Source of the DNA: Zhihengliuella sp. ISTPL4
GTDB lineage: Bacteria > Actinomycetota > Actinomycetes > Actinomycetales > Microbacteriaceae
NCBI RefSeq assembly: GCF_002848265.1
Contig: NZ_CP025422.1
Coordinates: 1,456,727-1,520,726 of the forward strand
Length of the DNA: 64,000 bases
Direction: 5' to 3'
A model generated the notes under the pieces. That model saw only the letters and a program-made list of their open reading frames with translations, was not told where the DNA came from and ran no database searches. The translations under genes were made by a program, and so were the position numbers. This document shows, in pieces, positions 1-64,000 of the stretch; position 1 is the stretch's first letter, and the number at the start of each line of letters is the position of its first letter.

Positions 1-1348
1 CCTCCAATGCCAGGCGATATGGCGCGCCAAACACGAGGAGGGAGGGAACCACGAGGAGCATGAGCATCCGTCCCGCCGCGTCGACGCTGTGGAGGTAGTC
101 GGAGTAGACAGCGACCGCCCCACCGTTCACCCAAGCCAGCAGCACCATCCCGCTGATCCAGGCGAACGTGCGCAGGCCGCTCCACCCCTCGCCGCGTTGC
201 CGCAGGCGACGGACACCCATCAGATAGAAGAAGACTCCGAAACCTGCGACCACCGCCCACAAGAGATTCACGTCGTTCCCGCTCAGCCAACCGACGAGTG
301 TGAGTTCGGGTGGAAGCGGTGCTTCGGTGAGGATCTCAGCCGGTGTCGTCAGCGCCGGAGCTGAGGTGTCTGCCGGCGCTGGCGTGCGGGCGAGCGCCGC
401 TGCGGCACCACTCGCGATGCCCATGACCGCGAACTCGACGGTGACGAACGTCCAGAACGGTGCCCGCTCTCCGACCCCACGGCGGATGTACCACCGACGG
501 TGCGCGACACCCACGACGCCGAGGAGCGTGAGCGCCACCACCTTCACCAAGAGCACAGCTCCGTACGCGCTGAGAAGTTCTCGCCAGCCGCTGACAGACG
601 TCATCGCGCGGGCGACTCCGGACACGGAGACGACCACGAAAGCGACGAGTGCGATGGTCGAGTATCGCTCGACGATTGCCCGCAGACGGTGCTCGCGCGC
701 AGACGGCCTGAGGAACACCAGCGCGAGAAGACCGCCGAGCCATACCGCCGCGCTGGTGATGTGCAGCACGAGCGACATGACCGCAGCATCATGATTGGCG
801 AGGCTTCCGGAATGACCTTGCGTGGCCATCGGGACCAGCGACGCCAGCGAAAGGAACGTCAGCAACAGCGCGGCCGCCCATCCCCGGAACGCATACGAGA
901 TCACCGTGAGTATCGCGGCCATCACTGTTGTGATGAGCCAGACGCGACCCAGCTCCGTCTCGAGGAGGAATCTGCCGAACTGCTGACCGAATCCCGGGCC
1001 GAGTGACACCTCAGGATTGAACGATGACAGGAAGGTGAGATAACCAGTGACTCCTGCGCCGATGGTGAGCACTGCGGCACCGATGGAGGCGACATCCAGG
1101 GCGGTATCGAACTCCTTCTCGCCCTGTGTGAGAGCGTACGCAGCAAGGACGGCCGATCCCACCATGACCGCCGCCCCGAGGTTGACGATGAGCTTCGCGA
1201 CCGGCAGTCCCCACCGGACGACCGCGCCGGGGTCGCTGGTGACCCGTGGATCAGCCCCGCCACCTATCACCAATCCCAGAAGGAGCGCGACCAGCGCCGA
1301 GGTGAGCAGGAGTGCGGGTCCGACCAGTCGGAGCCCCCTGGCGTTCAC
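1..1348 (-). CDS. CopD-CtaG fusion, copper resistance / cytochrome oxidase assembly membrane protein (3' end cut off)
   Basis: This frame stays open from the GTG at 1348 to the left window edge (about 449 codons), so the C-terminus is missing. It encodes a polytopic membrane protein. An N-terminal signal/anchor is followed by CopD-type membrane segments (one around LHITSAAVWLGGLLALVFL), a periplasmic Pro/Ala-rich linker, then further segments (LLWAVVAGFGVFFYLMGVRRLR) typical of the CtaG (caa3_CtaG) half. Such fusions are common in actinobacteria and are linked to copper import or homeostasis and oxidase copper insertion at the cytoplasmic membrane. The start overlaps the upstream stop in a GTGA, which implies translational coupling with the DUF3515 gene. 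The exact role (uptake or tolerance) cannot be told from sequence. Confidence 0.8.
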   Translation of the reverse strand, partial: MNARGLRLVGPALLLTSALVALLLGLVIGGGADPRVTSDPGAVVRWGLPVAKLIVNLGAAVMVGSAVLAAYALTQGEKEFDTALDVASIGAAVLTIGAGVTGYLTFLSSFNPEVSLGPGFGQQFGRFLLETELGRVWLITTVMAAILTVISYAFRGWAAALLLTFLSLASLVPMATQGHSGSLANHDAAVMSLVLHITSAAVWLGGLLALVFLRPSAREHRLRAIVERYSTIALVAFVVVSVSGVARAMTSVSGWRELLSAYGAVLLVKVVALTLLGVVGVAHRRWYIRRGVGERAPFWTFVTVEFAVMGIASGAAAALARTPAPADTSAPALTTPAEILTEAPLPPELTLVGWLSGNDVNLLWAVVAGFGVFFYLMGVRRLRQRGEGWSGLRTFAWISGMVLLAWVNGGAVAVYSDYLHSVDAAGRMLMLLVVPSLLVFGAPYRLALE

Positions 1349-1917
1349 GGGAGGTCTCCGGAGCCGCCCGTGGTCGGCGCGTCCTCGTCGTCGGATGACG
1401 CGGTGTCCGGCGCGGAGCAGGCGGACGTTTTCGGCAGCATCTGGACCGCGGGTGCGAGGGCTTGCAACGCGGCATCCGCGGAGAGCTTCGTCGTATCGAC
1501 GTAGGCCTGGGCTGCGGGCGTTCGGCCGTAGGTCGTCAAGCGCAGGTAGGGGGAATCTTGTTCGTCGACGATCCAATCGACGGAGTTGATGGTCACGCAT
1601 TGCAGCGTCGTCGGTGCTGGCGGCTCGAGCCCGCAGGTAAAGACGACGATGGTCGGGTCTCCCCATGCGGCGGTCGCTTGGGCATCGGTCGTGCGACCGG
1701 TGAACTCTCCGACGGCTGCGGGAAGCCGAACCGTCACGTCAGCGCATTCGGGGGCGTTCGCATTCGTCGCAGGTTTCAATGCGACAGTGGACGCGCATCC
1801 CGAAAATGTCGCGAGCAGGCCGATGAGTGCGCCGGCTCCGAGGATTAGGTTCCGCGAAACGGCGCGCCGATTGACTGAGACCTCGGCGGGGGTCGGGGTG
1901 AGGGGCGTGTTCTCCAA
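1345..1917 (-). CDS. DUF3515 family lipoprotein
   Basis: 190 residues from a TTG start that has GGAGAG about 5 nt upstream. A hydrophobic stretch (ILGAGALIGLLATFSGC) ends in a lipobox cysteine near residue 42, so the protein is probably lipid-anchored outside the membrane. The body has DUF3515 hallmarks: an AWGDP-type motif, an IVVFTCG cysteine, a VDWIVDEQ stretch and an LTTYGRTP motif. The DUF3515 function is unknown. It is the middle gene of a minus-strand cluster and overlaps the CopD-CtaG start by 4 bp, which suggests a periplasmic partner in copper handling. That is inference only. The C-terminal 20 residues are acidic and Gly-rich. Confidence 0.75.
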   Translation of the reverse strand: MENTPLTPTPAEVSVNRRAVSRNLILGAGALIGLLATFSGCASTVALKPATNANAPECADVTVRLPAAVGEFTGRTTDAQATAAWGDPTIVVFTCGLEPPAPTTLQCVTINSVDWIVDEQDSPYLRLTTYGRTPAAQAYVDTTKLSADAALQALAPAVQMLPKTSACSAPDTASSDDEDAPTTGGSGDLP

Positions 1918-1999
1918 GTCATCTCTCCAAGCTGTCGACGACGTGCGTCGATCCGCATCCGCGCGATGGCACGGATGAAGGCGGCACTGAGCCGGAGAG

Positions 2000-2416
2000 T
2001 CAGGTTCGGGAGATCTGCAGCCGCGCGAGGTCAGGGCGCAGCAGATGTGGTCCCTGAATGCGCGGAATCGATGCGCGGTGCGCGGAGTCTCGTGAAGGGG
2101 CTTGCATCGGGATGCGGAGTCGCGCGCGGGAGAGTCGGGCGAATACCAGCACGCCGAGAAGCGCGCCGACTATGCACACAGCGGCGGCGACATCAGATGA
2201 TCCAGCAGAGGACACCGCGGACTGGTCTCGTTCGTCGTGCTCACTCGACAACGAGAAGCTTTCCGGTGACGCTGTGGCTGACGTCGCAGTCTCAGCGTGG
2301 ACAGTGCTCGCGATACCGAGCGTGAGAAGCAGAGCAATAATGATCCCGAAGAGCACCCTCATCGCAAGCGGCCCGCGGGGGACGTGCGCTGAGCGTCCGG
2401 TGTTCGTGCGCCGCAT
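2000..2416 (-). CDS. Small membrane protein, possibly DUF6153 family
   Basis: 138 residues from the ATG at 2416, chosen because GGAGAG lies just upstream; a tandem ATG at 2419 is equally possible. A basic N-terminus is followed by a membrane segment (VLFGIIIALLLTLGIASTVHA) that could act as a signal peptide, then a Ser/Glu-rich loop, a second membrane segment (AAAVCIVGALLGVLVFARL) and a basic tail ending RPDLARLQISRT. The layout resembles the DUF6153 family of actinobacterial metal islands, but I am not sure of the assignment. It heads the minus-strand copper cluster and is divergent from the cmtR-like gene. Confidence 0.55.
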   Translation of the reverse strand: MRRTNTGRSAHVPRGPLAMRVLFGIIIALLLTLGIASTVHAETATSATASPESFSLSSEHDERDQSAVSSAGSSDVAAAVCIVGALLGVLVFARLSRARLRIPMQAPSRDSAHRASIPRIQGPHLLRPDLARLQISRT

Positions 2417-2491
2417 CATCCTCTCCAGTCTACGTTGCGGTCGCCCGGCGAAACTCCACACCCGCATCCAGAGCTCGAGCGCACCGCTCTG

Positions 2492-2536
2492 TTGAAGGAT
2501 AAGTCAGCAAGCACTGTATAGTCATTGCATGCTGAC
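2492..2536 (+). promoter_or_regulatory. Promoter and candidate operator of the cmtR-like gene
   Basis: A -35-like TTGAAG (2492-2497) and a -10 TATAGT (2517-2522) are separated by 19 bp. The start codon at 2529 falls 7 nt after the -10, so the message should be leaderless. A perfect 7-bp inverted repeat, GTCAGCA (2503-2509) and TGCTGAC (2530-2536), flanks the -10 and covers the start codon. It is a plausible autoregulatory operator for the ArsR-type repressor. Inference from spacing and symmetry. Confidence 0.5.
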
Positions 2537-2903
2537 CATTGCTTCTCGTCTCGACGTGATGAACCGATTGGGGCGCGCCATGGCTGACCCCACTCGTTCT
2601 CGGATTCTGCTGGAACTGCTTTCCGGGCCGGGATACCCGGCGCGCTTGTCCGAGGCACTGGATCTGTCTCGCACCAACGTGTCGAACCATCTCGCGTGTC
2701 TTCGAGGGTGCGGCATCGTGGTCGCGACACCGGAGGGACGTCAGACGCGGTACGAGATCGCGGATCCGCATGTGACTCGAGCCATCACTCTGCTGGTGAA
2801 CACGGTCCTCGCGGTCGACGACGGAGAGGCGTGCACGGACGAGAACTGTGACGTGCCTCTATGCTGCTCGCCTACCGACAGGTCGATGGAGGAGATCCGA
2901 TGA
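2529..2903 (+). CDS. CmtR-like Cd(II)/Pb(II)-sensing ArsR-family repressor
   Basis: 124-residue winged-helix repressor of the ArsR/SmtB family. The HTH is around residues 36-60 (LSEALDLSRTNVSNHL). Cys57 and Cys61 in the LACLRGC motif, plus Cys102 in the tail, sit at the same numbers as the three Cd/Pb ligands of Mycobacterium tuberculosis CmtR. The tail also carries Cys107, Cys112 and Cys113. It should bind its own promoter and release DNA when cadmium or lead binds. It overlaps the P-type ATPase start by 4 bp (ATGA), so sensor and pump form one operon. It is probably translated from a leaderless mRNA. Confidence 0.85.
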   Translation: MLTIASRLDVMNRLGRAMADPTRSRILLELLSGPGYPARLSEALDLSRTNVSNHLACLRGCGIVVATPEGRQTRYEIADPHVTRAITLLVNTVLAVDDGEACTDENCDVPLCCSPTDRSMEEIR

Positions 2904-4966
2904 GCGAGGAATGCTGCGGCCCGGTCGAGCCACGCCAGACGAGAACTGTCCGTCGGCTCGAGCTACGCCAGCCCTCTGCCGCCGCAGACGCCTGCTGCGG
3001 ACCCGACCCCATCACGTCCGATTCATCATCGAGGCGAACGCCGCTCCTGGAGGACGACGCCTGCTGCGGACCGGCTTCCCCCCGCGACGCGGATCATTCG
3101 CGCGGGGACGCTGAGCACGAAGAACGGCCACCGCTCTGGCGCGACACCGCGCTCCTGCCGTCCGCGGTTGCCGGCGTGATGCTGCTGGCAGGTTATGTCT
3201 TCGAGTGGTCCGGACTGCCGGTTCCGGCGCTTGTCCTCCAGACGGTCGCACTCCTCGCGGGTGCGTACACGTTCGTCCCCGGGGCGATCCGCCGCCTGGT
3301 GCGGGGCCGACTCGGCGTCGGCCTTCTGATGACCATCGCCGCCATCGGCGCCGTAGCTCTCGGCCACGTGGGCGAAGCTGCAGCGCTGGCGTTCCTGTTC
3401 TCGCTTGCCGAAGCTCTCGAGGATCGGGCTATGGATCGGGCGAAGGAGGGACTACGCGCGCTGCTGTCGCTGATCCCGGAGACCGTGCGTGTCTCGCGCC
3501 TGAACGGTGACGTGACGATCCCCGCCGCGGAGGTCCGCGAGCTCGACATCCTCGTCGTCGGTGCGGGAGAACGGATCGCGACGGATGGCGTGGTGGTCGA
3601 GGGCCGCTCCGGCATCGACACGTCTGCCGTGACGGGCGAGTCGATCCCGGTGGAGGTCGGACCGGGACACGCCGTCCCCGCGGGATCGGTGAACGGGGCT
3701 GCGACGTTGCGGATCGAAGCAACCGCCGACGGCCGCGACAATTCCCTCACCCAGATCGTCGAGCTGGTCGAGCAGGCGCACGCCCGCAAGGGCGAGCGGG
3801 CCCGCCTGGCGGACCGGATCGCCCGCCCACTCGTGCCGGCCGTGCTCATCATCGCAGCCCTCGTGGCCGTGTTCGGGTTCATCGTCGGGGATCCCGGCCT
3901 GTGGATCGAGAGGGCGCTCGTCGTGCTCGTCGCCGCGTCCCCGTGCGCTTTGGCCATCGCCGTTCCGGTGACGGTCATCAGCGCCATCGGTTCGGCCTCG
4001 AAGTTCGGTGTGGTCATCAAGTCCGGCGAGGCCTTCGAACAGTTCGGCACCATCCGCACCGTCGCGCTCGACAAGACCGGCACCCTCACGCGCAACGAGC
4101 CGGAGATCGTCGCCGTCGTGCCTGCTCACGGTCGCTCCCGCGAGGAGATCATCTCCCTCGCCGCCGCCCTCGAGACCACGAACACTCACCCGCTTGCCGC
4201 CGCCATCATTCGCGCCGCGTCCGACATCCCCGCAGCGACAGATGTCGTCGAAGATGCCGGCCACGGCCTCACCGGCCTCGTCGGCTCCACCCGCGTGCGG
4301 GTCGGGAACGCACGCTGGCTCTCGGAACTGGGTGAGCTCACCAAGTCCGCCGACGAGATGGCCGGAGACGGTATGACCGTCGTCGTCGTCGAGACCGACG
4401 GTCAGGTCTCGGGCCTCATCGGCGTGCGGGACGAACTGCGCCCCGAATCCGCCGAGACCATCTCCATGCTGAACGCGCAGGGCATACGCACCGTCATGCT
4501 CACCGGCGACAACCAGCGAACCGCCTATGCCCTCGCCGCCCGCGCCGGCATCAGCGACGTACGCGCCGAGCAACTCCCCGCCGACAAGGCCGCCGCCATC
4601 ACGGCCCTCGTCACGGAGAGTCCGACGGCCATGGTCAACGACGCCCCCGCCCTTGCCACCGCGACCGTCGGGATCGCGATGGGTGTGAAAGGCTCAGCTG
4701 CGGCCATCGAATCCGCCGACATCGCCTTCACCGGTAACGACCTTCGCCTCATCCCCGCAGCCCTCGCCCACGCCCGCCGCGGACGGCGCATCATGACCAT
4801 CAACATCGCACTCGCCCTGGCCATCATCGTCGTTCTGTTCCCCCTCGCCTTGTTCGGCGTTCTCGGCCTCGCTGGTGTCGTCCTTGTCCACGAGGTCGCC
4901 GAAGTGGTCGTCATCCTCAATGGCGTCCGTGCCGCCCGACGCCGCGGGATCGGATTCTCGCGGTGA
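2900..4966 (+). CDS. Heavy-metal P1B-type ATPase, lacking the GDG of the GDGxND motif
   Basis: 688 residues from the ATG at 2900, chosen for the GGAGG 7 nt upstream and the ATGA overlap. The N-terminus has no classic GxTCxxC domain but has three CCGP motifs (residues 5-8, 32-35, 55-58). Then come membrane helices, TGES (245-248), the metal-site SPC in a membrane helix (347-349), the phosphorylated Asp391 in DKTGT, and His430-Pro431. The usual P-domain GDGxNDxPAL reads MVNDAPAL here (578-585): GDG plus one residue is absent, a clean 12-bp in-frame gap. Those residues help position Mg2+, so activity is doubtful. The C-terminus has HEVAEVVVILNG. Expected role is Cd/Pb/Zn-type efflux. The SPC motif is typical of P1B-4 pumps, so the substrate is uncertain. 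Confidence 0.88.
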   Translation: MSEECCGPVEPRQTRTVRRLELRQPSAAADACCGPDPITSDSSSRRTPLLEDDACCGPASPRDADHSRGDAEHEERPPLWRDTALLPSAVAGVMLLAGYVFEWSGLPVPALVLQTVALLAGAYTFVPGAIRRLVRGRLGVGLLMTIAAIGAVALGHVGEAAALAFLFSLAEALEDRAMDRAKEGLRALLSLIPETVRVSRLNGDVTIPAAEVRELDILVVGAGERIATDGVVVEGRSGIDTSAVTGESIPVEVGPGHAVPAGSVNGAATLRIEATADGRDNSLTQIVELVEQAHARKGERARLADRIARPLVPAVLIIAALVAVFGFIVGDPGLWIERALVVLVAASPCALAIAVPVTVISAIGSASKFGVVIKSGEAFEQFGTIRTVALDKTGTLTRNEPEIVAVVPAHGRSREEIISLAAALETTNTHPLAAAIIRAASDIPAATDVVEDAGHGLTGLVGSTRVRVGNARWLSELGELTKSADEMAGDGMTVVVVETDGQVSGLIGVRDELRPESAETISMLNAQGIRTVMLTGDNQRTAYALAARAGISDVRAEQLPADKAAAITALVTESPTAMVNDAPALATATVGIAMGVKGSAAAIESADIAFTGNDLRLIPAALAHARRGRRIMTINIALALAIIVVLFPLALFGVLGLAGVVLVHEVAEVVVILNGVRAARRRGIGFSR

Positions 4967-5118
4967 CGACTTCGGTTTCCGCGTCGACGGACTTCGTTAC
5001 GGAAGTTCGGGGTTTGGACGCATCACCACTGAAGTTGTGCTTCAGCGAGTGTCAGAGCGAGCGTTCGGCGCGTATCGGAGCAGCATCACCTTGAGGCAGC
5101 GCGGTAAGCCGCGTCCAC

Positions 5119-6060
5119 CTATGCATGCCGGACAGACGTTGACTCGTGGTCGGCGACCGTCTCGGTCTCGAGTTGAAAGGTCGAGTGCGCGACCGAAACT
5201 TCGAAGTGTTCAGCCACACATTCCCGAATGTCACCCAACACCGTCATGGCGTGTCCGTCCTGGAAGCACTCGTCGCGAACTATGACGTGCGCGCTCAGCG
5301 TGGGCAACCCAGTGGCCACGGTGGATGCGTGAACGTCATGCACATCGACTACATGCTCGAGCTTGAGAATGTGTGCCCGCACGTCCTCGAGGTCCAGGCC
5401 TTTGGGAGTGAACTCCATGAGAACACTGCCGGTCTCACGCATCAATATGAACGCGCGGGGGACGATGAGAGCGGCGATGAGTATTCCTGCGAGAGCATCT
5501 GCCTGCTGAAACCCTGTCGTCGCGATGACGATGGCCGCGACGATGACACCGAGTGAACCAAGAGCATCGTTGAGAACTTCGAGGAAAGCGGCCCTCATGT
5601 TGAAGTTCGCGCCACGACTCGATGCGAGCACCGCGATTGCAACGATGTTGGCGGTGAGCCCGATGATGCCGAAGACGAGCAACTCCCCCGCTGGTACTTC
5701 TGGCGGCTCGAACAGGCGACGGATACCTTCGATTGCCGCGTAGGTTCCGACCGCCAGGAGCAGCGCCGCTTGGGCGAGTGCTGCTATCACTTCAATCCGT
5801 CGAAAGCCCCAGGTGCGCTTCGAGCTCGGCGGGCGCAGCATCAACGTTGCCGCGATGAGCGCGACGAGAAGTCCTGACGCGTCGGTGATGACGTGCGCGG
5901 TGTCCGTGAGCAGAGCGAGGCTGCCGGTGATGACGGAGCCAACCGCCTGCGCCGCCACGATGGCGACGGTGATGGCGAAAGCGATCCAGAGACGGCGGCG
6001 GAAGTCTCCTGGCATGCCTTCTTCGGTCATGGTTGGCCCGTGGTCATGTCCCGCACCCAT
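5119..6060 (-). CDS. Cation diffusion facilitator (CzcD/ZitB-type metal exporter)
   Basis: 313 residues with six predicted membrane helices and a cytoplasmic C-terminal domain (about residues 215-300) typical of CDF proton antiporters exporting Zn, Cd or Co. The transport-site signature in helix 2 is D53-TA-H56-VIT-D60, and in helix 5 E161-VLN-D165. Many CDFs have His where Glu161 is. The N-terminus has a short HDH motif. It starts 1 nt inside the ArsR stop codon (TAATG), so it is the second gene of a sensor-exporter operon. It converges on the P-type ATPase. Confidence 0.9.
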   Translation of the reverse strand: MGAGHDHGPTMTEEGMPGDFRRRLWIAFAITVAIVAAQAVGSVITGSLALLTDTAHVITDASGLLVALIAATLMLRPPSSKRTWGFRRIEVIAALAQAALLLAVGTYAAIEGIRRLFEPPEVPAGELLVFGIIGLTANIVAIAVLASSRGANFNMRAAFLEVLNDALGSLGVIVAAIVIATTGFQQADALAGILIAALIVPRAFILMRETGSVLMEFTPKGLDLEDVRAHILKLEHVVDVHDVHASTVATGLPTLSAHVIVRDECFQDGHAMTVLGDIRECVAEHFEVSVAHSTFQLETETVADHESTSVRHA

Positions 6061-6431
6061 TACACTGCCCTTTCTCTGTCGCTTCGTAAGTGCTCACACA
6101 GCACCAAGTCCTTTCCGGTGGCGCCTAGCAGCGCTTCCGCGGCAACCATCACGACCCGCAGAGCCTCAGGATGCGCGAGGCCGTACCACGTCGCGGGGCC
6201 GTCTGGTCGAGCGACAGCAAGGCGACATTCAATGAGGAATCCAAGGTGCTTGCTCACGGTCGACTGCGCGAACCCCATGTGCTCAACGAGGTCGCGCACT
6301 CGATGCTCTCCGGACGAGAGATGCTGAACGATAGCCAGTCGCGTGGGGTCAGCGAACGCCTGGAAAAGGTGTGCGTACGCGTAAGTCGCCTCCGCGTCCA
6401 ACTTAAGCAAGTCGCGTTCTATCATCGCCAT
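6060..6431 (-). CDS. ArsR/SmtB-family metal-responsive repressor
   Basis: 123 residues from the ATG at 6431. Upstream starts in the same frame would read through a large palindrome and add unconserved residues, so they were not used. The winged helix is clear: DPTRLAIVQHL, then DLVEHMGFAQSTVSKHL as the recognition helix. The tail contains LCEHLR. Metal ligands are not obvious; His and Cys in the tail are candidates. It should repress itself and the following CDF exporter through the 36-bp palindrome over its start. The -10-like TATCAT ends 6 nt before the ATG, so translation is probably leaderless. Confidence 0.85.
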   Translation of the reverse strand: MAMIERDLLKLDAEATYAYAHLFQAFADPTRLAIVQHLSSGEHRVRDLVEHMGFAQSTVSKHLGFLIECRLAVARPDGPATWYGLAHPEALRVVMVAAEALLGATGKDLVLCEHLRSDRERAV

Positions 6432-6449
6432 ACGACGATGATAGAACGC
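6414..6449 (-). promoter_or_regulatory. 36-bp perfect palindromic operator over the arsR-type start codon
   Basis: Two 14-bp arms (GCGTTCTATCATCG at 6414-6427 and its complement at 6436-6449) are separated by 8 bp. The start codon (6431) lies in the spacer, and the -10-like TATCAT lies in the right-hand arm as read on the minus strand. ArsR-family dimers bind such symmetrical sites, so this is very probably the autoregulatory operator of the arsR-cdf operon. Confidence 0.65.
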
Positions 6450-6594
6450 AGTCGCTACACCGTCACGGTTCGACGGCAACTGATAAGGACATTCACTTGC
6501 ACTGGGCATGAAGCATGAAGGTACGTTCGCTCATTGACACTGCGAAGATCAACGCACGCGCCACGCAAGTCGGTACGCGTGAGAAGATGACTTC

Positions 6595-7179
6595 ATGGAT
6601 CCACTTGAAGTTGGTCGCATCGCGCTCTCTGATGCCGTGCGTGCCTATCTGAATGGACCGCCTCACGAGAAGACCGGCCCGATGAAAGCGGCGGGTGCGG
6701 CAGTGTTCCAAGCGCGTCAGCATTTCGAACTCGCCGACGGAACGAAGGACATCCTCGGCCGCAGCCCCGGCTACCGGGCTTGGTTGGCAAGTGCGCTCGC
6801 TGCAACTGGCCTTCCCCGTCAACGCCAGTCGGGATTCCTTTCCGCTCTCCGCCATCATGTCTCCACCGAGATGCGCGCTCGCCTCTCACCGGAAGTGCTT
6901 CAGATTCACGGGGTCGCACCTGTCGATGCCGCGACTCGGACCCGACTACGCCGTCGAAGTGAGCGGCTGCAAGCTGACCTTCGCTCTTCACGGAGGTTGC
7001 CGCCACTCGATGATCCGAAGGAGATCGTCAAGCTCCTCGAGACCGTCACCGTTGCCTTAGGTCGTATCCACTACGACACACGCGACGCCGATGTCGAGTC
7101 GGCGCTAAGCCGGCTGGGAGATGCGCTGAGCCGGATCTCCGCGTCAGGTCCGGAGAACACCGAAGAGATCTACTTCTAG
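6595..7179 (+). CDS. Hypothetical protein of the integrated element
   Basis: 194 residues, not recognised. Soluble and helical, rich in Arg and Ala. The first half has SALAATGLPRQRQSGFLSAL, the second half PKEIVKLLETVTVALGRIHYD. No membrane segment, no cysteines and no catalytic motif can be seen. It precedes the replication module and is followed by a strong terminator, so it is probably a monocistronic accessory gene. The start at 6595 has GAGAAG about 11 nt upstream. A regulatory or DNA-binding role is possible but not shown. Confidence 0.6.
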   Translation: MDPLEVGRIALSDAVRAYLNGPPHEKTGPMKAAGAAVFQARQHFELADGTKDILGRSPGYRAWLASALAATGLPRQRQSGFLSALRHHVSTEMRARLSPEVLQIHGVAPVDAATRTRLRRRSERLQADLRSSRRLPPLDDPKEIVKLLETVTVALGRIHYDTRDADVESALSRLGDALSRISASGPENTEEIYF

Positions 7180-7188
7180 ACATTCCCA

Positions 7189-7224
7189 AAAGCCCCCGTG
7201 CTCGTCAGCACGGGGGCTTTCTCG
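7189..7224 (+). terminator. Rho-independent terminator
   Basis: A perfect 14-bp GC-rich stem (AAAGCCCCCGTGCT at 7189-7202, complement at 7207-7220) with a CGTC tetraloop, ending in a T-rich stretch. It lies 10 bp after the stop of the preceding hypothetical gene. Confidence 0.85.
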
Positions 7225-7306
7225 TGCCCGCAGAAGTTTTCTGAGCAGTGCTGAAGCAACCCGGCGAGGTACCTGGCGTCCGCATCTCAGCACGTCAGGA
7301 ATCTTC

Positions 7307-7927
7307 ATGGTCAACCCCTCCCCCCGCACTCCCGTCGTAGGTCGCCTCCGATTCGCCCACCAGCTGCAGGGAGTCCCCGAGTCACTGGACTCCTGGCGTG
7401 TCACCACCGACGACTCGACGGTCGCCAACTCGCTGCACCGGGTTCTCGGCGGAACGGCTCCACGCCCTTGGCCGGGGCCGTCGCAGGACACACTCGAGGT
7501 CCTGACCGCCGCGTCCGAGCTGAACGTCATCATCACCTCCTCCATGTCGTTCCAGACCCGGTTCTTCCGCAAGAACACGGACCCCGACTACACGAGCACC
7601 GGAGACGAGCTCATCCTCCCGGACAGCTCCCGAGTTCCCGACCCGGACCGCGAACTCAGCCTGCTGCAGCGACGGCGGCGGGCGCGCGACACCGGAGAAC
7701 GGCCTGTCACCAGCCTGTACTGCCAGCTCGCCGCAGCACCGGACCTGGGGACGCTCCTGTTCCGGTCCACTTCATGGGACCTCGCTGAACGCCTCCGCCG
7801 AGCGGACATCCCTCAACGGCTCGAAGCCGCTGGTCGCGATGTTCCGGCGACGCTTCGCATCTCAAAGACCCCGACCGGACGCGCCACCCTCTCGCACGCG
7901 ACCGCACACCTTCTTCTCAACGACTGA
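7307..7927 (+). CDS. Putative recombination directionality factor (Gp3-like)
   Basis: 206 residues. The N-terminal pattern VVGRLRFAHQ...PESLDSWRVTTDD...LGGTAPRPWPG recalls the Gp3-like directionality factors of phiC31/phiBT1-type serine-integrase elements: a VGRIR-type start, an xxWxxTS-type strand and a YGG/P-W segment. Those proteins are about 240 residues and bind the serine integrase to allow excision. This is recognition by pattern only, and the C-terminal half (LQRRRRARDTGERPVTSLYCQLAAAPDLG) is less telling. AGGA lies about 7 nt before the ATG. It opens the cluster with primase and polymerase, the usual place for such a gene. Confidence 0.45.
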   Translation: MVNPSPRTPVVGRLRFAHQLQGVPESLDSWRVTTDDSTVANSLHRVLGGTAPRPWPGPSQDTLEVLTAASELNVIITSSMSFQTRFFRKNTDPDYTSTGDELILPDSSRVPDPDRELSLLQRRRRARDTGERPVTSLYCQLAAAPDLGTLLFRSTSWDLAERLRRADIPQRLEAAGRDVPATLRISKTPTGRATLSHATAHLLLND

Positions 7928-7948
7928 CCCAGACAAGAACCGACCCTC

Positions 7949-10444
7949 ATGCTCTACTCCGAACTCATCTCCCGCCTGAACGTGACTGGCCGCACGAGCG
8001 ACGGCATCCTTGCTGTCTGTCCAGCGCACGAGGACCGTCCCGAGAACCCGCATCTGCGGATCACCATCACCGAGCACGGCAAGGTCCTCATTCACTGCCG
8101 GGTCGGATGCTCCAACAAGACCGTGCTCAAGGCACTCGATATGACGCTCCGCGACATCGCGACCATCGACATCTCTGACGCGCCGCCGCTCCGCTCCTCA
8201 ACGTCGAAGACCCCCGCGGGGGTCGCGGAGATCGCTGCCCTCGCGACGCAGTTGGACACGTGGTCGGCCAACCTCGACGACGACGGCCGCAACTATGCCC
8301 AGCGTCGGTTCGGGATCACGAGCGCAGATGCCGAACGACTGCAGCTTGGCTCGGTGACCCAGGGCGGCGTCCGTCGACTCGTCGTCCCGTTCCTGACGCC
8401 GCAGGGCGTCCCCCGCGGCTACCAAGGACGAGATATAGACGGAACGCACGCCGTGAAGTGGCTCGGACCGAAGAACCCGAGGGGATCGGCATGGAGCCGG
8501 ATGGCGTGGCTCCCGGGCTCCACGGACTGGAACGAGGTCCTCATCGTCGAGGGCCCCGGCGACGGGCTGACTGCCGCCGCCATCGGGTACGACGCCATTG
8601 CCATCGCCGGTGCCGCGGGAGTGAACGCTAGCAACGCCGACGAGATCGCCTCGTGGGTAGACGGTCGGCCTGTGGTGATCTGCGGAGATGGCGACACCGC
8701 CGGCAGCAACTTCAACTCCAACCTCGCCAAGCTCCTCGTCGAGCGCGAAGTCTCCGTGCGAGTTCTTGACGTGCCCGAGGGCCTCGACCTCTCCGACTGG
8801 CGCGCGCAGGAGGGCGAAGCCTTCCGACCACTCCTCATGCATGCCATCGCCGAGAAGAAGCCGCTCGCTTTGGTCGAAGTCTCCCGTCGCTCCTGGAACG
8901 AGAAGCTCTACTCGCTCACCGACCTCGGGGCGGCTCGCTACCTGCTCGCCTACATCAAAGGGCTCGGCGCTGATCTCCGGTACACACCGGAGACAGGCTT
9001 CATGACCGTCGACAAGGGCGTCTGGCGTCCTGATGGAGTTCAGCAGGTCCGTACCTGGGCTCAACAGGTCGCCGACATCGTCCGCGCTCATGCTGCGGTA
9101 GAGGTCCAGAACGCGGAGGGGAAGGCCCGTGACAGCGACGAACAGGAGCGAGCGACGCGCTGGTCTCGATTCGCCGCGGCGGTGCAGTCCTCGAGAGGCC
9201 TCTCCGCGATGGTCCGCGAGCTCCAAGCTCTCCCCGGCGTCGGCGTCAGCTTCACCGCGTTCGACCAGCACAACCACCTGGCCGCGTTTACCAACGGGGT
9301 GGTGGATCTGCGCACCGGTGACCTCGGCCCGCACGATCCCTCGTTACTGCTCACCAAGTCATTCCGATTCGACTACGACCCTGAAGCCACGGCGCCCCGA
9401 TGGGTGCGCTTCATCGAAGAGGCCCACCCGGAGAAAGAGGGCGTCGTCGAGTACTTCCAGGTGCTGCTCGGCTACGGGATCACCGGCCACACGTCCGAGG
9501 CGTGCTTCATCGTCAACTACGGCGTCAAGGGCGGCAACGGCAAGAGCACGATGCACGAAGCGATTGCAGACGTCTGCGACGACTTCACCGTCACGACCGC
9601 ATTCTCGGTGTTCGAGGAGAAGCCCGCCGGAGGGATCTCGAACGACACCGCGGCTCTCAAGGGCGCCCGGTTCGCTCTCGCATCCGAGGGCAACGCGGGC
9701 AAGGCGATGGACGAGGCCAAGCTCAAGAGCGTGACTGGCGGTGACCGCGTTACCGCGCGGTTCCTCCACAAGGAAAACTTCACGTTCAAGCCGAACTTCC
9801 TGCTGCTGCTGGCCTCGAACAACAAGCCAGCCTTCAAGGGACAGGACGGTGGTCTCTGGCGGCGCGTCAAGATGATCCACTGGAACCACTCCTTCACCGA
9901 GGCCGGGACCGCCGATCCGAACCTCGGGGCCACGCTGCGTAGCGAGGCACAGGGAATCGCCACCTGGTTGGTTCAGGGTGCCGTGCGCTGGCATCGCGAA
10001 GGACTTCGTGACCCACAGTGGATCAAAGACGCGACGAAGACCTACAAGGCCACGAGCGACGCTCTCGCAGGGTTCTTCCCCGGCAATTTCGTCGCCGACG
10101 CGAGCTCGCGCTGCGATGGGGCAACGCTCTACGAGTCGTACACCGCGTGGACCAAGGCCGAAGGACTTCCCCTCAAGGAGGTGTGGACGCGGCGCGCGTT
10201 CTATGGAGCGCTCACAGAACGCGGCCTCGTTCAGCGCAAGACCAACAAGGGTCAAGCCTTCGACGGGATCCGTCCCGCCAACGACGCGGATCGTGCGAAG
10301 GCAGCAGAGGAGGACAAGGCGAACTCCGTCGCGTTGCCCTCGCCAGAGACCGCGGTGACCGCGGTGACCGCGTCGGTCCGCGACGTCCCTTCTCTCGACG
10401 ACTGGCTCGCCGAGGCGCCCACGCCCGACCCCATCCCCGTCTGA
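7949..10444 (+). CDS. Phage/plasmid primase-helicase (zinc finger, TOPRIM, SF3 helicase)
   Basis: 831 residues. Domain order: a CHC2-like zinc ribbon (Cys24, His27, Cys50, Cys54), a TOPRIM primase fold with catalytic Glu201 (IVEGPGDG) and Asp247-Gly-Asp249, a D5-N-type linker near 440-510, then a P4-family SF3 helicase with Walker A GGNGKST (Lys532), a Walker B-like SEGNAGKAMDE region and the sensor strand NFLLLLASNNKP. The C-terminus has a winged-helix-like segment. It should make primers and unwind DNA for replication of the element. The next gene is the DNA polymerase, 12 bp downstream. There is no Shine-Dalgarno; the start context is GACCCTC-ATG. Confidence 0.9.
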   Translation: MLYSELISRLNVTGRTSDGILAVCPAHEDRPENPHLRITITEHGKVLIHCRVGCSNKTVLKALDMTLRDIATIDISDAPPLRSSTSKTPAGVAEIAALATQLDTWSANLDDDGRNYAQRRFGITSADAERLQLGSVTQGGVRRLVVPFLTPQGVPRGYQGRDIDGTHAVKWLGPKNPRGSAWSRMAWLPGSTDWNEVLIVEGPGDGLTAAAIGYDAIAIAGAAGVNASNADEIASWVDGRPVVICGDGDTAGSNFNSNLAKLLVEREVSVRVLDVPEGLDLSDWRAQEGEAFRPLLMHAIAEKKPLALVEVSRRSWNEKLYSLTDLGAARYLLAYIKGLGADLRYTPETGFMTVDKGVWRPDGVQQVRTWAQQVADIVRAHAAVEVQNAEGKARDSDEQERATRWSRFAAAVQSSRGLSAMVRELQALPGVGVSFTAFDQHNHLAAFTNGVVDLRTGDLGPHDPSLLLTKSFRFDYDPEATAPRWVRFIEEAHPEKEGVVEYFQVLLGYGITGHTSEACFIVNYGVKGGNGKSTMHEAIADVCDDFTVTTAFSVFEEKPAGGISNDTAALKGARFALASEGNAGKAMDEAKLKSVTGGDRVTARFLHKENFTFKPNFLLLLASNNKPAFKGQDGGLWRRVKMIHWNHSFTEAGTADPNLGATLRSEAQGIATWLVQGAVRWHREGLRDPQWIKDATKTYKATSDALAGFFPGNFVADASSRCDGATLYESYTAWTKAEGLPLKEVWTRRAFYGALTERGLVQRKTNKGQAFDGIRPANDADRAKAAEEDKANSVALPSPETAVTAVTASVRDVPSLDDWLAEAPTPDPIPV

Positions 10445-10456
10445 GGCACGTCCATC

Positions 10457-12178
10457 ATGCAGATCATCATCGATTCCCCAGAGTTCTCGGCTGACCTCGC
10501 AGCGATGCGCGAGGCATTCGCCTCAACGAACATCATCGCCGTCACGATCCCGCCTGTGGACATCTACCAGCCGAACGCGAGACTGACCCACGTGGCGTTG
10601 GCCGCCGACACAGGCGCCTGGGTCCTGCGGGTTGACCTGTGGCGCCAAGTCATCAGGGACTCTCTGGGCGGTGGCCACCGGCTCGTGATGCACGACGCGG
10701 CCCACACCATGGAGGCGCTCGACCGACACCTCGGAGTCACCATCGAGCAACTCGCCGGAGCGACCTTCGACACGCGGGTGCTCACGCACCTCTTGGACCC
10801 GCGACCCCGCAAGGACGGCGGTTCCGGGCACTCTCTCACAGAAGCAGTACGACAGTACCTCGCGCCGGAAGCGCCGAGCACCGAGAACGTGGCCGATCCC
10901 GAACTACTGGGCGTACGCGCACACCTGATCCTCAGCCTGTTCAGAAGGATCGCCCCGATGATCCATGAGCTCGACCTGACAGCCTTGGCCACAAAGGAGC
11001 ATCGGCTCCAGGCACTCACGTCGACGATGGCGCGGCGAGGTGTCCGCGTCGACCGCGAGTACACAAAGTCGCTGAACGACGTTCTCGGTAACGACGCAAC
11101 TCGCTGGACCCTTCAAGCAGCTCGATACGGCGTGACCAGCGTCCAGAACCCTTCGCAGGTCGCTTCGGCACTTCTCGCCATGGGTGAGCACTTGACTGAG
11201 CGCACCAAGAGCGGAGTGTTCAAGGTCGACAAGACCGTCCTTCTGCCTCTCGCCGACCTCACCGAAGACGGTGAGCGGAGAGGAAGAAGGAATCCGAACT
11301 CGCTCGCAGAGGCGGTCATTCACGCGCGACGAGCGCAGGGGTGGAAGGAGTCGTACACTCGCCCCTTCCTCTTCCAGACCGATGTCGAGGGTCGTATCCA
11401 TCCGTCCATCACGACGCTTGCCGCGCGCACGGGACGCATGTCGCTCTCCCGCCCAGCACTCCAGCAGCTGCCCTCCAAGGGCTGGTCAGTGCGGAGGTGC
11501 ATCATCGCGGATCCTGGCCAGGTCATCATCTCGCTCGACTTCAAGCAGATCGAGATGCGAGTGCTTGCCGCACTGTGCGGAGACCAAAGGATGCTCGACG
11601 CGATCCTAGGCGGACAAGACCTCCACAACTTCACGGCGAGCCTCGTCTTCGGGCGGAACTTCACGTCGCGACAACGGGATCTGAGCAAGCAGATCGGTCT
11701 CGGGAAAGTGTACGGCGCGAGCGCTTCTACAGTGTCCCTCCAAACCGGTATCCCCGAGGCGCAGGTGGAGCCGGCGATGCGCAAGTACGACGAGCTGTTC
11801 CCCGGCATCAAGCAATACGGGAAGCGACTCATCGCCGATGCGCGTCGGCGCGAGCGTTTCGAGGTCGTGAACGTTCACGGTCGACTTCTGCCCCTAGATG
11901 GATCACGCGCGTTCACCGCGACCAACTACGCCGTTCAGTCCGTTGCGCGTGACATTCTCGCGGACTCCTTGATCCGCCTCTACGACTCCGGCTACGGCAA
12001 CAACCTGTTGCTGCCGGTACACGATGAGGTCGTGGGACAGGCTCCGGTCGCCGAGGCCGAGAAGACGGTACTCCGGATGAAGGAAGTGATGGAGACGGAC
12101 TTCATGGGTGTGCCCATCCTCGCTGATGCAGAGGTCTACGGCCCGTCCTGGGGCCACGGTTACGGCGCAACCGCGTAG
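10457..12178 (+). CDS. Family A DNA polymerase of the element
   Basis: 573 residues. The polymerase motifs are complete: motif A with Asp361 (SLDFKQIEMRVLA), motif B with Lys411 and Tyr419, motif C with His-Asp523-Glu524 (PVHDEVV). The residue equivalent to E. coli Phe762 is Leu415. The N-terminal exonuclease-like fold keeps the FDTRVLTHLLDP segment, but the first DxE motif is not visible, so proofreading is probably absent. Compared with chromosomal Pol I (about 900 residues) it lacks the 5'-nuclease. It is cotranscribed with the primase-helicase and likely replicates the excised element. Confidence 0.9.
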   Translation: MQIIIDSPEFSADLAAMREAFASTNIIAVTIPPVDIYQPNARLTHVALAADTGAWVLRVDLWRQVIRDSLGGGHRLVMHDAAHTMEALDRHLGVTIEQLAGATFDTRVLTHLLDPRPRKDGGSGHSLTEAVRQYLAPEAPSTENVADPELLGVRAHLILSLFRRIAPMIHELDLTALATKEHRLQALTSTMARRGVRVDREYTKSLNDVLGNDATRWTLQAARYGVTSVQNPSQVASALLAMGEHLTERTKSGVFKVDKTVLLPLADLTEDGERRGRRNPNSLAEAVIHARRAQGWKESYTRPFLFQTDVEGRIHPSITTLAARTGRMSLSRPALQQLPSKGWSVRRCIIADPGQVIISLDFKQIEMRVLAALCGDQRMLDAILGGQDLHNFTASLVFGRNFTSRQRDLSKQIGLGKVYGASASTVSLQTGIPEAQVEPAMRKYDELFPGIKQYGKRLIADARRRERFEVVNVHGRLLPLDGSRAFTATNYAVQSVARDILADSLIRLYDSGYGNNLLLPVHDEVVGQAPVAEAEKTVLRMKEVMETDFMGVPILADAEVYGPSWGHGYGATA

Positions 12179-12255
12179 ACGCTCGTCGCGCGCAGCGGTG
12201 AACCCCGAGCGGCATGAAGAGCTCGCCGACCGCCTCGATCCCGAGCCTCAGATAG

Positions 12256-12296
12256 CGAAGCCGTCATGCAGATCAACGATCCGCATGACGGCTTCG
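12256..12296 (+). terminator. Hairpin, candidate terminator after the polymerase gene
   Basis: A perfect 14-bp stem (CGAAGCCGTCATGC at 12256-12269, complement at 12283-12296) with a 13-nt loop, about 80 bp after the polymerase stop. Only a short T-stretch follows, so termination strength is uncertain. Confidence 0.5.
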
Positions 12297-12719
12297 TCGT
12301 TTCCGCTGTCGAGTTCGGGCGGGCCTTTGACGCGGCACAGCAGCTGCCTCCCAGCGTCATGTAGCCCTCAAGCGATATTGCGTCGACCACCCCTTCGTTC
12401 CGACCCGACCCGAACACTCTCGCCAGTTGGCGCGATTTTCGGCTTGACCAGCGTGTTCGCCTGCTCGCGAACCCGACCTGCAACCAGCAACCGACAGGCA
12501 GTGCGCTCATTTCGAGGCGGACCGCATAGGGGGACTACGGAAGCAACCGATTCGGGTCACCTGAGCGGGCGTGCTGAGGCACGTTCCCGCAGGCGCGCCG
12601 GGCCGCTTCGGAGCTTGCCGCAGGGTAACCGCGGCAAGCGCTAACCCCACAACTGAACACCTTGACCGAACCACATCCGAACCACGCAAATCATTTCGCG
12701 TGACTTCCGAAAGACCCTC
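12297..12719. other. Intergenic stretch without a clear gene
   Basis: A 32-codon reading frame (12266-12364, starting MQINDPHDGFVV) overlaps the hairpin and could be a gene remnant. A CCGAACCAC repeat occurs twice near 12668-12686, just before the sigma-like gene. No other supported feature is seen. Confidence 0.3.
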
Positions 12720-13559
12720 ATGAACTTCAACGGCATCTTCATCACGCCCGACAACGAGACGCGGGAGCAGCTGACCGCCGAGCAGGAAGCCCACCTCATC
12801 GCAGAGGCGCGTCGGGAGGTCAATCAGCGCCGCCGCCCGCACTTCGAGCAGCTGCTGTGGCAGTACATCCCCGCTCTGCGCGGACGGGCTGCCTCTGAGT
12901 ACCGCCGCATGGGCGGCTCGGTCGACATCGACGAAGTCCGCTCCAACGTCCTCGCCGGCTTCACGGAGGCGGTGTTCACGAACAAGGCGGGGGTGCGACT
13001 CATCCAGACGCTCGAGCGTTCCATCCTCCGTGCCGCAGACGAAACGAACATGCAGGGCGCCATGACCATCCCGGCCCAGCGACGCCGCGAGTATCGCACC
13101 GCGATGACTGAGGCGGGCGGCAACCTCGATTCCGCCATCGCGCAGGCACGCGGCGTCCTCGCGGAAGCGTCGATGCGCGCCCTGCACAGCGCGCTGGGCG
13201 GACACTCCAGCATCGACGAAGACACCGCGCACTCGAGCATCGCGCTCGACCCCTATGACGACATCGACTGCGTCCTCGACGTGGCGCGCGCACTCGCCGC
13301 GTTGACCGCCGGCAGCGACGGGAAGACCGGCCCCCTTCTCATCATCAATCGAGCATTCGGTCTCAACGGCGACGACAGCGCCGCCGACGCGGTCATCGCT
13401 AAGGAACTGAAGCGGGCCGCACTCGACAACCCCGACGCGAACGGCGCACGGTGGACGCCCTCGCGGGCAACCATCCAGCGGGTTCGGGAGACCGCGCTCG
13501 CTCTGATGCACGACGCGCTGTGCGCCGGCCACGACCCTCGTTGCAACCGCGTGCACTGA
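12720..13559 (+). CDS. Sigma-70-like protein of the element
   Basis: 279 residues. Residues about 40-85 (LLWQYIPALRGRAASEYRRMGGSVD then IDEVRSNVLAGFTEAVF) resemble sigma region 2, with the LxxxYxPxVxxxA and D-xx-xxxxxGFxxAV patterns. The C-terminal part has an IINRAFGLNGDDS segment and RATIQRVRETALALM, resembling region 4.1 and the end of the region 4 helix. The core HTH is poorly conserved. Related sigma-like proteins occur in actinophages. It may direct host RNA polymerase to the element's genes, or be a degenerate anti-host factor. There is no Shine-Dalgarno; the start context GACCCTC-ATG is shared with the primase gene. Confidence 0.5.
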   Translation: MNFNGIFITPDNETREQLTAEQEAHLIAEARREVNQRRRPHFEQLLWQYIPALRGRAASEYRRMGGSVDIDEVRSNVLAGFTEAVFTNKAGVRLIQTLERSILRAADETNMQGAMTIPAQRRREYRTAMTEAGGNLDSAIAQARGVLAEASMRALHSALGGHSSIDEDTAHSSIALDPYDDIDCVLDVARALAALTAGSDGKTGPLLIINRAFGLNGDDSAADAVIAKELKRAALDNPDANGARWTPSRATIQRVRETALALMHDALCAGHDPRCNRVH

Positions 13560-14199
13560 TTGCCGATGGGCGCGTGTCCGACGGTGAATGCACCCCGGGC
13601 GCGCGCCCACATCCCGAGCATGGATCATGATCCGGGCTTGCCGGTTAGGTGACTCGGAACCGTAGGTCGAACGACAACGAAGTCATTACCTAGGAGATCC
13701 GCACCCTCCTGTAACGCGCGGAACGAGTTCATGAGGATCCGGCCGCGCTGCCAGAATCCTCGTTCGACCAACTCGCGTCGAACGCGATGCCACGGTTGCA
13801 TGCGCCCGCGTGAGTATGTCGATCCCTCGCGCCCCTTCAGGCAAGCAACGTCGAGAAGCCTTCGGACGCGGCAAATCGCTGTGACCAAACGGTGGTGTCG
13901 AGTTGGCGATTGAGTCTCCGCCCACCTTCGTCTTACGCATCGGCGAGCGCTCCGAGACGGCCTGAACAATCGCGCTCAGCGCTTGCGGGCACGGATCGCG
14001 GCCTGACCATTCGAACGGTCCTCCCGGAGCGATAATCGCCCATACGAGGTCTGAAGGTTGCGCGCACGTTCCTCCCGTACATTGCTAGTTGCGGATCGAT
14101 CTGCCGCGCCTGGGAAATCCACCCCGAGCGGCGCGGGGCGTATCGCCCGCTCCGCTAGCGAAATCCGCAGACATCGGTAAGATTTCTAGTAACGCGCGT
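13560..14199. other. Gene-poor right end of the integrated element
   Basis: No convincing gene. A minus-strand frame from an ATG at 13801 to 13625 could encode 58 residues (MQPWHRVRRELVERGFWQRG...), of protein-like composition but without a ribosome site. The region ends at the presumed element/chromosome junction near 14195-14200. Confidence 0.35.
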
Positions 14200-15474
14200 G
14201 CCTTCATGCTGACGATGGCGGTGGTCATCCCGACCACCGGCTTCATCCTGCAGCGCTTCACGACGCGGCAGGTCTTCATCGCCGCGATGACGGCGTTCTC
14301 GCTCGGCACGCTCGTGGCGCTGGTCGCCCCCGGCTTCTCCGTGCTGCTCGTGGGTCGCGTGATCCAGGCCGCGGGTACCGGCATCATGATGCCGCTGCTC
14401 ATGACCACGATCATGAACGTCGTGCCCGCGCAGTCGCGCGGTCGCATGATGGGCCGCGTCGGCCTCGTCATCTCGCTCGCCCCCGCCATCGGCCCGACGC
14501 TCGCCGGGGCTGTGCTCGACGCGTTCAACTGGCGCGCGCTGTTCGCGATCGTGCTGCCCATCGCCCTGATCTCGCTCGGCATGGGGGCGAAGTGGATGAC
14601 CAACCTCGGCGAGACCCGCAAGGCTCCGCTCGACGTGCTGTCCATCCCGCTCGCGGCGCTCGGTTTCGGCGGCATCGTCTTCGGCCTGAGCCAGTTCGGC
14701 GGCGAAGGCGGCTCGGGCGGTACGACCGGCGTCATCGCTCTGGTCGTCGGCGCCGTCTCCCTCGCCCTCTTCGTCTGGCGTCAGCTCGTGCTGCAGCGCG
14801 TGGACGACGCGCTGCTCGACCTGCGCGTGTTCCGCTCGGCGAACTTCTCGCTGGCCGTCATCATCATGTCGATCCTGGCGCTGTCGATGTTCGGCACCCT
14901 GACGCTGCTGCCGCAGTACCTGCAGAACGTGGCCGGGCTCAGCGCACTGGAGTCCGGGCTCATCCTGCTCCCCGGTTCGGTGCTGATGGGTCTCCTCGGA
15001 CCGGTGATGGGTCGCGTGTACGACGCCAAGGGGACCCGTCCGCTGCTCATCCCCGGCACGATCCTCGTCTCGGCGTCGCTGTTCTTCTACTCGACGGTCG
15101 GTGAGCACACCGTGTGGTGGCTGCTGATCATCGTGCAGGCCGCCATGTCGGTCGGCCTCGCGATGTCGTTCACGCCGCTCTTCTCCTCGTCGCTGGGGTC
15201 GCTGCACCGCTCGCTGTACTCCCACGGCTCCGCGGTGCTCAACACCCTGCAGCAGGTCGGTGGCGCGGCCGGTGTCGCGCTGCTCACGGTCACGTACTCG
15301 GCGATCCTGCACGCCGGCGAGGATGAGGGCCTGTCGCGGGCGGTGGCCGGTGCCCCCGGCGCGCGGACGGCCTTCCTCATCGCGGCGATCATCTCGCTCG
15401 CAGCGGTCGCGCTCAGCCCGCTGGTGCGCAAGCCCGCCGACGACATCGGCGACGCGGCGCACGGCGGTCACTGA
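14200..15474 (+). pseudogene. DHA2-type MFS drug transporter, 5' end lost at the element junction
   Basis: From codon AFM at 14200 onward this matches the EmrB/QacA-like DHA2 family: a TMAVVIPTTGFILQRFTTR loop, motif A/C-type segments, GRVIQAAGTGIMMPLL, SRGRMMGRVG, then repeated helices to a charged tail. Family members begin about 50-60 residues earlier with helix 1 and the start of helix 2 (ending ...TTAFMLT), and that part is missing. The frame stays open upstream to an ATG at 14089, but that stretch encodes unrelated low-quality sequence. A residual protein from the ATG at 14206 would lack helix 1. Inference: the gene was split by integration of the element, and its 5' part should lie at the other end. 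Confidence 0.75.
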
Positions 15475-15504
15475 CCGCGCAGCCACTCCGACGGCGTCTG
15501 CTGC

Positions 15505-15651
15505 TCACCGCTCCTTGGGGGCGGGGATGTGGCAGACGCCGTTGCTGCAGTAGCCGGCGGCAGCGCCGTCGAGCAGCTCGATCGCACCCGGCAGCGGCTG
15601 CAGCCCGAGCGGCGCGTCCTGCCCGGTGTTCTCCTGCTTCGATTCGGTCAT
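15505..15651 (-). CDS. 48-residue Cys-containing small protein
   Basis: A short frame from the ATG at 15651. It is acidic, then Leu/Gly-rich, ending GYCSNGVCHIPAPKER. The tight C-x4-C pair near the C-terminus and the regular codon use suggest a real gene. It could be a small redox or metal-binding peptide or a peptide precursor. I do not recognise the family. It converges on the truncated MFS gene and is divergent from the AhpD-like gene. Confidence 0.5.
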   Translation of the reverse strand: MTESKQENTGQDAPLGLQPLPGAIELLDGAAAGYCSNGVCHIPAPKER

Positions 15652-15780
15652 CCCTCGATCGTACGCCCGCCGGGAGCACCGGGCGCCGCATGCTCTTCTC
15701 TGCGAGCCGACAGCGGCGTATCGTTCCCGGCGAGGGGGTGCACGCCCTCGCCGCGCGCCCCCGGCAGCCGAGGAGGCGCC

Positions 15781-16374
15781 ATGATCATCCACCCTCCCGA
15801 ACGGGCCACCGCGACCGGACATGTCGCCGCGATGTACGAGAGCGACCTCGCCGACGACGGCATCGTGTTCGCACACACCCGCGCCATGGCGGTGAACCCC
15901 GAGGCCCACGCCGCCTTCGAAGCGCTCGTCCGCGCGATCGTCCCGTCGATCGGCGTCCGGGTCTATGAGGCCGCGACCCTCGGCGCGGCGCGGGCCGTCG
16001 GTTCCGCGCACTGTCTGCTGGCCCACGGCCGCCGTTCCCTGCGCGCCGGCGTCGTCGATGAGGCCGGACTCGCCGCGTTCGCCGCGGGGGACGACCGCGG
16101 TTTCACGGAGCAGGAGCAGGCCGTGATCCGCTTCGCGACGCGCCTGTCGACCGCTCCCGCGGCGATGACCGACGCGGACACTCAAGAGTTGCGCGAGCTG
16201 GGGTTCACCGACCGGCAGATCGTGGACATCACTCTGGCCGCAGCGGCGCGCAACTACTTCAGCAGGGCTCTGCTCGCGCTGGCCGTTCCCGTCGAGGACG
16301 TCCCCGGGCTGGACCCTGCGCTCACCGCGGCGCTCACGCGGATCCCCGCGGCCCCGTCGCCAGGCGATCGATAG
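15781..16374 (+). CDS. Carboxymuconolactone decarboxylase / AhpD-like family protein
   Basis: 197 residues; AGGAGG lies 5 nt before the ATG at 15781. All-helical fold with the AhpD core: ArgVal-TyrGlu-AlaAla, then SAHCLLAHGRRSL (Cys78, His82) and TDRQIVDITLAAAARNYFSR. The usual second cysteine of the CxxC pair is absent, so it may be a single-Cys peroxidase-like member rather than a disulfide reductase. Probable role is peroxide or thiol-linked detoxification. It is followed 23 bp later by an acyltransferase gene. Confidence 0.75.
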   Translation: MIIHPPERATATGHVAAMYESDLADDGIVFAHTRAMAVNPEAHAAFEALVRAIVPSIGVRVYEAATLGAARAVGSAHCLLAHGRRSLRAGVVDEAGLAAFAAGDDRGFTEQEQAVIRFATRLSTAPAAMTDADTQELRELGFTDRQIVDITLAAAARNYFSRALLALAVPVEDVPGLDPALTAALTRIPAAPSPGDR

Positions 16375-16397
16375 GCCGTTCCCCTTAATCTGGACGG

Positions 16398-16982
16398 ATG
16401 CTCCGACGATTCCTCGCCCGCGTGTACTGGGCCGTCAGCCGGTGGACCCTCATCGCCGACGCCGCGCCCACGCGACCGACCGTCCTGATCGGCGCCCCGC
16501 ACACCTCGAACTGGGACTTCGTGCTCATGCTCGCCATCGCGTGGCGCCTCGGCATCGACGTGCACTGGCTGGGCAAGAAGAGTCTCTTCCGCGGCTGGCG
16601 AGGGCCGATCATGCGGGGCCTCGGGGGCATCGCCGTGGATCGCGCGGATCCCGCGCGCATCGTCGGCGAGGTCGTGGACCAGGTGCACGCGGGAACGGTC
16701 TTCGGCCTCGTCGTCACCCCGGACGGGACGCGCGGCGGGAACGAGTACTGGAAGAGCGGTTTCTACCGGATCGCCCGCGCGACCGGCATGCCGGTCACCC
16801 TCGGCTTCGTCGATCGCCACACCATGACCACGGGCCTCGGGCCGACGATCGACCTCACAGGCGACGTGGCCGCCGACATGGACCGGATCCGCGCGTTCTA
16901 CGCGGACAAGCACGGCGTACGCCCCGAGCGCCGTACGGAGCCGCGGCTGCGCGAGGAGACGGCTGAGCAGCCCGAAGACTGA
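16398..16982 (+). CDS. 1-acyl-glycerol-3-phosphate acyltransferase-like protein
   Basis: 194 residues. The HX4D catalytic motif is H35-TSNW-D40; the substrate-binding motif corresponding to EGTRS reads TPDGTRGG. An N-terminal amphipathic or hydrophobic stretch suggests membrane association. PlsC-like enzymes transfer acyl chains to lysophosphatidate, and the HTSNWD variant is common in short actinobacterial homologues of unknown substrate. It may be cotranscribed with the upstream AhpD-like gene. Confidence 0.75.
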   Translation: MLRRFLARVYWAVSRWTLIADAAPTRPTVLIGAPHTSNWDFVLMLAIAWRLGIDVHWLGKKSLFRGWRGPIMRGLGGIAVDRADPARIVGEVVDQVHAGTVFGLVVTPDGTRGGNEYWKSGFYRIARATGMPVTLGFVDRHTMTTGLGPTIDLTGDVAADMDRIRAFYADKHGVRPERRTEPRLREETAEQPED

Positions 16983-16988
16983 GCGCCC

Positions 16989-17192
16989 TCACGCCTCTTC
17001 GGGCGCGTGCGCGCGGGCGTATGCCAGGTCGTCGTCCGACAGAGACTCGATCATCCCCACCACGGCTCCGGTGATCTCCCGGATCTCCTCTCGGACATCC
17101 TCGTCGAGATGCCGTGACCCGCTGCCGACCACCGCGCGACGCGCATCGTCGGACAGCTCGGGCCACCATTCGTCGATCGGAGGCAGGGTCAT
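16989..17192 (-). CDS. Hypothetical 67-residue acidic protein
   Basis: Starts ATG at 17192 and reads MTLPPIDEWWPELSDDARRAV. Acidic and helical, with no cysteines or membrane segment. Codon use fits the neighbours. Function unknown. It converges on the acyltransferase gene (6 bp apart). Confidence 0.6.
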   Translation of the reverse strand: MTLPPIDEWWPELSDDARRAVVGSGSRHLDEDVREEIREITGAVVGMIESLSDDDLAYARAHAPEEA

Positions 17193-17274
17193 CTCTCATC
17201 CTTTCCCAGCGGCGCGTCCGGACGCCATCGCGGCGATCTGGACAGCGGTGGAGCGTGCCCACGAGACTATCGCC

Positions 17275-17820
17275 ATGACAGCAGAACCACGCGGCGGCGC
17301 CGACGAGCGCGACGACCGCGACGATGGCCGCGACGAGACCCCGAACGAGCGCGCGGACCGCAACTGGGAGGAGCTGCTGCAGGAGTTGCGGGTCATGCAG
17401 ACCGGCACGCAGATCCTCACCGGCTTCCTTCTGGCGGTGGCCTTCCAGCCGCGATTCACCGACATGGACGAGTTCCAGCGCGACCTCTACGTGGTGCTCG
17501 TGGCGCTGGCGGCGATCGCCACGATCCTCGCCCTCGCCCCTGTGGGCATCCACCGCGCCCTGTTCGGCAGCCGGCTGAAGCCCGAGCTCGTCCGGACGGC
17601 GGCCCGCCTCGTGAAGATCGACCTGGTCGTGATCGGTGCCCTGACGATCGGCGTCACGACGCTCATCGTCGACTTCACGGTGAGCCGGGCGGCCGGGGTC
17701 GTCGCGCTCGTCGCCTCTCTCCTGCTCGTCGTCGGACTGTGGATGGCGCTGCCCGGCCTGCTGCGGCGGGCGCGGTCGCGCGTCGGGGCAGACGACGAAC
17801 CGCCGCCCCCGTCGGCCTGA
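17275..17820 (+). CDS. DUF6328 family membrane protein
   Basis: 181 residues from the ATG at 17275. An acidic N-terminus (about 35 residues) is followed by the family core NWEELLQELRVMQTGTQILTGFLLAVAF, then four membrane helices (QILTGFLLAV, LVALAAIATILALAPV, VIGALTIGVTTLIV, VVALVASLLLVVGLWMAL) and a short charged tail. Function unknown. It converges on dps, with a short GC-rich spacer. Confidence 0.7.
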   Translation: MTAEPRGGADERDDRDDGRDETPNERADRNWEELLQELRVMQTGTQILTGFLLAVAFQPRFTDMDEFQRDLYVVLVALAAIATILALAPVGIHRALFGSRLKPELVRTAARLVKIDLVVIGALTIGVTTLIVDFTVSRAAGVVALVASLLLVVGLWMALPGLLRRARSRVGADDEPPPPSA

Positions 17821-17854
17821 GGGCGACGGGGGCGGCGGCCGGACAGCGGGCCGG

Positions 17855-18415
17855 TCAGCGGCCGGCGGGGCTGCGGTTCTCCGCGCTCACCATCCACGCG
17901 AACTGCTCGAGTCGCTCGATGACGGCGTGCAGCAGATCGGCGGAGGTAGGGTCCTCTTCGTCGACGGCGTCGTGCACGTCGCGCATCGTCCCCACCGCGG
18001 CCTCGAGGCGCGCGGTGACGAGGTCGATGGTCTCCGTCGTGGACACCTCGCCGGTCGGGAACTCCGGCAGCGTGGTCGTCTTCGCGATCGTGGCGCTGCG
18101 GCCGTCGGGGACCGCGTGCAGGGCGCGCATGCGCTCCGCGATGGTGTCGCTGAACGTCCGCGCGTCCTCGATGATCTCGTCGAGCTGACGGTGCGTGTCG
18201 CGGAAGTTCCGTCCGACGACGTTCCAGTGCGCCTGCTTGCCCTGCAGCGAGAGCTCGAGCAGATCGACGAGCACGGCCTGCAGGTTCGCCGCGAGGGTCG
18301 GGGATGCGGTGAACCCCTTCTCCGCGTTCTGCTGGCGCGTGGTCTTGACGCCGGCCTTCGCCGTCCCGTCCTTGCTGCTGGAGCTGCTGGTCTTCTTGGA
18401 CTTCGTGTCTGCCAT
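17855..18415 (-). CDS. dps: Dps, DNA-protecting ferritin-like protein
   Basis: 186 residues. The start at 18415 has AGGAGG 8 nt upstream. A Lys/Ser-rich N-terminal tail of about 30 residues probably binds DNA. Ferroxidase ligands are all present with standard spacing: His63, His75, Asp90, Glu94. Dps dodecamers oxidise and store iron using peroxide and coat the nucleoid under oxidative stress or starvation. An IscA-like gene and a manganese catalase are nearby, consistent with a redox-stress neighbourhood. Confidence 0.93.
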   Translation of the reverse strand: MADTKSKKTSSSSSKDGTAKAGVKTTRQQNAEKGFTASPTLAANLQAVLVDLLELSLQGKQAHWNVVGRNFRDTHRQLDEIIEDARTFSDTIAERMRALHAVPDGRSATIAKTTTLPEFPTGEVSTTETIDLVTARLEAAVGTMRDVHDAVDEEDPTSADLLHAVIERLEQFAWMVSAENRSPAGR

Positions 18416-18534
18416 GGTGTGACCTCCTGCCGTCACGCTAACCCCGCCTGGCGGCCGATTCGAGGGGGTTGACACCCACCGGGCTCACCCCCGAACGTGA
18501 GGGAGGCGACAGGGCCATCGAGAGAGGCGGAGCA

Positions 18535-19023
18535 GTGGGAACAGCAGCGCAGGAGGATCGTCCCGAGGTGGTCATCGCACCTCTCACCGCGGCGGATGCC
18601 GGTGAGGTGCTGACGATCCAGCGGGCGGCCTTCGTGTCGGAGGCGGCGATCTACGGCAGTGTCGACATGCCGCCGCTGACCCAGACCGTCGCTGAGATGG
18701 AAGCCGAGCTCACCTCCGAGCGTGGTCTCGGCGCCCGGGTCAACGGTCGCCTGGTCGGGGCCATCCGGTTCGTCGAGTCCGATGACCTCCTCCTGATCGG
18801 ACGGATCGCGATCGCGCCGGACATGCAGGGTGAGGGCATCGGGCGCAAACTCCTCGACGCCGCGGAGAAGTCCAGCGATGCTCGCGAGGCCGAGCTCTTC
18901 ACGGGCAGCCTGAGCGAAGCGAACATCCGGCTGTACCAGTCCTGCGGGTATGAGGAGCGCGAGCGGGTGCCGCAGGGCGACGGGACCGCGCAGGTGTTCC
19001 TCCGGAAGCGGCTGCGAGGCTAA
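18535..19023 (+). CDS. GNAT family N-acetyltransferase
   Basis: 162 residues from GTG 18535. An apparent earlier TTG start at 18469 is better read as the -35 hexamer TTGACA. The GNAT acetyl-CoA loop is clear: IGRIAIAPDMQGEGIGRKLLDAAE, followed by the beta5/alpha4 segment ELFTGSLSEANIRLYQSCGYEE. Substrate unknown. It is divergent from dps, with about 120 bp shared upstream. Confidence 0.85.
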   Translation: MGTAAQEDRPEVVIAPLTAADAGEVLTIQRAAFVSEAAIYGSVDMPPLTQTVAEMEAELTSERGLGARVNGRLVGAIRFVESDDLLLIGRIAIAPDMQGEGIGRKLLDAAEKSSDAREAELFTGSLSEANIRLYQSCGYEERERVPQGDGTAQVFLRKRLRG

Positions 19024-19130
19024 GGGCACCACCCCCGAACATGCAAGGGGGTCGAGGCAATCCGGATCATGGGGAATCGTAGCCCGGACATGTCGCGACC
19101 GCGTCATGCCCCAACCGGAAAGGAGAGCTC

Positions 19131-19430
19131 ATGCTCACCCTCACCGACAACGCCACCGCCATCGTGTCGACCCTCGTGAGTCGGCAGAACGACGCGCCGG
19201 CCGCCGGGCTGCGCATCCACACCGCCGAGGCGCAGGACGACACGGGCGCAGCCCGTCTCGCCGTCGCCGTGACCGCCGATCCGGAGCCCGCCGATCAGGT
19301 CGTCGAGCTGTCCGGTACCCGCCTCTTCCTCGATGAGGCCGCCGCCTCCGCCCTGGACGACAAGGTGCTGGATGCGGGCGTGGACGACGAAGGCTCCGTC
19401 TCCTTCGCCGTGCTCCCTCAGGTCGCCTGA
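19131..19430 (+). CDS. HesB/IscA-like protein lacking cysteines
   Basis: 99 residues; GGAGAG lies 4 nt before the ATG. The N-terminus MLTLTDNATAIVSTLV and GLRIHT match the HesB/IscA fold. The protein has no cysteine at all, so it cannot bind Fe-S clusters like true A-type carriers. Such short Cys-less homologues are frequent in actinobacteria and their role is unknown. It is followed by a strong bidirectional terminator. Confidence 0.7.
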   Translation: MLTLTDNATAIVSTLVSRQNDAPAAGLRIHTAEAQDDTGAARLAVAVTADPEPADQVVELSGTRLFLDEAAASALDDKVLDAGVDDEGSVSFAVLPQVA

Positions 19431-19443
19431 GATCTCACGCTTC

Positions 19444-19476
19444 GAACGCCGCGGCCGATCCGGCCGCGGCGTTCGC
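19444..19476. terminator. Bidirectional hairpin terminator
   Basis: A perfect 14-bp stem (CGAACGCCGCGGCC at 19444-19457, complement at 19463-19476) with a 5-nt loop between two convergent genes. There is no strong T-run. Confidence 0.7.
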
Positions 19477-19494
19477 GCTTGTGTACGGTCGGGC

Positions 19495-20064
19495 TCAGTC
19501 CCAGTCGAGGTACTCCTCGAGCACCACAGCCGTCTCGATGGGGTGCGTCATCGGGAAGAGATGGTCCCCGCCCTCGACGACCTTGATGCTGGCGCGCTCC
19601 GGAGCCGTGCCGCGTAGGCTCTCGGCGTTCGCGGGCGGGGTGACCTCGTCGGCCGTCCCCTGGATCAGCAGTACGGGGATGACCGGGGCCAGGGGGGTGT
19701 CCACATCCTCCACGCCGAGGAGGGCCAGACCGTTCACACGGTCGGGGTGCGCCAGCGCGAAGGAGCGCGCGACCGTGCCGCCGAAGCCATGGCCGCCGAT
19801 CCACGTGTCGCCGAGGCCGATGTGGTCGATGACGGCGAGCGCGTCCGCGACACGGTCGTCGATCGAGGTGTCGGCGTCATCTGCGCGATGGCCGATCCGC
19901 ACCACGTGGAATCCGGCCTCCTCGGCCAGGTAGTGACCGACGACTCCGAGCACGTCGGCGGCGAGGCCGCGCTCCTGGATGAGCACGAGCTTGACCGGCC
20001 CATCGCCTTCGTCGACGAAGGGGATGGCGCGGCCCTCGGGCTCGAAGATCTGGGTGTCGGTCAT
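19495..20064 (-). CDS. Alpha/beta hydrolase-fold protein with nucleophile replaced by Gly
   Basis: 189 residues from the ATG at 20064. The alpha/beta-hydrolase order is visible: the nucleophile elbow region IGGHGFGGTVA, the acid strand LLIQGTADEVTP and the His loop VEGGDHLFP. The elbow should read GxSxG, but position 93 is Gly (H92-G93-F94-G95), so classical esterase activity is unlikely. It may be a binding protein or use another mechanism. It is next to, and on the same strand as, the M20 peptidase downstream of it. Confidence 0.75.
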   Translation of the reverse strand: MTDTQIFEPEGRAIPFVDEGDGPVKLVLIQERGLAADVLGVVGHYLAEEAGFHVVRIGHRADDADTSIDDRVADALAVIDHIGLGDTWIGGHGFGGTVARSFALAHPDRVNGLALLGVEDVDTPLAPVIPVLLIQGTADEVTPPANAESLRGTAPERASIKVVEGGDHLFPMTHPIETAVVLEEYLDWD

Positions 20065-20212
20065 CGGCGTCGTTCTCCTCAAGCCGTCGGTGTCAGGTTC
20101 GCAGGCGTCGTCCGCACCGGGCTCCTGCGACCGGGCACCGGGGCGGTGGCGCCTGCGTCCAGCGTAGCCCGCCGGGGGACGAGCCTCCTCCTCGCATCCC
20201 CCGGCGGAGTCT

Positions 20213-21607
20213 TCAGGCGGCGGCGAGCTCGCGCCACAGATGCGCGAGAGTCGCAGCGCCGCGGACGAGCATCCGCAGATCGATGCTCTCGTCGCTCGCA
20301 TGCCAGTGGTCCTCCGGCAGCCCCGTACCGAGGAAGATCACCGGGGCGGCGAGTTCCCGGGACAGCAGCTCCGCCGGCCCTCCCCCGGCGTTCCCCATCC
20401 GCCCCTGCACCGCGTGGCCGTAGCCGCGGGCGAGGGCGCGCTCCAGGGCGTCGCGCATCGGCCCTGGCGGGGAGGCGTACGGTTCCTGCGCGATGTCCTC
20501 GTCGACCTCCAAGCGATACGTCGCCTCCGACGGCATGACATCGGCGATGAAGGCGCGGAGCAGATCGGCGACGTCGTGATTGCGCTGGCCGGTCACGGTC
20601 CGGATGCTCAGCGACGCCATGGCCTCCCGGGGGATGACGGAACGCTCGATGCCCTCGGGGTCTCCGGCGAGCAGCGAGATCACCTCGATGGCCGGACGCA
20701 CCCAGAGGCGCTCCTTCGGCGTGAAGCCCTCCTCCCCGACGATGACCCTGGTCTCGGTGCGCCGCGCCCAGTCGTCCGCGTCGAACGGCACCGCCTCCAG
20801 CTCCGCCGCACGCTCGTCGCTGACCGTCGGCACGTCGTCGTAGAAGCCGGGAATCGCGATGCTCCCGTCCTCGGCGTGCAACTGCGCGAGCACGCGGGAC
20901 AGGACGAGCGCGGGATTCACCGTCACACCCGACGCCGCACCGCTGTGCACGTCTCGGTCGGGGCCCTGCACCGTGAGAGTCGCGGTGAGCGTCCCCCGCA
21001 TGGAGGTGACCGGGGCCGGGGAATCGACCTCCCACTGCAGGGTGTCCGAGAACACCACGAGGTCGCACGCGAACCGTGCGGGGTCTCCCCCCAGCAGCTC
21101 CTCGAGGTGGGGCGAGCCGATCTCCTCCTCGCCGTCGATGAGCAGCTTGAGGTGCACACCTGCGTCTGGGCCGTCCACGGCGGCGAGCGCGCGTTGCGCC
21201 CAGACGTGCGCGAGCGCCTGGCCCTTCGCGTCCGATGCACCGCGGCCGTAGAGCCGTCCGTCGCGGAGCACCGGAGTGAAGGGCGCCGTCTCGCTCCACT
21301 CCTCCGGCTTGGCGTGGCGGACGTCGTGGTGCGTGTAGACGAGGACCGTCGGCGCTCCCGGCGCGGCCGGCCGCTCGGCGAACACGGTGATCGCGTCGCC
21401 TGCCGGCAGCAGCGCCGTCGTGAAGCCCCCATCGCGCAGCTCGCCGGCGATCCAGTGCGCAGACCGCACACCGTCCACGCGACGCTCGGGGTCCGCCGAC
21501 ACGGAGGGGATGCCGACCCAGGCCGACAGACGCTCGACCATCTCGTCGACGTGGGACCCGAGGAAGGCGCCGATCGCATCCTGCGCTGCCGCCGTCTCCT
21601 CCGTCAT
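20213..21607 (-). CDS. M20 family metallopeptidase (dipeptidase)
   Basis: 464 residues from the ATG at 21607. The di-zinc site is recognisable: H93-H94-D95 (YTHHDV), GRGASDAKG, and the catalytic Glu pair in IDGEEEIGS. The dimerisation lid is inserted around residues 200-330, and a late His occurs in DHWHASDE. Predicted to cleave dipeptides or related amides in the cytoplasm. It is divergent from the manganese catalase gene; the intergenic region is about 200 bp. Confidence 0.9.
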   Translation of the reverse strand: MTEETAAAQDAIGAFLGSHVDEMVERLSAWVGIPSVSADPERRVDGVRSAHWIAGELRDGGFTTALLPAGDAITVFAERPAAPGAPTVLVYTHHDVRHAKPEEWSETAPFTPVLRDGRLYGRGASDAKGQALAHVWAQRALAAVDGPDAGVHLKLLIDGEEEIGSPHLEELLGGDPARFACDLVVFSDTLQWEVDSPAPVTSMRGTLTATLTVQGPDRDVHSGAASGVTVNPALVLSRVLAQLHAEDGSIAIPGFYDDVPTVSDERAAELEAVPFDADDWARRTETRVIVGEEGFTPKERLWVRPAIEVISLLAGDPEGIERSVIPREAMASLSIRTVTGQRNHDVADLLRAFIADVMPSEATYRLEVDEDIAQEPYASPPGPMRDALERALARGYGHAVQGRMGNAGGGPAELLSRELAAPVIFLGTGLPEDHWHASDESIDLRMLVRGAATLAHLWRELAAA

Positions 21608-21803
21608 GGAGGACAGCCTGCCCGGAGGACCGGCTCTCCGGACGGGGCTTGACGCCGTCGCTGCGTACCGGCTAACGGTCGTCGCGGCACTGCGCGGGCC
21701 GAGAGGGATTGTCCCAGGCGCTTCCGGGTTTGGAAAGGCCCTGAGTGGATCGGCCGACCAGGCGTTGCATGGCCAGCCCATCCCCAGAAGAGAAAGGCTC
21801 GAT

Positions 21804-22685
21804 ATGTTCTTCCATCGACAGGAGCTCCAATTCTCCGCGACGCCCGAGGCCCCGGACGCCGTCTACGCCCGCAAGCTGCAAGAGGTCCTCGGCGGGCAGT
21901 ACGGCGAGATCACCGTCGCGCTGCAGTACCAGTTCCAGGCCTGGAACATGCACATCCCCGGCAAGTACCGCGACCTGGTCTTCGGCATCGGAGCCGAGGA
22001 GATGGGGCACGTCGAGATGCTCGCCGTCATGATCGCGCAGCTCCTCGAGAAGTCCCCGCTCGGTATCACCGAAGACGCCGTGCAGGACGACCCGACGGTC
22101 GCCGCGATCGTGGGCGGCACCGACGTGCAGCAGGGCATCGTCGCCGGCGCGGGCGCACGCCCGGTCGACAGCAACGGCAACCCGTGGCAGGGCTCGTACA
22201 TCACCGCGAGCGGCAACCTCCTCGCCGACTTCATGGCCAACGCCAACGCCGAGATGCAGGGCAGGGTGCAGGTCGCCCGCCTCTACCACATGACCGACGA
22301 TCACGGCGTGCGGGACCTGCTGAGCTTCCTCCTGGCCCGTGACACCATGCATCAGAACCAGTGGCTCGCCGCCGCGGAGGAGCTCAAGGCCGAGGGCGCC
22401 GAGAAGCTGCCCGTGCCCAGCAACTTCCCGCTGTCCAAGGAGCACCGAGACGTCTCGTACCAGTACCTCAACTTCAGCGATGGCCCTGCCGCCGCCGAGG
22501 GCACCTGGGCATCGGGTCCGACCCCGGACGGACACGGCGAGTTCAGCTACCACGAGGGTCCGACGACCACGGCCGAGATGCCCCCGCCCACCCACCCCGA
22601 CGCGCGCTTCTACGGCACCACCGAGCTGCCGAACGTCGTGGAGAAGGTCGCCGGCGCGGCGCAGGACGCGCTCCACAAGGAGTGA
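21804..22685 (+). CDS. Manganese catalase
   Basis: 293 residues, the usual length for the family. Di-manganese ligands are in place: Glu35, Glu66 and His69 (AEEMGH), Glu150 (NAEMQG), His183 (DTMHQNQW). It should disproportionate hydrogen peroxide in the cytoplasm. The C-terminal 60 residues are Pro/His/Asp-rich, as in actinobacterial members. The start at 21804 follows AGAAGAGAAAGG. The next gene (SDR) begins 1 bp after its stop, so they are cotranscribed. Confidence 0.93.
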   Translation: MFFHRQELQFSATPEAPDAVYARKLQEVLGGQYGEITVALQYQFQAWNMHIPGKYRDLVFGIGAEEMGHVEMLAVMIAQLLEKSPLGITEDAVQDDPTVAAIVGGTDVQQGIVAGAGARPVDSNGNPWQGSYITASGNLLADFMANANAEMQGRVQVARLYHMTDDHGVRDLLSFLLARDTMHQNQWLAAAEELKAEGAEKLPVPSNFPLSKEHRDVSYQYLNFSDGPAAAEGTWASGPTPDGHGEFSYHEGPTTTAEMPPPTHPDARFYGTTELPNVVEKVAGAAQDALHKE

Positions 22686-22686
22686 G

Positions 22687-23727
22687 ATGCGGACACCGGT
22701 CATCCGGAAGGGGCGGTCGCCGCGCACACGCGCACGGCGGCCGCCCCTCGATGCGCAGGTGGTGGTGGTCACCGGCGGCTCCCGCGGGATCGGCCGGGAG
22801 GCGGCCCTCGGCTTCGCGAGAGCGGGAGCATCCGTCGTCCTGCTCGCCCGCGGTGAGCAGGCGCTGACCGAGACGGTCGCGGAGATCGCCGCGGAAGGCG
22901 GGGACGTCCGCGGGATCGTGTGCGACGTCTCCGACCGCCGGGCGGTGCAGGACGCGGTCGACCAGATCACGCACGCGTTCGGCCGGATCGACACCTGGGT
23001 CGGCAACGCCGGCGTACTCCTCTATGCCCCGCTCGCCGACACGACCCCCGAGGAGTTCCGTCGGATCCTCGAGATCAACGTCGTCGGACAGCTCAACGGC
23101 ATCCAGGCGGCGCTGCCCGCGCTGCGCCGCTCGGGCGGGACAATCATCGTCGTGAGCTCTGCCGAGGCGGTCGTCGCCATGCCGCTGCACGGCGCCTATG
23201 CCGCCTCGAAGCACGCGGTGGAAGGGGCGGTGGACGCCCTCCGCCGCGAGTTGCGTGCCGAGCGCGCGCCCGTCACGATCACCGTCGTCCGTCCCGCCGT
23301 CATCGACACACCCATCTATCGCCATGCCCGCAGTCGGATGACGTACCGTCCGAGCGGACCGCACCCGCACTACCGAGCCCGGTCGGTCGCGCGGGCGATC
23401 GTCTACGCCGCCGTCCATCCCACCCGCACCATGCATGTCGGCGGTGGCGCCCTCCTGCTCACCGGCGTTCAGCGGGGGGCACCCGCTGTGCTCGACGCCG
23501 CGCTGGGGCGCTTCGGCCCGCGGATGATGCGCACGGCCGAAGAGGCGCAGGCGCGGTTCGGGAACCTCCTCGGCCCGCTCCGCGACACCGAGCAGCGCGG
23601 CGGGCTGCCGCACCGCGGACGCGGGAGCGTCACCACCTGGCTGCGCGTGCACCCGGGCTGGCGCACCGCGGCGATCGTGGCGGTCCTGGGGGCGGTGCTG
23701 CTGCCCCGCCGAGGCGTGCGCCGCTGA
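22687..23727 (+). CDS. Short-chain dehydrogenase/reductase with C-terminal membrane tail
   Basis: 346 residues. The cofactor motif TGGSRGIG is at 29-36, NAG at 107-109, and catalytic Ser157/158, Tyr171, Lys175. The first 20 residues are very basic. After the 250-residue SDR core there is an extension of about 80 residues ending in a hydrophobic helix (WRTAAIVAVLGAVLLP), so it is probably membrane-attached. Substrate unknown. Pairing with manganese catalase suggests a role in oxidative or desiccation stress. Confidence 0.85.
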   Translation: MRTPVIRKGRSPRTRARRPPLDAQVVVVTGGSRGIGREAALGFARAGASVVLLARGEQALTETVAEIAAEGGDVRGIVCDVSDRRAVQDAVDQITHAFGRIDTWVGNAGVLLYAPLADTTPEEFRRILEINVVGQLNGIQAALPALRRSGGTIIVVSSAEAVVAMPLHGAYAASKHAVEGAVDALRRELRAERAPVTITVVRPAVIDTPIYRHARSRMTYRPSGPHPHYRARSVARAIVYAAVHPTRTMHVGGGALLLTGVQRGAPAVLDAALGRFGPRMMRTAEEAQARFGNLLGPLRDTEQRGGLPHRGRGSVTTWLRVHPGWRTAAIVAVLGAVLLPRRGVRR

Positions 23728-23823
23728 GCGCCTACCCGACCGGATCGACACGGCGCAACTCCCTCGTGCCGATGCGACGACGCGGATACCGTCGACGCAT
23801 ACGGTCCGGAAGAAGGGAACCCC

Positions 23824-23883
23824 ATGCGCCTCGGCCTCCTCGTCTCCTCCCCCGACGTTCGCCGCGAGGCGACGAAGCGATGA
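23824..23883 (+). CDS. Possible 19-codon leader ORF before the GH65 gene
   Basis: A short frame (MRLGLLVSSPDVRREATKR) starts behind a purine-rich GAAGAAGGGAA and ends in an ATGA overlap with the GH65 start. It could couple translation to GH65, or be the remnant of a longer gene. There is no independent support for the peptide itself. Confidence 0.3.
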   Translation: MRLGLLVSSPDVRREATKR

Positions 23884-26240
23884 CGGCGCGCTTCACCGTC
23901 GAGCCCTGGGCCGTCGGCATCGAGAACGTCGACCCCGCTCACCTTGCACAGGAGGAGTCCGTCTTCGGGCTCTCCAACGGTCACGTCGGCTGGCGCGGGA
24001 ACCTCGATGAAGGGGATCCGCGCGGTGTCGCGGGGAGCTATCTCAACGGCGTGTTCGAGGATCATCCGATGCCGTACGCGGAGGACGGCTACGGCTACCC
24101 CGAGACGGGGCAGGCGGTGATCAACGTCCCGAACGGGCAGCTCATCCGCCTGCTGGTCGGCGATGAGCCGTTCGACGTCGAGCACGGGACGGTGCATACG
24201 CACACCCGTCGTCTCGATCTTCGCGCGGGCACACTGCACCGGGAGGTGGACTGGGAGTCCGCGGAGGGACGGCGCGTGCACATCGCCTCGACCCGCTTGG
24301 TCTCCCTCGAACACCGTTCGCTGGCCGCCGTGCGCTACCGCGTGACGGCGGTCGACGGCCCGCTCGCGGTCACCGTGCTGTCGGAAGTGCTCGCGAACGA
24401 GCCGCTGCCCACCACCCACGACGACCCGCGCGTCCAGGAACTCCTCGCCCGTCCGCTGGTGGCGGTGGACGCGACCATCCTGGGTTCGCGGACCACGCTG
24501 CAGCACCGGACCCGACGGAGCGGCCTGAACCTCGCCGTGAGCGCCGACCACATCGTGCGGGCGACCGCGGCCGATGCGCCCCGGGTGTCCGTCGAGGCGG
24601 GCGGCGACCTCTCGCGCACCCGCATCCGCGTGGACCTCGCCGCCGGGGAAGAGCTGGAGATCGTCAAGCTCGTCGGTCACGAGTGGTCGGGATCCCTGTC
24701 CCCGCAGAGCCTGCGGGACCGGGCCGAGGAGGCGGTGGAGGAGGCCGCCCGCCTGGGCTGGGATGCCCTGCTCGAAGGGCAGCGCGCGGTCCTCGATCGC
24801 TACTGGGAGTGCGGCGACGTCCGCATCGACGGCGATGCGCGCCTGCAGCAGGCGGTGCGCTTCGCCCTGTTCCAGGTGTTCCAGGCCTCGGCGCGCGCCG
24901 AGGCGCGATCCGTTCCGGGCAAGGGCCTCACCGGCTCCGGCTACGAGGGCCACACGTTCTGGGATTTCGAGGCGTTCGTGCTCCCCGTGCTCACCTCGAC
25001 GGCTCCCGATGCCGCACTCCAGGCGCTGCGCTGGCGGCACACGACGCTCGACCACGCCAGGGAGCGGGCCCGCACGCTCGGTCTCCGGGGCGCGTCCTTC
25101 GCCTGGCGCACCATCGACGGGCGCGAGAGCTCCGGGTACTGGCCGGCCAGCACGGCAGCCTTCCACATCAACGCCGCCGTGGCGGGAGCCGTGATGCATT
25201 ACGTACGGGCCACCGGCGACCAGGGCTTCGAGCGGGACGCGGGCACCGAGATCCTCGTCGAGACGGCCCGGCTCTGGCTGTCCCTCGGTCGTTGGGGTGA
25301 CGACGGCGGCTTCCATATCGACGGCGTCACCGGCCCCGATGAGTACACCGCGGTCGTCGACGACAACGTGTACACGAACCTCTCCGCGCGCCGGAATCTC
25401 CGCGGAGCGGTGGCAGCCGTCCGACGGCACCCGGACGTCGCCGCCGACCTCGGAGTGGACGACGACGAGATCACCGCGTGGGAGTCCGCCGCCGCTGCCA
25501 TGACCGTGCTCTACGACGAGGAGCGACAGGTGCACCCGCAGTCGGCGGGCTTCACCGCGCACGCCCGGTGGGACTTCGACGCCACGGCGCCCGACGAGTA
25601 TCCGCTTCACAGCCACTTCCCGTATTTCGACATCTACCGCAAGCAGGTGCTGAAGCAGGCCGACCTCGTGCTGGCGCTCTACACCTCCCACGAGGAGTTC
25701 ACCTGGGAGGAGAAGGCCAGGGCGTTCGCCTACTACGACGCCCTCACCGTGCGAGACTCCTCGCTCTCCGCGGCCGCCCAGGCCGTGATCGCTGCCGAGG
25801 TCGGGCATCTCGAACGGGCTTCGGCCTACCTGACCGAGCTCGCAGCTCTCGACCTCGACGACCTCCACGGCAACACTGACGAGGGACTGCACATCGCGGC
25901 ACTCGCCGGCATCTGGACGGGCGTGACGGCCGGCTACGGGGGTATGCGGGAAGGAGACCACGGCCTGTCCTTCCGGCCGCAGCTTCCGGACGGCGTCACC
26001 CGTCTCGCGTTCGGAGTCCGGCTGCACGGCTGCATCCTGCACGTCGACATCACGCCGACGGAGACGACCTACCGACTGAGCGCCGGAGAGCCGGTGACGA
26101 TCCGGCACGCCGACGAGGAGCTCGTCCTGCACGCCGGCGTTCCCGTGAGCCTGCCGACGCCGGATCGGGTCGAGCCGCTCACCCCGGCACCTGTGCCGCC
26201 GCGCTGGCGGGAACCGGGACGCCCGCGCGCCGGCGACTGA
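23880..26240 (+). CDS. Glycoside hydrolase family 65 phosphorylase (trehalose/maltose/kojibiose type)
   Basis: 786 residues, the normal GH65 length. Order: an N-terminal beta-sandwich (to about 270), a linker, an (alpha/alpha)6 barrel and a C-terminal beta-sheet domain. The general acid is Glu488 in TGPDEYTAVVDDN; phosphate-site and sugar-site segments such as GSGYEGHTFWDFE, KQADLVL and GNTDEGLHIAALAG are present. It cleaves an alpha-glucosidic disaccharide with phosphate to beta-glucose-1-phosphate. Which disaccharide cannot be told, and no beta-phosphoglucomutase lies next to it. The start overlaps the short upstream frame. Confidence 0.88.
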   Translation: MTARFTVEPWAVGIENVDPAHLAQEESVFGLSNGHVGWRGNLDEGDPRGVAGSYLNGVFEDHPMPYAEDGYGYPETGQAVINVPNGQLIRLLVGDEPFDVEHGTVHTHTRRLDLRAGTLHREVDWESAEGRRVHIASTRLVSLEHRSLAAVRYRVTAVDGPLAVTVLSEVLANEPLPTTHDDPRVQELLARPLVAVDATILGSRTTLQHRTRRSGLNLAVSADHIVRATAADAPRVSVEAGGDLSRTRIRVDLAAGEELEIVKLVGHEWSGSLSPQSLRDRAEEAVEEAARLGWDALLEGQRAVLDRYWECGDVRIDGDARLQQAVRFALFQVFQASARAEARSVPGKGLTGSGYEGHTFWDFEAFVLPVLTSTAPDAALQALRWRHTTLDHARERARTLGLRGASFAWRTIDGRESSGYWPASTAAFHINAAVAGAVMHYVRATGDQGFERDAGTEILVETARLWLSLGRWGDDGGFHIDGVTGPDEYTAVVDDNVYTNLSARRNLRGAVAAVRRHPDVAADLGVDDDEITAWESAAAAMTVLYDEERQVHPQSAGFTAHARWDFDATAPDEYPLHSHFPYFDIYRKQVLKQADLVLALYTSHEEFTWEEKARAFAYYDALTVRDSSLSAAAQAVIAAEVGHLERASAYLTELAALDLDDLHGNTDEGLHIAALAGIWTGVTAGYGGMREGDHGLSFRPQLPDGVTRLAFGVRLHGCILHVDITPTETTYRLSAGEPVTIRHADEELVLHAGVPVSLPTPDRVEPLTPAPVPPRWREPGRPRAGD

Positions 26241-26324
26241 GGCGGGGTGCGGGCCGTGTGCCATATCAAGGCGGGTGCGCGCAAGGCCCGCGGCGATGTC
26301 GGTCGTCCGCCGTAGGGTGGAGCC

Positions 26325-26582
26325 GTGCCTGATTCCCCCCGCCCCGCATCGGATGTCCTCTGGGCGTGCGTCGAGGACGGCTTCCACGTCGGAAGCCGCG
26401 GCGGAGACTTCCTCGGCTACGTCGACCGTCAGCCCGACGGCCGCTTCGCCGCGTTCTCCGCGTCCGCGCAGCCGCTCGGTCTGCACGCCACGTTGAGCGA
26501 CGCGACCACGGAGGTCGTCGCCCACGCCGGCCCCTCGGAGGGCGATGCCGCCCTCGGTACTCCGGAGCTGGTGCAGGGGTGA
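26325..26582 (+). CDS. Hypothetical protein upstream of the BLUF gene
   Basis: 85 residues from a GTG start with GGTGGAG just upstream. Soluble, with strands like LWACVEDGFHVGSRGGDFLGYVD. No family recognised. Its stop overlaps the BLUF start (GTGA), so it is the first gene of a three-gene operon and may act with the light sensor. Confidence 0.6.
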   Translation: MPDSPRPASDVLWACVEDGFHVGSRGGDFLGYVDRQPDGRFAAFSASAQPLGLHATLSDATTEVVAHAGPSEGDAALGTPELVQG

Positions 26583-27073
26583 CGGCGGCCACGGCCGACG
26601 GCCTGCTCCGCCTCGTCTACACCAGCACGGCGGCGCAGCCGTTCCGGGAGACCGCCCTGGAGCAGCTCCTCGAACAGTGCCGGCGGTCCAACGCGGCCCG
26701 CGACATCACCGGACTGCTCCTGTTCCGTCAGGGCCGCTTCCTGCAGGTCCTCGAAGGGCCGGTCAAGGCGGTGCGTCAGCTCGTCGACACGATCGCGGAC
26801 GACCCGCGTCACCACGCGATGCGCATCCTGTGGGAGACGCCGATCACCGCCCGGCTCTTCTCGGACTGGTCGATGGGCTACCGGTCGTTCCGCACGGGGA
26901 GCACAGCAGCCCCCACGGGCTTCCGCGACTCCTTCGACGACCTCGTCGACGGCGCGGACGCGTCCACCATGGAGCGCGCTCTGTTCGAGCTCACACTGTG
27001 GTTCCGCACCCGCTCCGGCGCGGCGGACCCGGTTCCGGCCACGAGCGGCGAGGGCACCTCGCTCCGGATATGA
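26579..27073 (+). CDS. BLUF-domain blue-light (FAD) photoreceptor
   Basis: 164 residues. The BLUF core is at 10-105: RLVYTS with Tyr14, Asn38 in the RRSNAARDITG segment, Gln56 in FLQVLEGP, and DWSMGYRSF. These are the Tyr, Asn and Gln that hydrogen-bond the flavin. No output domain is attached; the remaining 60 residues are helical. It therefore acts by protein contact, perhaps with the overlapping upstream (GTGA) or downstream (ATGA) gene products. Confidence 0.88.
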   Translation: MTAATADGLLRLVYTSTAAQPFRETALEQLLEQCRRSNAARDITGLLLFRQGRFLQVLEGPVKAVRQLVDTIADDPRHHAMRILWETPITARLFSDWSMGYRSFRTGSTAAPTGFRDSFDDLVDGADASTMERALFELTLWFRTRSGAADPVPATSGEGTSLRI

Positions 27074-27354
27074 GCGAGCCCGCGGGCGGACCGGAGCCGT
27101 CGCTCATCCAGCAGCGCATGGCGCTGGAGCGGCGACGGAACGGGGGCGTCTACGCGATCGTGTTCTCGTCGGTCATGACGATCGGCTGGACGGTCGCGTT
27201 CCTCCTGGACGCCCCCGCGGGACTGTGGCGCGTCCTCAGCATCATCGTGTTCGCCGCGGGGATCATCGTCGGTATCGTCGAGACCCGCCGCGCGACGCGC
27301 GCGCTCCGTGAGTTCGAGGACCGCCACGGCCCCGACGCAGGCGTGCGGCGCTGA
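27070..27354 (+). CDS. Small two-helix membrane protein coupled to the BLUF gene
   Basis: 94 residues with two membrane helices (GVYAIVFSSVMTIGWTVAFLL and LWRVLSIIVFAAGIIVGIV) and charged ends. The start overlaps the BLUF stop (ATGA). Function unknown; it may be an output partner of the photoreceptor. Confidence 0.6.
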   Translation: MSEPAGGPEPSLIQQRMALERRRNGGVYAIVFSSVMTIGWTVAFLLDAPAGLWRVLSIIVFAAGIIVGIVETRRATRALREFEDRHGPDAGVRR

Positions 27355-27365
27355 GCCGTCGCACG

Positions 27366-27707
27366 TCAGCGACCGAAACCGATGCTGAAGCCGCCCGAGA
27401 AGAGCACCGCACCGAGGCCCACGACGGCCATGCCGACCAGGAGCACCCACGCCCCGCCGCGGACCCCGCTCCGCCCGTGGCGCGATCCGGACGTGAGAAG
27501 CAGGACGGCCGTTGGCGCGAGCAGCAGCCCGCCGAAGAGGAGGGCTGGGGCGACACGGACCTCCGGCGTGGGGCAGGGGAACGCGAGTGCGCACACCGTC
27601 GGCACTCCCTGAGCCAGCCAGAGGAGCAGCCACGTCACGAGCACGACGACGACCGCCGGCAACGCTCTCCTCAGGAGGCGCGGTGGACTCGTCTCTGCCT
27701 GCTGCAC
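27366..27707 (-). CDS. Hypothetical membrane protein
   Basis: 113 residues from GTG 27707, chosen because GGAGAG lies 7 nt upstream and longer frames add Arg/Pro-rich sequence. Three hydrophobic helices are seen (ALPAVVVVLVTWLLLWLAQGV, VAPALLFGGLLLAPTAVLLL, GAWVLLVGMAVVGLGAVLF). A Cys pair sits in the first loop (VCALAFPCP). Not recognised. Confidence 0.55.
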   Translation of the reverse strand: MQQAETSPPRLLRRALPAVVVVLVTWLLLWLAQGVPTVCALAFPCPTPEVRVAPALLFGGLLLAPTAVLLLTSGSRHGRSGVRGGAWVLLVGMAVVGLGAVLFSGGFSIGFGR

Positions 27708-27837
27708 CCCACCACTCTCCCAGGCGAACCGAGTGAGATCCAGACCTCGCTTCGGCGGCCCGGCTCGTCGAGCTTCACGAGCCTCGTCCGCTGGGCGATA
27801 GCATGGCGCCCGGCACCCCAGGCCGCAAGGAGCACCC

Positions 27838-28743
27838 ATGCCCGAAAGCACTCAGATGAACACACAGGTACGCCGCCAAGTCGCGGACGAACTGGGCCTC
27901 TACGTCTACATGCTCGTCGATCCGGAGTCCGGCGTTCCGTTCTACGTCGGGAAAGGGCGTGGGGAGCGCTACAGCACTCATGGGACGGACGCGATGCTCG
28001 CCGCGGCCCTGGATCCTGACGCGACAAGCGAGAAGATCAGGAGAATCCGAGCGATACGTGAGGCCGGCCACGAACCCGAGATCTGGATCGTCCGTCACGG
28101 GATGAGCTCCCAGAAGGAGTACACAGCGGTCGAGGCTGCATGCATCGACCTCCTGCGCTCGATGCCTGTTCTGCCGAAGCACTCCGGCGCTTCGAGGCTT
28201 CCCGAAGGGCACGCGCAACAGCTCTCGAACGCCCGGCGCGAGGCGTCGAGCGGGCACGGCATCATCCGCCTGGAGGATCTCTACGAGGAGAAGGCTGCGC
28301 CACTACTCACCACGGACGAACCACTCCTGATCGTCTCCCTCGGCGGCTGGGTCGACAGCCCGGAAGTCGCCGTCGATGGTTCCGAACTGACGGGTTACGG
28401 ATACAAGAACGCATGGCTGACACGAGCCGAACGCCTCAAGCATCTTCCAGAGATCGGCCACTCCGCGTCGAAGTGGTTCAAGTTCACCGAGCGCGAGGTG
28501 GAAAAGCGCGGAATCGAGTTCGCAGTCGCCGCGCATCGCGGCGTGACCCGCGCCCTCTTGAGAATCGAACCGGGTTCATGGAAGCACATCGGCGCGGGCC
28601 CAGAGCGCCGGAGCGGTTTCCGGTTCGAGATCGTCACCGAAGGTCCACTGTTCGATGAAGTGGTCGGCGAGTACGGCCACCGGCTGCCCCCGAAGAAGCG
28701 GGGCGAGCAGTCGACGTTCCGCTACTGGCCCTACGGCCGGTGA
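27838..28743 (+). CDS. LEM-3-like GIY-YIG endonuclease-domain protein
   Basis: 301 residues; AAGGAG lies 6 nt before the ATG. The N-terminal nuclease domain shows the GIY-YIG pattern: Y22-V-Y24, F35-Y-V-G-K-G40, Arg44, His48 and a later acidic residue in EAACIDLL, as in the LEM-3 branch. The C-terminal 170 residues (LLIVSLGGWVDSPE..., GYGYKNAWLT, FAVAAHRGVTRALLRI) are of unknown function. It ends 11 bp before the left direct repeat of the neighbouring island, so it may belong to an older insertion at the same site or to DNA-defence functions. Confidence 0.75.
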   Translation: MPESTQMNTQVRRQVADELGLYVYMLVDPESGVPFYVGKGRGERYSTHGTDAMLAAALDPDATSEKIRRIRAIREAGHEPEIWIVRHGMSSQKEYTAVEAACIDLLRSMPVLPKHSGASRLPEGHAQQLSNARREASSGHGIIRLEDLYEEKAAPLLTTDEPLLIVSLGGWVDSPEVAVDGSELTGYGYKNAWLTRAERLKHLPEIGHSASKWFKFTEREVEKRGIEFAVAAHRGVTRALLRIEPGSWKHIGAGPERRSGFRFEIVTEGPLFDEVVGEYGHRLPPKKRGEQSTFRYWPYGR

Positions 28744-28754
28744 ACCGCGACGCG

Positions 28755-28779
28755 ATCAGTTGTTGAAGCGGAACTCCAC
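28755..28779 (+). repeat. Left attachment repeat (copy of the ychF 3' end)
   Basis: 25 bp identical to 34253-34277. Read on the minus strand it encodes V-E-F-R-F-N-N-stop, the C-terminus of YchF. The match ends exactly there: the next base differs from the ychF copy. Confidence 0.85.
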
Positions 28780-28950
28780 CGGGTTCCGCCACGGATACAC
28801 CTCTGGCGAGTCACGGGTTTCGTCGAGCGACCCTTCCAACTCACTCGTCAAGTTGAGCGGAATCTCCGCTACCGAACAAGAGTTCGCCGTTGCCTTTGCT
28901 AGGACTCCTAGCCCTCGTTGACCGATCCGTGTACATTTACAGTTGGGCGG

Positions 28951-29046
28951 GGCGCATTTGGAATGCGGCTCGGTTCGCCGAGTGAGTACCGGGTTCGACT
29001 CCCGGACGCCAGAAGGCATGTCTCGAACATGCCGTCCGGCGTCCGT
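28951..29046 (+). ncRNA. Candidate structured RNA with a tRNA-like 3' half, upstream of a HEPN gene
   Basis: Four hairpins are packed in about 95 nt: CGCATT/AATGCG (28953-28967), CTCGG-TTCG-CCGAG (28969-28982), a 5-bp stem with 7-nt loop TTCGACT (28989-29005) identical in form to a tRNA T-arm, and an 8+7-bp hairpin (29003-29010 with 29038-29045, inner 29015-29021 with 29027-29033). The third and fourth share three bases, so they are mutually exclusive. A weak promoter (TTGACC at 28918, TACAGT at 28938) would start RNA near 28950. No matching 5' acceptor strand is found, so it is not a standard tRNA. It could be an RNA antitoxin, leader or att remnant. Confidence 0.4.
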
Positions 29047-29056
29047 GAGTAGATCA

Positions 29057-29767
29057 ATGACCAGTTACCCCAGCAGCCCAGCGTTCAGCAAGCACACCGA
29101 CAATTTACGCGCTATCACCTCAGCGCTCACGCAAGTGGAACGAACCCACAAACGCGCAATCCGCGAAAGCGACGAGCCAAGTGAAAAGGCAATGCGCATC
29201 GTCCACACACTCCTTTTGGGCGTCTACGCTGAGGCCCGGCTCCGCAAGATCTTGGAGGACCCAACCGGCTTTAACGCCCGTGAGCGTCAGCTAATCTGGC
29301 TTGAAAAGAGCCAGGACAAGCGCTGGCTCGCCTCTGTCGACTTTGCAGCACGCCGCCACTACAAGGTGATGTCACATCAGGATCTCAGCGAGGTCGCTCC
29401 ACCTCAGGCGTTCGACCGCATTGAAACGATTTCAGCTCTCCTACGGCATGACCTAGCTCCAGTGATCACCGATCGAAACAGGTTGGCGCACGGACAGTGG
29501 GTCCATCAGCTAAGAAGCCGTAGCGAGGACACGTTCACCGATACTTCCGTCAGCTTTGACTACAACTATGTTGCGCTTGACGCACGGAAGCAGTTGCTCG
29601 ATTTCATCGCGCGAATCGTGAACGTTCTTGCTGTGTCCGAGCCTACGTTTGACCGGGATTTCAGTGACCTCATGGAAAAGATCGGGCGGGTGAAGGCGAG
29701 TCTTAGCGGCGACCGCTACCCACAGTTCGCCTCGCAACTGCGTGGTACGAGGCTCAACGCTGGGTGA
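29057..29767 (+). CDS. HEPN-type protein of the ychF island
   Basis: 236 residues from the ATG at 29057, which follows the structured RNA by 11 nt. All-helical. The HEPN RNase signature RX4H is seen as R140-NRLA-H145 in TDRNRLAHGQW, at the expected place before the last helices. HEPN proteins of this type are toxins or abortive-infection RNases. No antitoxin protein is adjacent; the upstream structured RNA is the only candidate partner. It converges with the second HEPN gene. Family beyond HEPN not recognised. Confidence 0.55.
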   Translation: MTSYPSSPAFSKHTDNLRAITSALTQVERTHKRAIRESDEPSEKAMRIVHTLLLGVYAEARLRKILEDPTGFNARERQLIWLEKSQDKRWLASVDFAARRHYKVMSHQDLSEVAPPQAFDRIETISALLRHDLAPVITDRNRLAHGQWVHQLRSRSEDTFTDTSVSFDYNYVALDARKQLLDFIARIVNVLAVSEPTFDRDFSDLMEKIGRVKASLSGDRYPQFASQLRGTRLNAG

Positions 29768-30185
29768 CTAGCCGGTCCATCCGGCGCGACCATGCAAGAG
29801 TGTGCACATTAGCCAATCGCCCGACGAAACATGACTGGAGCTTCTGCTCGTAGCAAGAGACACGCGCGCGTCTCGATCTGGCACGCGTTCCCATCCAACC
29901 TGGTGATCGAACGGGAAGTGATCTCGCCTCAGCCACCGACGCTGCGATCAGGCTGCCGACACCGCCGATCCAGGCAGACACAACCGCACCCCAGATGTCG
30001 GGCCCCCTCAAGCTCGGACCAAAGCGAGTGCGAGACACACGTCCGCTCCAGCGGCGACTGAAGCCCCGTCCAACCTGCACGCTGACGCACGATGTGCGCC
30101 GACACGTTGGACCGAAGCTCCACCAAGTTCCGGCACATACCAACCTGTGGTTGCGTGACCGACGCCCGTACTGATGTCGACGCGA
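29768..30185. other. Spacer between convergent HEPN genes
   Basis: No supported gene. A minus-strand frame ending at 29754 contains a hydrophobic stretch (DIWGAVVSAWIGGVGSLIAA) that might be a small membrane protein from a TTG start, but there is no ribosome site. No terminator-like hairpin was found. Confidence 0.3.
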
Positions 30186-30872
30186 CTACGGCACGAGCTC
30201 GAGGTCTGGCTTCGGCTCGGCGGCCAGACCTGACCGTTTGGGCTCGGGCCATTTTGGCAGATCTGCGGCGCGCCCACCGTACGCGACCACACTTTGCGAT
30301 GCGAGGTCACAGCATGCCTGGATGAATCCCTCGGCACCCATGAGGCGCATCGAGTTTCTGCCATCCGCGAGCGGCCAGAGCGCGCCCGATTGGTTTGAAA
30401 CCGAACGAGGATCCTGACCATGGTTCAGAAGATCTCGCAGAGATTTCATGTCAGCAAGGTACGCGTTGAGCTGTTGCGTTCCGGAGTAGACAACCCAGCG
30501 AGAGCGCCGCCCGGGTCGATCCTGAAGAAGTGCTCGGGTTCGCACAGCCCATACGTTCGTGAAGAGGCGAACGTCGTGCTTTGCGCCTGCGTCACGGAGT
30601 CTGCCCGGGTTCAAAGGGATGACCCGTGTGTCGTCATTGCCTCTCAATATGTCGTTGAAGAATGCTTCAATCGCCCCATAGGCCATCGTGAACACCGCCC
30701 AGCGCAAGGCGTGCTGCTTCTTGGACTGCCCAAGCCTATTGCCGTCGTCATCGTGCAGCTTGTCGATATCACGATGAAGCGTGACGAGGCGACAGGGGTT
30801 CTCAAGACCATCGGCAAGTTGCTGGGCAGCATCAATCACGTGAGGCAACCGTACGTGCGCCTCCACAGGCAT
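30186..30872 (-). CDS. Second HEPN-type protein, downstream of the GHKL ATPase-nuclease
   Basis: 228 residues from the ATG at 30872, with AGGAAGGAG directly upstream. Helical core with WAVFTMAYGAIEAFFNDIL (typical first HEPN helix, with Tyr and Glu) and the RX4H motif R146-DLLN-H151 in KSLRDLLNHGQDP. The C-terminal 30 residues are Pro/Lys-rich and probably disordered. It starts 34 bp after the GHKL-nuclease stop and is surely cotranscribed. Probable role: an RNase effector controlled by the ATPase (inference). Confidence 0.6.
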   Translation of the reverse strand: MPVEAHVRLPHVIDAAQQLADGLENPCRLVTLHRDIDKLHDDDGNRLGQSKKQHALRWAVFTMAYGAIEAFFNDILRGNDDTRVIPLNPGRLRDAGAKHDVRLFTNVWAVRTRALLQDRPGRRSRWVVYSGTQQLNAYLADMKSLRDLLNHGQDPRSVSNQSGALWPLADGRNSMRLMGAEGFIQACCDLASQSVVAYGGRAADLPKWPEPKRSGLAAEPKPDLELVP

Positions 30873-30906
30873 GCTCCTTCCTTTCGAAACCAGGTGGGCA
30901 CCCGAC

Positions 30907-32874
30907 CTAGCTCGGATCGTCCTCCGAGAACAGCCCCTCGGGCAGCACGTCTGCATGGTGCTCGTGAAGGTACCGCTTGACGTCGAGGAGGGAGGCATCG
31001 TGCTGCAATCCGCGTTTGTAGTAGAGCAAGCGCTGGTCCGCGGACTCGAGGATCTCCGACCATCGACGCACCCAGACCCGGTAGCGCAGCGGGGAGTTCG
31101 GGTCGAGCTCTGACTCGTCGAGCAGCCCCGACTCGCGGCCACGCTGGTTGATGTCGCGCCGCACGTCGTTGTTGTAGTCGTTCACAACGAGCACGAAATC
31201 CCATACGGTGTGGGTGCCAGCAAACTGCGGATCCTCGACGATGGCGCGGGCATAGCCCTTGATCTGGTTGGCCTCCTTGTACGACGCAACCACAGAGGGC
31301 GCCTTCAACTCAACGACCAGATGCCGCTTCGTCTCGTGCTCAGGCGCGCCCAGGGAGAACATCAGGTCCAGGCGGCCTTGGCTGCCGTCGGTCTTGGTAA
31401 CCTTCGTAGTGGGCTCCCCTTCGCGGCCAAGCACGCTGAGGTGCTGCTCGAGCGCTCGAGTGAGACCGATCTCCGAGCTCATCATGTTGAACTGCTCCCC
31501 GAACACCCAGCTCTCGCGCTCGAGGATCTTGTGCAGGTGGTCGCGTTCCTTGACCAGTCCCTTAGCTTCGGGGTTGAAGACGATCTCGCGAAGAGCGCTC
31601 AGGAAGTCCAGGCGGTCGGTCACATCGGTAGTCGCCCGAATGAGCCTTGAGAGCGGGGTGCGCTCAAGCAGCCGATCGAGTTCTTCGCTCTCACCGTCAG
31701 TGAGCCCCACGTACTGGTCCAAGAGCGTCTTCACACCGTCGGGATTCCGCTGGAGCGTGTCCTTGAGGAGACCCAGCGTCAGCTTCTCCTGGTCGCGCTT
31801 CTTGGGGATGTGCCGACGCACAGCGGTCGCGATGACGTCGAAGGTAGCTCGTTCGACCACCTCTTCTTCCGAGGCAGGATCGCCTTCGTAGGGGTAGGTC
31901 TTGGTCTCTTTCCAGCGTCCGACGAGCTCGCGACGCTGCTCGGCACGGCGAGCCTCGAAGTGGTCCTCGAGCGTGGAGTCCACGACCTGCATCAGGGATC
32001 CGAGCAGGGAGGTCTCCTGCTCCATATCGACGAGCAGCACCTCATTGGCATGCTCGGCCATGTCCTCCCAAAGGACGTACGCAGCGAAGTTGAAATCGGC
32101 ATAGCGCCTGATCGGCGTCTCATCGACAGGAACCCCCTTCTCGTCGCAGAGATAGAGCGTCCGGCCTTTCACGTCCCGCCATTCGACGACCTTCAACTCC
32201 GCTCGGCGATCGACGCCGTCGTAGGACCACTTCAGCTCGTGTGTCCTTTGTCGCTCGATGCTTGCGGCAGGGTCGATCTTGACTCCGTCGTACCGGACGT
32301 CGATCGTCGGGAAAGTCAGCAGATGCAAAGCAAGGGCAGCACCAATGCGCGGCCGCGCAGCGTCGCTTTCGAGGCGGCCAAGCGAGTCGCGACCTTCCGC
32401 TCGGAACTCGGTATAGGTCGGCCCCTGGGCATCGACAGGGTCGGGGCCGGAGAAGTCGTTGCGATGATGAATGGTCGACGAAACTCGAGTTTTCTTGAAC
32501 GCGCCCGTGGCATCCTGGCCAACGGTCTCCCATGTGATGCGGGTTCCCAGCGCGAAAGCGCGCAGCCGCCCCTGGCCAAGCCTGCCGTGCAGGGGCCGCT
32601 TCTCACGCTCGGTAACGCGCGCCCCGAGCTTCCAGGAGTTCCCCACCCACTTGAAGTCCTGCTCGACGCGTTCCGGGCTCATGCCGAGGCCGTCGTCGCG
32701 AACGGTGACGCCAACAATGCCGTCCGCGAGGTTGCGGTCCAGAGTGACTGACACCTTGTTGGCGTCCGCATCGAGGCTGTTCCAGATGAGCTCGATGACC
32801 GCTCGGATAGGATCAGCCTCACCGGCGAGGCGCTGGACCAAGTCGTTTCCAGCGATGAGCGCAATTCGAGGCAT
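30907..32874 (-). CDS. GHKL (Hsp90/MutL-like) ATPase fused to a PD-(D/E)XK, Shedu-like nuclease
   Basis: 655 residues. The Bergerat ATP site is complete: N-box E28-LIW-N32 with Asp35, D60-DGLGM, and the lid GRLGQGRLRAFALG (97-110). Next is a transducer-like region (to about 300) and a helical linker with ERDHLHKILERESWVFGEQFN, a pattern like the entry helices of DUF4263/SduA nucleases. The C-terminal nuclease has Asp503 (RLDLMF), Glu522-Leu-Lys524 (VVELKAP) and Gln537 (NQIKGYAR). It should sense DNA or another trigger through ATP-driven dimerisation and cut nucleic acid. Start at 32874; GAGG lies 2 nt upstream, so initiation may be weak. Annotated family names for this full architecture are not known to me. 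Confidence 0.75.
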   Translation of the reverse strand: MPRIALIAGNDLVQRLAGEADPIRAVIELIWNSLDADANKVSVTLDRNLADGIVGVTVRDDGLGMSPERVEQDFKWVGNSWKLGARVTEREKRPLHGRLGQGRLRAFALGTRITWETVGQDATGAFKKTRVSSTIHHRNDFSGPDPVDAQGPTYTEFRAEGRDSLGRLESDAARPRIGAALALHLLTFPTIDVRYDGVKIDPAASIERQRTHELKWSYDGVDRRAELKVVEWRDVKGRTLYLCDEKGVPVDETPIRRYADFNFAAYVLWEDMAEHANEVLLVDMEQETSLLGSLMQVVDSTLEDHFEARRAEQRRELVGRWKETKTYPYEGDPASEEEVVERATFDVIATAVRRHIPKKRDQEKLTLGLLKDTLQRNPDGVKTLLDQYVGLTDGESEELDRLLERTPLSRLIRATTDVTDRLDFLSALREIVFNPEAKGLVKERDHLHKILERESWVFGEQFNMMSSEIGLTRALEQHLSVLGREGEPTTKVTKTDGSQGRLDLMFSLGAPEHETKRHLVVELKAPSVVASYKEANQIKGYARAIVEDPQFAGTHTVWDFVLVVNDYNNDVRRDINQRGRESGLLDESELDPNSPLRYRVWVRRWSEILESADQRLLYYKRGLQHDASLLDVKRYLHEHHADVLPEGLFSEDDPS

Positions 32875-32980
32875 GACCTCAGTGTGCCAGTTGGCGGCGA
32901 CACACGTCGCGACCGCGGCGCGGCGCGCAGGCGGTCCACGGACCACGGGTTGCTCTCGCTTCGCTGCCAGGCGAAGGGGC

Positions 32981-33532
32981 CTACTCCAACGGCTGGATCC
33001 GTGGGTTGGATCGCGGAGGAAGATCCCAGCCGTGACGTGCATGGATGTCCTGCACCAGCTCTTCCGCGTTGGCCTGGAGCTTGGCAAGGGCTTCCGCGTC
33101 GTGGCCGGCTGACCGGAGATGGCGCAGGTTGCTGCTCAGCGCGTGCGACCAGCTCATCAGAGGGTCCAGGTTCCGCACCCGCCGTTCAACGGTGTCGCCG
33201 GGCTTGGCTGCCTCCATGACCTGTCGGCCGATGGCCGCGCCCAGCGTGCGCTCGGCCTCCAACCACGGGTCGATGCCGTCCCAGCCGTCGAGCTGGTCGA
33301 CGAGCGCGATCGACGTGATGCGCAGGTTGGCCAGCCGCTCCCCCACCGGCTCTGCGATGGGATCGAATCCGATGAGACGCTGCACGGCTTCCTGCACCGC
33401 GAACCAGCGTGCATCCTCGGCCGCCTTGCGCGACTCGGCGAGAGCCTCCTTCGCGCGCTTGTTTGCTTGGTAGGTGCCGACGCAGGCGACCACTAGCGAA
33501 ACGGCCGAGATCACCAGTGGGAGGACATCCAT
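32981..33532 (-). CDS. Membrane-anchored helical protein of unknown function
   Basis: 183 residues. One N-terminal membrane helix (VLPLVISAVSLVVACVGTY) is followed by a basic coiled coil (ANKRAKEALAESRKAAED) and a helical cytoplasmic domain. No catalytic motif is visible. It is on the same strand as, and 106 bp upstream of, the GHKL-nuclease, so it may be the first gene of that operon and anchor or regulate the system at the membrane. Confidence 0.55.
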   Translation of the reverse strand: MDVLPLVISAVSLVVACVGTYQANKRAKEALAESRKAAEDARWFAVQEAVQRLIGFDPIAEPVGERLANLRITSIALVDQLDGWDGIDPWLEAERTLGAAIGRQVMEAAKPGDTVERRVRNLDPLMSWSHALSSNLRHLRSAGHDAEALAKLQANAEELVQDIHARHGWDLPPRSNPRIQPLE

Positions 33533-34252
33533 GACTTGATCCTGCCATGTCGCTCAGACGCAGCGAAGCGCTCTTGGCCACTGCCGGCGGCCCCAGGTAC
33601 CGGGCAGAATCTCCGAGTCGCTCAGCGACCTCCTGCGACAGGTGACGCTGAATGCGGAGACCACGCACCTGCGATCCCACCACCTTCTTCAGCGGTTCTG
33701 CCACCTTTCCAGCCTCAAGGTTGGCAGTCATGACTTCCAGGAAGTTATCGCCTCACACTTCAAGCAACGTCGGCTCGAGCAACCTCGCGCCTCTCAGTCA
33801 CCGCATCGGCGAAGGAGGAGACTCGTGCAGGCACCAGACGCCCCCCTCACGGTTCATTCATCGCACCACGAGAGCCCGGGCGCTCGCTCACGAAACCCCG
33901 GCGGCCATGTTCGAGGACGCACAAGAAGAATGCTCCGCGAAGACTGAACGCCGATCACCGGCTCCGAGTTTTTGAGACGCGTCGAATATTGAGGCAGCAG
34001 GTTCAGGCCTCGACGTACCAAGAACATCCCCCGAGCGCCACGTGAAGGGCGCCAGAGCTCGCGCTCGTGGGATGACACGGGACATGCGGCCAGCTTCGCA
34101 GTATCCGACGGCGCGACGCCTATTGAGACAGCCACATTGTTGTCTACCTGCGCCGCCTCACGGCTCGACTCACGATCAAATGTTGGATCAAAACTCACGA
34201 CTGCGTGGAAGTCTTCACATTGCAGAATGCAAAAGTCCTGATCAAAGGCAAA
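33533..34252. other. Right part of the ychF island without a clear gene
   Basis: A minus-strand frame from the ATG at 33731 begins MTANLEAGKVAEPLKKVVG and IQRHLSQEVAERLGDSARYLG, protein-like for about 45 residues before it degrades, so it may be a gene remnant. Another minus-strand frame (34288 to 33854) starts inside ychF and crosses the junction; it is probably spurious. Nothing else supported. Confidence 0.3.
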
Positions 34253-34277
34253 ATCAGTTGTTGAAGCGGAACTCCAC
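34253..34277 (+). repeat. Right attachment repeat within the ychF 3' end
   Basis: Second copy of the 25-bp direct repeat; it contains the last seven codons and stop of ychF on the minus strand. Integration left ychF intact. Confidence 0.85.
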
Positions 34278-35327
34278 GACGTCGCCATCCTGCATGACGT
34301 AGTCCTTGCCCTCCAGGCGCGCCTTGCCCTTGGCGCGGGCCTCCTGCACGGACCCGGTCTCGACGAGGTCGTCGAACGACACGATCTCGGCCTTGATGAA
34401 GCCCTTCTCGAAGTCGGTGTGGATGACGCCGGCAGCCTGCGGGGCCTTCGATCCCTTGGGGATGGTCCAGGCGCGGGCCTCCTTCGGCCCGGCGGTGAGG
34501 TAGGTCTGCAGCCCGAGCGTGTCGAAGCCGATGCGGGCGAGCTGGTCGAGGCCCGACTCGTCCTGCCCCGTCGAAGCGAGGAGCTCGGCGGCGTCCTCCG
34601 GGTCGAGGTCCTTGAGCTCGGACTCGATCTTCGCGTCGAGGAAGATCGCCTGCGCCGGCGCGACGAGGGCCGCGAGTTCGGCCTTGCGGGCGTCGTCGGT
34701 CAGCACGGACTCGTCGACGTTGAAGACGAAGATCACGGGCTTGACCGTCAGGAGCCCGAGTTCGCGGATCGGGTCGAGGTCGAGGCCGCTGGTGGAGAGC
34801 AGAATGCCGCGCTCCAGGGCGTCCTTGGCAGCCTTCGCGGCTTCGAGGACCGACGGGTCGATCTTCTTGCCGCGGACCTCCTTCTCGTACCGCGTGATCG
34901 CCTTCTCGACCGTCTGCAGGTCGGCGAGCATGAGCTCCGCGTTGATGGTCTCCATGTCGGACGCCGGGTTCACGGCGCCGTCCACGTGCACCACGTCGTC
35001 GTCGGAGAACCCGCGCACGACCTGGGCGATCGCGTCGGCCTCGCGGATGTTCGCGAGGAACTGATTGCCCAGACCCTCCCCCTCGCTCGCCCCTCGGACG
35101 ATGCCGGCGATGTCGACGAACGACACCGCGGCGGGCAGGATGCGCTCGCTCCCGAAGATCTCCGCGAGCTTCTCAAGCCGCGGGTCGGGCAGGTTCACCA
35201 CGCCGACGTTCGGCTCGATCGTCGCGAACGGGTAGTTCGCCGCGAGCACGTCGTTCTTGGTGAGAGCGTTGAAGAGGGTGGACTTGCCGACGTTGGGCAG
35301 GCCGACGATTCCGATAGTGAGAGCCAC
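34254..35327 (-). CDS. ychF: YchF/OLA1-type redox-regulated ATPase
   Basis: 357 residues from GTG 35327, the standard start for this protein (VALTIGIVGLPNVG). The G1 motif GLPNVGKST is near residues 8-16, the G3-like DIAG and the variant NVDES in place of NKxD, which explains ATP rather than GTP preference. A coiled coil and the C-terminal TGS domain ending VEFRFNN follow. It binds ribosomes and is linked to stress translation. Its 3' end serves as an integration site for the adjacent island. Confidence 0.95.
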   Translation of the reverse strand: MALTIGIVGLPNVGKSTLFNALTKNDVLAANYPFATIEPNVGVVNLPDPRLEKLAEIFGSERILPAAVSFVDIAGIVRGASEGEGLGNQFLANIREADAIAQVVRGFSDDDVVHVDGAVNPASDMETINAELMLADLQTVEKAITRYEKEVRGKKIDPSVLEAAKAAKDALERGILLSTSGLDLDPIRELGLLTVKPVIFVFNVDESVLTDDARKAELAALVAPAQAIFLDAKIESELKDLDPEDAAELLASTGQDESGLDQLARIGFDTLGLQTYLTAGPKEARAWTIPKGSKAPQAAGVIHTDFEKGFIKAEIVSFDDLVETGSVQEARAKGKARLEGKDYVMQDGDVVEFRFNN

Positions 35328-35443
35328 GGAGTATGAGTCTACCTGCGCGGCTCTCCCCCTCCTCACCCCTCGCGGGGCGCAGGCACCCACGCGAGATCAG
35401 GCACTTACCCACGAGAGGTGCCTGATACGGCGCGGGCGCCTGT

Positions 35444-36184
35444 TCAGCGACGGACCGCGCGGAACGCCCTCGTCACGTACGGCACCTCGACCGCGTCGTC
35501 CCCGTGCAGGCCGAGCTCGTCGAACAGGGCGTCCATCTCGCGACGTATCCGCGCCTTCTCGGCGTCGTCGGCGGTGATCACGGCGCTGCGGGAGGCCGCC
35601 ATGCGATGAAGGAGCTCCCGTGTCATGGGGCGCGACCACTCCCAGCGCTCCTGCGTCAGCGGGCCGAACGGCTCCCCGACGACGGGGTCGCCCGCCGCGA
35701 GCATGATCTCGGCGTTGCTCCCGTGCATGATGTCGGTGAGCCGTCGCACCCACTCGACCCGCTCGTCGCGGAGGTTCCAGACGAGTCCCAACACGCCGCC
35801 CGGCCGCACGGCACGACCGATCTCCGCGGAGGCGGCGGCGGGCTCGACCCAGTGCCACGCCTGACCGAGCACGACGGCATCCACGCTCGCGTCCGGCAGC
35901 GGCAGCTCTTCGGCGGTCCCGACGAACGTGGGTACCCCTGGCACGGCCTCGCGCAGCGCGGCGAGCATCGCCGGGTCGGGGTCGATCGCCACGACCTCGG
36001 CGTCCGCGGCGGCGACGAGCGCCCGCGTGAGCTTGCCGGTGCCGGCGCCGACGTCCGCCACCCGCCGCGCACCGTCCGCCATCGGCTCGAGCATCCAGGC
36101 GACGGCTTCGAAGGGGTACTCGGGCCGTCCGGCCTCGTAGCTTCCGGCCGCCGCGCCGAAGGACCTCGCGAGTTCGTCCGCCAT
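35444..36184 (-). CDS. Class I SAM-dependent methyltransferase
   Basis: 246 residues from the ATG at 36184. Motif I VADVGAGTGKLTRAL, the acidic residue in VVAIDPDPAML, and the post-motif LPDASVDAVVLGQAWHWVE are typical of the Methyltransf_11/UbiE-like group. The substrate cannot be told; these small actinobacterial enzymes are often annotated as trans-aconitate or biotin-type methyltransferases without proof. It is divergent from the exonuclease gene. Confidence 0.88.
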   Translation of the reverse strand: MADELARSFGAAAGSYEAGRPEYPFEAVAWMLEPMADGARRVADVGAGTGKLTRALVAAADAEVVAIDPDPAMLAALREAVPGVPTFVGTAEELPLPDASVDAVVLGQAWHWVEPAAASAEIGRAVRPGGVLGLVWNLRDERVEWVRRLTDIMHGSNAEIMLAAGDPVVGEPFGPLTQERWEWSRPMTRELLHRMAASRSAVITADDAEKARIRREMDALFDELGLHGDDAVEVPYVTRAFRAVRR

Positions 36185-36243
36185 GTGGCCAGCATACGGC
36201 GAGCCTGCGCGGCGACGTCGGAGGCCCGGGAGAGAGTGAACAC

Positions 36244-36837
36244 GTGCCACTGGACTTCACTGCGATCGACTTCGAGACCGCGAACTCCAGCCCGGCCTCC
36301 GCGTGCTCCGTCGGACTCGTGCGGGTGCGGGACGGGGAGGTCGTCGCCACCGCGAACTGGCTGATCCAGCCGCCGCCCGGCCACGACGAGTTCCAGGAAT
36401 GGAACGTCCGCATCCACGGCATCCGGCCCGAGCACGTGCTGTCGGCGGCCACCTGGGTCGATCAGTTCGACCGCCTCTGCGCTTTCGCGGGCGCCGACGT
36501 GCTCGTGGCCCACAACGCCGGCTTCGACCTGAACGTGCTGCGCCGGGCGACGGAGGTCACGGGTCAGATCTGCCCGCCGTACCGGTCGCTGTGCAGCCTC
36601 CAGGTGGCGCGGAAGACGTATCAGCTCGACTCGTATCGCCTGCCTCTCGCCGCCGCGGCGGCCGGGTATGCGGAGTTCTCGCATCACGACGCCCTGGCGG
36701 ATGCCCTGGCGTGCGCGCAGATCATCGTCGACGCTGCTGCCCGTGCCGGTGCCTTCGACGTGTTCGGGCTCGCGGACGCCCTCGGCCTGCGGGTCACCGA
36801 GCCCTCGATGCCGACGCTGGAGCGCGCCGTCGCCTGA
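36244..36837 (+). CDS. DnaQ-like 3'-5' exonuclease (DEDDh)
   Basis: 197 residues from GTG 36244 with GGAGAG 7 nt upstream. Exo I DFETAN (Asp and Glu), exo II VAHNAGFDLNVL and exo III HHDALADALACA are clear, so all DEDDh residues are present. A free-standing proofreading-type exonuclease, probably acting in repair or RNA processing. The following rmuC gene fits a DNA-repair context. Confidence 0.88.
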   Translation: MPLDFTAIDFETANSSPASACSVGLVRVRDGEVVATANWLIQPPPGHDEFQEWNVRIHGIRPEHVLSAATWVDQFDRLCAFAGADVLVAHNAGFDLNVLRRATEVTGQICPPYRSLCSLQVARKTYQLDSYRLPLAAAAAGYAEFSHHDALADALACAQIIVDAAARAGAFDVFGLADALGLRVTEPSMPTLERAVA

Positions 36838-36888
36838 CTCCGGCCGCGCCGTCGGAGCGATGTCGGATGCCCTCGACATCATGGACAC

Positions 36889-38166
36889 ATGGATGCCCTG
36901 TCGATCGTTCTCCTGCTCGTGGCCCTCGCGGCGGGCGTCGCTCTCGGCTGGTTCCTTCGGGCCGGGCGGAGCGCCGCCGATATGGCGCGCACGCAGGCCG
37001 AGCTCGCGGCGGCACGGGACGACCGCGACCGCCAGTACGACCTCTACCGGGACGCGGTCGAGCACGCCCGCTCGGAGCAGCGGGCGGAGGCGCAGCGCGT
37101 CCAGCAGCAGAACGCCGTGCTGCAGGCCCTGGCCCCGGTCCGCGAGAGTCTGCACCAGATGCAGTCCAAGGTCGCCGCGATCGAGAGCGAGCGGCAGGCG
37201 CAGTTCGGCACGCTCGCCGAGCAGCTCCGGCGCGCCCAGGAGTCCGATGAAGCGCTCCGTGCGACCACCGAGTCGCTCGCGGGCGCCCTGCGCTCCACAT
37301 CCACGCGCGGGGTCTGGGGCGAGACCCAGCTGCGCCGTGTCGTCGAGGCCGCGGGGCTGACCCGGCACGTCGACTTCGACCTGCAGGCGACGATCACGTC
37401 CGACCGCGGCCAGGGGCGCCCCGATATGGTCGTCCGCCTGCCGGGCGGCACGTCGATCGCGGTCGACGCGAAGGTTCCCCTCGACGCCTATCTCGAGGCC
37501 TCGGCCCTTCCCCTCGGCGACGCCCACGAAACGCAGCGTCGTGCCCATATGCAGAAACACGTCCGCGCGGTCCGGGCGCACGTCGATGCCCTGGCCAAGA
37601 AGGCCTATTGGTCAGGCCTCGATGCGAGTCCGGAGTTCGTCATCTGCTTCCTGCCGAGCGAGTCGCTGCTGGCCGCCGCCATCGACGAGGACCCGACGCT
37701 GCTCGACTACGCCTTCAGCCGACGAGTGGCCCTCGCCTCCCCCGTCAACCTCTGGGCGGTCCTCAAGACGGTCGCCTACACCTGGACCCAGCAGGAGGTG
37801 TCCACCGAGGCCCGCAGCCTGCTGGCGCTCGGCACGCAGCTGTACGAGCGCCTCGGCACGCTCGCGGGTCACGCGGACGACCTGCGACGCGCCATCGAGC
37901 GCACGGTCGACAGCTACAACCGTTTCGCCGGATCTCTGGAGTCGCGGGTGCTCGTCACGGCCCGCCAGTTCCCTGGCGTCGACGCGGACGCCTTGGCTCC
38001 GGTGGCGGCGATCACCGCGGACGGGCGGCGTTTCACCGCGCCGGAACTCCTGGTCCCGACCGAGACTGACGACGCTGTCGCCACCGTCGACACGATGCAG
38101 GCGGATGTCGGCGAGGTCCGCTCGCGTCTGGATCACGCCGCTGCGCTCCCCGACCGGGAGGGCTGA
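36889..38166 (+). CDS. rmuC: RmuC, DNA recombination/structure-limiting protein
   Basis: 425 residues. One N-terminal membrane helix (ALSIVLLLVALAAGVALGWFL), a long coiled coil to about 125, then the RmuC nuclease-like core: RGVWGETQLRRVVEAAGL, GRPDMVVRLPGG, VDAKVPLDAYLEA, FVICFLPSESLL. RmuC limits inversion events at short repeats. It lies 51 bp after the exonuclease gene and probably belongs to the same transcript. Confidence 0.92.
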   Translation: MDALSIVLLLVALAAGVALGWFLRAGRSAADMARTQAELAAARDDRDRQYDLYRDAVEHARSEQRAEAQRVQQQNAVLQALAPVRESLHQMQSKVAAIESERQAQFGTLAEQLRRAQESDEALRATTESLAGALRSTSTRGVWGETQLRRVVEAAGLTRHVDFDLQATITSDRGQGRPDMVVRLPGGTSIAVDAKVPLDAYLEASALPLGDAHETQRRAHMQKHVRAVRAHVDALAKKAYWSGLDASPEFVICFLPSESLLAAAIDEDPTLLDYAFSRRVALASPVNLWAVLKTVAYTWTQQEVSTEARSLLALGTQLYERLGTLAGHADDLRRAIERTVDSYNRFAGSLESRVLVTARQFPGVDADALAPVAAITADGRRFTAPELLVPTETDDAVATVDTMQADVGEVRSRLDHAAALPDREG

Positions 38167-38202
38167 CAGCGGGAGCGACCGGATCGACCGGTCGCAAGGG
38201 GC

Positions 38203-38490
38203 TCAGGCGACGCCGGGGACGCCGCTGAGCAGCAGGATGACGAGCCCGCTCGTGGCGAGGAACGCCCCGATCATCCACCAGGCGCTGACCTCGTGCCCCT
38301 CCGCACGGCGGACGCGGAACAGCACGTCGGCGCGGCGAGCCGGATCGACGGCCGGCTGAGCGACCGGTGCCGGCGGGGCCACGGCGGCCGCTTCGGCATC
38401 GGCACTCACCCGGAGGATGCGTCCGGTGTTCGTGGTGATGATCTTCGTCGGCGCGGCGCTCTTCGAGCCGGTCGTGTGCTGCGTTGTCAT
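38203..38490 (-). CDS. Small single-helix membrane protein
   Basis: 95 residues; GGAGGG lies about 6 nt before the ATG. A Thr/Lys-rich then Ala/Pro-rich N-terminal half is followed by one C-terminal membrane helix (WWMIGAFLATSGLVILLLSGV). Not recognised. Confidence 0.55.
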   Translation of the reverse strand: MTTQHTTGSKSAAPTKIITTNTGRILRVSADAEAAAVAPPAPVAQPAVDPARRADVLFRVRRAEGHEVSAWWMIGAFLATSGLVILLLSGVPGVA

Positions 38491-38661
38491 GCGTTCGCCC
38501 TCCTGTGCCTGCGGTGCCTGGCGGCTCCGTCGACGGCGACAAACCCAGTGACAATTGTGACACGGCGGCTGACCGAACCGGGGCCGACCCGTGCAGGAAG
38601 GGATACCGGGTCGGTAACGATGGCCGCGTTCTTCCTCAGGATCACGCCTGCGGGAGAGCCC

Positions 38662-39648
38662 TCACAGCCACTTCGAGACGAGGTGCTCCGACGCGATCCG
38701 GCGGAGGGTCCCGGAGGCGCCGCGGAGGACCACGCTCTCGGTGTAGACGTAGCCGCGCTCGCGGCGTACACCGGCGACGAGCTGGCCGTCGGTGACGCCG
38801 GTGGCGACGAAGATCGTGTTGTTGCCCTGCACGAGGTCGTCCGCCTCGTAGACCTTGTCCATGTCGAGCCCTGCGTCGATGCCACGCTGGCGCTCGTCGT
38901 CGTCCCGCGGCCAGAGCCGGCCCTGGATGTGGCCGCCGAGGGCCTTGATCGCGCACGCGGTGACGATGCCCTCCGGGCTGCCGCCGACGCCGACGCACAT
39001 ATCGGTGCGGGCGTCGTGGCGGGCGGCGTTGATCCCGCCGGCGACATCGCCGTCGCTCATGAGGCGGGTTCCGGCCCCGGCGTCCCGGATCTCCTGGATG
39101 AGCTGCTCGTGCCGCGGACGGTTGAGCACCGACACGACGATCTCGTCGACGGGCTTGTCCAGCGCGCCGGCGAGCTTGCGGATGTTCTCACCGATGGGCA
39201 GGCGGATGTCGACGACGCCGACACCCGCGGGCCCGGTGACGAGCTTGTCCATGTAGAAGACGCTGGAGGCGTCGAGCATCGTGTCGCGGTCGGACACGGC
39301 GATCACCGAGAGCGCGTTCTGCCGACCGGCCGCGGTCAGCGACGTGCCGTCGATGGGGTCGACCGCGATGTCGCACAGCGGGCCGCGTCCTGTGCCGACG
39401 ACCTCGCCGTTGAACAGCATCGGGGCGTTGTCCTTCTCGCCCTCGCCGATCACCACGCGGCCCTGGAAGTCGACCGTCCCGAGGAACGCCCGCATGGCGT
39501 CGACGGCGGCGCCGTCGGCAGCCTCCTTCGCACCGCGACCGATGAACGGAACGGCACGGATCGCCGCCGCCTCGGTCGCGCGCACCAACTCCATCGCGAG
39601 GTTGCGGTCGGGACGCAGCGGACTCAGGTCGGCAGTCAGACTCACCAT
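38662..39648 (-). CDS. glpX: Class II fructose-1,6-bisphosphatase
   Basis: 328 residues, the usual length. Metal/phosphate motifs are visible: IGEGEKDNAPMLFNGE, VDPIDGTS, and the C-terminal GVGGSPEGIVTACA. It removes the 1-phosphate of fructose-1,6-bisphosphate in gluconeogenesis; in actinobacteria GlpX is the main enzyme. It is divergent from fbaA, which makes or splits the same substrate, with about 185 bp of shared upstream sequence. Confidence 0.95.
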   Translation of the reverse strand: MVSLTADLSPLRPDRNLAMELVRATEAAAIRAVPFIGRGAKEAADGAAVDAMRAFLGTVDFQGRVVIGEGEKDNAPMLFNGEVVGTGRGPLCDIAVDPIDGTSLTAAGRQNALSVIAVSDRDTMLDASSVFYMDKLVTGPAGVGVVDIRLPIGENIRKLAGALDKPVDEIVVSVLNRPRHEQLIQEIRDAGAGTRLMSDGDVAGGINAARHDARTDMCVGVGGSPEGIVTACAIKALGGHIQGRLWPRDDDERQRGIDAGLDMDKVYEADDLVQGNNTIFVATGVTDGQLVAGVRRERGYVYTESVVLRGASGTLRRIASEHLVSKWL

Positions 39649-39833
39649 GGCTCCAGCCTAACGAGGGTGAGGGCGCCGACCGGCTCGTTTTCCGCGCGGC
39701 GAGGTCGAAGAAATCGCGATTCTTAACGCATCCGAAGGAGGTGTCGGCCGCCGCGCTGTCCTCCCTGCCGTGCCCGCGCACCCGCCCCGATAGAGTGGCA
39801 GCTGTCCCGGCTTCACCTACCGCAGGAGTTCTC

Positions 39834-40862
39834 ATGCCCGTCGCCACCCCGGATCAGTACGCCGACATGCTCGACCGCGCGAAGGCAGGCGGCTTCGCGT
39901 ACCCCGCGTTCAACGTCTCGAGCTCGCAGACGATCAACGCCGTCCTCCAGGGCCTGACCGAGGCCGGCTCCGACGGCATCATCCAGGTCACCACCGGCGG
40001 CGCTGACTACTTCGCCGGCCACACGGTCAAGGCCCGCGCGACCGGCGCCCTCGCTTTCGCCCGCTACGCCACCGAGGTCGCCAAGAACTACCCGGTCACC
40101 GTCGCCCTGCACACCGACCACTGCCCGAAGGACGCGCTCGCGGGCTTCGTCGAGCCGCTCATCGCCGCCTCGGAGGAAGAGGTCAAGGCCGGCCGCAACC
40201 CGATCTTCCAGTCCCACATGTGGGACGGCTCGGCGGTACCGCTCGCCGAGAACATCGAGATCGCCAAGGAGCTCCTCCCCCGCATGAAGGCGATCAACGC
40301 CATCCTCGAAGTCGAGATCGGCGTCGTCGGCGGCGAGGAGGACGGCGTGCAGCACGAGGGCTCGAACGAGGCCCTCTACACGACGTTCGCCGATGTCGAC
40401 CAGGCCGTCCAGGCGCTCGGCCTCGGTGAGCAGGGCCGCTACATCGCCGCCCTCACCTTCGGCAACGTGCACGGCGTCTACAAGCCGGGGGGCGTGAAGC
40501 TGCGCCCGGAGCTCCTCGGCGAGATCCAGGCTGAGGTCGCCGCGAAGTACAACACCGGCGAGAAGCCGCTCGACCTCGTCTTCCACGGCGGCTCCGGCTC
40601 GACCGACGAGGAGATCGCCCTCGCGGTCGCCAACGGCGTCATCAAGATGAACATCGACACGGACACGCAGTACGCGTACACCCGCGCGATCGCCGACTAC
40701 ATGTTCAAGAACTACGACGGCGTGCTGAAGGTCGACGGCGAGGTCGGCAACAAGAAGCAGTACGACCCGCGCGCCTGGGGCAAGATCGCCGAGTCGGCCA
40801 TGGCCGCCCGCGTGGTCGAGTCCACCCGCCAGCTCGGCTCGTACGGCCAGTCGAAGAGCTGA
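39834..40862 (+). CDS. fbaA: Class II fructose-bisphosphate aldolase
   Basis: 342 residues from the ATG at 39834 (AGGAG 5 nt upstream). Zinc and catalytic motifs: ALHTDHCPKD, EVEIGVVGGEEDGV, FGNVHGVYKPG, VFHGGSGSTDEE, NIDTDTQYAYTR. It interconverts fructose-1,6-bisphosphate with dihydroxyacetone phosphate and glyceraldehyde-3-phosphate. It ends in a strong terminator. Codon use is highly biased, as in abundant proteins. Confidence 0.96.
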   Translation: MPVATPDQYADMLDRAKAGGFAYPAFNVSSSQTINAVLQGLTEAGSDGIIQVTTGGADYFAGHTVKARATGALAFARYATEVAKNYPVTVALHTDHCPKDALAGFVEPLIAASEEEVKAGRNPIFQSHMWDGSAVPLAENIEIAKELLPRMKAINAILEVEIGVVGGEEDGVQHEGSNEALYTTFADVDQAVQALGLGEQGRYIAALTFGNVHGVYKPGGVKLRPELLGEIQAEVAAKYNTGEKPLDLVFHGGSGSTDEEIALAVANGVIKMNIDTDTQYAYTRAIADYMFKNYDGVLKVDGEVGNKKQYDPRAWGKIAESAMAARVVESTRQLGSYGQSKS

Positions 40863-40876
40863 CATCCGCAGTCACA

Positions 40877-40907
40877 GAAAGGGCCCGGCATCATGCCGGG
40901 CCCTTTC
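40877..40907 (+). terminator. Rho-independent terminator after fbaA
   Basis: An almost perfect palindrome (GAAAGGGCCCGGCAT, one base, then its complement) beginning 15 bp after the fbaA stop and ending in TTTC. Confidence 0.85.
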
Positions 40908-40923
40908 GCGTGTGCGCGCGGAG

Positions 40924-41439
40924 TCAGCGCGCCGCCTGGTCGAGGTAGGCGATGAAGGCCGGGTCGCCCATCATCGGCACGACGAGGCAGAAGGCGGCGA
41001 TGGCGATCGTGACGACCGCTCCCACGATCGGGAGCCACCACGTGAGACGACCGCGTCGGAGGCGACGGATCGACAGGGCCGCCGTGACGCACCAACCGAC
41101 CGCCAGCACGATCGCCGCGATCGTGCCCCACAGCCGGCCGGCGGCGTAGTTCGTGAACTCCCCGTCGATGCCGAGCATCGTCATGGTCTGGTTCATGACC
41201 GGAACGATGTCCAGATAGGACAGGCCGGTGACGACGACGTTGACCAGACCGTAGGCGAGTAGCGCGATCGTCGCGAACCGGTCGACCGAGGAGGGTCGCG
41301 CCGGAGCAGGCACCGCCGGCGCGGGGTCCGAAACGGGAGCCGACGGGCTGACGACCTCCACCACGGGCGGCAGACCCGCCGCCTCCCGCTGCTCCTCTGG
41401 CGTGGCGAATTCCCCGTAACGGGGGCGCTGGTCGGTCAT
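40924..41439 (-). CDS. DUF6264-like membrane protein
   Basis: 171 residues from the ATG at 41439. An N-terminal motif RPRYGEFATPEEQ is followed by a Pro/Ala-rich linker and four membrane helices (FATIALLAYGLVNVVVTGL, LWGTIAAIVLAVGWCVTAAL, WWLPIVGAVVTIAIAAFCLVV among them). This layout fits the DUF6264 family of Microbacteriaceae. Function unknown. Confidence 0.6.
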   Translation of the reverse strand: MTDQRPRYGEFATPEEQREAAGLPPVVEVVSPSAPVSDPAPAVPAPARPSSVDRFATIALLAYGLVNVVVTGLSYLDIVPVMNQTMTMLGIDGEFTNYAAGRLWGTIAAIVLAVGWCVTAALSIRRLRRGRLTWWLPIVGAVVTIAIAAFCLVVPMMGDPAFIAYLDQAAR

Positions 41440-41667
41440 CCCGCCATGGTATCCGCAGCGGCTCAGCGGCCCGCTCAGGAACCGGCCCAACCAATAGCGG
41501 CCCCGGAGAAGTGGGGACTTCTCGGGGCCGCGGACGGGAGCGCTGGGGACGCTCCTCATCCCGTTGGTCGCCGGCGCTGGGGACGCCGTAGGCGATCAGT
41601 AGGGCGTTGTCAGCCGCTACGTCTTCGATCATAGGGAACCCGAGTAGCCCGCACCAGGGCACGTAAT

Positions 41668-42459
41668 TCAGATGGTGAACTCTGCATCCGGGCCGCCTGC
41701 ATCGAGCGATTCCGCGCCGAGCTGGAGCGACAGGCGCCGCGCGGCGCGCTGCAGGTTCGACACCAGCCTCCGGTTGACGACGGCCTGGTCGGCGGGCAGG
41801 GAGACCGCGAGCGACGCGATCACTCCCGGGGCGATGACGGGCACCGCGACGCACGTGGCACCGATCGCGTACTCCTCCCGGTCGACCGCCCATCCCGGGG
41901 TCTGCTCGAGCTGGGTCAGGAGCGTCCGCCGATCGCTGATCGTCCGTGGCGTGAGCTCCTCGAGCCGGTGCCGGGAGAGGTAGTCCAGGCGGTCCTCCTC
42001 GGAGAGCGCGGCGAGGATCTGCTTGCCGAGCGCGGTCGCGTGGGCACTGGCGTGCAGTCCGACCCAGAGCTCGATGCGCGGGTTCCGCACGGCATCCACG
42101 ATGTCGACGAGGTGCATCTCCCCGTCTGCGTACCGGGACAGGTAGGCCGTGGCGCCGACGTCCTCCGTCACCGAGCGCAGCGCGGCGCGGACGCGGGCGA
42201 GGAACACCCCGCGGGAGTCGATCTGCTGCTGAAAGGAGGGAAAGCGGCTCCCCAGCACGAGACCGTCCGGCTCCGCACTCAGATACCCCTCGTGCACGAG
42301 CGTGCGCACCAGGTTGTAGGTCGTCCCCGGCGTGAGCCCCGTGATGGACGAGAGCATCTTCGCCGGAAGGGGGCGCGGGGAGTTCGCGACGATGTCGACG
42401 AGGCGGAGCGCGCGTTGCACGGACCCGATGAGGGTCGGCTCCGCCTCCGCGGCGTTCAC
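41668..42459 (-). CDS. IclR-family transcriptional regulator
   Basis: 263 residues from a GTG start. N-terminal winged helix (SVQRALRLVDIVAN, ITGLTPGTTYNLVRTLVHEGYL) and a C-terminal effector domain with LGKQILAALSEE, REEYAIGATCVAVPV. These dimers or tetramers usually control aromatic-acid or acetate catabolism; no such gene is adjacent. It starts 2 bp after the ispH stop and is probably cotranscribed with it, an unusual partner. Confidence 0.88.
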   Translation of the reverse strand: MNAAEAEPTLIGSVQRALRLVDIVANSPRPLPAKMLSSITGLTPGTTYNLVRTLVHEGYLSAEPDGLVLGSRFPSFQQQIDSRGVFLARVRAALRSVTEDVGATAYLSRYADGEMHLVDIVDAVRNPRIELWVGLHASAHATALGKQILAALSEEDRLDYLSRHRLEELTPRTISDRRTLLTQLEQTPGWAVDREEYAIGATCVAVPVIAPGVIASLAVSLPADQAVVNRRLVSNLQRAARRLSLQLGAESLDAGGPDAEFTI

Positions 42460-42461
42460 CG

Positions 42462-43544
42462 CTACGCGCCTCCTCCTGCGGAGGCGCGGCCGCCCAGGGC
42501 GCGCGCGTCGCGCTGTCCCGAGGCGTCCTGACGGAGCTCCTTCGGCAGAGAGAACATGAGATCCTCCTCCGCCGTCTTGACCTCTTCCACGTCGCGGTAC
42601 CCCGCGTCACCGATCGCGTCGAGGACCTCACGCACGAGGACCTCGGGCACCGAGGCGCCGCTGGTGACGCCCACGGTCTCCACCCCGTCCAGCCACTCCT
42701 GGCGGATCTCCTCGGCGTAGTCCACGCGGTAGGCGGCCTTGGCCCCGTACTCGAGGGCGACCTCGACGAGACGGACGCTGTTGGACGAGTTGGCGGAGCC
42801 GACGACGATCACGAGATCGGCCCCCTGGGCGACCTTCTTGATGGCGACCTGTCGGTTCTGCGTGGCGTAGCAGATGTCGTCGGACGGCGGATTGTGCAGC
42901 TCCGGGAAGCGCGTGCGGAGCCGGTTCACCGTCTCCATGGTCTCGTCCACGGAGAGCGTCGTCTGCGACAGCCACACGACCTTCGACGGGTCCTTCACCT
43001 GCACGGTGTCGGCCTCTTCCGGGGAGTTGACGACCGTGACGTGGTCCGGGGCCTCCCCTGCGGTGCCCTCGACCTCTTCGTGACCGTCGTGGCCGATGAG
43101 CAGGATCTCGAAATCGTCCCTCGCGAAGCGCACGGCCTCGCGGTGGACCTTGGTCACGAGCGGGCAGGTGGCGTCGATCGCGTGCAGGCCGCGGTCGGAT
43201 GCGGCGTTGACGACGGCCGGAGAGACACCGTGCGCGCTGAAGACGACATGGGCACCCTCGGGCACCTCGTCGACCTCCTCGACGAAGATCGCGCCCTTGG
43301 CCTCGAGCTCCGTCACGACGTGGATGTTGTGCACGATCTGCTTGCGGACGTACACGGGGGCCCCGTAGCGCTCGAGCGCCTTCTCCACAGCGACCACCGC
43401 GCGGTCCACCCCTGCACAGTATCCGCGGGGGGCGGCGAGCAGGACGCGCTTGTGTCCGGGCACCGGGTTATCCTGAAGCCGCCCGGCCGCGGCGCGCACT
43501 CGTGGGATGCGAGGAGCGGGAAGATGAACGGCAGTCGAAGTCAC
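42462..43544 (-). CDS. ispH: 4-hydroxy-3-methylbut-2-enyl diphosphate reductase
   Basis: 360 residues including an N-terminal extension of about 30 residues common in actinobacteria. The Fe-S cysteines occur in PRGYCAGV (Cys43), DATCPLV and DDICYATQN. IspH makes IPP and DMAPP in the last step of the MEP isoprenoid route. It is divergent from xseA with only 64 bp between starts, a conserved actinobacterial arrangement. Confidence 0.95.
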
Positions 43545-43608
43545 CCCTCGATTCTACCGTCGCGCGGCTGGACGGGGCCGGTGAGTGCGCAGGCAGGAAC
43601 GGAAGCAG

Positions 43609-44886
43609 ATGACAGTCTTCGAAGCGACGACAGGACCGGGCGAGACGCCGCCGGCTGATGCCGTCGCCCCGCGCGACTCCACGGCGCAGGCGCCGACGTC
43701 GGTCGCCCGACTGAACGCCACCATCCGCGACTTCGTGGCGCGCTGGAACACCGTCTGGGTCGAGGGCGAGATCACTTCCTGGAACGTCCGCGCCGGCAAC
43801 GTCTTCGCCCGCCTCAAGGACACCCGCTCCGACGCGCAGATCTCCATCCGCGTCTGGTCGAGCGTGCGCGGCCGCATCCCCACCGACCTCGGCGTGGGCG
43901 ATCACGTCGTCGCCGCTGTCAAGGCCGACTACTTCGTCCGCTCCGGCGACTTCAGCTTCGCGGTCTCGGCGATGAAGCACGTGGGGCTCGGCGACCAGCT
44001 CGAGCGTCTGGAGCGGCTGCGGGTACAGCTCCGCCAGGAGGGCCTCTTCGACGCCGCGCGCAAGAAGCGCCTGCCGTTCCTCCCCCACGTCATCGGTCTC
44101 ATCACCGGCGAGCGCTCCGACGCCGAGAAAGACGTGCACCGCAACGCCGAGCTGCGCTGGCCGCAGGTCCGCTTCAAGACCGCGTACGCCGCTGTGCAGG
44201 GCGATCGCTGCGTGCCGGACACCCTCGCCGCGCTCGCCCGTCTCGACGCCGACCCCGAAGTCGACGTGATCATCATCGCCCGCGGCGGTGGCGACCCGCA
44301 GACCCTCCTCGGCTTCAGCGACGAGCGCCTCGTCCGAGCCGTCGCCGCGGCATCGACGCCGGTGGTCAGCGCCATCGGCCATGAGAACGACCACCCGCTC
44401 CTCGACGACGTCGCGGATCTCCGCGCCTCGACGCCGACCGACGCCGCCAAGCGCGTCGTCCCGGACGTCGGGGAGCAGCGCGCGCTCATCGCGCAACTGC
44501 GGTCCCGCGCCACCACTCGCCTCACCCAGCGCCTCACGCACGACATCGCCCAGCTCGAGCAGCTGCGCTCCCGTCCGGTGCTGCGCTCCCCCGATCCGAT
44601 CATCGACACGCGCGCCCAGGAGACCTTCCTACTCCTCGCCCGCGGCCGCGACGCCGTGAGCCGGCAGCTCGACGACGCCGGCCGGCGGACGAGCGAACTG
44701 CGCGCCTCGCTACGCGCCCTCTCCCCCGCCGCGACGCTGGCCCGCGGCTACGCCATCGCCCACCTCGAAGGCGGCGTGATCCTCCGCGACGCGGCGGACG
44801 CCCCCGTGGGCAGCGCGCTCACGCTCACGGTGGACCGAGGGTCGGTCGCGGTGCGCTCGGAGGGCGAGATCGCAGAAGGCGCCTGA
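43609..44886 (+). CDS. xseA: Exodeoxyribonuclease VII large subunit
   Basis: 425 residues. N-terminal OB domain (VWVEGEITSWNVRAGNVFARLKD), then the catalytic core: VIGLITGERSDAEKDV, DVIIIARGGGDPQTLLGFSDERLVRA, SAIGHENDHPLLDDVADLRASTPTDAA, and the coiled-coil C-terminus. The ATG at 43609 is preferred over a GTG at 43585. With XseB it degrades single-stranded DNA to oligonucleotides. Confidence 0.95.
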   Translation: MTVFEATTGPGETPPADAVAPRDSTAQAPTSVARLNATIRDFVARWNTVWVEGEITSWNVRAGNVFARLKDTRSDAQISIRVWSSVRGRIPTDLGVGDHVVAAVKADYFVRSGDFSFAVSAMKHVGLGDQLERLERLRVQLRQEGLFDAARKKRLPFLPHVIGLITGERSDAEKDVHRNAELRWPQVRFKTAYAAVQGDRCVPDTLAALARLDADPEVDVIIIARGGGDPQTLLGFSDERLVRAVAAASTPVVSAIGHENDHPLLDDVADLRASTPTDAAKRVVPDVGEQRALIAQLRSRATTRLTQRLTHDIAQLEQLRSRPVLRSPDPIIDTRAQETFLLLARGRDAVSRQLDDAGRRTSELRASLRALSPAATLARGYAIAHLEGGVILRDAADAPVGSALTLTVDRGSVAVRSEGEIAEGA

Positions 44887-44922
44887 GCAGGAGGCGTCCG
44901 GGGCACGACGTAGGATGGAGGA

Positions 44923-45156
44923 GTGAGCGCCGTGAACGACACCCCCGTGGATACGCTGTCGTTCGAGGCGGCCCGCGACGAGCTCGTGCGGGTCGTCGCC
45001 GAGCTCGAACAGGGGGCACCGACCCTCGAACACTCGCTGGCCCTCTGGGAGCGCGGCGAGGCCCTGGCCGCCCGTTGCGAGGAGTGGCTGCTCGGCGCGA
45101 AGCGCCGCCTCGAGGCCGCTCGCACCGCCACCACCGACGAGAGCGACGCGTCATGA
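44923..45156 (+). CDS. xseB: Exodeoxyribonuclease VII small subunit
   Basis: 77 residues from GTG 44923. The family pattern [20 protein letters not shown] and [22 protein letters not shown] is complete. It binds the XseA coiled coil. The stop overlaps the DUF4245 start (ATGA). Confidence 0.95.
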
Positions 45157-45797
45157 GCAAGGGCCCCGCGATCAACGCCGACCTCGGTCGACCGGAGACC
45201 CCGGACGAGACGGCCGCGCGCAAGGCCGCGTCGAGCAAGGCGTATCGGTCGAGCCAGACCGTCCGCAACCTCGTCGCCGCCCTCGTGGTGACCCTCGCGG
45301 TCGTCGTCGTCATCATCGCGCTCGTTCCCCGCGGCGAGCCGGTCGCCGCGAAGCCGATCGACGTGGCCGCCATCGCCGCGGACGTCGAGTCGTCCCTGGG
45401 CAGCCCGGCGATCGTTCCCGAAGCCGACGAGTTCTGGCGGGTGAACGCCGCCGAGCTCCAGAGCGGAGCCCCCGTCGTCTGGGAGGTCACCCTCGCGCCC
45501 GCGGCACAGGACGAGCGCGGGTTCATCAAGCTCGCCCAGGCCTTCGACGCCGACGCCTCCTGGGCTCCGCAGCGCCTGAACGGCATCGCCCCGACCGACA
45601 CCGTGCGCATCGGCGGCCGGGAGTGGGACGTCTATCAGCCCGGTTCCGCCGGCGCCGAGGCGAACGTCACGTACGCCCTCGGCACCCAGGCCGGCGACGA
45701 CTACGTGCTCCTCTACGGCTCCCGCTCGGCGGATTCCACTGCCGAGCTCGCGGAGTCGCTCATCCCCCAGATCCGCACCGTCTCGGAGGCCCGATGA
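45153..45797 (+). CDS. DUF4245 family membrane-anchored protein
   Basis: 214 residues. One membrane helix ([21 protein letters not shown]) at about 40-60, then an extracytoplasmic domain with [12 protein letters not shown] and EWDVYQPG typical of DUF4245. Function unknown, but the family sits next to xseB and glpX in most actinobacteria. It overlaps both neighbours by 4 bp. Confidence 0.85.
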
Positions 45798-46464
45798 CCC
45801 ACCCGCTGACCCCCGCCGCCGCCTGGAAGCAGATGCAGGACGGCAACCGTCGCTTCGTCCGCGACGAGCCCCAGCACCCGAACCAGAACGTCGACCGCCG
45901 CAAGGACCTCACCGCAGCCCAGCACCCCGTCGCGACGCTGTTCGGCTGCTCGGACTCCCGTCTCGCCGCCGAGATCATCTTCGACCTCGGCCTCGGCGAC
46001 CTCTTCGTCGTGCGGAACGCCGGACAGGTGATCGGCGAGTCGATCGTGGCCAGCCTGGAGTACGCGGTCGCCGTCCTCGAGGTACCGCTCATCGTGGTGC
46101 TCGCGCACGACTCCTGCGGTGCGGTGCGCGCCGCCATCGACGGCACGGCCATCGACGCCGATCCGCTGCCTCCGCACATCTGGAAGCTCATCGCGCCGAT
46201 CGTCCCGGCCGCGCGCAAGGTCCTCGCGGAGAGCGGCGGCGGCACGGTGGCGGACATCGATGCGGAGCTCGTCGGACGTGAGCACCTGCGCAACACCGTC
46301 AACGACCTGCTGCAGTCGTCCGAGATCATCAGCAACGCCGTCGCCGAGGGCCGTCTCGGCATCGTCGGCGCCAACTATCGTCTGGCCGAGGGTGAGGCAG
46401 CGCCCGTCATCACGGTCGGCATCGAAGCCGAGGGGATCGACCCCGCAACCAAGGAGGGTTCGGA

Positions 46465-46468
<4 letters not shown>
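45794..46468 (+). CDS. Beta-class carbonic anhydrase
   Basis: 224 residues. Zinc ligands Cys52, His105 and Cys108, with the Asp54-Arg56 dyad (GCSDSR and AHDSCGA). It interconverts CO2 and bicarbonate in the cytoplasm. Stop overlaps the fumC start by 4 bp, so it belongs to the xseA-fumC operon. Confidence 0.93.
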
Positions 46469-47859
<1,391 letters not shown>

Positions 47860-47871
47860 TCCACGCCCGAC

Positions 47872-47909
47872 ACGGATGCCGCGAGGACCTCGGTCCCCGC
47901 GGCATCCGT
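47872..47909. terminator. Bidirectional terminator between fumC and the PhoH gene
   Basis: A 12-bp perfect stem (ACGGATGCCGCG and complement) with an inner GGACC/GGTCC stem. Confidence 0.75.
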
Positions 47910-47941
47910 CGTCTCCGGCTCCGTATCGTGCAGGTGACGGG

Positions 47942-49324
47942 TCAGCTCAGTTCGCCGCCCTCCAGGAGGTCGGTGACGAGGGCGGCGATCGCGGAGCGCT
48001 CCGAGCGGGTCAGGGTGACGTGGCCGAAGAGGCCGTGTCCCTTGAGGGTCTCGATGACGCTCGCGATGCCGTCGTGCCGGCCGACCCGCAGGTTGTCCCG
48101 CTGCCCGACGTCGTGGGTGAGGATGACGCGCGAGTTCTGTCCCATGCGACTGAGCACCGTGAGGAGCACGTTCCGCTCCAAAGACTGCGCCTCGTCCACG
48201 ATCACGAAGGCGTCGTGCAGGGACCGTCCGCGGATGTGGGTGAGGGGCATCACCTCCAGGAGTCCGCGTTCGACCACCTCATCGATGACGTTCCCCGAGA
48301 CCACGGAGCCGAGGGTGTCGTACACCGCCTGACCCCAGGGGTTCATCTTCTCGCCCTGGTCGCCCGGCAGATACCCGAGCTCCTGGCCGCCCACGGCGAA
48401 CAGCGGACGGAAGACGATGATCTTCTTCTGCTGCTGGCGCTCCAGCACGGCCTCCAGCCCCGCGCACAGCGCGAGCGCCGACTTGCCGGTGCCTGCGCGA
48501 CCGCCCAGCGACACGATGCCCACCTCCGGGTCGAGGAGCAGGTCGATCGCGATGCGCTGCTCGGCGGAGCGCCCGTGCATGCCGAAGATGTCGCGGTCGC
48601 CGCGGACGAGCCGGAACTCGCCGTCGCCGGTGACCCGACCGAGGGCCGATCCGCGCTCGGAATGGATGATGAGACCGGTGTTGACCGGAAGCCCGTGCAC
48701 GTCCTCGCTGAGCCCGACCTCGCTCTCGTAGAGGTCGCTGATGTCGTCGCCGGAGAGGTCGAGGGTGGCGATCCCCGTCCAGCCCGAGTCCACGGCCTGC
48801 TCCGCGAGGTACTCCTCGGCGCGGAGCCCCAGGGACGCGGCCTTCACCCGCATCGGGAGGTCCTTCGACACGATGGTCACGTCCTGGCCATCCTGCGCGA
48901 GGTGCATCGCCACGGAGAGGATGCGGCTGTCGTTGTCGCTCAGGCGGATCCCGGCCGGGAGCACCGAGAGGTCGGCGTTGCCGAGTTCCACGCGAAGGGT
49001 GCCGCCCTCGCCGACCTCCACCGGGAAGTCGAGGCGGCCGTGCTCGACGCGGAGGTCGTCGAGATGGCGCAGCGCCTGGCGGGCGAAGTAGCCGATCTCC
49101 GGATCGTGCCGCTTGCCCTCGAGCTCGGTGATGACCACCACCGGAAGGACCACGGAGTGCTCCGCGAAGCGGAAGAGCGCCTGCGGATCGCTCAGCAGGA
49201 CCGAGGTGTCGAGGACATAGGTGCGCAGATCCTGGTCGGGTTCTGCGGCCGCGGCCTGTCTCGTCGTCTGACGGGTGGACTGCTGCGCGGTGCTGGTGGA
49301 CTGCTGCGCTGAACGTGTGGTCAC
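47942..49324 (-). CDS. PIN-domain plus PhoH ATPase (PhoH2-type)
   Basis: 460 residues from GTG 49324 with GGGAGTG upstream. An N-terminal Gln/Thr-rich tail precedes a PIN RNase domain (Asp39 in [12 protein letters not shown], acidic residues in SDNDSRIL and [10 protein letters not shown]) and a PhoH-type ATPase (Walker A GRAGTGKS with Lys281, Walker [12 protein letters not shown]). PhoH2 proteins are ATP-driven RNases/helicases that unwind and cut RNA. No PhoAT-type antitoxin is seen upstream. Confidence 0.92.
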
Positions 49325-49482
49325 GACCCACTCCCGACCCGGGGATTCCCGGCTATTCGAACGAGTCGACCAGGGGGTCACGAGTCGCGAACCTGAGGCC
49401 GACCCGACCGGGCGCCTTGCCCGATGCCTTGACCGTACGACCGCCCGGGGGTTTTCCACGGACAAGACACGCCAGCGATTCG

Positions 49483-50613
49483 TTACGGGACGATGAACGA
49501 TTCCTTGCCGAACGCGCCGAGGGTCTCATCGAGCAGTGCGAGGGTCTCGGCGTCGGTGCCCGCGTGCGGCGCGACCCGGATCGACCCGCCGCGCGCCGTG
49601 ACGACGAGTCCCGCGTTCGCGAGGGCCGCCGCGAGGCGGGCAGGGTCCTCCGGTGCGAGGGCGACGATCCCCGCGCGTTCGCTGCGCTCGCGTGGCGAGG
49701 CGACCGCGATCCCGTGGCGGTCGGCGGTCTCGATCACCGCGTCCACCTGCGCGGCGACCCGCTCCTCGATGGCCGCCACCCCCGCGTCCCTGACGTCGCG
49801 GACCCCGATCGCCAGCCGGCCCGCCGCGAGCGGGTCGGGCATGCTGACCGTGTACGCCCGCGCGTCTGCGGCCGGGGCCGGAAGCTCGTCGACGAACAGC
49901 CCGCTCGCCGTCGTCCCCGTGATGCCGGAGAGGACGGGCGCGATGCGCTCCCGCGCCTGCGGGGAGAACCAGGCGAAGCCGGTGCCGCGGCCCGCACGCA
50001 GCCATTTGTACCCGTGCCCGACGACGGCGTCCGCTACGGTGTAGTCGGTCTCGATCACGCCGAAGGACTGCACGGCGTCGACGATGAGGAGGCGGTCGGG
50101 CCCGAGGACGTCCCGCAGCGCGGCGAGGTCGGCCCGGTAGCCGGTGCGGAAGTCGACGTGGCTGACGGCCAGTGCCACGACGTCGTCGTCGAGAATCGCG
50201 GCGACCGCGTCGGGCGTGACACGCCCGTCGTCGGGCGTGATCCAGCGCGGCGTCACCGTCCGGTCGGAGGCCGTCGCCGCGCGCTCCAGGGTGAGGCTGA
50301 CGCTCGGGAACTCCGCCGTGCTCGCGACCACCGCACCCGTGATGCCGTAGAGCGCGTGCATCAGGCCGTGCGTCGACGACGGCTGCAGCGTGACGTCAGC
50401 GGCCTGCACACCCAGCAGGTCGGCGACGACGTCCTGGGCCTGCGCGATCCGCTCGCCGACGAGCGCCAGCGACGAGGGCCGCCCGTTGCCGAGGAGGTCC
50501 GCATCGGCGAAGACCTCGGCGCGGACCGAGGGCGAGACGGGGCCGAACGCCGCCCAGTTCAGATACCCCGGATCGGCGTCGAAAGTACCGAGGTAGTCGT
50601 CGAAGGTGCTCAC
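49483..50613 (-). CDS. Class V aminotransferase-like PLP enzyme
   Basis: 376 residues from a GTG start. PLP site: Asp179-Ala-Val-Gln182 and the Schiff-base Lys203 in [12 protein letters not shown]; a typical [10 protein letters not shown] phosphate-binding turn lies near residue 80. The group includes cysteine desulfurases, kynureninases and isopenicillin-epimerase-like enzymes. The substrate is not evident. It lies downstream of uppS on the same strand, 34 bp away. Confidence 0.85.
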
Positions 50614-50647
50614 CGGGTCATTCTGACACGCACCCGCACAGCTCGGC

Positions 50648-51427
50648 TCACCGTCCGAATCGACGGTCCCGGTCGGCGAAATCGCGGATCGCGCGGAGGA
50701 AGTCGACCTGTCGGAGATCGGGACCCAACGCTTCGACGAAGTAGAACTCGCTGTGGGCGCTCTGCCACAGCAAGAAGTCGCTCAGGCGCTGCTCGCCGCT
50801 CGTGCGGATCACGAGGTCCGGGTCGGGCTGACCACCCGTGTAGAGGTGCTCGCCGATCATCTCCGGGGTGAGCTGGGCCGCGAGGTCCTCCATCGTGCCG
50901 CCCGACGCTTCGTGCTTCGTGATGATGCTGCGCACCGCGTCGACGATCTCGTTGCGGCCTCCGTAGCCCACCGCGAGGTTCACGTGCAGCCCGGTGTGAT
51001 GCTTCGTCCGCTCCTCCGCGTCGGCGAGCACCCGTGCCAGCTCCGCGGGCAGGATGTCGGAGCGGCCGACGTGCTTCACCCGCCAGTTCCCCTTCAGCGA
51101 CAGGGCTTCCGCGAGCTCCGCGATGATCTCGATGAGGTCGGCGAGCTCCGCCGAGTCGCGCTTGCGCAGGTTGTCGCTGGAGAGGAGGTAGAGCGAGACG
51201 ACCCGCACCCCCAGCTCATCGCACCACCCGAGGAACTCCTGCATCTTGGCGGCCCCCGCACGGTGCCCTTCGGCGGCGGTGTCGAACCCGAGCTGCCGCG
51301 CCCACCGGCGGTTGCCGTCGATCATCATCGCGACGTGGTGCGGAACGGAGGCCGGATCGAGCTGACGACGCAGCCGGCTGGTGTACAGCCGGTACAGCGG
51401 CCCACGCCCCGGGCTCTCGCGTGACAT
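50648..51427 (-). CDS. uppS: Polyprenyl (undecaprenyl/decaprenyl) diphosphate synthase
   Basis: 259 residues. The cis-prenyltransferase signature MMIDGNRRWAR with catalytic Asp37, then GHRAGAAKMQEFLGWC, SLYLLSSDNLRKR, NLAVGYGGRNEIVDAV and RTSGEQRLSDFLLWQSAHSE, so every block is intact. It condenses IPP units into the lipid carrier for peptidoglycan and arabinan. A GTG-ATG tandem start occurs at 51430/51427. Confidence 0.94.
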   Translation of the reverse strand: MSRESPGRGPLYRLYTSRLRRQLDPASVPHHVAMMIDGNRRWARQLGFDTAAEGHRAGAAKMQEFLGWCDELGVRVVSLYLLSSDNLRKRDSAELADLIEIIAELAEALSLKGNWRVKHVGRSDILPAELARVLADAEERTKHHTGLHVNLAVGYGGRNEIVDAVRSIITKHEASGGTMEDLAAQLTPEMIGEHLYTGGQPDPDLVIRTSGEQRLSDFLLWQSAHSEFYFVEALGPDLRQVDFLRAIRDFADRDRRFGR

Positions 51428-51523
51428 CACCCACCTACGCTACCCTGCCCCGCCCTTCCGCGCCGGTGCAGAACCTGGGGACATGTACGGTTCGCGGCAT
51501 GCGCGCCCGCTTAGAGTGAGCAC

Positions 51524-52255
51524 GTGAGCACTTCCGACCAGACCGGCGCCGACGTCCCTCAGCTGCCGCTGCTCGAAGCGGCGGCCGCCGATGCGGCGAC
51601 CGAGATCAAACCGACCTGGCGCGGCTGGATCCACGCGGGCACCTTCCCCGTCGCGATCGTCGCGGGCATCGTCCTCGTCGCCGTGTCGCAGGGCGCCGCG
51701 GCGAAGTGGGCCGCGGTGGTCTTCATGGCTACGTCGCTGCTGCTCTTCGGGAACTCGGCCGTGTATCACCGCTTCAACTGGCGTCCGCGGGTGAAGGGCA
51801 TCCTGAAGCGCATCGATCACGCGAACATCCTGCTGCTCATCGCCGGCACCTACACGCCGCTCGCGACCCTGGCGCTACCTCCGGAGAAGGGCGTCCTGCT
51901 GCTGTCCCTGGTCTGGGGCGGCGCGATCCTCGGCATCCTCTTCCGCGTGTTCTGGATCCACGCGCCGCGCTGGCTCTACGTCGCACTGTACCTGCTGCTC
52001 GGCTGGGCCGCGGTGATGTACATCGTCGACCTGCTCGACGCCAACGTGGCCATGATGGTCCTCGTGATCGTCGGCGGTCTGCTCTACACGGGCGGCGCCA
52101 TCGTCTATGCGCTGAAGAAGCCGAACCCGTGGCCCGGACACTTCGGCTTCCACGAGATCTTCCACGTGTGCACGGTCCTGGCGTTCCTGTGCCACTGGAC
52201 CGCGTGCCTGCTGATCGCCCTGCACCCGCTGTCGCCGTCGCTCGGCGCGCCCTGA
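51524..52255 (+). CDS. Hemolysin III / PAQR family membrane protein
   Basis: 243 residues from a GTG start. Seven membrane helices; family motifs FGNSAVYHRFNW, KRIDHANILLLIAGTYTP, FGFHEIFHVCTVLAFLCHW carrying the Ser/His/Asp metal site of the superfamily. Members act as membrane hydrolases or stress sensors. Divergent from uppS. Confidence 0.9.
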   Translation: MSTSDQTGADVPQLPLLEAAAADAATEIKPTWRGWIHAGTFPVAIVAGIVLVAVSQGAAAKWAAVVFMATSLLLFGNSAVYHRFNWRPRVKGILKRIDHANILLLIAGTYTPLATLALPPEKGVLLLSLVWGGAILGILFRVFWIHAPRWLYVALYLLLGWAAVMYIVDLLDANVAMMVLVIVGGLLYTGGAIVYALKKPNPWPGHFGFHEIFHVCTVLAFLCHWTACLLIALHPLSPSLGAP

Positions 52256-52262
52256 GCCGGGG

Positions 52263-52556
52263 TCAGCGCTCGCGCGGCTCCTCATCGCCGTCGGGCGTCG
52301 CGGATGCCCCCGGCGCGGTGCGACCGGCGTCCGCGGCGCTCTCGGCGGCACGCGCGGCCTCTTCCGCGTCGAGCTCCTCACGCACCTCTTCGCGGTACCG
52401 CACCCGGCGGATGCGACGGTTCATGTCCCAGATCAGCAGGATCACGGCGACGAGCACGATGACGATCACCGCGAAGCCGGCGAAGCCCGGCGTGACCGAC
52501 TCCGGAGCCACCGTCATCGACGGCGTCGGCATCGGAGTCTCGGAGAGGAAGCGCAT
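52263..52556 (-). CDS. Small membrane protein with charged tail
   Basis: 97 residues. One membrane helix (GFAGFAVIVIVLVAVILLIWDM) near residues 25-46 followed by a basic then acidic coiled tail (RRIRRVRYREEVREELDAEE). Common shape in actinobacteria; function unknown. Converges closely on the hemolysin III gene. Confidence 0.65.
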   Translation of the reverse strand: MRFLSETPMPTPSMTVAPESVTPGFAGFAVIVIVLVAVILLIWDMNRRIRRVRYREEVREELDAEEAARAAESAADAGRTAPGASATPDGDEEPRER

Positions 52557-52624
52557 GAATCGGCCTTTCGTACGCAGGTCGCATAACCTGTTAACACCAG
52601 CCTAACGACCGGAAGACCCCACCT

Positions 52625-53011
52625 GTGACGACCGCCCTCCCGCTCGACGAACGCTACGGCCGCACCCGCCGAGGCCGGTGGCCGTGGTGGGTGGCCGGCG
52701 CCGTGGCCGTGGTCCTGGTCGCCGTCTTCGGATGGTTCACGGTGAGTCAGTCCATGAATTCCGTCGATGCCGACGACCTGGGCTTCGAGCTCGTGGACGA
52801 GCACGCCGTCGATGTGCGATTCCAGGTGACCGGCGTGCAGGGCAAGGACGTCGTGTGCGTGCTCGAAGCCCTCGACGAGGAGTTCGGCGTGGTGGGCTGG
52901 AAAGTCGTGGAACTCCCGGCCGGGGACGCCCACTCCCTCACCCGGGCGGAGCGCATTCCGACCGTCGCCGAGGCCACGACAGGTTTGGTGAACACCTGTT
53001 GGGTCGCCTAG
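52625..53011 (+). CDS. DUF4307 family membrane protein
   Basis: 128 residues from a GTG start. A motif DERYGRTRRGRWPWW leads into one membrane helix, then an extracytoplasmic domain with DLGFELVDEHAVDVRFQVTG and a Cys pair (VVCVLEALD, NTCWVA). It precedes greA, as is usual in actinobacteria. Confidence 0.85.
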   Translation: MTTALPLDERYGRTRRGRWPWWVAGAVAVVLVAVFGWFTVSQSMNSVDADDLGFELVDEHAVDVRFQVTGVQGKDVVCVLEALDEEFGVVGWKVVELPAGDAHSLTRAERIPTVAEATTGLVNTCWVA

Positions 53012-53028
53012 ACTGATCCCAGACAGAC

Positions 53029-53057
53029 GACGCCCCGGCACCGTGCCGGGGCGTCTT
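53029..53057 (+). terminator. Terminator between the DUF4307 gene and greA
   Basis: A 12-bp perfect stem (GACGCCCCGGCA and complement) with a 3-nt loop followed by TT, 17 bp after the DUF4307 stop. Confidence 0.8.
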
Positions 53058-53108
53058 GGCATATCCCCCGCGGCATCTCGGCGGGATCCCGATAGAAGGA
53101 GCTTCGTC

Positions 53109-53597
53109 ATGTCCACCGATGCTCAGGTCCCCTTCCTCACGCAGGAAGCCTACGACCGGCTCGTCGCCGAGCTGGAACACCTCTCCACCGTCGGCCGCGA
53201 CGAGATCGCCAAGCGCATCGAGGCGGCCCGCGAGGAGGGCGACCTCAAGGAGAACGGCGGCTACCACGCCGCCAAGGACGAGCAGGGCAAGCAGGAGGCG
53301 CGCATCCGCACCCTGGAGGCCCTGCTGAAGACCGCAAAGGTCGGCGAAGCCCCCGCCAGCCGTGGCATCGTCGAGCCGGGTACTGTCGTGACCGCGGTCG
53401 TCGCGGGCGGTGAGGAGGTCTTCCTCCTCGGCAGCCGTGAGATCGCCGCCGGCAGCGACCTCGACGTCTACAGCGAGGCGAGCCCGCTGGGGCAGGCGAT
53501 CCTCGGCCTCAAGGTCGGCGACTCCTCGTCGTACGAGGCGCCGAACGGCCGCTCGATCAGCGTCGAGATCGTGAAGGTCGAGACCTACACGGGCTGA
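53109..53597 (+). CDS. greA: Transcription elongation factor GreA
   Basis: 162 residues. N-terminal coiled coil with the tip EEGDLKENGGYHAAKDEQG (Asp and Glu that stimulate RNA polymerase cleavage), and C-terminal FKBP-like domain ending SISVEIVKVETY. It rescues backtracked RNA polymerase. AGAAGGAG precedes the ATG at 53109. Confidence 0.96.
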   Translation: MSTDAQVPFLTQEAYDRLVAELEHLSTVGRDEIAKRIEAAREEGDLKENGGYHAAKDEQGKQEARIRTLEALLKTAKVGEAPASRGIVEPGTVVTAVVAGGEEVFLLGSREIAAGSDLDVYSEASPLGQAILGLKVGDSSSYEAPNGRSISVEIVKVETYTG

Positions 53598-53617
53598 TGC
53601 TCCCGGAACCGGAAACC

Positions 53618-53650
53618 GTACCCCCTCGACCGCAACGGTCGAGGGGGTAC
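53618..53650. terminator. Bidirectional terminator between greA and ilvA
   Basis: A perfect 15-bp stem (GTACCCCCTCGACCG and complement) with a 3-nt loop. Confidence 0.85.
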
Positions 53651-53666
53651 GTCGTATCGGGCGCCC

Positions 53667-54896
53667 TCAGTCCGGGACGACGATCGGCGCGAAGCCGGCG
53701 CGACGGAGGGTGTCGAGCGTGTGGTCCGAGTGCTCGGCCCCGCGGGTCTCCACGCTGAGCTCGAGGATGACCTCGCTGATCTGCAGCCCGTGTCCGTGAC
53801 GGGTGTGCATCGCCTCGATGACGTTCGCCCCCGCCTCCGCGATGAGCTCGGACACACGCGCGAGCTGCCCGGGGCGGTCGGGCAGGGGGATGCGGATCGT
53901 GAGGTATCGACCGGAGGCGGCGAGGCCGTGCGAGACCACCCGTTGCAGCAGCAGCGGGTCGATGTTGCCGCCGGACAGCACCGCCATCGTCGTCCCGGTC
54001 GCCGACACGCGTCCGGAGAGGATGGCCGCCACTCCGGCGGCCCCGGCGGGCTCGACCACGACCTTCGCCTGCTCCAGGAGGACAAGCATCGCACGCGCGA
54101 GGTCGTCGTCGGACACCGTGACGACCTCGTCGACGAGGTCCTTGATGATCTCGAAGGGCACGGCCCCGGGCCGGGCGACGAGGATGCCGTCCGCGATGGT
54201 CGGCCGCGTCACGATGTCGACCGGTTCCCCGGCCTCCAGCGACGGCGGCACCGCGGCGGCGTTCTCCGCCTGCACCCCGATCACCCGGATCGTGCGGCCC
54301 AGCTCGGCGGCCTTCGCCTTGACCGCGGCGGCGACACCGGCGATCAGGCCGCCGCCGCCGATGCCGAGGACGACAGTGTCGATCTCCGGTGCGTCCTCCA
54401 GCAGTTCCAGCCCGAGGGTGCCCTGCCCGATGACGATGTCCCGGTGGTCGAACGGATGGATGAGCACAGCACCCGTGCGCTCCGCGAATTCGGCGGCCAG
54501 TCGCAGCGAGGTGGCGACTGTCTCCCCCTCGAGCACGACGTCGGCGCCGTACCCACGGGTGGCGAGCAGCTTCGGGACCGGGACCCCGAGCGGCATGAAG
54601 ATCGTGGCCGGGATGCCCAAGGCCTGCGCGGCCAGCGCGACGCCCTGCGCGTGGTTGCCCGCCGAGGCCGCGACGACACCGCGGGCGCGCTCCTCCGCGC
54701 TGAGCCGGGAGAGCCGGTAGGCGGCACCGCGGATCTTGAAGGAGCCGGTGCGCTGCAGGTTCTCCATCTTCAGCAGCACGGGGGCGCCGAGCGCATCGGA
54801 CAGCGCCCGCGAGGGCAGCGTCGGGGTGTGCGAGATCACCTCAGCCAGACTTCGAGCCGCGTCCTGGAACTCGGTCAGGCTGGGGACTACGCTCAT
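53667..54896 (-). CDS. ilvA: Threonine ammonia-lyase (threonine dehydratase)
   Basis: 409 residues; GGAGG lies 6 nt before the ATG. PLP lysine Lys54 in SFKIRGA, the glycine-rich phosphate loop GIGGGGLIAG, and a single C-terminal ACT domain (from about residue 330). One ACT domain and this length fit the TdcB-like form widespread in actinobacteria. It converts threonine to 2-oxobutyrate for isoleucine synthesis. Its start overlaps the stop of the AI-2E-type gene by 4 bp. Confidence 0.93.
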   Translation of the reverse strand: MSVVPSLTEFQDAARSLAEVISHTPTLPSRALSDALGAPVLLKMENLQRTGSFKIRGAAYRLSRLSAEERARGVVAASAGNHAQGVALAAQALGIPATIFMPLGVPVPKLLATRGYGADVVLEGETVATSLRLAAEFAERTGAVLIHPFDHRDIVIGQGTLGLELLEDAPEIDTVVLGIGGGGLIAGVAAAVKAKAAELGRTIRVIGVQAENAAAVPPSLEAGEPVDIVTRPTIADGILVARPGAVPFEIIKDLVDEVVTVSDDDLARAMLVLLEQAKVVVEPAGAAGVAAILSGRVSATGTTMAVLSGGNIDPLLLQRVVSHGLAASGRYLTIRIPLPDRPGQLARVSELIAEAGANVIEAMHTRHGHGLQISEVILELSVETRGAEHSDHTLDTLRRAGFAPIVVPD

Positions 54897-56089
54897 CGAT
54901 TCCTCCGTCTCCGCTCACGCGGAACTGTGCTCCAGATCAGGTCTCCGCTCGGCCCGACACCGGTGCGCCAGGACCCCGAGCTGATGGTCACCGCGGCGAC
55001 GTTGACGAACGCGGCCAGCGGGACGGCGAAGAGGGCACCGGGGATGCCCGCGATCATCGCGCCGCCCGCGACCACGAGGACGACGGCGAGCGGATGCACC
55101 TTCACGGCAGAGCCCATGAGCAGCGGCTGGAGGATGTGCCCCTCGATCTGCTGGACGGCCAGCACGACGACGAGCATCCAGAGCGCGATCCAGGGTCCGT
55201 TGTAGACCAGGGCGAGGAAGACGGCGACAGCGCCGGTCACGACCGCACCGACGATCGGGATGAACGAGCCGAGGAACACGAGGACCGCGACGGGCAGTGC
55301 GAGCGGAACCTGCAGCAGGAAGGCGCCGAGGCCGATGCCGATCGCGTCGATCGTCGCCACGAAGAGCTGCGTCCGCGCGTAGTTGACGATAGTGGTCCAG
55401 CCGTTGCGCGCGGCGCCGTCCACGGCGGGACGAGCCTTACGCGGGAAGATGCGCAGCGTCCAGCGCCAGATGCCGGCGCCGTCGGCGAGCAGGCAGATGA
55501 GGATGAACAGCGCCAGCAGAGCGCCCGTGGCCACATGCCCGACCGTGGTGCCGATCGCGAGCGCCCCGGTCCACAGCAGCTGAGCCTGTTCGCTCACGAA
55601 GTCGAGGCCCTGCTGCAGGTAATCGGCGATCTGGGTGTCGGAGAGGTTGAGCGGTCCGTCGTGCAGCCACACCTGGAACTGATCGAAGGCCTCTGTCGTG
55701 CGCTGCTGCACATCCGGGAGCTGCGCACGCACCTGCCAGACGACGAGCCACATCAGTCCGGTGACGATGGCGATCGTGCCGAGAAGCGAGATCGCGATCG
55801 CGAGCCAGCGCGGGAATCCCCGACGCAGCATCCAGGAGAAGGCGGGCCACAGGAGGGCGGTGATGAGGATGCCGACCATGAGCGGGATGACCAGCAGCTT
55901 GAGCAGCATCACCAGCCAGATGAAGACGCCGACGGCCGCCGCGATGAGCAGCAGGCGCCAGGCATAGCTCGCGGTGATGCGCAGCGGCAGGGGCACCGCC
56001 TCGTCGGCTTCGGTCGTCACGGTCCGCTCGGTCACCACGGGGCGCGGACGGAACAGATCGCGCAGCCGGGGTCGCTGGTCCTCGCTCAT
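54893..56089 (-). CDS. AI-2E family (PerM-like) transporter
   Basis: 398 residues with eight predicted helices. The family core is clear: LKLLVIPLMVGILITALLWP, a soluble loop, then GSFIPIVGAVVTGAVAVFLAL and QQIEGHILQPLLMGSAVKVHPLAVV. Members are exporters or antiporters of small solutes; the AI-2 link holds for few. Upstream partner of ilvA in a two-gene operon (ATGA overlap). Confidence 0.9.
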   Translation of the reverse strand: MSEDQRPRLRDLFRPRPVVTERTVTTEADEAVPLPLRITASYAWRLLLIAAAVGVFIWLVMLLKLLVIPLMVGILITALLWPAFSWMLRRGFPRWLAIAISLLGTIAIVTGLMWLVVWQVRAQLPDVQQRTTEAFDQFQVWLHDGPLNLSDTQIADYLQQGLDFVSEQAQLLWTGALAIGTTVGHVATGALLALFILICLLADGAGIWRWTLRIFPRKARPAVDGAARNGWTTIVNYARTQLFVATIDAIGIGLGAFLLQVPLALPVAVLVFLGSFIPIVGAVVTGAVAVFLALVYNGPWIALWMLVVVLAVQQIEGHILQPLLMGSAVKVHPLAVVLVVAGGAMIAGIPGALFAVPLAAFVNVAAVTISSGSWRTGVGPSGDLIWSTVPRERRRRNR

Positions 56090-56174
56090 CGCCTCAGTCT
56101 ACGGTCATGCCGTATGCCCTTCGACGTATCTTGCGCACGGCGACGATGTCCGATACCGGGGATACGCTGGCGGC

Positions 56175-57434
56175 GTGACCGACACCCTCAGTCCCGCCCA
56201 GGCACGACGGATCGCCCTCGCCGCGCAGGGATTCACCCGCGCCCGTCCCGCGACCGTGTCCGGACGCCACTTGCATCGCGTGATGGAACGGCTCGGCGTC
56301 CTGCAGATCGACTCGGTCAACGTGTTCGCCCGCTCGCACTACCTCCCGCTCTTCTCCCGGCTCGGGGCCTACGATCCGGCGCTCCTGGACCGCCTCTTCC
56401 TCTCCCGCACGACGCACTACGTCGAGTACCTCGCCCACGAGGCCACCTTCATCCCCGTCGAGGACTGGCCGCTCTGGCGCTTCCGCATGGAGGACTTCCA
56501 GCGTCGCTGGGCCGGAGAGGACTCCTGGCTCCGCACGAACGCGCGAACGGTGCAGTGGGTGCAGGACGAGCTCCGTGCGCGCGGACCGCTGCGCCCCGTC
56601 GACCTCCGCGCCGACGCCCCGCGGGAGCGCGGCACGTGGTGGGACTGGGACGAGGTCAAGCTCGCCCTCGAACATCTGTGGCGCACGGGCGACGTCGCCG
56701 TGAGCGGGCGCCGCGGGTTCGAGCGCACGTACGCGCTCGCCGAGCAGGTCATCCCCGACGGCATCCGCTCCCGGGAGGTCTCGCGCGAGGACGCCATCCG
56801 TGAGCTCGTCCGACGCGCGGCGCGGTCCAGCGGCGTCGCCACCGCGGCAGACCTGGCGGACTACTACCGCCTCCGCGACCGAGCCGCGGTGACGGCGTCG
56901 ATCGCCGACCTCGTCGATGCCGGCGAGGTGCTACCCGTGTCGGTCCGCGGTTGGGAACGCGGCGGCCGTCCGCTGCCCGCCTGGCGGCACTGCGACGCCG
57001 TGCTCCCGCGACGGGTCGAGACCGCCGCTCTCCTCACCCCGTTCGATCCCGTGGTGTGGTTCCGGGAACGCGCGCTGCGGGCGTTCGCGCTGGACTACCG
57101 CATCGAGATCTACGTGCCCGCCGCGAAGCGCCGCTACGGCTACTACTCCCTTCCCGTGCTGGTCGGCGACCGGATCGTCGCGCGCGTCGATCTGAAAGCG
57201 GATCGCGCCACCTCGACCCTCCAGGTGCAGTCGGCGTGGTGGGAGCCGCAGGCCCGACCGGGGGATGCCGACGCGATCGCCGCGGAGCTCCTGCTCGCCG
57301 CGCGATGGCAGGGTCTCTCCCGCGTCTCCGTGTCCGGATGGGGCGACGCGACCGCTGCCCTGCACGCGGCCCTCTCCACGGCCGCTCCGAACGAGGTGCG
57401 CCGTCACGTCCATGTCCGAGAGGGCGCGACATGA
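56175..57434 (+). CDS. Winged-helix DNA glycosylase, AlkZ/YcaQ family
   Basis: 419 residues from GTG 56175. The catalytic Q-x-D motif is Gln44-Ile-Asp46 (GVLQIDSVNVFARSHYLP). Three winged-helix units and a beta-barrel follow, with LTPFDPVVWFRERA and a C-terminal RRYGYYSLPVLVGDRIVARVDLKADR. Homologues unhook interstrand DNA crosslinks (E. coli YcaQ, Streptomyces AlkZ). The stop overlaps the next gene by 4 bp. Divergent from the AI-2E-type gene. Confidence 0.88.
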   Translation: MTDTLSPAQARRIALAAQGFTRARPATVSGRHLHRVMERLGVLQIDSVNVFARSHYLPLFSRLGAYDPALLDRLFLSRTTHYVEYLAHEATFIPVEDWPLWRFRMEDFQRRWAGEDSWLRTNARTVQWVQDELRARGPLRPVDLRADAPRERGTWWDWDEVKLALEHLWRTGDVAVSGRRGFERTYALAEQVIPDGIRSREVSREDAIRELVRRAARSSGVATAADLADYYRLRDRAAVTASIADLVDAGEVLPVSVRGWERGGRPLPAWRHCDAVLPRRVETAALLTPFDPVVWFRERALRAFALDYRIEIYVPAAKRRYGYYSLPVLVGDRIVARVDLKADRATSTLQVQSAWWEPQARPGDADAIAAELLLAARWQGLSRVSVSGWGDATAALHAALSTAAPNEVRRHVHVREGAT

Positions 57435-58330
57435 CCCGACGTCGGTGGTGGGTCGTCGGCGGACTCGTCGCGATCCTCGTGGTCGCCGGGGCGGTGTGGT
57501 GGGGTGTGTCCGCGCTGCGCTCCCCCAGTCCCGAGGAGGCGGCCCTGGCGTACCTCCGAGCGCTGGAGTCGGGCGACCCGGAAGCGGTCACGACCACCGG
57601 GACCGCGGTGTCGGACACCGCCCTCACCGCGTTCGCTGGCACGACGTCGACCATCGAGGATGCCGAGGTCACCAGCATCCGCGACCGTGACGGCGCGGTG
57701 TCCGCGACCGTGACCTTCCGGCTCGGCGGTGCCGACCAGGAGGCGCGCCTCACGCTCACGCAGGAGAGCGGCCGGTGGGCCGTCGACGGCTCCGGCCTCG
57801 GCGCGATCACCGCCACGACGACGATCGGCACGGCGGTCCAGGTCGGTGGAGCCGCCGTCCCGGTAGACGAGGAGACCGCCCTGCTCCCCGCGGTGTATCG
57901 CGTGTCCGCCGCGCCGGCGTCGCTGCTCACGGGCGCCGCCGAGGCCGTGGTGCTGCCGGGTAGCCCCACCGCCGCCGAGGTCGCGGCGGAGCTGCGTCCT
58001 GCGGCAACCGAAGCGGCACAGGAGAAGCTCGACGCCTACCTGCAGGACTGCACGGCCGGCGGCAGCATGATTCCCGAGAACTGCGGGATCCGGCTTCCCT
58101 GGGGCACAGAGTTCCGTGCGTTCTCCGACGTCGCGTTCCAGGTCGAGCGATTCCCCGGAGTGACCCTCACCTCAGCCGCGTTCACCGCCGACGACGGCAT
58201 CCTCACGGCGACGGTCACCGGCGTGGGACACGACGGGACGACACGCACGGTCACCTATCGGAACACGGCATGGAGCGTCCGGGGAGACATCGCCGTCACC
58301 GCAGACGAACTCGCCCTCACCGTGTGGTGA
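57431..58330 (+). CDS. Membrane-anchored hypothetical with NTF2-like domain
   Basis: 299 residues. One N-terminal membrane helix (WWVVGGLVAILVVAGAVWWGV), then PSPEEAALAYLRALESGDPEAV, which resembles the first helix of DUF4878/NTF2-like lipoprotein domains, and a beta-rich remainder with two cysteines (YLQDCTAGG, ENCGIRLPWG) likely bridged outside the cell. Function unknown; cotranscribed with the glycosylase gene. Confidence 0.7.
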   Translation: MTRRRWWVVGGLVAILVVAGAVWWGVSALRSPSPEEAALAYLRALESGDPEAVTTTGTAVSDTALTAFAGTTSTIEDAEVTSIRDRDGAVSATVTFRLGGADQEARLTLTQESGRWAVDGSGLGAITATTTIGTAVQVGGAAVPVDEETALLPAVYRVSAAPASLLTGAAEAVVLPGSPTAAEVAAELRPAATEAAQEKLDAYLQDCTAGGSMIPENCGIRLPWGTEFRAFSDVAFQVERFPGVTLTSAAFTADDGILTATVTGVGHDGTTRTVTYRNTAWSVRGDIAVTADELALTVW

Positions 58331-58339
58331 GGGCGAGGA

Positions 58340-58906
58340 TCAGAACTGCACGCGAGGTGGCTCCGAGATGGCGCCGCTGTCGGCGACCTCGAAGAACTCG
58401 CGCTCGGTGAAGCCGAGCCCCTTCGCGAAGAGGTTGTTGGGGAACACCTTGATCTTGGTGTTCAGCTCGCGCACGCCGCCGTTGTAGAAGCGCCGCGCCG
58501 CCTGGATCTTGTCCTCGGTGTCGACCAGCGCCTGCTGCAGCTGGAGGAAGTTCTGGCTGGCCTGCAGCTGCGGGTATGCCTCAGCGACGGCGAAGAGACT
58601 GCGCAGCGCTTGCTGGAGGTGGCCCTCGGCGATCCCCGCCTCACCGGGACTGCCGGCGGAGAGCGTCTCTGCGCGAGCGCGCGTGACGTTCTCGAAAACC
58701 GCCTTCTCATGCGAAGCGTAGCCCTTGACCGTCTCGATCAGATTGGGGATGAGGTCGGCACGGCGCTTGAGCTGGACGGTGATGCCGCTCCAGGCCTCGT
58801 CCACGCGGACGTTCAGCTGTACCAGCGAGTTGTACGTCGCCCAGAGATACACGCCGACGAGCAGGATCACCCCGACGACGATCAGTACCGGCACGAGCCA
58901 TTCCAT
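58340..58906 (-). CDS. lemA: LemA family protein
   Basis: 188 residues. N-terminal membrane helix (LVPVLIVVGVILLVGVYLWATYN), then the all-helical LemA core: LVQLNVRVDEAWSGI, QLKRRADLIPNLIETVKGYA, and RRFYNGGVRELNTKI with FPNNLFAKGLGF. The role is unclear; it is membrane-linked and often beside TPM/HtpX genes, none of which is here. Confidence 0.93.
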   Translation of the reverse strand: MEWLVPVLIVVGVILLVGVYLWATYNSLVQLNVRVDEAWSGITVQLKRRADLIPNLIETVKGYASHEKAVFENVTRARAETLSAGSPGEAGIAEGHLQQALRSLFAVAEAYPQLQASQNFLQLQQALVDTEDKIQAARRFYNGGVRELNTKIKVFPNNLFAKGLGFTEREFFEVADSGAISEPPRVQF

Positions 58907-58991
58907 CAGTGCCCCACCCTTCCCGTGTTTCTCTCATCCTAGACGCGGTGCCTGCACGTGGACTGGGGACGCGGCGCCCCGAGCCCCGGGA

Positions 58992-60305
58992 TCACCTCCC
59001 CAGCACCCGCTCCAGATAGCGGTTGCTGAAGCGGCGATCCGGATCCAGGCGGTCCCGCAGCGCCACGAAGTCGTCGAAGCGCGGATAGCGCTCGCGCAGC
59101 GTCTCGTGGGTCAGCGTATGCAGCTTGCCCCAGTGCGGCCGTCCCCCGTGGGCGAGCATGATCTCCTCGACCGCACCGAAGTAGGCGGTCGGGTCGGCAC
59201 GCCAGTAGCGGTGGACGGCGATGTAGGCGCTGGGCCGGTCGTGCGCGGTGGAGAGCCAGCGGTCGTCGGCCGCCGCGAAACGGACCTCCACGGGGAATTC
59301 GATGCGCCAGTCGCGCTGCGCGATGAGCTCCTGCAGGGCACGGAAGGCCGGCACCACCTCGGCAGCCGGCAGTGCATACTCCATCTCGCGGAACCGCACC
59401 GTCCGGCTCTGCGTGAGCACGCGGTTCGACACATCGATGTACTCACGGTCCCCGGTGAGCCGCACCGCGAGTCGGTTGAACGGAGGCGTGATCGCGGGGA
59501 CCGCCTGTCCCGCCGCGCAGACGACGCGATACACGCCGTTCGCGAGCAGCGTCTCGTCGACCCATCGGCCCACGAGCGGGAGCGGCTGACGTCGGGTGGA
59601 CTCTGGCAGACGCGACTGCCGCTTGGTCAGCGCGACGTCCGTATGTGGGAACCAGTAGAACTCGAAGTGGTCGGCAGAAGCCACCCGCTCGTCGATCGTG
59701 GACAGCACCTCCTCCAGGGGCAGCGGCTCGTCGATCGCGTGCATGACGAACGTCGGCACGCACTGCAGCGTCACCTCGACGATGATGCCGAGTGCCCCCA
59801 GACCCACGGCGACCGCCGGCAGCAGCTCCGGGCTGTGTCGTTCGTCGATGCGGAGGAACTCCCCCTCCGCCGTGATGAGGGTCACTCCGACCACCTGCGT
59901 GGCGAGGCCGCCGAAGCCCGCGCCGGTCCCGTGGGTCCCCGTGGAGATCGCGCCGGCGATGGACTGCCGATCGATGTCGCCCAGATTCTCCATGGCGAGG
60001 CCGTAGCGCGCGAGCAGGCCCGGGATGCGGTGCAGCCGGGTGCCGGCGAGGAGGGTGACCGTGCCGCTCGCGACGTCGGCGGACACGAGTCCCTGCAGGT
60101 CGTCCAGCTCCAGGAGCACGCCGGGTGCGACGGCGATCCCCGTGAAGCTATGGCCGGCACCGACTGCTTTGATCGTCAGGCCCTGCCGTACCGCGGCCCG
60201 CACGGCCCGCTGCACGCCTTCCGGGCTGCGCGGGCGCTCGACGCGAACCGGGCGGACGGATGCGGATCGGCCCCAGTTCTGCCAGGTGCCGCCGATCCGC
60301 GTCAC
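58992..60305 (-). CDS. FAD-linked sugar-lactone/alditol oxidase-like protein
   Basis: 437 residues from a GTG start. N-terminal FAD_binding_4 domain with the GAGHSF motif, where His52 would bind FAD covalently, and STGTHGTG; C-terminal ALO domain with HWGKLH and RFSNRYLERVL. Similar to D-arabinono-1,4-lactone oxidase, L-gulonolactone oxidase and alditol oxidase, which cannot be separated by eye. Its start overlaps the PLP-enzyme stop (GTGA), so the two form an operon. Confidence 0.88.
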   Translation of the reverse strand: MTRIGGTWQNWGRSASVRPVRVERPRSPEGVQRAVRAAVRQGLTIKAVGAGHSFTGIAVAPGVLLELDDLQGLVSADVASGTVTLLAGTRLHRIPGLLARYGLAMENLGDIDRQSIAGAISTGTHGTGAGFGGLATQVVGVTLITAEGEFLRIDERHSPELLPAVAVGLGALGIIVEVTLQCVPTFVMHAIDEPLPLEEVLSTIDERVASADHFEFYWFPHTDVALTKRQSRLPESTRRQPLPLVGRWVDETLLANGVYRVVCAAGQAVPAITPPFNRLAVRLTGDREYIDVSNRVLTQSRTVRFREMEYALPAAEVVPAFRALQELIAQRDWRIEFPVEVRFAAADDRWLSTAHDRPSAYIAVHRYWRADPTAYFGAVEEIMLAHGGRPHWGKLHTLTHETLRERYPRFDDFVALRDRLDPDRRFSNRYLERVLGR

Positions 60306-61546
60306 AGGAACGCCTTCCCCTCGCCGCGATACGTCGGCAGCTCGTCGATGACCTCGTCACCCGAGACGAGGTGGTACGCGGCGATGCGTTCAGCGGGTTC
60401 GCCGCTCTTCGCGTGCCGGAACCAGACACGATCGCCGACGCCGAGCGTCGCGGCGGTCGGCCCCTGCAGCGGGGTCTGCACCTCGCCGGCGGCCTCCCGC
60501 GGAAGTGTGCGGAGGTTCGCCGGCCACACAGGACGCGGCTGTCGTGAGGCGACGGCGGGCCCGGAGGCGATCCATCCGCCACCCAGGACCGTTGCGATGT
60601 CGTCGGCGGGACGACGGACCACGTCGAAGGCGAACGCCGAGGCCGGAGCGGGACGGAACGACCGGTATCCGTCGAAGAGGTGCCCGCCGAGAAGGCCGCT
60701 GCCCGCACTGGCCTCGGTGAGCGATTCGTCGCTGCCGCTGAACTCCAGGGAACCGGTGCCTCCCCCGTTGAGGAACTCGAGCGGGCACACGGCACCGACC
60801 GCAGCGACGATCGCTGCCCGCCGTTCCCGCAGTTCGTCACGCGAACGGGCCTGGACGCGACGGATGAGCGGCCCGTCGGGGCCGGCATCGCCCTGTCCCG
60901 CGATCTGCGCATCGTACATCTGCAACCCCACGAGGCGGAAGCCGGGGCGTGCCGCGACCTTCCGCGCGAAGGCGGCGACCTCGCCCGCGGAGAAGAGAGC
61001 CGAACGGCGGACTCCGATATGCCCCAGCAGCGCGGATCGCCAGGACGCGTCGACGTCGATGGCCACGCGGAGCTCAGGGCGCGCCGCGGGGGCCACCACG
61101 CTGTCGACGAGGTCCAGGTGCACGGGGTCGTCGATCATGAGCGTGATGCGCTGCGCCGCCTGCTCGTCGGCGCACAGGCGCTCGAGACCGGCACGATCCA
61201 CGGTCGGATAGCCGAGCACGATGTCGTCGTGCGTCTCGGCGAGCCAGAGCGCCTCTTCCAGCGTGAACGCGAGGATGCCGCGGAAGCCCGGGAGGCGCAG
61301 CACGGCGTCCAGGACCGCGCGCACGCGGACCGACTTCGATGCCACCCGGATCGGCAGCCCACCCGCTCGGACGAGCAGGTCCATGGCGTTGTAGCGCAGC
61401 GCCTCGCGGTCGATGACAGCGACCGGCGCCGGGAGATGCCCGGTCGCGGCCGACAAGCGCGGCCAGTAGCGGCCCGGGTCCTCCCACTCGGGCGCGACCG
61501 CGGGGCCACCCGGGGCGGGGCTCAGTTCGTCGGTGAGGTCGAGCAC
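60302..61546 (-). CDS. Alanine racemase-like / D-threonine-aldolase-like PLP enzyme
   Basis: 414 residues. Fold-type III PLP enzyme: Schiff-base Lys71 in RVASKSVR, a TIM-barrel with FLNGGGTGS as phosphate-binding loop, and a C-terminal beta domain (VWFRHAKSGEPAERI). Related to D-threonine aldolase/amino-acid deaminase-like proteins. Substrate unknown. Overlaps the FAD oxidase start by 4 bp, so the pair may act on the same metabolite. Confidence 0.85.
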   Translation of the reverse strand: MLDLTDELSPAPGGPAVAPEWEDPGRYWPRLSAATGHLPAPVAVIDREALRYNAMDLLVRAGGLPIRVASKSVRVRAVLDAVLRLPGFRGILAFTLEEALWLAETHDDIVLGYPTVDRAGLERLCADEQAAQRITLMIDDPVHLDLVDSVVAPAARPELRVAIDVDASWRSALLGHIGVRRSALFSAGEVAAFARKVAARPGFRLVGLQMYDAQIAGQGDAGPDGPLIRRVQARSRDELRERRAAIVAAVGAVCPLEFLNGGGTGSLEFSGSDESLTEASAGSGLLGGHLFDGYRSFRPAPASAFAFDVVRRPADDIATVLGGGWIASGPAVASRQPRPVWPANLRTLPREAAGEVQTPLQGPTAATLGVGDRVWFRHAKSGEPAERIAAYHLVSGDEVIDELPTYRGEGKAFL

Positions 61547-61611
61547 TCCCCCACCCTACGGCCTGAGCCCCGCGGGGTCACGACCCGCACCGACGGTAGG
61601 CTGGCGGCGCG

Positions 61612-61684
61612 GCCCCCGTAGCCCAATGGCAGAGGCAGGCGACTTAAAATCGCTGCAGTCTGGGTTCGAGTCCCAGCGGGGGCA
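61612..61684 (+). tRNA. tRNA with anticodon TAA (Leu by the code), short variable loop
   Basis: Full cloverleaf: acceptor GCCCCCG/CGGGGGC, D-arm GCC/GGC, anticodon stem GGCGA/TCGCT with loop CTTAAAA (anticodon at 61645-61647), 5-nt variable loop, T-arm CTGGG/CCCAG with TTCGAGT, discriminator A at 61684. CCA is not encoded. Bacterial leucine tRNAs normally carry a long variable arm, which is missing here. Confidence 0.92.
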
Positions 61685-61688
61685 CCCC

Positions 61689-62570
61689 TCAACGACCGAG
61701 GATGTCGCCGATGCCGGGGATGCCGAGATCACCGAGCCGCTCTCCCCACCCCGTGGCCGTCTCGCCGAAACCGGACACCGTCTCACCGGCCGACCCGAGC
61801 AGGTCACCGGCGCCGCCGGTCAGGGCATCGACGTCGACCCCGGAAGCGAGGGCCTCGAGGTCGACGTTCTCCGCCATCGCGCCGAAGTCGACACCGAGCC
61901 CGGCCGCCTGCTCCAGCAGCGGCGCCGCCACCGCGCTGACGACGGCTCCACCCGCGACCACGCCCAGCAGGCCGACCGCCGCGCCGCCGGCGGCGACCGC
62001 CGCCCCTCCGGCACCGATACCGCGGGCGCGGGACAGGAGACCACGCAGCCGACCCGGCTCCATCGCCTCGGCCCGTCCGGCAGCGCGAGCCAGGTCGTCC
62101 GCCGAGGACGAGCGCGGACGCTCCCCTGCCGGGAGCTCTCTCCGCATGCGAGCCTCCACGAGCTCGCGCTGCTGCGGTGTGAGCCGCGCGAACGCCTCGC
62201 GATGGATCTCCTCGATGCGATGCGGGTCAGCCGTCTGGAGGAGGTAGTCGTACCGGGCGATCGCCGCCCGGTCCGCCGCGGCTGCATCATGCCCGCCGCC
62301 GGCGCCGGGCGCAGGCGGCGGCGCATACGTCCCCGCCGCCCCGGGCCGTCCCCCGGCGGGACGGGTCGAGGGTGTCGAGGGCGGTGTCGCCGGCGCGGTC
62401 GGGCGTGTCGCCGGCGCGTCAGGGCCGCGCACGGCGTCCATCGCACCGCGGATCATCCCGCTCCAGTCCGTCGATGGGCGGGACTCGTCGCCGGAGCGGG
62501 CGGTGGGGCCGCCGCCCTTCGCATCGAGGGCGTCGGTGGCGAGGCGGATCAGACGGGAGAGCTTCGACAT
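61689..62570 (-). CDS. Hypothetical protein with Gly/Ala-rich hydrophobic C-terminal region
   Basis: 293 residues from the ATG at 62570 with AAGGGA upstream. N-terminal helix (SKLSRLIRLATDALDA), a long Pro/Ala linker, a helical module (AAIARYDYLLQTADPHRIEEIHREAFARLTPQQRELVEARMRREL, residues about 105-150), then a Gly/Ala-rich hydrophobic segment (GAGGAAVAAGGAAVGLLGVVAGGAVV). Actinobacterial relatives are often mislabelled as cation-transporting ATPases; no ATPase motif is present. Function unknown. Confidence 0.6.
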   Translation of the reverse strand: MSKLSRLIRLATDALDAKGGGPTARSGDESRPSTDWSGMIRGAMDAVRGPDAPATRPTAPATPPSTPSTRPAGGRPGAAGTYAPPPAPGAGGGHDAAAADRAAIARYDYLLQTADPHRIEEIHREAFARLTPQQRELVEARMRRELPAGERPRSSSADDLARAAGRAEAMEPGRLRGLLSRARGIGAGGAAVAAGGAAVGLLGVVAGGAVVSAVAAPLLEQAAGLGVDFGAMAENVDLEALASGVDVDALTGGAGDLLGSAGETVSGFGETATGWGERLGDLGIPGIGDILGR

Positions 62571-62769
62571 GGGGGTCCCTTCGTGGGACGGGCCGCCGTT
62601 CTCCGCGATGTCGGTCGACGACAAGGGTTCCGGGCAGCCCGCGATTCGGGTGCCAAGGTCTCCTCCACCCTCGCGGGCCAGCGGGCCGGGGCACGATGAC
62701 ATGCCCGTCATGACGACGTCGCTGCAGACGGGAGTACTCCCCTTGCCCTCGACACGCTAGCCCCAGGCC

Positions 62770-63852
62770 CTATGGATCGGCTCCATGCGCGGGCCCCGCA
62801 GGGGGCATGCCGAGGATCTCCGCCATATCGTCCCGGAGCGCGCGAAACGCGTTCCGCAGTTCCGCGGCCCCGTCCGCCCGGGTCGCCGCGGGGATGGACT
62901 GCCCCAGTGTGGCGACGGGAAGCGTCGCCGCCGACTCCCGGGCCAGCGCGACACCGAAGCCACCGGGCGGGCCCCCCACCTCCGAGGCGAGGAGAAGCTG
63001 GTCGCGCAAGACTCCGGCCGCCCCGAGAAGCACGGCTGCCGCGCGGAGATCGCTGCGGGCGACATCGGTGCCGAGGAGACGGTCGTGCATCACGCGCGTG
63101 AACCGGCGAGCGTGCGGCGTCGGAACGTCCCGCCGCGCGCGGAGCCGCCAGCCGTCCGTCGTCCCCGCGAGGGCCTCGTACGACACCGGCTCACCGTCGC
63201 GCGGGTGGACGACCGAGAAACGCTGGGGCGTGAGAAGGGTTTGCCGCCGCCACCAATCCGCTGGGGCGACAACGTCGGGGAGGAAGGCCGTGGCCTGCGC
63301 GTGGGCTTCCGCGCGCTGCACCTGAACGAGGTCCGGGCTGCTCGCGAGCACGGCGAGCCCGCGCTGCTCGGCGAAGCGGTGGAGCAGTGCACCCTCGTCT
63401 CCGGCGGGCGCGCACGCAACGTACCGCGCGAAATCCACCGCTTCGCTGACGGGGAGAACCGTGGCGACGGTGGACGACTCCGCCGGTGGTGACATGAGCC
63501 ACGGGCGCCCGGCGAACGCCGCGACGCGAAGGGCATGCGAGGGATAGCTTCCACCGGGCGTGAAGAGGGTCAGGACCGCTCGCGGTCGCCCCGCCACGGC
63601 ATCGTGCACCTGCGTCACGAAATCGGGGTGCGGATTCACCGCCGCGTCGAGCACCAGGTGGTGGGTGGCCCGGCGCGTCCATGGCAGCCACGCGACCGCG
63701 GCGGACCCGTTGTCCTGCCCTTCCCCGATCCGACAGATCCGAACGGGGACTCCCTCGAGCTGCGCCGCGACCTCTTCGGCGCGCCGCACCTCGCCTACGG
63801 CCGCTCGGATCGACACGCTGACGTTCGGCGGCTTTTCCGCGTGCGCGCTCAC
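62770..63852 (-). CDS. Hypothetical protein, possibly glycosyltransferase-like
   Basis: 360 residues if it starts at GTG 63852 (AGGAGG 4 nt upstream); an ATG at 63891 and a TTG at 63915 are alternatives. The N-terminus alternates strand and helix (NVSVSIRAAVGEVRRAEEVAAQL, VPVRICRIG), with AWLPWTRRATHHLVLDAAVNPHPDFV, reminiscent of the nucleotide-sugar fold of family 2 glycosyltransferases, but no DxD is seen. No membrane segment. Not recognised. Confidence 0.5.
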   Translation of the reverse strand: MSAHAEKPPNVSVSIRAAVGEVRRAEEVAAQLEGVPVRICRIGEGQDNGSAAVAWLPWTRRATHHLVLDAAVNPHPDFVTQVHDAVAGRPRAVLTLFTPGGSYPSHALRVAAFAGRPWLMSPPAESSTVATVLPVSEAVDFARYVACAPAGDEGALLHRFAEQRGLAVLASSPDLVQVQRAEAHAQATAFLPDVVAPADWWRRQTLLTPQRFSVVHPRDGEPVSYEALAGTTDGWRLRARRDVPTPHARRFTRVMHDRLLGTDVARSDLRAAAVLLGAAGVLRDQLLLASEVGGPPGGFGVALARESAATLPVATLGQSIPAATRADGAAELRNAFRALRDDMAEILGMPPAGPAHGADP

Positions 63853-63910
63853 CGTACCTCCTCGCAGCGTCGGGGCGTCGTGCACGGCCATTCCGGGCAC
63901 CCTGTGAGCG

Positions 63911-63921
63911 TACAATGTGTA
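63911..63921. promoter_or_regulatory. Small AT-rich inverted repeat upstream of the last gene
   Basis: TACA-ATG-TGTA in an AT-rich patch (63910-63930) that stands out in this GC-rich genome. Possible promoter/operator of the minus-strand gene ending at 62770. Weak evidence. Confidence 0.25.
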
Positions 63922-63962
63922 ATGTTAGCTTGCCACTCGGCGCGGCGCTGGCGGGAACGGAA

Positions 63963-63999
63963 GAAGGCCCCGGCGCTCACGCGCACAGGGCCTCCTTCT
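63963..63999. terminator. Possible hairpin at the right window edge
   Basis: GAAGGCCC and GGGCCTCCTTC can pair with a 2-nt bulge around a 17-nt loop. It may terminate a gene lying beyond the edge. Incomplete. Confidence 0.25.
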
Positions 64000-64000
64000 C

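Follow-up and report, generated by a model that had tools for sequence, protein, structure and literature searches.

The island lies in a window of 64,000 nucleotides from Zhihengliuella sp. ISTPL4, which is the whole stretch of DNA analysed, and its features are collected in Table 1. As proposed in the sequence-only reading, it is integrated at ychF between perfect attachment repeats: the two copies are identical at 25 of 25 positions and no third one was found within the window at up to 3 mismatches. The island has a G+C content of 0.618, against 0.689 and 0.703 for the 20 kb on either side, and inspection of the island ORFs by eye revealed no integrase. The segment between the repeats is a mobile island. 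The four ORFs described earlier were recovered, one on the plus and three on the minus strand, and the structured RNA reported ahead of the first HEPN-type protein corresponds to a tRNA-like element.

Table 1. Features of the ychF island (positions in the window).
Feature	Position	Strand	Remarks
Island	28755-34277		The ychF 3' end is copied perfectly (25 bp) at both ends
Left attachment repeat	28755-28779	+	25/25 identical to the ychF 3' end; 0 expected by chance
Candidate -10 box TACATT	28932-28937	+	Ends 8 nt before the RNA; weak alone
tRNA-like RNA	28946-29010	+	R1 model match, 36.6 bits, E 6e-9; window sequence not in the model
Acceptor strands	28946-28950 / 29006-29010	+	5-bp acceptor
D-arm	28953-28967	+	
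Middle hairpin, UUCG loop	within 28968-28988	+	6-bp stem, 4-nt loop
T-arm	28989-29005	+	
Competing hairpin B	29003-29045	+	Formed between the acceptor 3' strand and sequence immediately ahead of the HEPN1 start
HEPN1, likely ribonuclease, 236 aa	29057-29767	+	Motif RNRLAHG; predicted model, pLDDT 95.2
HEPN2-like protein, 228 aa, passenger	30186-30872	-	Motif RDLLNHG
GHKL ATPase, possible C-terminal PD-(D/E)XK-type nuclease, 655 aa, passenger	30907-32874	-	
Small protein, hydrophobic N-terminus, 183 aa, passenger	32981-33532	-	
Right attachment repeat	34253-34277	+	3' end of ychF (protein end VEFRFNN)

The four genes had been proposed as a candidate anti-phage system, and this proposal was not supported. 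In a single-sequence tblastn survey (E ≤ 1e-3), no second island gene was detected in flanks of a few kb around nine GHKL relatives, 93 HEPN1 loci and one HEPN2 relative; within this sample the island is therefore not a conserved four-gene system and the GHKL-HEPN candidate was rejected. The neighbours of plasmid-borne GHKL relatives vary among the five inspected. The four genes do share a single island between perfect repeats, but in view of the missing co-occurrence in the sampled flanks a joint new anti-phage system is very improbable. Concerning the proposed GHKL ATPase-nuclease fusion, the GHKL domain was confirmed (PF13589, 3.8e-16), whereas the nuclease part amounts to a D...ExK-like pattern recognised visually and to a match with HSDR_N_2 that stays below threshold (E 0.22). 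The HEPN2-like protein, which gives a sub-threshold HEPN match in Pfam (E 0.12), showed no link to the HEPN1-RNA module and is a passenger. For the small 183-aa protein, neither a credible family match nor a relative near the compared loci was found. Against the PADLOC 2.0.0 models, P0005 (HEPN1) and P0003 gave no match, P0001 matched PglX only (E 0.043) and the matches of P0002 were all weak and partial (best 8.3e-7, residues 26-117).

HEPN1 is unmatched in Pfam, PADLOC and NCBIfam at E ≤ 1. Two related loci (L021 and L022) have a GTG at the corresponding position, which supports its start. The protein is matched by phrog_12663 (E 4.1e-30), which across 149 genomes of the phylum matched the window's own genome only, and single-sequence searches with HEPN1 of phages, viral contigs and genome contigs gave no match. 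Comparison of the window protein with 69 of 75 non-redundant proteins (L021, L035, L050, L088, L092 and L094 being omitted) showed that E59 and R140 are invariant in 70/70 homologues and that the Rx4-6H motif with a preceding acidic residue is present; N141, A144, H145, G146, Q147 and W148 are also invariant in 70/70, but they formed part of the homologue search pattern. The predicted structure is mainly helical, and four of its best five structural matches are HEPN proteins, one of these a HEPN toxin; HEPN-like structures missing among the matches listed by Foldseek or VIA-align were not counted as absent. The HEPN_RiboL-PSP family is touched by 6 of 68 HEPN1 relatives at E ≤ 0.1 (best 1.1e-4) and no curated HEPN family rises above its cut-off, while a PDB sequence search with a 68-sequence HEPN1 profile returned nothing below E 0.19. 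Judged from its sequence, HEPN1 is likely a HEPN ribonuclease.

The association of HEPN1 with the RNA was followed in 93 loci chosen by the protein alone and not by the RNA, the best 80 of 86 being kept from the HEPN1 pattern search. These loci include near copies; at 80% identity, 75 proteins remain from 92 full-length ones, three of which lie outside the 93. A tRNA-type T-arm is present just upstream of 84 of the 93 homologues, compared with 90 of 3855 control windows. With a covariance model (R1) built from 13 tRNA-like RNAs, one such unit per HEPN gene was found upstream and on the same strand in 78/93 loci, and in 65 of the 80 held-out loci. One locus, L049, carries two HEPN paralogues with an RNA each. 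Among 56 members present in both sets, RNA distances track HEPN distances (rho 0.56, permutation maximum 0.16), also for pairs below 35% identity (rho 0.28, permutation maximum 0.12); this comparison, like those of the outer acceptor pairs and of the promoters below, omits seven mis-parsed loci or loci with an unclear 5' half (L019, L049, L055, L023, L027, L004 and L053). These comparisons show that HEPN1 and the upstream RNA are co-inherited in Bacteria and Archaea. The two occur together in numerous bacteria, in some archaea and in viruses, suggesting an undescribed toxin-and-RNA module, and searches of an open-licence library listed no description of a HEPN protein paired with a tRNA-like RNA. 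No widely recurring partner gene appeared among the 25 largest neighbour clusters, which were named by eye. The carriers comprise viral contigs (13 loci), an E. coli prophage region and plasmids (2 records), so that a putative anti-phage role is plausible.

The proof of the RNA structure is comparative; taken by itself, the sequence in the window folds with an unremarkable energy (z -1.41; 17 of 200 shuffles fold equally well). The tRNA elbow, namely a GG in the D-loop and a TTCRANN T-loop, was parsed in 85 of 89 RNAs, a descriptive count because the parser requires both elements. Both outer acceptor pairs are found in none of 78 tRNA-like RNAs versus 54/54 ordinary tRNAs, some of these controls being near copies. 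The length of the middle arm makes a 7-nt loop impossible in 64 of 77 RNAs and possible in 12, the last one having no hairpin; here, as in the fold-exclusion analysis below, L003 was omitted in addition to the seven loci cited above. A simpler argument from loop size (no 7-nt loop in 85 RNAs) was dropped in favour of arm length and acceptor length, since the same parser assigns 3-nt loops to 25 of 54 ordinary tRNAs. In the acceptor and T-stem, 127 double-change cells were counted versus 32.0 in shuffles (44 of 61 RNAs), and double changes occur at 12 of 19 pairs among the 13 seed RNAs; the 44 RNAs and the 13 seeds were hand-picked for alignability, and the counts lean towards these two stems because both also served to pick the sequences. 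Taken together, the alignments describe a reduced tRNA with a 5-bp acceptor, a D-arm with GG, a canonical T-arm and mostly no space for an anticodon loop. That the RNA mimics tRNA and is conserved with HEPN1 went unseen in the earlier reading.

In Rfam, the window element reached no family at gathering score, and the window and 14 loci together gave nothing but tRNA at that level. One locus (L028) just reached the tRNA family (29.7 bits versus a cut-off of 29, 181-base search). At loose thresholds, the sole tRNA-type match in 201 bases of the window was tRNA-Sec (17.4 bits, cut-off 47). ARAGORN labels several RNAs of the family as odd tRNAs. Since integration into tRNA genes is common among mobile elements, these labels could point to a decayed tRNA gene or an attachment-site remnant lying there by chance. 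This is barely conceivable: in 78/93 loci the element sits on the same side of the HEPN gene and in the same direction, the uniform 5-bp acceptor, the covariation and the co-inheritance with HEPN contradict it, and the island is integrated at ychF, not in a tRNA gene. An RNA that activates or guides HEPN1, or that HEPN1 requires as a cofactor, instead of inhibiting it has a precedent in Cas13, which requires its crRNA, and several Cas13 and Csx1/Csm6 models each gave weak matches in 2/68 homologues (best E 7.6e-5). Such a role is improbable, however: the stems of the RNA covary within a compact tRNA fold, and inspection showed no variable segment resembling a guide.

Upstream of the RNA, the -10 promoter score in the window (8.5) is near the shuffled mean (8.3). 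Across the family, the -10 of the best predicted promoter ends 7-8 nt before the RNA in 34 of 78 cases, window included, and from these predicted promoters we infer that the first base of the RNA is also that of the transcript. On its 3' side, the RNA can enter hairpin B, which reaches at least 8 uninterrupted bp in 71 of 83 RNAs (window included) and 10 bp or more in 65 of these 83, versus 1.6% of shuffles; L019 and L049 are omitted from this count, and hairpin B played no part in picking the sequences. It is missing in the GGGGG-acceptor group and in archaeal members. The tRNA-like fold and hairpin B are mutually exclusive. Among the 70 loci where hairpin B measures 8 bp or more and a start codon was called (L019, L049 and L003 omitted), it ends 0-20 nt before that codon in 50. 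A T-run follows it in 3/70, and its function as a terminator was rejected on this ground. Occlusion of a Shine-Dalgarno sequence is weakly supported, as a Shine-Dalgarno-like tetramer occurs in 27/70 loci and starts inside hairpin B in 15.

These data bear on a reading in which the element is only a cis-acting leader: the tRNA-like fold (start open) or hairpin B (start closed) would set HEPN1 translation in response to HEPN1 itself or to tRNA-binding or tRNA-processing factors, and no free antitoxin RNA would exist. The predicted promoters, which place the RNA at the extreme 5' end of the HEPN mRNA, are compatible with it, and so are the position of hairpin B before the start and the exclusion of the two folds. 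The scarcity of the tetramer and the members devoid of hairpin B speak against it. Furthermore, in one case (L057) the RNA and hairpin B lie beside the HEPN gene on the opposite strand, where they cannot be its leader; this arrangement was counted as support for action in trans. We regard a purely cis-acting leader as rather unlikely.

The module resembles type III toxin-antitoxin systems (ToxIN, TenpIN, CptIN), in which the RNA likewise immediately precedes the toxin gene in the same orientation. The fold of ToxN is beta-rich, whereas the HEPN1 model is predicted to be mainly helical. The antitoxin RNAs of type III systems consist of units repeated in tandem, and a Rho-independent terminator lies between them and the toxin, according to the relevant part of PMC12373285. 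Here, in contrast, each HEPN gene has a single RNA without tandem repeats, and with hairpin B devoid of a T-run in 67/70 loci no Rho-independent terminator stands between the RNA and HEPN1. HEPN/MNT toxin-antitoxin systems are not known to have an RNA element. Their toxin is neutralised by a protein partner through oligoAMPylation, according to a title cited in PMC11090510. In Clostridioides difficile, the phage-encoded AbiF is a HEPN-related toxin bound and neutralised by RCd22, a structured non-coding RNA encoded upstream, but RCd22 is described there with two abiF hairpin motifs and not with a tRNA fold (PMC12373285, relevant section). The Abi_2 domain of AbiD/AbiF is not matched by the window protein, and PF07751 matched 1 of 68 homologues (E 0.017). 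PrrC and RloC are likewise RNases of the HEPN type that target tRNA as part of phage defence, but they are regulated via restriction proteins or their own ATPase domain, and the section of PMC3710099 that deals with them describes no RNA partner. The yjdF riboswitch is a bacterial leader of tRNA-like shape controlling translation; it binds azaaromatic compounds (PMC9142559). At gathering score, the window and 14 loci matched no Rfam family other than tRNA.

On this architecture, it seems to us an even call that the tRNA-mimic RNA restrains a HEPN ribonuclease in a two-component module akin to type III toxin-antitoxin systems. Transcription would start at the first base of the RNA, and HEPN1, as a dimeric ribonuclease, would recognise the tRNA elbow. 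Because the RNA has the elbow without the parts such RNases cut (the anticodon loop and a full acceptor with CCA), it could act as an uncleavable decoy, keeping HEPN1 off like a type III antitoxin. Hairpin B would limit the HEPN1 output per transcript and decide which transcripts retain the folded mimic. When infection halts host transcription or destroys the RNA, HEPN1 would be freed and may cut tRNAs or tRNA-like elements, stopping growth ahead of phage release.

The broader proposal, to which we lean a little less than halfway, is an undescribed and widespread toxin-RNA class shared by Bacteria, Archaea and their viruses. Its antitoxin would be a mini-tRNA lacking an anticodon, which would mimic the target of a tRNA-cutting HEPN ribonuclease, share the promoter of that toxin and be unmade by a competing hairpin. 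If true, one more RNA class would join the short list of antitoxin RNAs, neutralisation would be shown to work by imitating the toxin's substrate, and a target would be predicted for a HEPN family unmatched by named families in the libraries searched. The module is small, one gene and one 65-nt RNA, and it would carry a warning that "odd tRNAs" beside unknown genes may belong to conflict systems.

A tRNA-like RNA precedes HEPN1, the likely ribonuclease of the island, at most of its homologous loci. HEPN1 was detected in 2/58 near-relative genomes, the window's own being one, and a tRNA-like sequence stands just upstream of three relatives: at 48% identity on a plasmid of Rhodococcus, at 31% on a plasmid of Kovacikia and, more distantly, at 22% in a congener. 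Searches with a four-protein alignment yielded 13 viral-contig loci and those with a 16-protein alignment 80 genome loci (the best 80 of 86), giving 93 HEPN1 loci. The bacterial carriers include Actinomycetota, Pseudomonadota, Bacteroidota, Bacillota, Chloroflexota, Planctomycetota and Myxococcota, and the archaeal ones Methanosarcina and Methanolobus. Near copies are present in the sample, 92 full-length proteins (homologous loci L004, L005 and L124 included) being reduced to 75 at 80% identity. Most of the invariant HEPN motif sat in the search pattern, which is a caveat for the enzyme and not for the RNA association.

Between 350 nt upstream of the HEPN match and 30 nt inside it, a T-arm (stem and TTCRANN loop) was present in 84/93 loci vs 90/3855 control windows of the same DNA (2.3%). 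Of the nine loci without a T-arm there, two (L088, L092) have upstream sequence shorter than 100 nt and a third (L054) matches only in part; the upstream T-arm is truly missing in L044, L045, L057, L059, L067 and L080. A covariance model built from 13 seed RNAs (R1) gave upstream hits in the orientation of the HEPN gene in 78/93 loci and in 65/80 held-out ones (E <= 1e-3). R1 also recognized the window RNA, L003, L005 and L124, and L004 at E 0.67 only. The remaining hits (E <= 1e-3, 894 kb) were ordinary tRNAs according to ARAGORN (window 61614, L030, L040, L091), L057 and the RNA of a second paralogue in L049. Because R1 hits were obtained at E <= 1e-5 in 98/98 genomes, the model is unable to separate tRNA-like RNAs from tRNAs. 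In L049 (Olleya), the second HEPN paralogue is directly preceded by its own tRNA-like RNA.

The RNAs share one architecture: a 5-nt acceptor strand, a short linker, a D-arm with GG loop, a middle region, a T-arm and a second 5-nt acceptor strand. This parse fits 85 of the 89 T-arm-bearing RNAs (85/93 loci when the T-stem rule is relaxed a little, together with the window, L003, L004 and L005). In 44 aligned RNAs, for which acceptor and T-stem also served as selection criteria, these stems contained 96.6% standard pairs vs 66.0% in shuffles and 127 cells with double changes vs 32.0; the 13 seeds showed double changes at 12/19 pairs, across all four stems. With the same parser, both outer acceptor pairs were found in 0/78 tRNA-like RNAs vs 54/54 ordinary tRNAs (some of them near copies), and the acceptor of the tRNA-like RNA is therefore of 5 bp. 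CCA follows it in 5/78. The middle arm is shorter than 17 nt in 51/77 RNAs and even-numbered in 13 more, so that a 5-bp stem plus a 7-nt loop cannot fit; 12/77 arms are able to hold such a loop and 1/77 is without hairpin. The window RNA carries a 6-bp stem with a UUCG loop at this place.

The 3' acceptor strand may also pair with the stretch preceding the start codon, forming a competing hairpin (hairpin B). In 71/83 RNAs this region finds a complement of 8 bp or more further downstream (14.6% when the downstream part is shuffled), overlapping the acceptor by at least 3 nt in 70; a complement of 10 bp or more exists in 65/83 (shuffles 1.6%). The 3' end of hairpin B lies 0-20 nt upstream of the called start codon in 50/70, and the predicted MFE fold of the leader contains it in 65/77, with a median of 13 kcal/mol over the tRNA-like fold. 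A purely cis-acting leader switch could be read from these data, and we regard it as rather unlikely. In L057, the full RNA and then a hairpin-B-like stretch lie on the strand opposite to HEPN, in convergent orientation; this one case, a single rearrangement, speaks for an ability of the RNA to act in trans. Hairpin B as a usual terminator was rejected because a T-run stands behind it in 3/70 only. It is absent in 12/83 RNAs, nine of the GGGGG-acceptor type and the three archaeal members. A variant without hairpin B, mostly with GGGGG/CCCCC acceptors, comprises L066, L074, L076, L077, L078, L082, L090, L094 and L097; it is nearer to ordinary tRNAs (L077: Rfam tRNA, 38.4 bits), and its seven tree-included members form one clade with L084. 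The -10 box of the best sigma-70-like promoter ends 3-12 nt before the RNA in 43/78, vs 10.9% of shuffles; in 34 of these the distance is 7-8 nt, a position from which the transcript would probably start at the first acceptor base. The window promoter is weak (score 8.5 vs a shuffled mean of 8.3).

HEPN and RNA distances are correlated (rho 0.56, permutation maximum 0.16, 56 members), also for pairs below 35% identity (rho 0.28, permutation maximum 0.12), and the loci without upstream RNA occupy three tree positions (L044/L045; L059/L067/L080; L057). As to INDEPENDENCE and mobility, the largest cluster of neighbour genes is a site-specific recombinase (by eye, 9 loci); the other clusters among those listed comprise at most 4 loci each and, judged by eye, are for the most part phage genes from a small set of related prophages. 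A UmuC/UmuD-like pair (by eye) stands beside HEPN1 relatives in 3 loci. E. coli NH-21 possesses a full-length HEPN1-family copy (L124) with its RNA in a prophage region with dicB, ydfD and rem, which we take to be Qin-like; the L124 query was covered to at least 80% at one place in 2/5426 E. coli genomes. In six E. coli phage records (e.g. 1W), a HEPN1-family remnant (L020) is situated between sitA and the integrase, near an icd fragment; this region was matched in 299/5426 E. coli genomes.

The four island genes had been proposed to form one undescribed anti-phage system. This was not borne out, no second island gene being found within flanks of a few kb around 9 GHKL, 93 HEPN1 and 1 HEPN2 relatives. 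The GHKL protein has matches in 17/198 genomes of the order (own genome counted), strong in four others, and in 52 plasmid records; in the nine neighbourhoods analyzed (4 from genomes, 5 from the plasmid records), HEPN1, HEPN2 and small-protein relatives were not found. The protein matches phrog_6203, a phage family without assigned function (E 4.8e-57), and its match to the BbrUII/HgiDII restriction family is confined to the ATPase part. The other 197 genomes contained one HEPN2 relative (L132, 51% identity), whose host belongs to a different family within the order; it is separated from the 3' end of ychF by 175 nt. The remaining island genes were not found beside it and no repeat of the ychF end was detected in L132. 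The other three island genes were likewise not found near the 93 HEPN1 loci.

As described in the sequence-only reading, the island consists of four ORFs between perfect 25-bp repeats, in a genome of a single 3.53 Mb contig. A third copy (up to 3 mismatches) is absent from the window, with a chance expectation of 0. The ychF reading frame (minus strand) ends in the right copy, the G+C content of the island is 0.618 vs 0.689 and 0.703 in the flanks, and no integrase was seen by eye among the island ORFs. Immediately outside the left repeat, a LEM-3-like GIY-YIG protein matches the PADLOC PD-T4-3 model (residues 10-128, E 4.8e-22). In 3/22 congeners examined, 1-3 tandem cassettes of 0.5-2.6 kb each occupy the ychF 3' end, every one terminated by a near-identical version of the 25-bp core; similar sequence lies downstream of some inner cores and after the window's left copy. 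From sequence, the ychF 3' end resembles a hotspot of integration within the genus, and the cassettes are perhaps a non-autonomous family mobilised in trans.

Coordinates of the features in the window and in homologous loci (L-numbers)
Region	Feature	Position	Strand
Window	LEM-3-like GIY-YIG gene	27838-28743	
Window	25-bp repeat (core), left	28755-28779	
Window	tRNA-like RNA	28946-29010	+
Window	HEPN1	29057-29767	+
Window	HEPN2-like	30186-30872	-
Window	GHKL protein	30907-32874	-
Window	Small protein	32981-33532	-
Window	25-bp repeat (core), right	34253-34277	
L020	HEPN1-family remnant	4001-4417	
L049	Second HEPN paralogue	1791-2588	
L057	RNA	3657-3720	-
L124	RNA	8045-8108	
L132	HEPN2 relative	6177-6851	
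L198	25-bp cores	3124, 3667, 4156, 5014	
L199 (reversed)	25-bp cores	2751, 5335, 6232	
L200	25-bp cores	2147, 2860	

No description of a tRNA-like RNA with a HEPN toxin was found in titles and abstract openings of the open-licence PubMed Central literature, outside which subscription papers and bioRxiv preprints mostly fall. HepT trims tRNA 3' ends. The RNA retains the elbow common to tRNAs and is mostly devoid of the parts used by tRNA-cutting RNases. The anticodon loop is described in PMC3710099 as the cut site of the HEPN RNases PrrC and RloC. Since the elbow is kept and the cleavable parts are mostly missing, an uncleavable decoy restraining HEPN1, to which we give about an even chance, is favoured over the leader switch and over an activating cofactor of HEPN1, which appears very improbable. 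For the decoy, of which we infer the later steps, binding of the tRNA-mimic RNA by HEPN1 via the elbow would hold HEPN1 inactive.
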